IMG/VR virus record: IMGVR_UViG_3300017708_000462
Location: 1 to 20,721 of that record
Strand: one strand, 5' to 3'
Origin: a virus
Length of the DNA stretch: 20,721 bases
Of this stretch, positions 1 through 20,721 are shown one piece after another (within the stretch, counting starts at the first letter, position 1; the number at the start of each line of letters is the position of its first letter). Position numbers and translations under genes: made by a program. The notes beneath the pieces were generated by a model. That model ran no database searches. It saw nothing but the letters and a program-made list of their open reading frames with translations, and was not told the DNA's origin.

Positions 1-1
1 A

Positions 2-23
2 TTTATAGGATCTTTCCTATGGA
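2..23 (+). other. Imperfect hairpin at window edge
   Basis: Bases 2-10 can pair with 15-23 (nine pairs, two of them G-T) around a TCTT loop. It overlaps a possible gene tail: frame 1 reads IYRIFPMDDII then TAG at 34-36. No T-run follows, so it is a weak terminator candidate. A perfect 10-base palindrome, ATGATATCAT, directly follows at 23-32. Little more can be said at the window edge. Confidence 0.25.
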
Positions 24-72
24 TGATATCATATAGTTTCGTCACAATTTCGTGAACTTTTGCAAAAAAAGG

Positions 73-101
73 TTTACAAAGAGGAGGAAATACGGTATAA
101 T
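73..101 (+). promoter_or_regulatory. Sigma70-like promoter
   Basis: TTTACA (73-78) and a perfect TATAAT (96-101) are separated by exactly 17 bases. The -10 is preceded by TACGG, close to the TATGG found before the -10 boxes at 12616 and 17588. It probably drives the small-gene run from 135, with a leader of about 25 bases that contains a TAGGAG ribosome binding site. It is likely read by host RNA polymerase early in infection. Confidence 0.8.
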
Positions 102-134
102 ACACCTATCATTTAAAATAATATAGGAGTTAAA

Positions 135-407
135 ATGAAAAAATTAATTAATCTAATCGATCAAATCGATAACATGCATGACATGAACAATGTTATTGCT
201 TCTCTTAAAATCAGAAGAGCATTTCTGAAAAATGAATTAGCTAGAACAGCTAAGAAGAATTTCTCAGTTGGTGATAAAATTAAAATCTTCACTAGTAAAA
301 ACGGTGAAGAGTTTGGTACTATCGAAAGTATTAAAATCAAAAATGCTATCATCAATATTAACGGTGGTATGTTCAGATGTCCTCTATCACTCTTGGAGGC
401 AGTATAA
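135..407 (+). CDS. Small protein with SH3/KOW-like C-terminal half
   Basis: This 90-residue protein is not assigned to a named function. Residues 1-40 are helical and charged. From about residue 44 the pattern VGDKIKIF, then GEEFGTIESI, then a hydrophobic strand, looks like a small beta-barrel of the SH3/KOW kind. Such folds often bind nucleic acid or protein; that is inference from pattern only. The start follows TAGGAG (124-129) at good spacing and is the first gene after the 73-101 promoter. Its TAA shares a base with the next ATG, so the two genes are probably translationally coupled. Confidence 0.75.
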   Translation: MKKLINLIDQIDNMHDMNNVIASLKIRRAFLKNELARTAKKNFSVGDKIKIFTSKNGEEFGTIESIKIKNAIININGGMFRCPLSLLEAV

Positions 408-631
408 TGTACGATAAGCCAATCGAAAACTTATTGGTTATGACACACATAGCCACAGGTTATCCAGAATCTGTAATATTAACTCAAGACGAAATGGTTT
501 TAGCAAAAGATAAATCTGAAACTATAAACGAATCTTGGTACAAACTTTGCGAATCAGTTAAAGAAAGAACTGGTTTAGAAATAGAAGGAAACTTCGAACT
601 TGAATCTTTAGGCGGGAGGCCAATACACTAA
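407..631 (+). CDS. Unknown small protein
   Basis: This is a 74-residue protein, beginning MYDKPIENLL. I chose ATG 407 over the in-frame ATG at 377 because GGAGG (395-399) sits just upstream and because 407 gives a TAATG overlap with the previous gene; 377 would bury 30 bases in it. No recognisable motif. The composition is acidic, with likely helices in the second half. It ends in another TAATG junction with the next gene, so 135-1008 behaves as one coupled unit. Confidence 0.7.
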   Translation: MYDKPIENLLVMTHIATGYPESVILTQDEMVLAKDKSETINESWYKLCESVKERTGLEIEGNFELESLGGRPIH

Positions 632-1008
632 TGAGAAACGAAATTGATAAATTAATAGAAGACATAGTTTCTGACTTTGCAAAGTTTCCAACCCATAATG
701 GTGATAAAAGATCTGATGAAAGCGTAAATGCTTTTAGAGATTCTATAGAAATCCATGAAGGTTCTAAATACATTAAAATCGAAACAGGAACAACTGTTTG
801 GGGATTTATAAATAAAACTAATAAGAATTTTAATCCAGGTGATATTTTCAAAGCAAAGAATTGGAAAGCTCCAACTCTAAATAGATCTAGAGGAAATATA
901 CTATCTGGAAAATATTATATTAGATGGACTGGTCCATTATACCTACACGATGTTGCAGGTCCTGGATATTACAGTTGGGCAGATAATGAACTCGCAAAAG
1001 AAGCTTAA
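631..1008 (+). CDS. Conserved-looking phage protein, unknown function
   Basis: This is a 125-residue protein. The N-terminal 45 residues are helical and charged. The rest looks like a beta-rich domain with KYIKIETGTTVWGFI (about 47-61), GDIFKAKNWKAP (about 70-81) and RGNILSGKYYIRWTGPLY. I recall similar wording (VWGFI, a lysine/tryptophan-rich stretch, then a RWTGPLY end) in proteins of T4-like marine phages, but no function is known to me. The start codon overlaps the preceding stop, and its 3' end is overlapped by the next small gene. Confidence 0.75.
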   Translation: MRNEIDKLIEDIVSDFAKFPTHNGDKRSDESVNAFRDSIEIHEGSKYIKIETGTTVWGFINKTNKNFNPGDIFKAKNWKAPTLNRSRGNILSGKYYIRWTGPLYLHDVAGPGYYSWADNELAKEA

Positions 1009-1159
1009 AAAAGTTTGGGAATGTTTAGAGACATTCCCTACACCCGAAGAGCGTACTAAAAGACGTTGGGTATTAAAATCTAGAAAAGAGAAGATCCGTA
1101 ATATGGAAGATCTTCAGGTCGATAAAGAATATAACTTGAGGTATGAGATATGGAAATAG
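986..1159 (+). CDS. Small basic protein, unknown
   Basis: This is a 57-residue, strongly basic, helical protein beginning MNSQKKLKKVWE. The same frame is open from an upstream ATG at 950, but ATG 986 gives a shorter overlap (23 bases) with the previous gene and a more natural N terminus. The ribosome binding site is weak (GGGCAG-like), so translation may depend on coupling. It overlaps the next small gene by 10 bases. No family is recognised. Coding status rests on position and on the tight gene packing around it. Confidence 0.55.
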   Translation: MNSQKKLKKVWECLETFPTPEERTKRRWVLKSRKEKIRNMEDLQVDKEYNLRYEIWK

Positions 1160-1329
1160 GGTCATTTATTTTAGTTAGTTTATTATGTGGAGTAGCATGT
1201 CATAATTTCTATAAGTTAGGAATTAGAGAAGGTGCTGAAAGAACAATTAAAGTACTTCATAAAGAAAAGGTTATCGCCTACGATAACACCGGCCAAATCT
1301 ATCCTAATCCATTCTTTGAGAAAAAATAA
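1150..1329 (+). CDS. Short membrane-associated protein
   Basis: This 59-residue protein begins MEIGSFILVSLLCGVAC. A hydrophobic segment spans residues 4-17 and ends in Cys, weakly resembling a signal anchor or lipobox. It is followed by a helix with the pattern YKLGIREGAERTIKVL and a short tail containing DNTGQIYPNP. Proteins with a YxxGxxxGxxxT helix after an N-terminal membrane segment recur in T4-like marine phages as unknowns. TGAGG (1137-1141) lies 8 bases before the ATG, which supports the start. It is the last gene before the late-type promoter at 1332. Confidence 0.65.
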   Translation: MEIGSFILVSLLCGVACHNFYKLGIREGAERTIKVLHKEKVIAYDNTGQIYPNPFFEKK

Positions 1330-1331
1330 GT

Positions 1332-1339
1332 TATAAATA
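1332..1339 (+). promoter_or_regulatory. T4-type late promoter
   Basis: A perfect TATAAATA lies in the short gap between genes, five bases before the ATG of the next gene. T4-like late promoters consist of this box alone and start transcription about six bases after it, so the predicted start falls on the ATG itself. No ribosome binding site is visible. The same box-N5-ATG geometry occurs at 17125 and, with a weaker box, at 8865. Confidence 0.75.
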
Positions 1340-1344
1340 GACTT

Positions 1345-2721
1345 ATGGATTCATTTAAAACACACCTAAAAGAAGTCGTTGGTTTATCTGCGAAAGAGCT
1401 AGATAAAGACAACTCCGTGACTGGCGAGCCAAGACTTGCTATAATGAAAAAATTAATCAAAGGTAAAAAGCCTATTGAATTAAAGAAAGGTGGTTCAGTC
1501 GTAGTTACAGATATAGAAGATGCATTAAAACAATTAGATATATTTGCTAAACAACAATCTAACCTAGTATTTCAAACAGATAAAGGCCCAGTTAAATTAA
1601 CCCAACTTGCTAAATCTAAAGTATTTGGCGGTGGTGTTGGTGGAGCTGGTTCTGGAACTGCAGACACAGAAAGAAACGAATCCCATAATGCTGCTATGAT
1701 GAAAGCAGTGGTAGACCATGGTAAACATGATATTGACTTCTTTAATGAAGAAATAATAGCTCAAGCATATAAAGATAATAGTCCAGCAAATATAAGTGCT
1801 AATACAGATAAGATATTACAAACCCCTGAAGATTGGGTTAAGTCATCTTATAATATATCAATGCTATTATACAAAGAAGGATACATTAATAAAAACCAAA
1901 GATTCCATAGAGGATCTAAAGATATGATTAAACTATATGCACTAAAAAATAAAGCATATAAGAATCAGGGTTTTTCTCCACTTAAAGATGATAAGTGGAA
2001 TCCAGGCGATGTCTGGGCAATTGATAAAAGTTTTAATATGGATAAAGAATTAGATACTTCAAGTGTTGGAGCATTTAATCAAGGCATATTAGAACATTTT
2101 AATACAAGACGATTAGTTGGAATATCTTTAAAAGGGCCAGAGAATAAAGGCGTACCACCATTAAAAGAATACAACAACCAATATCCACCTGACACAGATA
2201 ACCATAAGATTAAACAAATCTTGTTATCATCAGGGCGTGGAACTTATTGGAGTGCAAAAGGAATAGAAATTAAATATGATGCTGGTTCATTAGTATTTAA
2301 AGACAACACTCCAGGCGGAACAATAAAAGCAGAAGTAAAAGGTAAGAAAGCCAGAGGTGGTGGATTATCTTGGGGCGTTATGCAAGAGTTTATGAAAAGA
2401 GAAACAGGAAAGAAACTTCCTAAGCATAGTGGAGGAATAACAAAACTAGCTAAGAAGATCGCAGATGGTTCTCCAAGAGAAAGAAAACTTTACTGGAAAA
2501 TGTATAGCTCCTTTTATAAAAATGACAAATATAAAACATTTGAATCAGAGTTAGATCAAAAAGATTGGAAATGGATTAGTGCTAAGCTAGCATCAACGTA
2601 TGTAGCTTATTATCTATTACTCCATTGGGGAAATAAATCTAATCAAGTAATAACACATTTTATAAATTACGCTGGATCTAAAACACTAGATTCAAGTACT
2701 TATGTTAAACTAGGAAAATAA
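1345..2721 (+). CDS. Phage protein with FHRGS/KWNPxDxW/SLK motifs; possible capsid-targeted nuclease
   Basis: This is a 458-residue protein. The N terminus MDSFKTHLKE-VV resembles T4 internal-protein targeting peptides, which the prohead protease cuts after (I/L)xE. Next come a charged region, a glycine-rich linker at 95-104, a TERNES segment (109-113), FHRGS (187-191), KWNPGDVW (217-224) and GISLK (259-263). I recall this ordered set in unknown proteins of several phage groups. Glu112, Asp222 and Lys263 could be a PD-(D/E)xK-like nuclease core with Ser in place of the usual Glu; this is my inference and unproven. The C-terminal third is basic. It sits directly at a late promoter, which fits a virion role. 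Confidence 0.7.
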   Translation: MDSFKTHLKEVVGLSAKELDKDNSVTGEPRLAIMKKLIKGKKPIELKKGGSVVVTDIEDALKQLDIFAKQQSNLVFQTDKGPVKLTQLAKSKVFGGGVGGAGSGTADTERNESHNAAMMKAVVDHGKHDIDFFNEEIIAQAYKDNSPANISANTDKILQTPEDWVKSSYNISMLLYKEGYINKNQRFHRGSKDMIKLYALKNKAYKNQGFSPLKDDKWNPGDVWAIDKSFNMDKELDTSSVGAFNQGILEHFNTRRLVGISLKGPENKGVPPLKEYNNQYPPDTDNHKIKQILLSSGRGTYWSAKGIEIKYDAGSLVFKDNTPGGTIKAEVKGKKARGGGLSWGVMQEFMKRETGKKLPKHSGGITKLAKKIADGSPRERKLYWKMYSSFYKNDKYKTFESELDQKDWKWISAKLASTYVAYYLLLHWGNKSNQVITHFINYAGSKTLDSSTYVKLGK

Positions 2722-3960
2722 ATGATATCATTTAAAAACCATAACCTTACAGAAGCCAAAAACACTCATATGACTCACATAGAGGATTTAGTGTTAGATG
2801 GCGGAGTTAAGGGAGCCCGCCAAGCTATCAACGCTCTACGCAGTATGAGAGATATGTTGAGTGGTCACGCAAAATCACCTGTAGACGTGACCGTAAAATG
2901 GGACGGGGCTCCCGCCGTATTCGCGGGAGAAGATCCACGAGACGGCGCGTTCTTCGTAGCAAAGAAAGGGATATTTAACGCAGATCCTAAAGTATATAAA
3001 AGCCACGAAGATATAAAAGCTGATACCTCAGGTGATCTATCCAAGAAGCTTATTATGGCTTTCGATGGACTAAAAGATTTAGGTATCAAGGGTGTCATAC
3101 AAGGTGACTTTATGTTTGATAAATCGGACCTAAAAGGTGAAACGATTAACGGGCAAAAGATGATTACCTTCCACCCAAACACTATTGTTTATGCAGTACC
3201 ATATGGATCTAAATTAGAAAAAGAAATATCTAAAGCAGATGTTGGTATTGTATGGCACACATCTTATAAGGGTGGAACATTTGAAACAATGCAAGCATCT
3301 TTCGGTGGTGATATAGTTGGTAAATTAAAAAAGAGTTCTAAAGTATGGCAGGTAAATGCAGACTTAGAAGAACTATCTGGTAAAGCCACATTTACATTAG
3401 CAGACAATGTAAAGGTAACTAAACTATTATCTAATGCTGGTAAACTATTCCAGAAGATATCTTCTGGAGTATTAAAAGAACTAGAATCAAATAAAGAACT
3501 TAACTTAGTAATTAATGTCTATAATAATACTATGGTTAGAAAAGGACAAAGAATTAAAGATGAAAAGAAACACGCTAAGGGATTAATACAATTTGTTAAT
3601 GATAGGTATGCAAAACAAATTGATAAACGTAGTTCTCAGAAAGGAAAAGACATTCAAATAGCTAAAAGAGATGAATTACTATCATTTTTTAGTAAAAGTA
3701 ATCTAAAAAACTTAGAAAATGTCTTTAAATTACAGAATTATATCGTAGACAGTAAATTAATTATTATAAATAAACTAAACAAACTGAATAAAATCGGTAC
3801 GTTTGTAAAAACAACATCCGGATTTAAGGTAACCAACGCAGAAGGTTTTGTTGCCATAGATCGTATGGAAGGTGGAGCAGTTAAGCTTGTTGATAGATTG
3901 GAATTTTCTGCCAACAACTTTAGCAAAGATATTATAAAAGGTTGGGATAATCCTAACTAA
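2722..3960 (+). CDS. DUF6267-like protein with KxDG nucleotidyltransferase motifs
   Basis: This is a 412-residue protein that I associate with the DUF6267 type of T4-like marine phage proteins. The N terminus MISFKNHNLTE-AK resembles a capsid-targeting propeptide. The body shows the motif series of covalent nucleotidyltransferases (polynucleotide ligases and capping enzymes): K59-W-D-G62 as motif I, GVIQGDF (124-130) where motif III is expected, EGFVAID (374-380) as motif IV and AVKLVDRLEF (386-395) as motif V. A helical stretch lies between. Lys59 would be the adenylated residue. The family assignment is from memory; the ligase reading is inference. ATG follows AGGA (2712-2715) and abuts the previous stop. 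Bases about 2800-2960 are unusually GC-rich. Confidence 0.75.
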   Translation: MISFKNHNLTEAKNTHMTHIEDLVLDGGVKGARQAINALRSMRDMLSGHAKSPVDVTVKWDGAPAVFAGEDPRDGAFFVAKKGIFNADPKVYKSHEDIKADTSGDLSKKLIMAFDGLKDLGIKGVIQGDFMFDKSDLKGETINGQKMITFHPNTIVYAVPYGSKLEKEISKADVGIVWHTSYKGGTFETMQASFGGDIVGKLKKSSKVWQVNADLEELSGKATFTLADNVKVTKLLSNAGKLFQKISSGVLKELESNKELNLVINVYNNTMVRKGQRIKDEKKHAKGLIQFVNDRYAKQIDKRSSQKGKDIQIAKRDELLSFFSKSNLKNLENVFKLQNYIVDSKLIIINKLNKLNKIGTFVKTTSGFKVTNAEGFVAIDRMEGGAVKLVDRLEFSANNFSKDIIKGWDNPN

Positions 3961-3978
3961 AATGGGAATTCAAAGGAT

Positions 3979-5460
3979 ATGCAAGTTAAATCATTTAGTG
4001 ATTATTTAGTCGAAGACGCTAAGAAAGAAGTCACGTTCGTGTTCGGGAGATTCAATCCTCCTACAATTGGTCATGAAAAATTATTCGATCAAACAAAAAA
4101 ACTAGCCAGATCTGGCACATATAGAATATATGCATCTAAATCAGTAGATGCTAAAAAGAATCCATTACAATTTAAAGACAAAGTTAAATTTCTACGTAAG
4201 ATGTTTCCTAAACATGCTCGCCAAGTTATGGCTGATAAGGATGTAAGAAATGTTTTAGATATTGCTGTTAAATTATACGACCAAGGGTTTACTAAGGTAA
4301 GTATGGTAGCAGGATCAGATAGAGTAAAAGAGTTTGAAGTATTACTTAACAAATATAATGGTGAAAAATCTAGACATGGCTTTTATGAATTCGAAGGAGT
4401 TATAAAAGTCTTAAGCGCAGGAGAAAGAGATCCAGATGCAGATGGTGTATCGGGTATGTCAGCTTCCAAAATGAGACAAGCAGCAGTAGATGGATCACTA
4501 CAATTATTTTCAAAAGGATTGCCTGCTAGGTTTTATCCGACAGATTTATATAACGCAGTTAGAGCTGGCATGGGATTGAAATCAGAAGGATTCAGACCAC
4601 ATGTTGAATTAGAAACTGTATCAGATATTAGAGAGGATTACGTGGAAGGAAAAATATTTAGAATTGGTACTATGGTTCGTATGAAAGAATCGGGTGAAGT
4701 AGGTAAAGTAGTTATACGTGGAGCTAATTATGTATTAGCAGAATTTAACGGTAGAAAAAGACGATGTTGGTTAGATTCAATCCTAGAAGAAGGCGGTGCA
4801 GGAGAATATGGTACTGATAAAGCTAGGAAGAAATATCAATCAGAAACTCCAGGACAAGAAAAAACAGAAATAGTTCAATCACCTTATAACCAAATAGTTG
4901 CAGACAATACTGATATATCATTTGGTAAAAAGAAAGGCAAGAAAGAAGGATACAAAGATGGTGATTCTTCCCGTGGTGATAAAAACTACGATTCATTTAA
5001 AACTGGAAAGAAATCTACAGATGCTAAAAGAAGAGCTCAGCAGAATAAGCAGAAAGATATGGCTGATGACGATCCAAAAGCATATAAAGATTTACCAGGC
5101 GATAAAAAAGCTAGAAAGAAAGGTTTACCACCATCTAAGTTTACTACTAAATACAAACAAATGTATGGTGAAAGCTTTGAAATGACTTTCGAAGATTTTG
5201 TTATAGAGAATAAAGGACAAGCACAAAAAGCATTGAAAAAGAAATCAGACGCAACTGGTGTTTCAATGTCTATATTAAATAAAGTATTCGATAGAGGATA
5301 TGCAGCTTGGAAAACAGGACATAAACCAGGTACAACTCCAGTTCAGTGGGGATTAGCAAGAGTTAATTCCTTCTTAGTTGGTGGACCAGTTTGGCAGAAG
5401 TTTGATAGCGATCAAGCTAAGCTAGCCCGTAAGGGTGGATTTACTCCGAAGAGGGGATAA
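3979..5460 (+). CDS. Nucleotidylyltransferase-like protein fused to a DUF5824-like domain
   Basis: This is a 493-residue multidomain protein. The N terminus MQVKSFSDYLVE-DAKK resembles a capsid-targeting peptide. Residues 18-200 form a HIGH-superfamily nucleotidylyltransferase (NMN or cytidylyl type) with GRFNPPTIGH (23-32) and SASKMR (161-166), matching the (H/T)xGH and SxSxxR signatures. Residues about 223-270 look like an SH3-type barrel. A low-complexity lysine/aspartate-rich linker follows (about 315-395). Residues 411-487 contain AAWKTGHKPGTTP and QWGLARVNSF, which I recognise as a DUF5824-like module. The substrate is unknown. At M402 the text MTFEDFVIEN resembles a second targeting peptide. 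The ribosome binding site is either GGGA (3964-3967) or a very close AAAGGA. Confidence 0.8.
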   Translation: MQVKSFSDYLVEDAKKEVTFVFGRFNPPTIGHEKLFDQTKKLARSGTYRIYASKSVDAKKNPLQFKDKVKFLRKMFPKHARQVMADKDVRNVLDIAVKLYDQGFTKVSMVAGSDRVKEFEVLLNKYNGEKSRHGFYEFEGVIKVLSAGERDPDADGVSGMSASKMRQAAVDGSLQLFSKGLPARFYPTDLYNAVRAGMGLKSEGFRPHVELETVSDIREDYVEGKIFRIGTMVRMKESGEVGKVVIRGANYVLAEFNGRKRRCWLDSILEEGGAGEYGTDKARKKYQSETPGQEKTEIVQSPYNQIVADNTDISFGKKKGKKEGYKDGDSSRGDKNYDSFKTGKKSTDAKRRAQQNKQKDMADDDPKAYKDLPGDKKARKKGLPPSKFTTKYKQMYGESFEMTFEDFVIENKGQAQKALKKKSDATGVSMSILNKVFDRGYAAWKTGHKPGTTPVQWGLARVNSFLVGGPVWQKFDSDQAKLARKGGFTPKRG

Positions 5461-6755
5461 TGGCTTTTGAACTAACTCCTGCTAGGGAAAAGGAATTAGA
5501 AAAGATTGCTAAGGATTTACCAGATAAATCTTTTAAGAAGTTATATGGTAAAGATTGGAAATCAGTTAAGATAGCTACAGCTATGAATATTTTAAAAAAG
5601 AAATTAGGATTTAAAGAGGAAAAAACTAAAATGAAGTTTACAGAATTAAGAGAAAAAATGTCAGGTTCTAAACTGACTGGCCAAGAGATAAGCACTTGGT
5701 ACAGAAAGAACAAAGACGTAGAGAAAGCAGTTCGTAAAGATAAGAATCTAAAGAAAGCTGTTGAGATAGCATTAGATCACGGCGGAGCTATGAACTTTGC
5801 TATTAAGAAGATTGAAAAGATTAAAAGAGGTTTAGCTGACAATCCTAATGTAGCTAAGGCTTTATCTTTTGCAAACTTCGGTGAAGACAAAGATATTATT
5901 TCAGAAGGTACATGGGCAGTTCCAGACAGTTATCCTAAACTAGTTAAATTACAAAAGTTCTTATCTAAGCCACATAAAGCAAAGACTGCAAGAGATGTAC
6001 ATAAGTTTCATATTGATGCTGATATGTACTTTGGCGATGATTCATTCTCAGATGATTTAGATGCTTATAAAACAATATTGCCTGGTGGTGAAGTAAGCCA
6101 ATACGATAAAAAAGACAAATATCCTAAAGACTATATGGATCGTATGAAAAAATATAATAAGATTAAACCAGGTACAGATTTAAACCTAGTTCTTATGAAA
6201 GCATTATCCGATTGGACAGGCGGAGTTCTTAAGTTTAAAGGAAACAAAATTGTTCAAATGCCAAGAGAATGGTATATGAAAGATAATCCAGAAAACAAGA
6301 AGGACACTTCTCCAGTTAAGGCTAAACTAGAAGGAGAAGTAAAAGAGAAGCTAGGTAAAAAAAGACCTCGTGGTAATATTAAAATGAAAAGAATGGAACC
6401 AATTAAGGTTGAAGCTTTACAAGAAGGTGTTAATAAAATAGATCCTTTGGATAGAGCAGAAAGAGTTATTAACTATAAGTTAAAAGAATTACAATATAAA
6501 GCTGAGCTAAGAAGGTTTAACGAATACGAAGAAGATAAAGTTAAACAATATAGAATGGAAGCTAACAATGCTCCATTAGCTAAAAGAGCAGAGAAAAGAT
6601 TTAAAGGTATTGATAAAAGAATGGCACAAAGAATAGCAAATGCTGTTAAGCCAGGAAGAGTTATTCAATCTAAACTATATGTAGAGTTAGGTGATCTTTG
6701 GGATAAAGGCGATAAAAAAGGTTTTGAAAAACACCTTAAGAAAAACGAGAAATAA
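5460..6755 (+). CDS. Large basic phage protein, unknown; possible internal start
   Basis: This is a 431-residue, lysine-rich protein. Residues 20-50 contain the phrase KKLYGKDWKSVKIATAM, a recurring short module in T4-like marine phages. M58 opens a second N-terminus-like segment, MKFTELREKM, preceded by GAGGA (5616-5620) at 10-base spacing, so a shorter 374-residue product is possible. Residues 100-140 are helical. A middle domain (about 150-270) contains DADMYFGDDSF and WTGGVLKF. The C terminus is charged and helical. The ATG overlaps the previous stop. Position suggests a late virion or assembly role, but no function is recognised. Confidence 0.7.
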   Translation: MAFELTPAREKELEKIAKDLPDKSFKKLYGKDWKSVKIATAMNILKKKLGFKEEKTKMKFTELREKMSGSKLTGQEISTWYRKNKDVEKAVRKDKNLKKAVEIALDHGGAMNFAIKKIEKIKRGLADNPNVAKALSFANFGEDKDIISEGTWAVPDSYPKLVKLQKFLSKPHKAKTARDVHKFHIDADMYFGDDSFSDDLDAYKTILPGGEVSQYDKKDKYPKDYMDRMKKYNKIKPGTDLNLVLMKALSDWTGGVLKFKGNKIVQMPREWYMKDNPENKKDTSPVKAKLEGEVKEKLGKKRPRGNIKMKRMEPIKVEALQEGVNKIDPLDRAERVINYKLKELQYKAELRRFNEYEEDKVKQYRMEANNAPLAKRAEKRFKGIDKRMAQRIANAVKPGRVIQSKLYVELGDLWDKGDKKGFEKHLKKNEK

Positions 6756-6757
6756 TT

Positions 6758-7384
6758 ATGAGAAAATATAATCCAACAGATTCAAAAATTACCCTCGACG
6801 AAAACGGTAATGTAAAATTTACATACGAAGCAAAGGTAAAAGAAGAAGGACCTTGCTGGACTGGCTTTAAACAAGTTGGAACTAAAATGAAAAATGGTAA
6901 ACAAGTTCCTAACTGTGTACCAATAGATGAAGCAGATATGACCGCAATATCTTCATGGAAAGCTAAACTGAAAAAGATGAAAGGTTTATCTAAACAACAA
7001 ATGCAATTATTATCAACTTTACCTACACCAGTAATTACAAGTTTAATCAATACTGTTGGAATGGTAGTAAATAGCAATGATCCAGATATAAAAGAAGAGA
7101 TGGATGCACAAAGAAAAGCAAAATTTGCTAGTGGAGCAGCTGGTGGACCAAACTCATCCAGTAAAAGAAAGAAAATGGATGAAGCTCCTTTAGTTATGTC
7201 TGATATGGATATTGTTAAATCATTAACTCAAAAGATTGAAGATGATTTACATAAATTAAAAATTAGGAAACAATTTGAAAAAGGTTGGAGTACAATACAA
7301 GCATTAGCCAAGTTAGCTGGGTACAAAGTTACAAAAACAGCTCAACAAAAAGGCAAAACATTTAGATACGATATTAAAAAATAA
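6758..7384 (+). CDS. Phage protein with CWxG...PNCVP motif
   Basis: This is a 208-residue protein. Residues 31-55 carry GPCWTGFKQVG and GKQVPNCVP, a two-cysteine motif that I have seen in unknown proteins of marine T4-like phages, often near structural genes. A helical region (about 60-105) and a low-complexity SSSKRKK stretch follow. The last 60 residues (from about 147) are a compact charged segment that may be a small DNA- or protein-binding domain. No catalytic signature is visible. The ribosome binding site is poor; it follows the previous stop by two bases and ends in a TAATG overlap, so coupling is likely. Confidence 0.65.
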   Translation: MRKYNPTDSKITLDENGNVKFTYEAKVKEEGPCWTGFKQVGTKMKNGKQVPNCVPIDEADMTAISSWKAKLKKMKGLSKQQMQLLSTLPTPVITSLINTVGMVVNSNDPDIKEEMDAQRKAKFASGAAGGPNSSSKRKKMDEAPLVMSDMDIVKSLTQKIEDDLHKLKIRKQFEKGWSTIQALAKLAGYKVTKTAQQKGKTFRYDIKK

Positions 7385-7749
7385 TGTATAGATTTAAAGA
7401 AAAAGAGTTTGGTGTGTATGAAGGTAAGACATATCCTTTAGAAACACCTATGAATGAAGCACCAGAATTAAATAAGCCAAAAAGAGGTGGACCAGATGAT
7501 CCAAAGAAATTTGTGGTTTATGTAAAAGATCCGAAGACAGGAAATGTTAAGAAGATTAATTTTGGTAACGAGAAAGATTTCGTTGGTGGTAATGCCAAGA
7601 TTAATAATAGAGAAAGAGCAAAAGCTTTCTCAGATAGACACAATTGTCCGATGAAGAAAGATAAACTATCTCCAGGATATTGGTCTTGTAACTTACCGAG
7701 GTATGCAAAGGAATTAGGGCTAAAAGGTGGCGGAAACTATTTTTGGTAA
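7384..7749 (+). CDS. DUF5872-like small protein
   Basis: This is a 121-residue protein. After a flexible N-terminal 40 residues it shows KKFVVYVKDPKTGNVKKINFG (start 41), RERAKAFSDRHNC (about 76-88) and PGYWSC (97-102). This order, a beta hairpin ending NFG, an arginine/histidine/cysteine helix, then YWSC, matches what I know as a DUF5872-like phage module of unknown function. His86, Cys88 and Cys102 could bind a metal, but that is only a guess. The ATG overlaps the preceding stop and there is no separate ribosome binding site. Confidence 0.7.
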   Translation: MYRFKEKEFGVYEGKTYPLETPMNEAPELNKPKRGGPDDPKKFVVYVKDPKTGNVKKINFGNEKDFVGGNAKINNRERAKAFSDRHNCPMKKDKLSPGYWSCNLPRYAKELGLKGGGNYFW

Positions 7750-8002
7750 ACCATACATTGACGAAGGTGAGATAAGAACCTTTGATATCTCTCGGGATGA
7801 TAATGAATATGTTTGGCACAAAGACCCAGAGAATAGGGAATGTGAAGTTATCGAAGGTGATGGATGGCAATTTCAATATGATGGTGCACTTCCCTGGTGT
7901 TTAACCCCAGGAATGATATTTGAAATATTAGGAAAAGATCATTATCATAGATTAATTAAAGGTAAGAATAATTTAAAAATTAGGATTAAAAAACATGGCT
8001 AG
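7727..8002 (+). CDS. Small cupin-like protein
   Basis: This is a 91-residue protein from a GTG start, overlapping the previous gene by 23 bases. The pattern (YVWHKDPENRECEVIEGDGWQF, about residues 28-49, then LTPGMIFEI and HYHRLIKG) resembles a single-domain cupin: charged residues before a strand, an EGDGW turn, then a PGMI...HR segment. The usual second histidine set is incomplete, so metal binding is uncertain. Short cupin-like proteins of this type occur in T4-like marine phages. The GTG has no clear ribosome binding site, but no in-frame ATG precedes the conserved-looking part, so GTG is the best available start. Confidence 0.65.
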   Translation: MAETIFGKPYIDEGEIRTFDISRDDNEYVWHKDPENRECEVIEGDGWQFQYDGALPWCLTPGMIFEILGKDHYHRLIKGKNNLKIRIKKHG

Positions 8003-8288
8003 AGAAACTCAATCAGATAGATTAGATAGGATTGAAGACAAAATAGACAAAATGTCTGAAGCAATCATTACGCTTGCAAGGGCAGAGGAAAAGATTATTA
8101 CACTTACATCTTTCAGTAAACAACAGTCTGAACAGATTCAAGGTGTTATAAATAGGATAGACCGAGTGGAGTCATTAGTTAATAGCAATGCCAGCACGGT
8201 TAATGTAATAAATAAGATATTCTGGTTAATATTGGTTGGTTTAATATCAGCTATTACCTGGGAATATATTGTTCATATAAGTAGCTAG
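7995..8288 (+). CDS. Coiled-coil protein with C-terminal membrane segment (XhlA-like)
   Basis: This is a 97-residue protein. Residues 6-70 form a heptad-rich coiled coil (RLDRIEDKIDKMSEAI, RIDRVESLVN). The C terminus (about 73-92, IFWLILVGLISAITW) is a clear membrane helix. This order matches XhlA/haemolysin-like small phage proteins that associate with membranes, sometimes near lysis genes. Here it lies among structural-type genes, with the spanins about 2.3 kb downstream. A holin-accessory role is possible but not shown. Its start overlaps the previous gene by 8 bases. Confidence 0.7.
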   Translation: MARETQSDRLDRIEDKIDKMSEAIITLARAEEKIITLTSFSKQQSEQIQGVINRIDRVESLVNSNASTVNVINKIFWLILVGLISAITWEYIVHISS

Positions 8289-8297
8289 GAGAAAAAT

Positions 8298-8855
8298 ATG
8301 AAAAACTTATGGAATGACGACCTTACTAAAAGCATTGCTTCAACAGTTAGCGATGTCTTAGAGGGGAAAGTCAAAAAAGAAGAAATGGATCCTACGGATC
8401 ACGTAAAACAAAAAGATGGCGGTTTCGTTGTTGTTGATGCTAATGGTAAAGAAGTTAAGTCTTTCGGTAAGAAAGATGAAGCTGATGCTTATGCTATTAA
8501 AAATCATGACAAACTAATGGCTGTTAAAAAAGAAGTTGCTGAACCAGAGCCTAAAGGCGAGAAGGAATTCAAAGACAAGCACAAGGTTAAAAAATCTGGT
8601 GAGAAAGAAGATGGTACAGTAATGAAAGAAGCTAAACTTTCGGAAGAAGAAGTTGAAGAAGATAAAGAAAATGGATATGTAAATATTCCAGTCACAGAAT
8701 TATCTGATAAGCAAAAAGAATACCAAAAGGTATTTAAAGCAGCTATGAAAAAGTTTGATGTTAAATCACCAGCAGACTTTAAAGATGATGCTAAGAAAAA
8801 AGAATTCTTTGACTATATCGATAAAAACTATAAAGCGGATAAAGAAGAAGACTAA
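8298..8855 (+). CDS. Highly charged acidic protein, unknown
   Basis: This is a 185-residue protein dominated by Lys, Glu and Asp. Residues 38-70 (GGFVVVDANGKEVKSFGKKDEADAY) look like a small beta-beta-alpha unit. A long disordered stretch (75-125) follows. The C-terminal 50 residues form a helical unit with KVFKAAMKKFDVKSPADF and KKKEFFDYIDKNY, resembling C-terminal modules of other marine phage proteins. A scaffold or internal-protein role is possible but unsupported. It has one of the best ribosome binding sites in the region (TAGGAG, 9 bases upstream of the ATG). Confidence 0.65.
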   Translation: MKNLWNDDLTKSIASTVSDVLEGKVKKEEMDPTDHVKQKDGGFVVVDANGKEVKSFGKKDEADAYAIKNHDKLMAVKKEVAEPEPKGEKEFKDKHKVKKSGEKEDGTVMKEAKLSEEEVEEDKENGYVNIPVTELSDKQKEYQKVFKAAMKKFDVKSPADFKDDAKKKEFFDYIDKNYKADKEED

Positions 8856-8864
8856 TTAAGCTAT

Positions 8865-8872
8865 CATAGATA
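8865..8872 (+). promoter_or_regulatory. Possible variant late promoter
   Basis: CATAGATA, six of eight bases matching TATAAATA, lies in a 22-base gap between genes. Exactly five bases separate it from the ATG at 8878, the same geometry as at 1332 and 17125. No ribosome binding site is present. The box match is weak; position is the main support. Confidence 0.4.
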
Positions 8873-8877
8873 GTTAT

Positions 8878-9249
8878 ATGATGAAAATATTTGATGAGCT
8901 AAATGCTAAGAACTTTAAACTGTTCGCAGCGAAACATTATAACAATCCAGAATGCACGGACGCATCAGAGTTTGATGAAGATCTGTCTAGATTTAAATAT
9001 CTAAAGAGATTGTTAAGACGATATGAAGAAGCAGAAGATCTACAGGAACGTCTGATTCTAAATCATATCATAGTTTTATATAATGTATTCGGTATACAGG
9101 CTGCGAACAAAATGATGTGGTTTAAAATACAACCAGAATACTGGCATTATATAAAACCCTTCTTAGTGTTTTTAAATTATCTACCTGAGGAAGAAAAGGT
9201 AGATGTACCATTGGATCCATTAATAGTAGAGAGGTTACGAAACATATAA
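8878..9249 (+). CDS. Conserved T4-like phage protein (DUF7207-like)
   Basis: This is a 123-residue, mostly helical protein. I recognise the pattern IFDELNAKNFKLFAAKHY, then RFKYLKRLLRRY, then ERLILNHIIVLYNVFGIQAA, then a YWxxIKPFLVFL segment, from a conserved family in T4-like cyanophages and related phages. I associate it with DUF7207, but the label is from memory. No enzymatic motif is visible. There is no ribosome binding site before either ATG (8878 or 8881); a late-type box lies five bases upstream. It is coupled to the next gene by a TAATG junction. Confidence 0.75.
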   Translation: MMKIFDELNAKNFKLFAAKHYNNPECTDASEFDEDLSRFKYLKRLLRRYEEAEDLQERLILNHIIVLYNVFGIQAANKMMWFKIQPEYWHYIKPFLVFLNYLPEEEKVDVPLDPLIVERLRNI

Positions 9250-9836
9250 TGGGAATATTATCAAGAGCAGCAGATTTAGGATATGCATTTAGATTCCTAA
9301 AACTTTTGACCACTAAGTGGGAAAATTTGCCTGCCTATAAGCTAGGTATTATTGATAAGAATGGTAATAACTTAAAGAAAGCAAAAGAGCTTACTACTTC
9401 TGAAGAAAAGTCTGCATATACTATTTTCCATAGATTAGTATTTAATGTTAAAAGATTATTAGGTAAAGTACCAGGCGGAAAATCAACCATCGCATCTTAT
9501 GCGGCAGCTCTGTTTCTAATTAAAGAACATACAGGTATGTCTGAAGCAAAGATAGAAGAGGTATTAAGTAAAGCTCTTGAAGGTAATTTAGAAGATAACC
9601 TAGAAGAAAGTAAATGGTTTGTAAAAGAAGGATATTTAAATCCTGGAATATATGTATTAACAAAAGATGTAGTTTCTTATAACACAGGAGAAACAATAGC
9701 ATTAAAGAATTCAAAAGTGCAAATAGATGATTTTAAATCCCCTTACTCTAGAGCATTTGGTCATAATCTCTATGAAGTACAACACGTTTTAACGAAACAA
9801 AACTTATATATAACTAATGAGGATATAAAAAGATGA
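9249..9836 (+). CDS. Conserved marine T4-like phage protein, possible structural
   Basis: This is a 195-residue protein. Residues 1-110 are helical, with AADLGYAFRFLKLLTTKW, AYTIFHRLVFNVKRLLGK and SYAAALFLIKEHTGMSE. Residues about 120-195 switch to a beta-rich segment (GIYVLTKDVVSYNTGETIAL). I have seen this architecture in proteins of T4-like marine phages annotated as unknown or as virion-associated. The long amphipathic helices could contact membrane or other virion proteins, but that is inference. It starts inside the previous gene's stop codon and ends in an ATGA overlap with the next. Confidence 0.7.
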   Translation: MGILSRAADLGYAFRFLKLLTTKWENLPAYKLGIIDKNGNNLKKAKELTTSEEKSAYTIFHRLVFNVKRLLGKVPGGKSTIASYAAALFLIKEHTGMSEAKIEEVLSKALEGNLEDNLEESKWFVKEGYLNPGIYVLTKDVVSYNTGETIALKNSKVQIDDFKSPYSRAFGHNLYEVQHVLTKQNLYITNEDIKR

Positions 9837-10108
9837 GACGTTCATTTTCAGAATATTTAAAACATTGGGAAGACGCAGCAGCCAACAGCGTAGGTGCTGG
9901 TGGTGTTTCTATGCCTTCTGATATGATGACAAAAGACAAACACAAAAAACATAAAGACAATAATAAAATCCAAAAAAGAATTTATGACGGAAGAACAAAA
10001 GAAGGTCGTAAATTTGTAGAACGTATTCTTGCTAGAAGACAAGCAAGAGAAAAAGTAAAACTTACTAGAAAAGACGTAAACAAATTAAAAGCATTAAATA
10101 AATCATGA
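9833..10108 (+). CDS. Small basic protein with SFxEYL N terminus
   Basis: This is a 91-residue, strongly basic protein. The N terminus MRRSFSEYLKHWEDAAAN shares the Ser-Phe-x-x-x-Leu pattern of the proteins at 1345, 2722 and 3979, although no exact (I/L)xE site follows. A GAGGVSMPSD linker leads to a lysine-rich segment and then a helix with YDGRTKEGRKFVERILARRQ, a pattern I recall from small T4-like cyanophage proteins. Such a small basic protein could be DNA-associated in the capsid; this is inference. ATGA overlaps link it to both neighbours. Confidence 0.65.
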   Translation: MRRSFSEYLKHWEDAAANSVGAGGVSMPSDMMTKDKHKKHKDNNKIQKRIYDGRTKEGRKFVERILARRQAREKVKLTRKDVNKLKALNKS

Positions 10109-10386
10109 AGAAATATTTTGTTATGATAGGAAGATTTTTTGGCCGTGTTTGGCAATTTATCTTATCTTTATTTGAAACTCACCAACACTTACACGTAACT
10201 CACACTAAATATAATAGCGAAGGTGAGGTGGTAGATGTGTTAATTAAAAGTTGGGATGTTCGTCGATTTTATAAAATTGGTCCAAAGAAAATGAAATTTA
10301 AAACTATGGAAGGAACAGTGGTAGAACTAAATGCCGCTACTCCTATGGATTATATGACAGAAACAATGAAAAAATCGGAGATATAA
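10105..10386 (+). CDS. Small protein with hydrophobic N terminus, unknown
   Basis: This is a 93-residue protein. Residues 4-23 (YFVMIGRFFGRVWQFILSLF) are hydrophobic or amphipathic and could sit in or on a membrane. The remainder is a beta-rich segment with SWDVRRFYKIGPKKMKFKT, then EGTVVELNAATPMDY, a pattern I recall from other T4-like marine phages without function. It begins inside the previous stop (ATGA) and ends three bases before the acyl carrier protein gene. Confidence 0.6.
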   Translation: MKKYFVMIGRFFGRVWQFILSLFETHQHLHVTHTKYNSEGEVVDVLIKSWDVRRFYKIGPKKMKFKTMEGTVVELNAATPMDYMTETMKKSEI

Positions 10387-10388
10387 AA

Positions 10389-10607
10389 ATGTCAGTAGAA
10401 AAAATAATAGCAGAAAACCTAAACATCAATGTTGATTCAGTAAAAGATGATTCACATTTTGTGAATGATTTAGGTGCCGATTCACTTAATATAGTGGAAG
10501 TAGTTATGGGTATTGAAGAAGAATTTGATATAGAAATTCCTGATGATGATGCTGAATTACTTTTAACTGTTGGTGATTTAAAACAGTATATTGAGGATAA
10601 TGCATAA
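10389..10607 (+). CDS. acpP: Acyl carrier protein
   Basis: This 72-residue protein has the length and pattern of a bacterial acyl carrier protein. Helix I (SVEKIIAENLNI) leads to the invariant phosphopantetheine site LGADSLN, with Ser32 as the attachment residue, then the acidic recognition helix VEVVMGIEEEFDIEIPDDDAE. It would need the host phosphopantetheinyl transferase. Acyl carrier proteins are uncommon in phages. It lies directly upstream of the spanin pair and lipase, which suggests an envelope-lipid link, but no acyltransferase or fatty-acid enzyme is in the window. CGGAG (10376-10380) is 8 bases before the ATG, and the stop forms TAATG with the next gene. Confidence 0.92.
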   Translation: MSVEKIIAENLNINVDSVKDDSHFVNDLGADSLNIVEVVMGIEEEFDIEIPDDDAELLLTVGDLKQYIEDNA

Positions 10608-11002
10608 TGCAACAAATTTTTATAGGAATAATATTCATACTTGGCTTAGCCTCGTGGTGGTTATATTCCGAGAATCAAGTTTTAACAATGAACAATATGC
10701 AATTAGAAGTTGCAATTAAACAGCAAGAAGAAGCAATAGCTACTATAAAAGAAAGCTATGAGAAACAAGGTGCAGCCTTGAATCAAATGGCTTCTAAGAA
10801 CGCTCAGATAGAAGCTGAGATGAATGGTTACCTGGATATATTTAGAAGACATAATCTAAATAAATTAGCTATAGCTAAACCAGGTATGATTGAAACAAGA
10901 GCCAATGATCAGACATCAGAGGTTTTCAGGAGTATAGAAAATGACAGTAAAGAGCTCGATTCGCTGGACGATCCTAGCGCCGATATTAACCCTAATAATT
11001 AG
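10607..11002 (+). CDS. Putative i-spanin (Rz-like)
   Basis: This is a 131-residue protein. A membrane helix lies at residues 3-20 (N-terminal, type II anchor expected), followed by a coiled coil at about 24-80. The C-terminal motif KPGMIETRANDQTSEVFRSIEN (start 92) is typical of Rz-like proteins that I know from several phages. I-spanins span the periplasm and, with an outer-membrane lipoprotein, fuse the two membranes at lysis. The gene for a lipoprotein starts inside its 3' end in another frame (62-base overlap), the classic nested spanin arrangement. Assignment rests on architecture and neighbours. Confidence 0.75.
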   Translation: MQQIFIGIIFILGLASWWLYSENQVLTMNNMQLEVAIKQQEEAIATIKESYEKQGAALNQMASKNAQIEAEMNGYLDIFRRHNLNKLAIAKPGMIETRANDQTSEVFRSIENDSKELDSLDDPSADINPNN

Positions 11003-11498
11003 TGGATGTTCCCTGATGGGAACAAAACAAATCGAGGTTAGTAGTAAACCTATAGAGATAGATATTATCCAACCTACTATGCCTCGAAATATAGATCTTA
11101 AAGATCCTAAATGGCACGTGGTTTCATCAGCAAAGATAGCTAATCCTTGTGTGAAAGATTCTGAAGGTAAAAGACCTAAGATGGATCATCCTGATGGATT
11201 AGTAAATGACAAAGGTAAAGTAATTAGAGTATGTAAACTAGGTAAAGAGAATCCAGATTGGCCAGAAGATTATACATACTTAGATCAATTTTTAGATGAT
11301 ATAAAGAAAAAGAATAATGGTGATGTAGTCTTCTTTGCAATATCAACAGAAGATTATGAATTAATGGCTTATAATATGCAAGAGCTACGTAGATACATAC
11401 GTGAAGTTCAAGAAGTGGTAGTTTATTATAGAAACGTAACAATAAAGACTCCAGACGGGGATAAAGACGCAGTCGGAGCAAAAGTAAAGGTAGATTAA
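10941..11498 (+). CDS. Putative o-spanin lipoprotein
   Basis: This is a 185-residue protein with a signal peptide (residues 7-22) ending in the lipobox IISGC, with Cys23 as the expected lipidated residue. The mature part contains short strands and a helix with YNMQELRRYIREVQEVVVYY. It is longer than Rz1-type o-spanins, but I recall similar lipoproteins behind Rz-like genes in marine T4-like phages. CAGGAG (10927-10932) lies 8 bases before the ATG, inside the upstream gene. The overlapping arrangement with a membrane/coiled-coil gene is the strongest argument for a spanin role. An alternative is an unrelated phage surface lipoprotein. Confidence 0.72.
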   Translation: MTVKSSIRWTILAPILTLIISGCSLMGTKQIEVSSKPIEIDIIQPTMPRNIDLKDPKWHVVSSAKIANPCVKDSEGKRPKMDHPDGLVNDKGKVIRVCKLGKENPDWPEDYTYLDQFLDDIKKKNNGDVVFFAISTEDYELMAYNMQELRRYIREVQEVVVYYRNVTIKTPDGDKDAVGAKVKVD

Positions 11499-11499
11499 C

Positions 11500-12258
11500 A
11501 TGGTATCAACTAGACAGAAAGAACAAATGACACAAACGGAAAGAGCTTTGGTAGCTGCTAAGTTATCTGCATATGCTTACAAAACAGAAGCACAAGCAAA
11601 AACTCTAACAAAGAAAATGGGATTTCCTTGGTGTAAATTAATATCCCGAGACGGGGCAGAATGTTTAGTAGTTAAAGATCGTAATGATCTTTGGTTTGCC
11701 TTTAGAGGTACTGAACCTTCTAAACTAAATGATGTTATGGCTGATTTAAATTTAATTAAAAATGCAGCTAAAGCAGGTGGTAAAGTACATAGTGGATTCC
11801 AACAAGAAGTTAATGATCTTTGGATGGATATCCTAGCAGAAATCGAACACAATCAACAATTAAAAGTTCAGAAAGACATTTACATGACTGGTCATTCCTT
11901 AGGTGCAGCAATGGCGACTATTGCAGCAACTAGACATACTCCAGTCGAACTATTTACTTTTGGATCTCCAAGAGTAGGTGGACCAAAATTTATACGACAT
12001 ATAAAATGTCCGCACTTAAGATTTATGAATAACAATGACATCGTATGTAGAATACCTCCATCATGGTTAGGATTCAAACATCACGGTGAAATGATTTACT
12101 TTGGCAGAAATGGAAACAAACAAGAAAAACCAACTTGGTCTGATATGTTTCACGGTGTACTTAATTCTTGGAAGAGATTTAAATTCTTTGATGGAATAGT
12201 AGACCACGGTATGCCAAACTATATAAAAGCACTAACTAAACTTTCGAAGGTTAAGTAG
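11500..12258 (+). CDS. Class 3 lipase (alpha/beta hydrolase)
   Basis: This is a 252-residue lipase-3 family protein. FAFRGTE (66-72) matches the oxyanion-side strand. The nucleophile elbow is TGHSLGAAMA (130-139) with Ser133. LFTFGSPRVGG follows. Asp180 in NNNDIVCRIPP and His236 in VDHGMPNYIKAL complete the catalytic triad, so all three residues are present. The family hydrolyses acylglycerols or phospholipids; the substrate here is unknown. There is no signal peptide, so it would act from the cytoplasm, perhaps on the inner membrane or after it is breached. Its place just behind the spanin pair suggests a lysis or membrane-remodelling role (inference). AAGG lies 9 bases before the ATG. Confidence 0.88.
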   Translation: MVSTRQKEQMTQTERALVAAKLSAYAYKTEAQAKTLTKKMGFPWCKLISRDGAECLVVKDRNDLWFAFRGTEPSKLNDVMADLNLIKNAAKAGGKVHSGFQQEVNDLWMDILAEIEHNQQLKVQKDIYMTGHSLGAAMATIAATRHTPVELFTFGSPRVGGPKFIRHIKCPHLRFMNNNDIVCRIPPSWLGFKHHGEMIYFGRNGNKQEKPTWSDMFHGVLNSWKRFKFFDGIVDHGMPNYIKALTKLSKVK

Positions 12259-12260
12259 TT

Positions 12261-12584
12261 GTGTACTTTCTCTTTCTCCTTACTGTAAAGTCTATATTTA
12301 CCTCGGTAATAGGTTCCTCTTTCTATAAGTGGTTTCAATCCACTACCCTAGGGATCAGGCTCCAAAGGAGAATTAATTCTTTTATGAAATACTTGTCAGA
12401 TAAGTATGATATAGAGTTAATAAAAAAACAATCTAAATTTGAATCAGATTACCCTTTAGTAATGGAAAGGATAAATAAACTGGAAAAGAATTCTCATCCG
12501 TGTAAGGAATTTCATGAGTTTGAGGCCTATCCAGAATTAATGAAGCGGCTTGAAGAGATTGAGAAAAAATTAAAAATTAAATAA
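12261..12584 (+). CDS. Membrane-anchored coiled-coil protein, possible lysis accessory
   Basis: This is a 107-residue protein from GTG 12261, two bases after the lipase stop. Residues 2-22 are hydrophobic (YFLFLLTVKSIFTSVIGSSF), then an amphipathic WFQSTTLGIRLQRR, then a charged coiled coil with repeated MERINKLE and MKRLEEIEKK. The first 120 bases use C-rich codons unlike the rest. An in-frame ATG at 12384 lies 13 bases after AAAGGAG (12364-12370), so a short soluble form of 66 residues is possible. Position after the spanins and lipase suggests a holin or lysis accessory, but this is inference. Confidence 0.6.
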   Translation: MYFLFLLTVKSIFTSVIGSSFYKWFQSTTLGIRLQRRINSFMKYLSDKYDIELIKKQSKFESDYPLVMERINKLEKNSHPCKEFHEFEAYPELMKRLEEIEKKLKIK

Positions 12585-12592
12585 TAATAGTA

Positions 12593-12621
12593 TTTACTTT
12601 CCGGTGAAAGTATGGTATAAT
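12593..12621 (+). promoter_or_regulatory. Sigma70-like promoter for nrdAB
   Basis: TTTACT (12593-12598), a 17-base spacer and TATAAT (12616-12621), with TATGG in front giving an extended -10 (TGn). It fills the 45-base gap before nrdA. The predicted start is about 12628-12629, one or two bases before the first ATG (12630), so the transcript would be nearly leaderless. It shares the 11-base string TATGGTATAAT with the promoter at 17583. Confidence 0.82.
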
Positions 12622-12629
12622 ATGGTATT

Positions 12630-14930
12630 ATGAACGGAATTAATGTAATGGAAATAAAAGTCGCCAAGCGTGATGGATCGTACCAAACGTTTGATTTAGA
12701 TAAAGTACATAAAGTATTAGAATGGGCTGTAGAAGACATTACCGGTGTTTCTATGTCCGAAATAGAACTAAAGGCAAACATACAATTATATGACAAAATA
12801 CCAGCATACGATATACACGAGCTTCTTATTAAAAGCGCCGCCGAGCTTATATCAGAACATACCCCCAATTATCAATTTGTTGCGGCGCGCCTTGTATCTT
12901 ATAAGTTAAGAAAAGAAGCATACGGTCAATATCAACCACTTCCTTTAAGAGAGATAATAGAACGCAACATTGATTTAGGTGTATACGATCCAGATATATT
13001 AAATCAATATACAATAAAAGAATTAACTGAATTAAATAATTATATTAAACATGACAGAGATGACACATTTACCTATGCTGGAATGGAACAATTCCGTGGT
13101 AAATATTTAGTCCAAGATAGAAGTACTAAAACAATATATGAAACACCACAAGTTTTATATATGATGGTCGCAGCTACATTATTCTCAAAATATAACGAAG
13201 GGAGAATGAAATATGTCAAAGATTATTATGATGCTATATCACAGTTCTATATCAGTTTACCTACGCCAATCATGGCAGGAGTTCGTACTCCAACCAGACA
13301 ATTTTCATCGTGCGTACTTATTGAATCAGGCGATTCCCTTGATAGTATTAATAGCACTGCTACTTCCATAGTTAGATATATCTCTAAGAAGGCAGGCATA
13401 GGCATCGGTACGGGCTCCGTACGTGCTGCAGGAGCGCGCGTAGGCGATGGTTCAATAGTTCATACGGGTTTAATTCCATTTTTAAAGTACTTTCAATCGG
13501 CCGTTAAGTCGTGCTCGCAGGGAGGCGTACGCGGGGGCGCAGCGACCGTATATCTTCCATTATGGCATTATGAATATGAAGATCTTGTAGTATTAAAGAA
13601 TAATAAAGGTACTGAAGAGAATAGAGTAAGGCATATGGATTATGCTTTCCAATTAAACAAATTAATGTATGAAAGATTAATCTCTGGTGGTAATATAACA
13701 TTCTTTGACCCTAATGATGTACCAGGTTTATATGATTCATTCTATGAAGACCAAGATAAGTTTAAAGAACTATATGAAAAGTATGAACGTGCATATAGTA
13801 TTAGAAAGAAAACATTACCTGCATTAGAAGTATTCCAATCTTTATTAACAGAGCGTAAAGATACCGGTAGAATTTATATTATGAATGTAGACCATGCAAA
13901 CGAACATGGTTCATTTAAACCAGACTTAGCTCCTATCCGTATGAGTAATCTTTGTTGTGAGATTGACTTACCAACTAAGCCATTAAATTCACCTGATGAT
14001 CCGGATGGGGAAATATCTTTATGTACATTATCAGCAATCAATTGGGGTTTAATAAACGAACCACACGAATTTAAAAAGTATTGTAATCTAGCGGTTCGTG
14101 GATTAGATGAGTTATTAGATTATCAAGATTATCCTATACAAGCAGCACAGAATGGTACTATGAATCGTAGACCATTAGGAATAGGTATTATTAATTTAGC
14201 TTATTTCTTAGCTAAGCGTGGATTAAAATATGATGAATCTGCGTTTGAAGTTATAGATGAATATGCAGAAGCATGGAGTTATTATTTAATTAAGACTTCT
14301 TCTAAGCTAGCACGAAAAAAAGGCAGTTGTTTATCAAATAATGACACAAAATATGCGTCTGGAGAGTTGCCAATCGATACATATAAGGGTGCGATAGATA
14401 ATTTAATAGAGCATAAGACTCGTATGCCGTGGGACGAACTCAGAACTGATCTCAAAGAAAACGGTATTAGAAATTCTACTCTCATGGCATTAATGCCCGC
14501 AGAAACATCCGCACAAATTAGTAATAGTACTAATGGAATAGAACCGCCAAGAGCTTTAGTTAGCTATAAGCAATCTAAAGATGGTGTGATGGCACAGGTA
14601 GTACCTGGATATCATCACCTAAAAAATAAGTACGATTTACTATGGGACCAACAAAGTCCTGATGGATATTTAAAGATATGTTCTATTTTACAAAAATATA
14701 TCGACCAAGGTATCTCTGTCAATACATCTTATAATCCAGAACACTATGAAGATAATAAGATACCAATGTCAGCGATGATACAGGATTTAGTTACTGCATA
14801 CAAATATGGTTTAAAACAACTATATTATTTTAACACACACGACGGCTCAGGCGAAATGAAAGACATTGAATTGCCAGAGCTAGATACCGTCATTGAAGAC
14901 GATGAGGACTGCGACAGCTGCAAAATATGA
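12630..14930 (+). CDS. nrdA: Class Ia ribonucleoside-diphosphate reductase, alpha subunit
   Basis: This is a 766-residue large subunit that reduces ribonucleoside diphosphates to deoxy forms for phage DNA synthesis. The N-terminal ATP-cone pattern (VAKRDGSYQTFDLDKV) comes first. Catalytic residues are in place: Cys228 (FSSCVL), Cys442 and Glu444 (SNLCCEI), Cys465 (SLCTLSAIN), the tyrosine pair Y732-Y733 (QLYYFNT) and the C-terminal redox pair Cys761/Cys764 (CDSCKI). The length is normal. ATG 12630 sits at the predicted transcription start; the in-frame ATG 12648 (MEIKVAKRDG) is an alternative with only weak GGA upstream. Two 60-base blocks encoding active-site loops (13381-13440, 13501-13560) are 63% GC, far above neighbouring sequence. 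It overlaps nrdB by ATGA. Confidence 0.97.
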   Translation: MNGINVMEIKVAKRDGSYQTFDLDKVHKVLEWAVEDITGVSMSEIELKANIQLYDKIPAYDIHELLIKSAAELISEHTPNYQFVAARLVSYKLRKEAYGQYQPLPLREIIERNIDLGVYDPDILNQYTIKELTELNNYIKHDRDDTFTYAGMEQFRGKYLVQDRSTKTIYETPQVLYMMVAATLFSKYNEGRMKYVKDYYDAISQFYISLPTPIMAGVRTPTRQFSSCVLIESGDSLDSINSTATSIVRYISKKAGIGIGTGSVRAAGARVGDGSIVHTGLIPFLKYFQSAVKSCSQGGVRGGAATVYLPLWHYEYEDLVVLKNNKGTEENRVRHMDYAFQLNKLMYERLISGGNITFFDPNDVPGLYDSFYEDQDKFKELYEKYERAYSIRKKTLPALEVFQSLLTERKDTGRIYIMNVDHANEHGSFKPDLAPIRMSNLCCEIDLPTKPLNSPDDPDGEISLCTLSAINWGLINEPHEFKKYCNLAVRGLDELLDYQDYPIQAAQNGTMNRRPLGIGIINLAYFLAKRGLKYDESAFEVIDEYAEAWSYYLIKTSSKLARKKGSCLSNNDTKYASGELPIDTYKGAIDNLIEHKTRMPWDELRTDLKENGIRNSTLMALMPAETSAQISNSTNGIEPPRALVSYKQSKDGVMAQVVPGYHHLKNKYDLLWDQQSPDGYLKICSILQKYIDQGISVNTSYNPEHYEDNKIPMSAMIQDLVTAYKYGLKQLYYFNTHDGSGEMKDIELPELDTVIEDDEDCDSCKI

Positions 14931-15997
14931 TATTAAAGAAAAATAAAAAATCACATTTAAAAAAGAAAATGTTTCTAGACGAAGGTGTAGATATTCAAAG
15001 ATTTGATATATTAAAATATCCTGCATTAGATAAAATCACAGAGAAGCAATTAGGTTTCTTTTGGAGACCGGAGGAGGTAGATGTATCGAAAGATAAAAAA
15101 GATTTCGATAACTTGACAACACATGAACAACATATATTCACATCTAATCTCAAAAGGCAAATATTACTGGACTCTGTACAAGGAAGGGCCCCAAATCTTG
15201 CTTTCCTTCCTATTGCTTCGTTACCCGAGGTTGAAAACTGGATTGAAACTTGGTCATTTTTTGAAACAATACATTCTCGTTCTTACACTCATATTATTAG
15301 GAATGTATATCCTGACCCAAGCATAGTATTTGATTCTATGCTAGATGTAAAAGAAATACTAGAATGCGGTAATGATATTGCTAGGTATTATGATGACTTA
15401 ATAGAATGTAATAATGCAGCAACAAATACAAAACAACATAAAGAAGCTTTGTGGATGTGTATGCTTTCAGCTAATGCATTAGAAGGAATAAGATTCTATG
15501 TATCATTTGCATGCTCATGGGCATTTGCTGAACTTAAGAAGATGGAAGGTAATGCAAAGATTATTAAGTTTATAGCAAGAGATGAAAACGTACACCTTGC
15601 AGGTACTACAACAATTATTAAGAATATGTTAAAAGAAGATCCAGATTTTGTTAAGATATCTAAAGACTTTGAACAAAGAGCAATTGATCTATTTGTAAAA
15701 GTTATAGAACAAGAAAAAGAATGGGCAAGATATCTATTTAAAGATGGATCAATGATTGGATTAAACGAACAAATACTCTGTGATTATATAGAATGGATTG
15801 GATGTAAGCGTATGAGAGCCATAGGATTACCATGCCCATTCTCAGTACCAAAATTAAATCCATTACCTTGGACAGAGAAATGGATTGGTGGTGGTAACGT
15901 TCAAGTTGCCCCACAAGAAACAGAAATAACATCTTATATCACCGGTGGTGTGAAACAAGATGTTGACGATAAAACATTATCTGGTTTATCACTATGA
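14927..15997 (+). CDS. nrdB: Class Ia ribonucleoside-diphosphate reductase, beta subunit
   Basis: This is a 356-residue ferritin-like small subunit. The di-iron and radical residues are readable: Asp82 (LLDSVQG), Glu113 and His116 (FFETIHSRSY) with radical Tyr120 four residues on, Glu186 (NALEGIRFY), Glu220 and His223 (RDENVHL). The tyrosine indicates a standard class Ia radical enzyme, not the tyrosine-less kind. The C-terminal tail (DKTLSGLSL) would dock on NrdA. The ATG lies inside the nrdA stop, which fits balanced expression of both subunits. The end overlaps a 43-residue gene in the same manner. Confidence 0.97.
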   Translation: MILKKNKKSHLKKKMFLDEGVDIQRFDILKYPALDKITEKQLGFFWRPEEVDVSKDKKDFDNLTTHEQHIFTSNLKRQILLDSVQGRAPNLAFLPIASLPEVENWIETWSFFETIHSRSYTHIIRNVYPDPSIVFDSMLDVKEILECGNDIARYYDDLIECNNAATNTKQHKEALWMCMLSANALEGIRFYVSFACSWAFAELKKMEGNAKIIKFIARDENVHLAGTTTIIKNMLKEDPDFVKISKDFEQRAIDLFVKVIEQEKEWARYLFKDGSMIGLNEQILCDYIEWIGCKRMRAIGLPCPFSVPKLNPLPWTEKWIGGGNVQVAPQETEITSYITGGVKQDVDDKTLSGLSL

Positions 15998-16125
15998 AGA
16001 AAAAACTAACTAAATCCGAAAAGATGAATAAAGAAACTCGGGAAAGAAATGTTAAGTTTATGAAAGAAAAAAGAATTACCCATAGAGAATATATGGCAAA
16101 ACAAGGTAAACCACAAACAGAATGA
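15994..16125 (+). CDS. Tiny basic protein
   Basis: This 43-residue product (MKKKLTKSEKMNKETRERN at its start) is lysine/arginine-rich and helical, with no recognised family. It is supported mainly by context: its ATG overlaps the nrdB stop and its TGA overlaps the next ATG, keeping the ATGA chain unbroken through nrdA, nrdB, this gene, the membrane gene and the cytochrome gene. It has no ribosome binding site of its own. Confidence 0.6.
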   Translation: MKKKLTKSEKMNKETRERNVKFMKEKRITHREYMAKQGKPQTE

Positions 16126-16319
16126 AAAAAGAAACAGAAAAGAAAATACTTCAAGCAGCTAACCTATCTCCAAGTGAAGATTGGATAGAAAGAATAGTAG
16201 AAGTACACCCAATGAAACAAGTAGCAATCATGTCAGTAGTTCAAGTATTAGTATTTGGGTTTATGATATTATCATTTTGGTTGATACAATCAGCAATAGA
16301 ATCAGGAATAAAATTATGA
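16122..16319 (+). CDS. Small single-span membrane protein
   Basis: This is a 65-residue protein with a charged N-terminal half (MKKETEKKILQAANLSPSED) and one membrane helix at about 35-57 (AIMSVVQVLVFGFMILSFW). No family is recognised. It sits immediately before the cytochrome c gene, with ATGA overlaps on both sides, so it may be a membrane partner or anchor for the cytochrome. That link is only positional. Confidence 0.65.
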   Translation: MKKETEKKILQAANLSPSEDWIERIVEVHPMKQVAIMSVVQVLVFGFMILSFWLIQSAIESGIKL

Positions 16320-16756
16320 AAGAACTAGGAATGGCATTATTAGCCACAGCATCAATAGGATTATTTTGCGCGGTAGCAATATATCCGGATATGAAATATA
16401 CAGGGGGATCAAGCAATAGCTCATGTACAGGGGAATGTTACGAAGAATATGTAGCAGAGTTTGGAACTCCAGCAGAGATAGAACAAAGAAAACAAGCTTT
16501 AGCAGCTGGAGACCCTTTTAGTTCTATAAAAGGATTATGGGCAGGATGTGCAGCATGTCACGGTCAAAATGGTGGCGGTGGTATTGGCCCAATGTTAGCA
16601 GGACAATCCGCTACAGACATTATAGGAAAACTTAATACATATAAAAATAATGGTACAATAGGAGCTCAATCTGCTTTAATGTGGGGACAAGCTGCTATGT
16701 TATCAGACAGCGATATAGATACTATAGGAAAATTTATAGAGGAGACAATGAAATGA
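16316..16756 (+). CDS. Membrane-anchored c-type cytochrome (c553-like)
   Basis: This is a 146-residue protein. Residues 5-23 (GMALLATASIGLFCAVAIY) form an uncleaved-looking signal anchor, so the rest should be periplasmic. Haem attachment is CAACH (Cys78, Cys81, His82), followed by the class I pattern GIGPMLAGQS and, near the C terminus, SALMWGQAAMLSDSDI, where Met122 (or Met128) would be the sixth ligand. An additional CTGEC (Cys37, Cys41) lies in the linker. It would carry one electron between respiratory complexes and needs host cytochrome maturation. Start 16316 is chosen for the ATGA overlap and the signal anchor; the frame is open further upstream. A cytochrome c in a phage is rare. Confidence 0.9.
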   Translation: MKELGMALLATASIGLFCAVAIYPDMKYTGGSSNSSCTGECYEEYVAEFGTPAEIEQRKQALAAGDPFSSIKGLWAGCAACHGQNGGGGIGPMLAGQSATDIIGKLNTYKNNGTIGAQSALMWGQAAMLSDSDIDTIGKFIEETMK

Positions 16757-16986
16757 TAGAGATATACGGAAAAGAACCATGTCCATTTTGTGATAGAGCA
16801 AAACAATTATGTGAGAAAGAAGGACTAGAATATACATATCAATCATTGGGAAAAGATTTCGACAGAGAAAAAATGTTAGAAATGTTTCCTACTGCAAGAA
16901 CATTCCCACAAATAAAAGTTGATGGTGAATCTATCGGCGGATATACAGATCTCGTAGAATGGTACGGCGATAAGAGATACGGATGA
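16753..16986 (+). CDS. Glutaredoxin
   Basis: This is a 77-residue glutaredoxin fold protein. The redox motif is CPFC (Cys10, Cys13). The cis-proline strand is TFPQIKVDG and the glutathione-binding turn is GGYTDL. In T4-like phages a glutaredoxin/thioredoxin supplies electrons to ribonucleotide reductase, and the gene lies in the same transcription unit as nrdAB, which supports that role. ATG 16753 overlaps the cytochrome stop and follows GAGGAG; the frame is open upstream, but those codons lie inside the cytochrome gene. Confidence 0.93.
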   Translation: MIEIYGKEPCPFCDRAKQLCEKEGLEYTYQSLGKDFDREKMLEMFPTARTFPQIKVDGESIGGYTDLVEWYGDKRYG

Positions 16987-17129
16987 ATATCACATTCGAC
17001 TGTGAGTTCTGTTTTAAACGAACTATTATAGAAGTAGAGGAAGAACAGGATATCCCTAAGTACTGCCCACTTTGTGGCGAGACTCCAGAAATAGAACACG
17101 ACGAGGACGAGCTTTTATTTGATTCATAA
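16983..17129 (+). CDS. Small zinc-ribbon protein
   Basis: This is a 48-residue protein with two CxxC pairs (Cys7/Cys10 in CEFC and Cys28/Cys31 in CPLC) and an acidic tail (EIEHDEDELL). The spacing fits a single zinc ribbon. Similar mini-proteins are common in T4-like marine phages, with no defined function; zinc ribbons of this size often contact nucleic acid or polymerase subunits. The ATG overlaps the glutaredoxin stop. Its last codons overlap the late-type box at 17125. Confidence 0.75.
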   Translation: MNITFDCEFCFKRTIIEVEEEQDIPKYCPLCGETPEIEHDEDELLFDS

Positions 17130-17132
17130 ATA
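17125..17132 (+). promoter_or_regulatory. T4-type late promoter
   Basis: CATAAATA (seven of eight bases matching TATAAATA) straddles the stop codon of the previous gene. Five bases separate it from ATG 17138, and no ribosome binding site lies between. The stretch from ATAAATA to the ATG reads ATAAATACTATTATGG, closely parallel to ATAAATAGACTTATGG at 1333. The predicted transcription start coincides with the ATG. Confidence 0.65.
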
Positions 17133-17137
17133 CTATT

Positions 17138-17560
17138 ATGGATTGGATATATAAAGGAAAAACGTTTGTACCACCAGAAGACTTCTCACCCGAGAAGATG
17201 TATGGATTCATTTATCAGATAACTAATACTGAAAATGATATGAAATACATAGGTAAGAAATTCTTTTGGAGTAAGAAAACATTACCGCCACTAAAAGGTC
17301 AAAAGAGAAAAAGACGTAAGATCGTCGAATCTGATTGGCGTAAGTATTGTGGTTCTTCTAAAAACTTAGTAGAAGATATAGAGAAAATAGGACTAGATAA
17401 GTTCCATAGAGAAATACTTTATATTGGTACTATGAAAGGTGAACTAGCATATATGGAAGCTAAGTTACAATTTGATAACGAAGTACTGTTAAAAGATGAT
17501 TATTATAACGGTATAATTAATATAAGATTAGGATCTAATTCAGTAAAAATATTGAAATAA
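17138..17560 (+). CDS. GIY-YIG nuclease-like protein
   Basis: This is a 140-residue protein. The GIY half is GFIYQITN (23-30) and the YIG half is KYIGKK (36-41), followed by a basic insertion (FFWSKKTLPPLKGQKRKRR), SDWRKYCGSS (65-74), FHREIL with Arg91 and AYMEAKL with Glu107, matching the catalytic arginine and metal-binding glutamate of the fold. A final asparagine (Asn124 in YYNG) fits too. I recall close relatives in T4-like cyanophages. It could be a free-standing homing endonuclease or a phage enzyme acting on host DNA, like T4 endonuclease II. No separate DNA-binding domain is evident, so it is smaller than most homing enzymes. Confidence 0.85.
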   Translation: MDWIYKGKTFVPPEDFSPEKMYGFIYQITNTENDMKYIGKKFFWSKKTLPPLKGQKRKRRKIVESDWRKYCGSSKNLVEDIEKIGLDKFHREILYIGTMKGELAYMEAKLQFDNEVLLKDDYYNGIINIRLGSNSVKILK

Positions 17561-17564
17561 GGGG

Positions 17565-17593
17565 TTTACATTCAGTCCCAACTATGGTATAAT
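17565..17593 (+). promoter_or_regulatory. Sigma70-like promoter
   Basis: TTTACA (17565-17570), a 17-base spacer and TATAAT (17588-17593), with TATGG in front (extended -10). The predicted start is about 17600-17601, which is the A of the next ATG or the base before it, and no ribosome binding site is present. It probably drives the 17601-20445 replication/repair unit. Confidence 0.82.
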
Positions 17594-17600
17594 AGACCAT

Positions 17601-18032
17601 ATGAAAAAAGATAATATCATTAAATTTCCCACACCCGAGGAAATATCCAAAAAAGAAGCACTAGAAATGATTAACCTTGCATCAGAAGATTGCAATGGTA
17701 TGGCTAGACATTTGTGCGATGTTATTATAGAAGAAATATTTAATCAATCAGAATACTTTGTTGATGCAGACTTCTATAGTGAAGAACATCAAGCATCGCG
17801 AGACATGTATGTAATTACAAATCTTATTAATGCAATGTTATTAAGACACATAGAAATACCCCACGCATTACAAAAAAGTATGGATAAGCTTTATATTAAA
17901 GTAAAGCAAATGTCCCAGATGCCAGAAGCAGAATTTGAAGTAAGTTTTGAACCCGAGTTTGATATAACATTCGAACCGGATTTTGATATTAATATAAATG
18001 ATGAGGATGATAAGGATGATACAGATACATAA
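17601..18032 (+). CDS. Protein with acidic repeat tail
   Basis: This is a 143-residue protein that begins MKKDNIIKFPTPEE. Residues 15-105 are helical. I recall a similar layout, a KxxIIxFP start then a helical body with MYVITNLINAMLLRHIEIPHAL, in conserved T4-like cyanophage proteins of unknown function. The tail (112-143) contains three 8-residue repeats (FEVSFEPE, FDITFEPD, FDININDE) and ends in an Asp-rich run. Acidic tails in phage replication proteins often mimic DNA or recruit partners, and this gene precedes ligase and RNase H, so a replication role is plausible but unproven. The ATG lies at the predicted transcription start. Confidence 0.75.
   Translation: MKKDNIIKFPTPEEISKKEALEMINLASEDCNGMARHLCDVIIEEIFNQSEYFVDADFYSEEHQASRDMYVITNLINAMLLRHIEIPHALQKSMDKLYIKVKQMSQMPEAEFEVSFEPEFDITFEPDFDININDEDDKDDTDT
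17934..18005 (+). repeat. Three diverged 24-base in-frame tandem repeats
   Basis: Three consecutive 24-base units encode FEVSFEPE, FDITFEPD and FDININDE. Alternating hydrophobic and acidic residues suggest amphipathic strands. The third unit runs into a GAT-rich stretch that in the +1 frame supplies the first ATG codons of the ligase gene. Confidence 0.7.
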
Positions 18033-19125
18033 GTTACCCACACTTTACAAAAGGGATTCTAAAGGAAAAATACGTGAATGGACTATGGGTTGGCAAACCG
18101 GTATGAATCCAGGAACATTTACTATCTCTGGAATACAGGGTGGCAAATTAGTTCAGAGTGGATTAAATAGTTCAGAAGCTAAAAACGTAGGTAGATCTAA
18201 TGCTACTACTGCAGATGAACAAGCACAAAAAGAAGCTGAAGCTAAATGGCAAATTAATCTAGATGGCGAATACTTTCTTTTAATATCAGAAGTAGATACT
18301 TACGATAAATTTAAACCAATGTTAGCACAAGACTATACCAAACGTCCACAGGATTCTGGTTGGTCACAACCTAAGTTAGATGGTATTAGATGTATTGCTA
18401 GAAAAGATGGTTTGTTTACTAGAGCAGGAAAAGAAATAACAACCTGCGATCATATATTTAATGAATTAAAACCTTTCTTTAAAGAACAACCAGGTATGAT
18501 ATTAGATGGTGAACTATATAACCACGAACTTAAATCAGACTTTAATAAAATTACTTCTTTGGTTAGAAAGGTAAAACCATCTGAAGAAGAAAGAATGGAA
18601 TGCGAAGAATTAGTTCAATATCATGTATACGATGTTTACGATCCTAGTTTTAAAGAATGGAATTTTTTAGAAAGAATATCCTATGTCCACATTATGATTG
18701 GTGGTGATTCATGTAAACCTGTAGAAACTACTGAAGCTCGTACACAAGATCAATTAGATGCTTTATATTCTGCTTACACTGAAGCTGGTTATGAAGGACA
18801 AATGGTTAGAAATAATACAACATATGAAAACAAAAGATCTAAAAATCTTTTAAAAAGAAAAGAATTTATTACAGAAGAATTCGAAGTAGTAGAAGTATTA
18901 GAAGGTGATGGTAACTGGAAAGGTTATGCTAAGCACTTTGTTCTAACAAATGGAGATTTAACATTTAGAAGTGGAGTAAGAGGTAACTTTGAAACATTAG
19001 AAAACTTATTAAATAATCCAGAACAAGCACAATGGGTCACGTGTAGATATTTTGACCTAACACCAGATGGAGTTCCCCGCTTCCCTGTTGTTATTGATTG
19101 GGGAAAAGGTGAAAGGATAGATTAA
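18016..19125 (+). CDS. ATP-dependent DNA ligase
   Basis: This is a 369-residue ligase. The first 85 residues (LYKRDSKGKIREWTMGW, then GRSNATTADEQAQKEAEAKW) look like a WGR-type domain, as in other marine phage ligases. The adenylation domain has motif I KLDGIR with Lys120, motif III LDGEL (163-167), motif IV YEGQMV (259-264) and motif V LLKRKEF (278-284). The C-terminal 85 residues fit the OB domain. It seals nicks during phage replication and works with RNase H next door. The frame opens at 17998; ATG 18016 is preferred because GAGG (18003-18006) lies 9 bases before it. The overlap with the previous gene implies coupling. Confidence 0.93.
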   Translation: MIQIHKLPTLYKRDSKGKIREWTMGWQTGMNPGTFTISGIQGGKLVQSGLNSSEAKNVGRSNATTADEQAQKEAEAKWQINLDGEYFLLISEVDTYDKFKPMLAQDYTKRPQDSGWSQPKLDGIRCIARKDGLFTRAGKEITTCDHIFNELKPFFKEQPGMILDGELYNHELKSDFNKITSLVRKVKPSEEERMECEELVQYHVYDVYDPSFKEWNFLERISYVHIMIGGDSCKPVETTEARTQDQLDALYSAYTEAGYEGQMVRNNTTYENKRSKNLLKRKEFITEEFEVVEVLEGDGNWKGYAKHFVLTNGDLTFRSGVRGNFETLENLLNNPEQAQWVTCRYFDLTPDGVPRFPVVIDWGKGERID

Positions 19126-19979
19126 TGATTATAGTAGATTATTCACAGATTGCACTTAGCAATATAATAGTACAAAAGATAGATGATAAAGATCTAATTA
19201 GACATATGATTCTAAATTCTTTACGTATGTATAATAAAAAGTATAGAGATGAATATGGTCAAATGGTATTAGCCTGTGATGGATTTAATACCTGGAGAAA
19301 AGAATTCTTTCCAGAATATAAAGCAGCACGTAAAAAGAATAGGTCTGCATCTGATTTAGATTGGAACAATATCTTTACATCTTTAAACGAAGTCAGAGAA
19401 GAGATAAAAGAGAATTTACCGTGGAAGGTATTACATTTAGATAATACCGAGGCAGATGATATTATTGCTACACTTACAATGCAAACCCAAGAGTTTGGTC
19501 AGCATGAACCAGTTATGATTATATCTTCAGATAAAGACTTTATACAATTACACAAATTTAATAATGTAAAACAATTTAGCCCAATACAAAAGAAGTTAGT
19601 TCAGGATCCGCACCCTATTACATATAAGTGGAATCATATTATGCGTGGCGACTCAGGCGATGGTATACCCAATGTCTTATCACCAGATGATACGTTTATA
19701 TCTGAAGCACATCAGAACCAATTAAGACAAACTAGGGTCGACGAATGGATAAATAATATAGATGACTTAAGAGAATTAATGGGGGATGAGGTTTATCGTA
19801 ATTTTCAAAGAAATCAAACATTAATTGATTTTGATTATATACCAGAACCTATCCAAAATAACATTATAAATACTTTTAACGAGACAAAACCAGCAGCACG
19901 CATGAAGGTATTGACTTACTTAATTAATAAACGATGCAATCAATTGATTGAATGTGTAGAGGAATTTTACAATGGCTAA
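19125..19979 (+). CDS. rnh: T4-type RNase H (5' to 3' FEN-family nuclease)
   Basis: This is a 284-residue flap-nuclease family protein that removes RNA primers and adjacent DNA from lagging-strand fragments. The acidic metal sites are readable: Asp5 (IIVDYS), Asp52 (LACDGFNTWRKE), Glu109 with Asp111/Asp112 (TEADDIIATL), Asp136 and Asp138 (SSDKDFIQL), Asp176 and Asp179 (RGDSGDGIPN), the last followed by the helix-hairpin region. The length is close to T4 RNase H. It starts in a TAATG overlap with ligase, so primer removal and nick sealing are encoded together. Confidence 0.94.
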   Translation: MIIVDYSQIALSNIIVQKIDDKDLIRHMILNSLRMYNKKYRDEYGQMVLACDGFNTWRKEFFPEYKAARKKNRSASDLDWNNIFTSLNEVREEIKENLPWKVLHLDNTEADDIIATLTMQTQEFGQHEPVMIISSDKDFIQLHKFNNVKQFSPIQKKLVQDPHPITYKWNHIMRGDSGDGIPNVLSPDDTFISEAHQNQLRQTRVDEWINNIDDLRELMGDEVYRNFQRNQTLIDFDYIPEPIQNNIINTFNETKPAARMKVLTYLINKRCNQLIECVEEFYNG

Positions 19980-20445
19980 AAAATTAGTTCCTGAAGTATT
20001 AGAATTAGTACAACAGGCAAAAACAAAACAGGAAAAGGTTGAGATCCTAAGAACTAATTCTCATCCAGCTCTAAGAGATATTCTTAGAATTAACTTCGAT
20101 GCTGACGTAGTATCAGTATTACCAGAAGGTGCTCCACCTTACGAAAGAGATGATGCCCCAGAAGGACATTCACCATCTTCTTTATTTAGAGTTCACAAAC
20201 AATTTAAATACTTTTTCAAAGGTCCAATCGCGAACCAAGCGCAGCCTGCTAAAAGAGAAAGTATCTTTATTAGAGCATTAGAAAGTATGCACCCAACCGA
20301 ATCAGATCTTTTAATTGAAGCCAAAGACAGAAAATTAAAAGGCATTACAAAAGCTTTAGTAGATGAAGCTTTTCCGGGCTTAGTAGTTAAGGCATTTAAA
20401 AAGCCAGCTGCTAAGAAAACAACAACAAAGAAAAAGGAGAAATAG
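19972..20445 (+). CDS. DUF6433-like phage protein
   Basis: This is a 157-residue protein. The pattern TKQEKVEILRTNSHPALRDI, then VSVLPEGAPPYERDD, then LFRVHKQFKYFFKG, then RESIFIRALESMHPTESDLL and LVDEAFPGLV, matches what I know as DUF6433, a conserved family of T4-like marine phages with unknown function. The C terminus is a lysine/alanine tail (KKPAAKKTTTKKKEK) that may bind nucleic acid. Its start overlaps rnh by 8 bases. A TATAAATA string at 19865 lies inside rnh, about 100 bases upstream, and could be a late promoter or chance. Confidence 0.85.
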   Translation: MAKKLVPEVLELVQQAKTKQEKVEILRTNSHPALRDILRINFDADVVSVLPEGAPPYERDDAPEGHSPSSLFRVHKQFKYFFKGPIANQAQPAKRESIFIRALESMHPTESDLLIEAKDRKLKGITKALVDEAFPGLVVKAFKKPAAKKTTTKKKEK

Positions 20446-20447
20446 CC

Positions 20448-20458
20448 TATGGTATAAA
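20448..20458 (+). promoter_or_regulatory. Possible extended -10 promoter
   Basis: TATGGTATAAA repeats ten of the eleven bases of the TATGGTATAAT element found at 12611 and 17583. The expected -35 position (20430-20435) reads GAAAAA and is not recognisable, so the promoter would depend on the TGn extension. It lies in the 56-base gap before ATG 20502. The predicted start near 20465 leaves a leader of about 37 bases. Confidence 0.45.
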
Positions 20459-20501
20459 CTTCTTCGTTATGTAATTTTTAACTCAATCATGGAGATTAAT
20501 T

Positions 20502-20660
20502 ATGATTACACTCGAGCAACTCAAGAGAGATCAAAGAGAAGCATTTCGCTATACAAGGCGATTGAAAAAGAAGGGTAAAGACTCACTATCTTATAAAGCA
20601 CATAAAAAGGCTTTAGCACTCAGTCAGTCGATACGAGAATTACAAACAATAGGAGGTTAA
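20502..20660 (+). CDS. Small basic protein
   Basis: This 52-residue, arginine/lysine-rich helical protein begins MITLEQLKRDQREAF and ends LQTIGG. No family is recognised. The ATG follows GGAG (20491-20494) at 7-base spacing, and codon use is ordinary apart from a few CTC and CGA codons. Its last codons, GGA GGT TAA, place an AGGAGG string at 20651-20656 just before the hairpin at 20661. Confidence 0.65.
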   Translation: MITLEQLKRDQREAFRYTRRLKKKGKDSLSYKAHKKALALSQSIRELQTIGG

Positions 20661-20697
20661 TTTATCAGGGGAAGCCCTGGTAAAACAGGGCGAACCC
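20661..20697 (+). promoter_or_regulatory. Structured RNA element upstream of a start codon
   Basis: Bases 20661-20670 pair with 20675-20684 over ten consecutive pairs (one G-T) around a GAAG loop. CCCTG (20675-20679) can alternatively pair with CAGGG (20686-20690), and GGG (20688-20690) with CCC (20695-20697) around CGAA. These pairings exclude one another. No T-run follows, so it is not a standard terminator. It lies between a stop codon and the next ATG, a position suited to translational control. I do not recognise a known riboswitch class. Confidence 0.6.
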
Positions 20698-20702
20698 ACA
20701 TT

Positions 20703-20721
20703 ATGATGACAACAGCAACAG
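20703..20721 (+). CDS. Start of a truncated gene
   Basis: ATG ATG ACA ACA GCA ACA opens a frame (MMTTAT) that runs off the window. There is no ribosome binding site directly upstream, only the structured element; the nearest AGGAGG is at 20651-20656, on the far side of the hairpin. The identity cannot be judged from six codons. Confidence 0.4.

Follow-up and report, generated by a model that had tools for sequence, protein, structure and literature searches.

Capsid-targeting-like leader peptides on an exchangeable enzyme cassette of marine T4-like phages

Introduction

The T4 internal proteins IPI, IPII and IPIII carry a 10-residue N-terminal leader with aromatic residues at positions 4 and 7, leucine or isoleucine at 8 and glutamate at 10, often followed by alanine. 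For IPIII, the first ten residues are sufficient for targeting, and within this capsid-targeting sequence (CTS) residues 4 and 7 serve targeting and residues 8 and 10 processing, the gp21 protease cutting after L/I-x-E (PMC9026906). The IPIII leader reads MKTYQEFIAE|A, and T4 gp23 is cut at the same motif (FLTE|A). A further precedent is T4 Alt, a virion ADP-ribosyltransferase that is borne in the head, trimmed at its N terminus by gp21 and injected.

Enzymes have also been seen repeatedly in cyanophage particles after purification; whether they are cargo or carry-over was left undecided in those studies. Among these enzymes are NMN adenylyltransferase (NMNAT)/cytidylyltransferase proteins in the virions of S-SM1, S-SZBM1, S-SCSM1, S-CBWM1 and S-CREM2; in the portions of these reports available to us, no targeting signal is described and carry-over is not ruled out. 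The idea that myoviruses package NAD-related enzymes has been raised, and enzymes of the NadM/NadR type restore NAD+ (PMC9503650), although the accessible part of that source mentions neither the cassette nor the leader peptide considered here. A literature search pairing cyanophages with capsid targeting found only a T4 review.

Here, we analyze a 20,721-base fragment of a marine T4-like phage (hereafter, the window), which has no close match among sequenced phages. A preliminary description had noted that three consecutive products, P1, P2 and P3, begin with MDSFKTHLKE-V (at 1345), MISFKNHNLTE-A (at 2722) and MQVKSFSDYLVE-D (at 3979), and had proposed that these are T4-type targeting peptides on packaged enzymes. 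To that proposal we add the generality of the tag in marine T4-like phages, its match with published virion proteomes and its internal copies at fusion joints.

Results

Identity of the cassette proteins

The cassette lies on the plus strand behind the replication genes and comprises P1 (1345..2721; 458 aa), P2 (2722..3960), P3 (3979..5460) and P4 (5460..6755), the last of unknown function with relatives that start MKFKELRE. In cyanophage nomenclature, P1 (phrog_1462) is T4-GC533, P2 is T4-GC71 and P3 is T4-GC190. The order P1-P2-P3 or P2-P3 is kept in phage C48C1, Methylophilales phage Melnitz, Pelagibacter phage HTVC008M, Stenotrophomonas phage DLP6 and cyanophages.

P2 had been described as a KxDG nucleotidyltransferase, and this assignment holds. 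The protein belongs to DUF6267 (335.8 bits), and residues K59, D61 and G62 of motif I, E374 and G375 of motif IV and K388 of motif V are invariant in 26 sequences, in an alignment that, like that of P1, left out rows from annotated GenBank phages. Foldseek alone gave only weak matches to the P2 model (best E 0.044, a DNA ligase). The best 22 structural alignments of the model are all to RNA or tRNA ligases (Z 8.5 to 7.0; the best at 3.7 Å over 184 residues), with Naegleria RNA ligase, trypanosome REL1, fungal Trl1 and T4 Rnl1 and Rnl2 foremost. Judged from these motifs and the predicted fold, P2 is an RNA-ligase-like covalent nucleotidyltransferase with a ligase adenylylation-domain fold.

The TIGH nucleotidylyltransferase reading of P3 likewise stands: the PPTIGH and MSASKMR motifs are present, Pfam PF01467 matches at 21.4 bits (cut-off 21) and the phrog cytidyltransferase profile at E 1e-80, and the protein is fused at its C terminus to DUF5824. 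Its substrate is left open because the nearest relatives with an assigned name are either NMN adenylyltransferases or cytidylyltransferases. The suggestion that P1 is nuclease-like could be neither confirmed nor excluded. Its invariant residues (E112, D222, SLK261-263 and E330) form a pattern compatible with a nuclease, for instance of the PD-(D/E)xK type, but a PDB structure search and a second look gave no fold match. Pfam, NCBIfam and PADLOC yielded nothing on its function, and a viral structure library returned only uncharacterized cyanophage relatives. Sequence searches of the PDB with P1, P2 and P3 found no matches, and no paper in the literature searched mentions DUF6267, DUF5824 or DUF6321.

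A leader motif far above chance

The three N termini read as they had been given, and we asked how widely the motif occurs using 2437 predicted proteins from 166 loci (the window, 158 loci surrounding homologues of P2 and seven regions of annotated phages) and the strict pattern ^M.{1,6}[FY]..[FYHLW][LIVM].E. It stands at the start of 268 of the 2437 proteins, a 50-fold excess over shuffled N termini (mean 5.4, maximum 13 in 200 shuffles). Of 9941 internal methionines, 59 begin a match, and some 50 of those matches are the P3-DUF5824 junction treated below. The motif is found in 41 of 611 protein families, with at least half of the members matching in 29, and is absent from the helicase (0/73) and UvsX (0/54) families that served as controls at the same loci. 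The pattern was picked after the examples in the preliminary description had been seen; the shuffles, the internal-methionine control, the control families and the published proteomes are independent of that choice. That the leader motif is real and lies far above chance is confirmed.

Exactly ten residues make up 133 of the 208 distinct leaders, and alanine is enriched 3.7-fold at P1′ and threonine 5.3-fold at the P2 position before the glutamate, neither being required by the pattern. The leader of P2 matches only if a one-residue insertion is allowed, and the leader of P3 sits two residues out of register. Under a looser pattern, the families of P1, P2, P3 and P4 show enrichment, as do those of the proteins at 7384, 8298 and 9833; the families of 8878, 9249 and 7995 show none, nor do most control families. 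We rejected the idea that the leaders are signal peptides or membrane anchors, since they contain no hydrophobic stretch and agree with the T4 positions.

The protein at 9833 had been put forward as a weaker fourth case, and it remains one: its leader (MRRSFSEYLKHWE, 9833..9871, plus strand, followed by D) departs from LxE, although its family shows an excess of the looser form (11 of 21, against 1.2 in shuffles). This 91-aa protein corresponds in position to T4 gp61.1 (54 aa, function unknown; NC_000866 18966-19130, our locus L201), which starts with a textbook capsid-targeting leader, MKTFKEFIKED, and on this sequence gp61.1 may be an unrecognized T4 head protein.

Homologues lacking the N-terminal pattern would have spoken against the proposal, and here the outcome is divided. 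All 80 P3 homologues fetched from cyanophages carry a leader of the MKKFSAFLTE-A type, but several cyanophages encode homologues of P1 and P2 without one. Among the P2 homologues aligned, E11 is invariant and its flanks vary in sequence and length, including the distance to the KNTH box. Leaders also mark a zeta-toxin/AAA-type P-loop kinase, a PAP2-type phosphatase, DUF6321 proteins and a protein with a HAD-like DxD start. Two proteins of P1 type or related to it (L086 4133-5893, leader MDSFKQYIDEA; L087 2323-4557, leader MHSFKEHVDEA) have an extra N-terminal domain between leader and body, an arrangement that suggests insertion of a domain behind the tag. Gene callers easily lose leaders; the annotated start MNPPTIGHG of the phage C48C1 cytidyltransferase (L001 10688-12031) may sit too far downstream, with loss of the N terminus.

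Agreement with the T4 targeting and processing signals

The usual 10-residue leader has an aromatic residue at position 4, Y, F or H at 7, L or I at 8 and E at 10, as in T4. The P1 leader (1345..1374, plus strand) is in exact T4 register, with F4, H7, L8 and E10, and its predicted cut precedes V11. Cuts are predicted before A12 in P2 (leader 2722..2754, plus strand) and before D13 in P3 (leader 3979..4014, plus strand), giving leaders of 10, 11 and 12 residues for P1, P2 and P3 within the CTS range of about 10 (10-19). The gp21 rule, with L or I at the P3 position and E at the P1 position of the cleavage site, is satisfied by LKE, LTE and LVE. In the structural models, the leader lies outside the fold and is disordered over residues 1-9 of P1 (mean pLDDT 89) and 1-16 of P2 (mean pLDDT 87).

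Because the window record is only a 20.7-kb fragment, from which gp21 itself is missing, we sought the gp21-type protease that the preliminary description called for in longer relatives. All five encode it (Pfam Peptidase_S77) together with gp23, and one of them has a P2 97% identical to that of the window. The predicted propeptide ends of gp23 in these relatives (FISE|A, YISE|A, FLSE|A and MLSE|A) repeat the leader motif. The locus and its relatives thus share with T4 the leader geometry, the protease, a gp23 with an identical cut motif and the presence of several unrelated cargo proteins in each phage. They differ in that T4 internal proteins are small and basic, whereas the cargo here includes enzymes of 40-80 kDa, some fused with internal sites. 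T4 Alt, itself a head-borne enzyme, has an unrelated fold and a 7-residue propeptide where the cassette has a ligase fold and a nucleotidylyltransferase.

Leader-bearing proteins in published virion proteomes

Purified S-SM1 virions contain T4-GC190, the P3 family (Sullivan et al., PMC3037559), and the only match to the strict pattern in S-SM1 (positions 1-160,000 of 174,079 scanned) is that same T4-GC190 protein, MKKFSAFLNE|A. In S-CREM2, mass spectrometry detected 52 virion proteins (PMC10665884). Three of its 219 CDS match strictly, namely the SAM hydrolase gp6 (MKDFDSFLEE), the kinase gp14 (MKRFDAFLTE) and gp154 (MKNFSSFLTE), a cytidylyltransferase that is a P3-type nucleotidylyltransferase, and these are exactly the three "regulatory" virion enzymes. 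None of the 167 undetected proteins has the strict motif (Fisher p = 0.013, a modest value). Near-matches among the detected proteins are gp13 (MKDLHSFLTEQ), gp136 (MQTFSMFFSED) and the Cas9-annotated gp12. In gp12 (L287 7704-10313, minus strand), LRFASFMAE|A stands behind a short N-terminal extension, and on that resemblance the protein may be packaged by the same route. The S-CREM2 authors note that co-purification or carry-over cannot be excluded (PMC10665884); the tag argues for the enzymes being cargo.

S-SZBM1 (PMC9146016) has three annotated proteins with the strict motif, one of which, a nucleotidylyltransferase/cytidylyltransferase (MRFRQFIIE|A), was detected in virions; the small leader-bearing unknowns 191 and 192 were not detected in that proteome. 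The P1 and P2 homologues of this phage are leaderless and were likewise undetected in its virions. The kinase of S-CRM01 has the leader MISFDQFLSE and is a virion protein according to a citation in PMC10665884. All five virion NMNAT/cytidylyltransferases named in the Introduction belong to the broad family of P3, and those of S-SM1, S-SZBM1 and S-CREM2 bear the leader; the S-SCSM1 and S-CBWM1 sequences were outside the comparison.

Leader-like sites at fusion junctions

Stand-alone DUF5824 proteins start with a leader (e.g., MIKFKAYINE|DATA-GLKKK), and in P3 and most of its fused relatives a leader-like site lies directly before the DUF5824 domain (in P3, MTFEDFVIE|NKGQ, with MTFEDFVIE at 5182..5208, plus strand). 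The triplet [LIVM]xE lies within 12 residues of DUF5824 in 38 of 40 distinct fused proteins, compared with 16% of random 12-mers from the same proteins, a null that is uncorrected for relatedness. P3 is a fusion with DUF5824 that retains a second leader-like site at the junction. An internal leader-like MKFTELRE in P4 (5631..5654, plus strand) is N-terminal in the relative G001.

Discussion

The observed motif, its spread over unrelated families, its T4-like geometry, the protease and gp23 site of the relatives and the leader-bearing P3 homologues in virions support the reading of the leaders as targeting signals that the preliminary description had offered. That the leader is a capsid-targeting propeptide cut by gp21 is very probable, the cleavage itself being inferred, since no mass-spectrometry N terminus shows the cut. 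For the window phage, we infer packaging of P3 with good confidence, and that of P1 and P2 as probable but less secure, there being no virion data for leader-bearing forms of either. In the sequence of events that we propose, the leader would dock each of P1, P2 and P3 onto the prohead core during head assembly; gp21 would then cut C-terminal to the glutamate (LKE|V, LTE|A, LVE|D) and set the mature enzyme free inside the head, where it would be packed alongside the DNA and then ejected into a new host. Ejection would follow if the enzymes are loose in the head, by analogy with the T4 internal proteins. The cassette would be exchangeable, related phages placing the leader on kinases, phosphatases, a SAM hydrolase and many unknowns, and fused cargo such as P3-DUF5824 would have an internal copy of the cut site preserved where the domains meet. 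We hold this explanation as a whole, in which P1, P2 and P3 bear T4-type capsid-targeting sequences, to be highly likely, with cleavage, packaging in this phage and injection remaining inferences.

Other accounts of the leader are less able to accommodate these observations. The peptide could dock proteins on the prohead core for a role in assembly, so that they build heads and are not injected; T4 IPIII mutants do build up aberrant heads (PMC9026906), and many leader proteins lack a known enzyme domain. Against this, the carriers known best are metabolic enzymes that retain their catalytic motifs intact, and the set of carriers changes from one relative to another, as core head genes do not, so we regard a purely structural function as unlikely. 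Still harder to sustain is the possibility that the enzymes act only in the infected cell during replication, their N termini serving expression or stability and their detection in virions reflecting carry-over. The placement of the cassette after the replication genes and the co-purification conceded for S-CREM2 would suit it, but the motif includes the LxE protease rule and the T4 geometry, is missing from adjacent replication proteins and marks the virion enzymes of S-CREM2. That the N termini are similar merely through common descent or chance, with no targeting role, is already disfavored and barely credible: P2 and P3 orthologues share ancestry and the motif counts are therefore not independent, but neither source of resemblance fits 41 non-homologous families, the excess over shuffles and controls at background.

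The internal sites are a more even matter, and the reading that those of P3 and P4 are internal translation starts or vestiges of gene fusion, not protease sites, is one that we doubt only slightly. In P4, GAGG lies 11 bases ahead of the internal ATG as a possible ribosome site, and P3 also has an internal ATG; on the other side, the internal methionine of P3 is unconserved and lacks a clear ribosome site, and [LIVM]xE is kept in nearly all of the distinct fused relatives, even those whose linkers otherwise diverge, subject to the caveat on relatedness given above. If the head protease instead cleaves fused cargo at internal tags, it would double as a polyprotein processor.

Under the capsid-targeting reading, the tag points to enzymes being loaded into the head in advance and injected along with the phage DNA, which would explain why enzymes recur in purified cyanophage particles. 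A readable 10-residue tag allows a prediction from sequence alone for oceanic T4-like phages and singles out candidate injected effectors, the majority without a known function; it might also be used, as its counterpart in T4 is, to bring foreign proteins into the heads of cyanophages or pelagiphages. What the enzymes would do on arrival is inferred with much less certainty. That they act in the first minutes of infection, supplying NAD+ or repairing cut RNA or DNA ends, is plausible but tentative. Equally speculative is a broader scheme in which marine T4-like phages would use one capsid tag on unrelated enzymes to stockpile a payload in the prohead, with gp21 splitting fused precursors at internal tags and the set acting on entry against NAD+-depleting, RNA-cutting or restriction defenses; the pre-loaded set would then consist of the NAD-type nucleotidylyltransferase, the RNA-ligase-like enzyme, kinases, phosphatases, the SAM hydrolase and the possible nuclease.

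Other features of the window

The motif CWTGFKQVGTKMKNGKQVPNCVP occurs in the window at 6758-7384 and recurs, with unknown meaning, across many unrelated cassette proteins of related phages; its carriers include proteins of loci L026 and L032 and S-SZBM1_139 (CWKGYKATGTKMKGGKEVPDC), which was detected by mass spectrometry. Directly 3′ of the cassette, the phage encodes an acyl carrier protein (10389-10607; Pfam PP-binding). It also encodes a class-3 lipase (11500-12258; GHSLG; Pfam Lipase_3), unexpected for a T4-like phage, and, near ribonucleotide reductase and glutaredoxin genes, a small c-type cytochrome (16316-16756; CAACH; Pfam Cytochrom_C, 28.7 bits).
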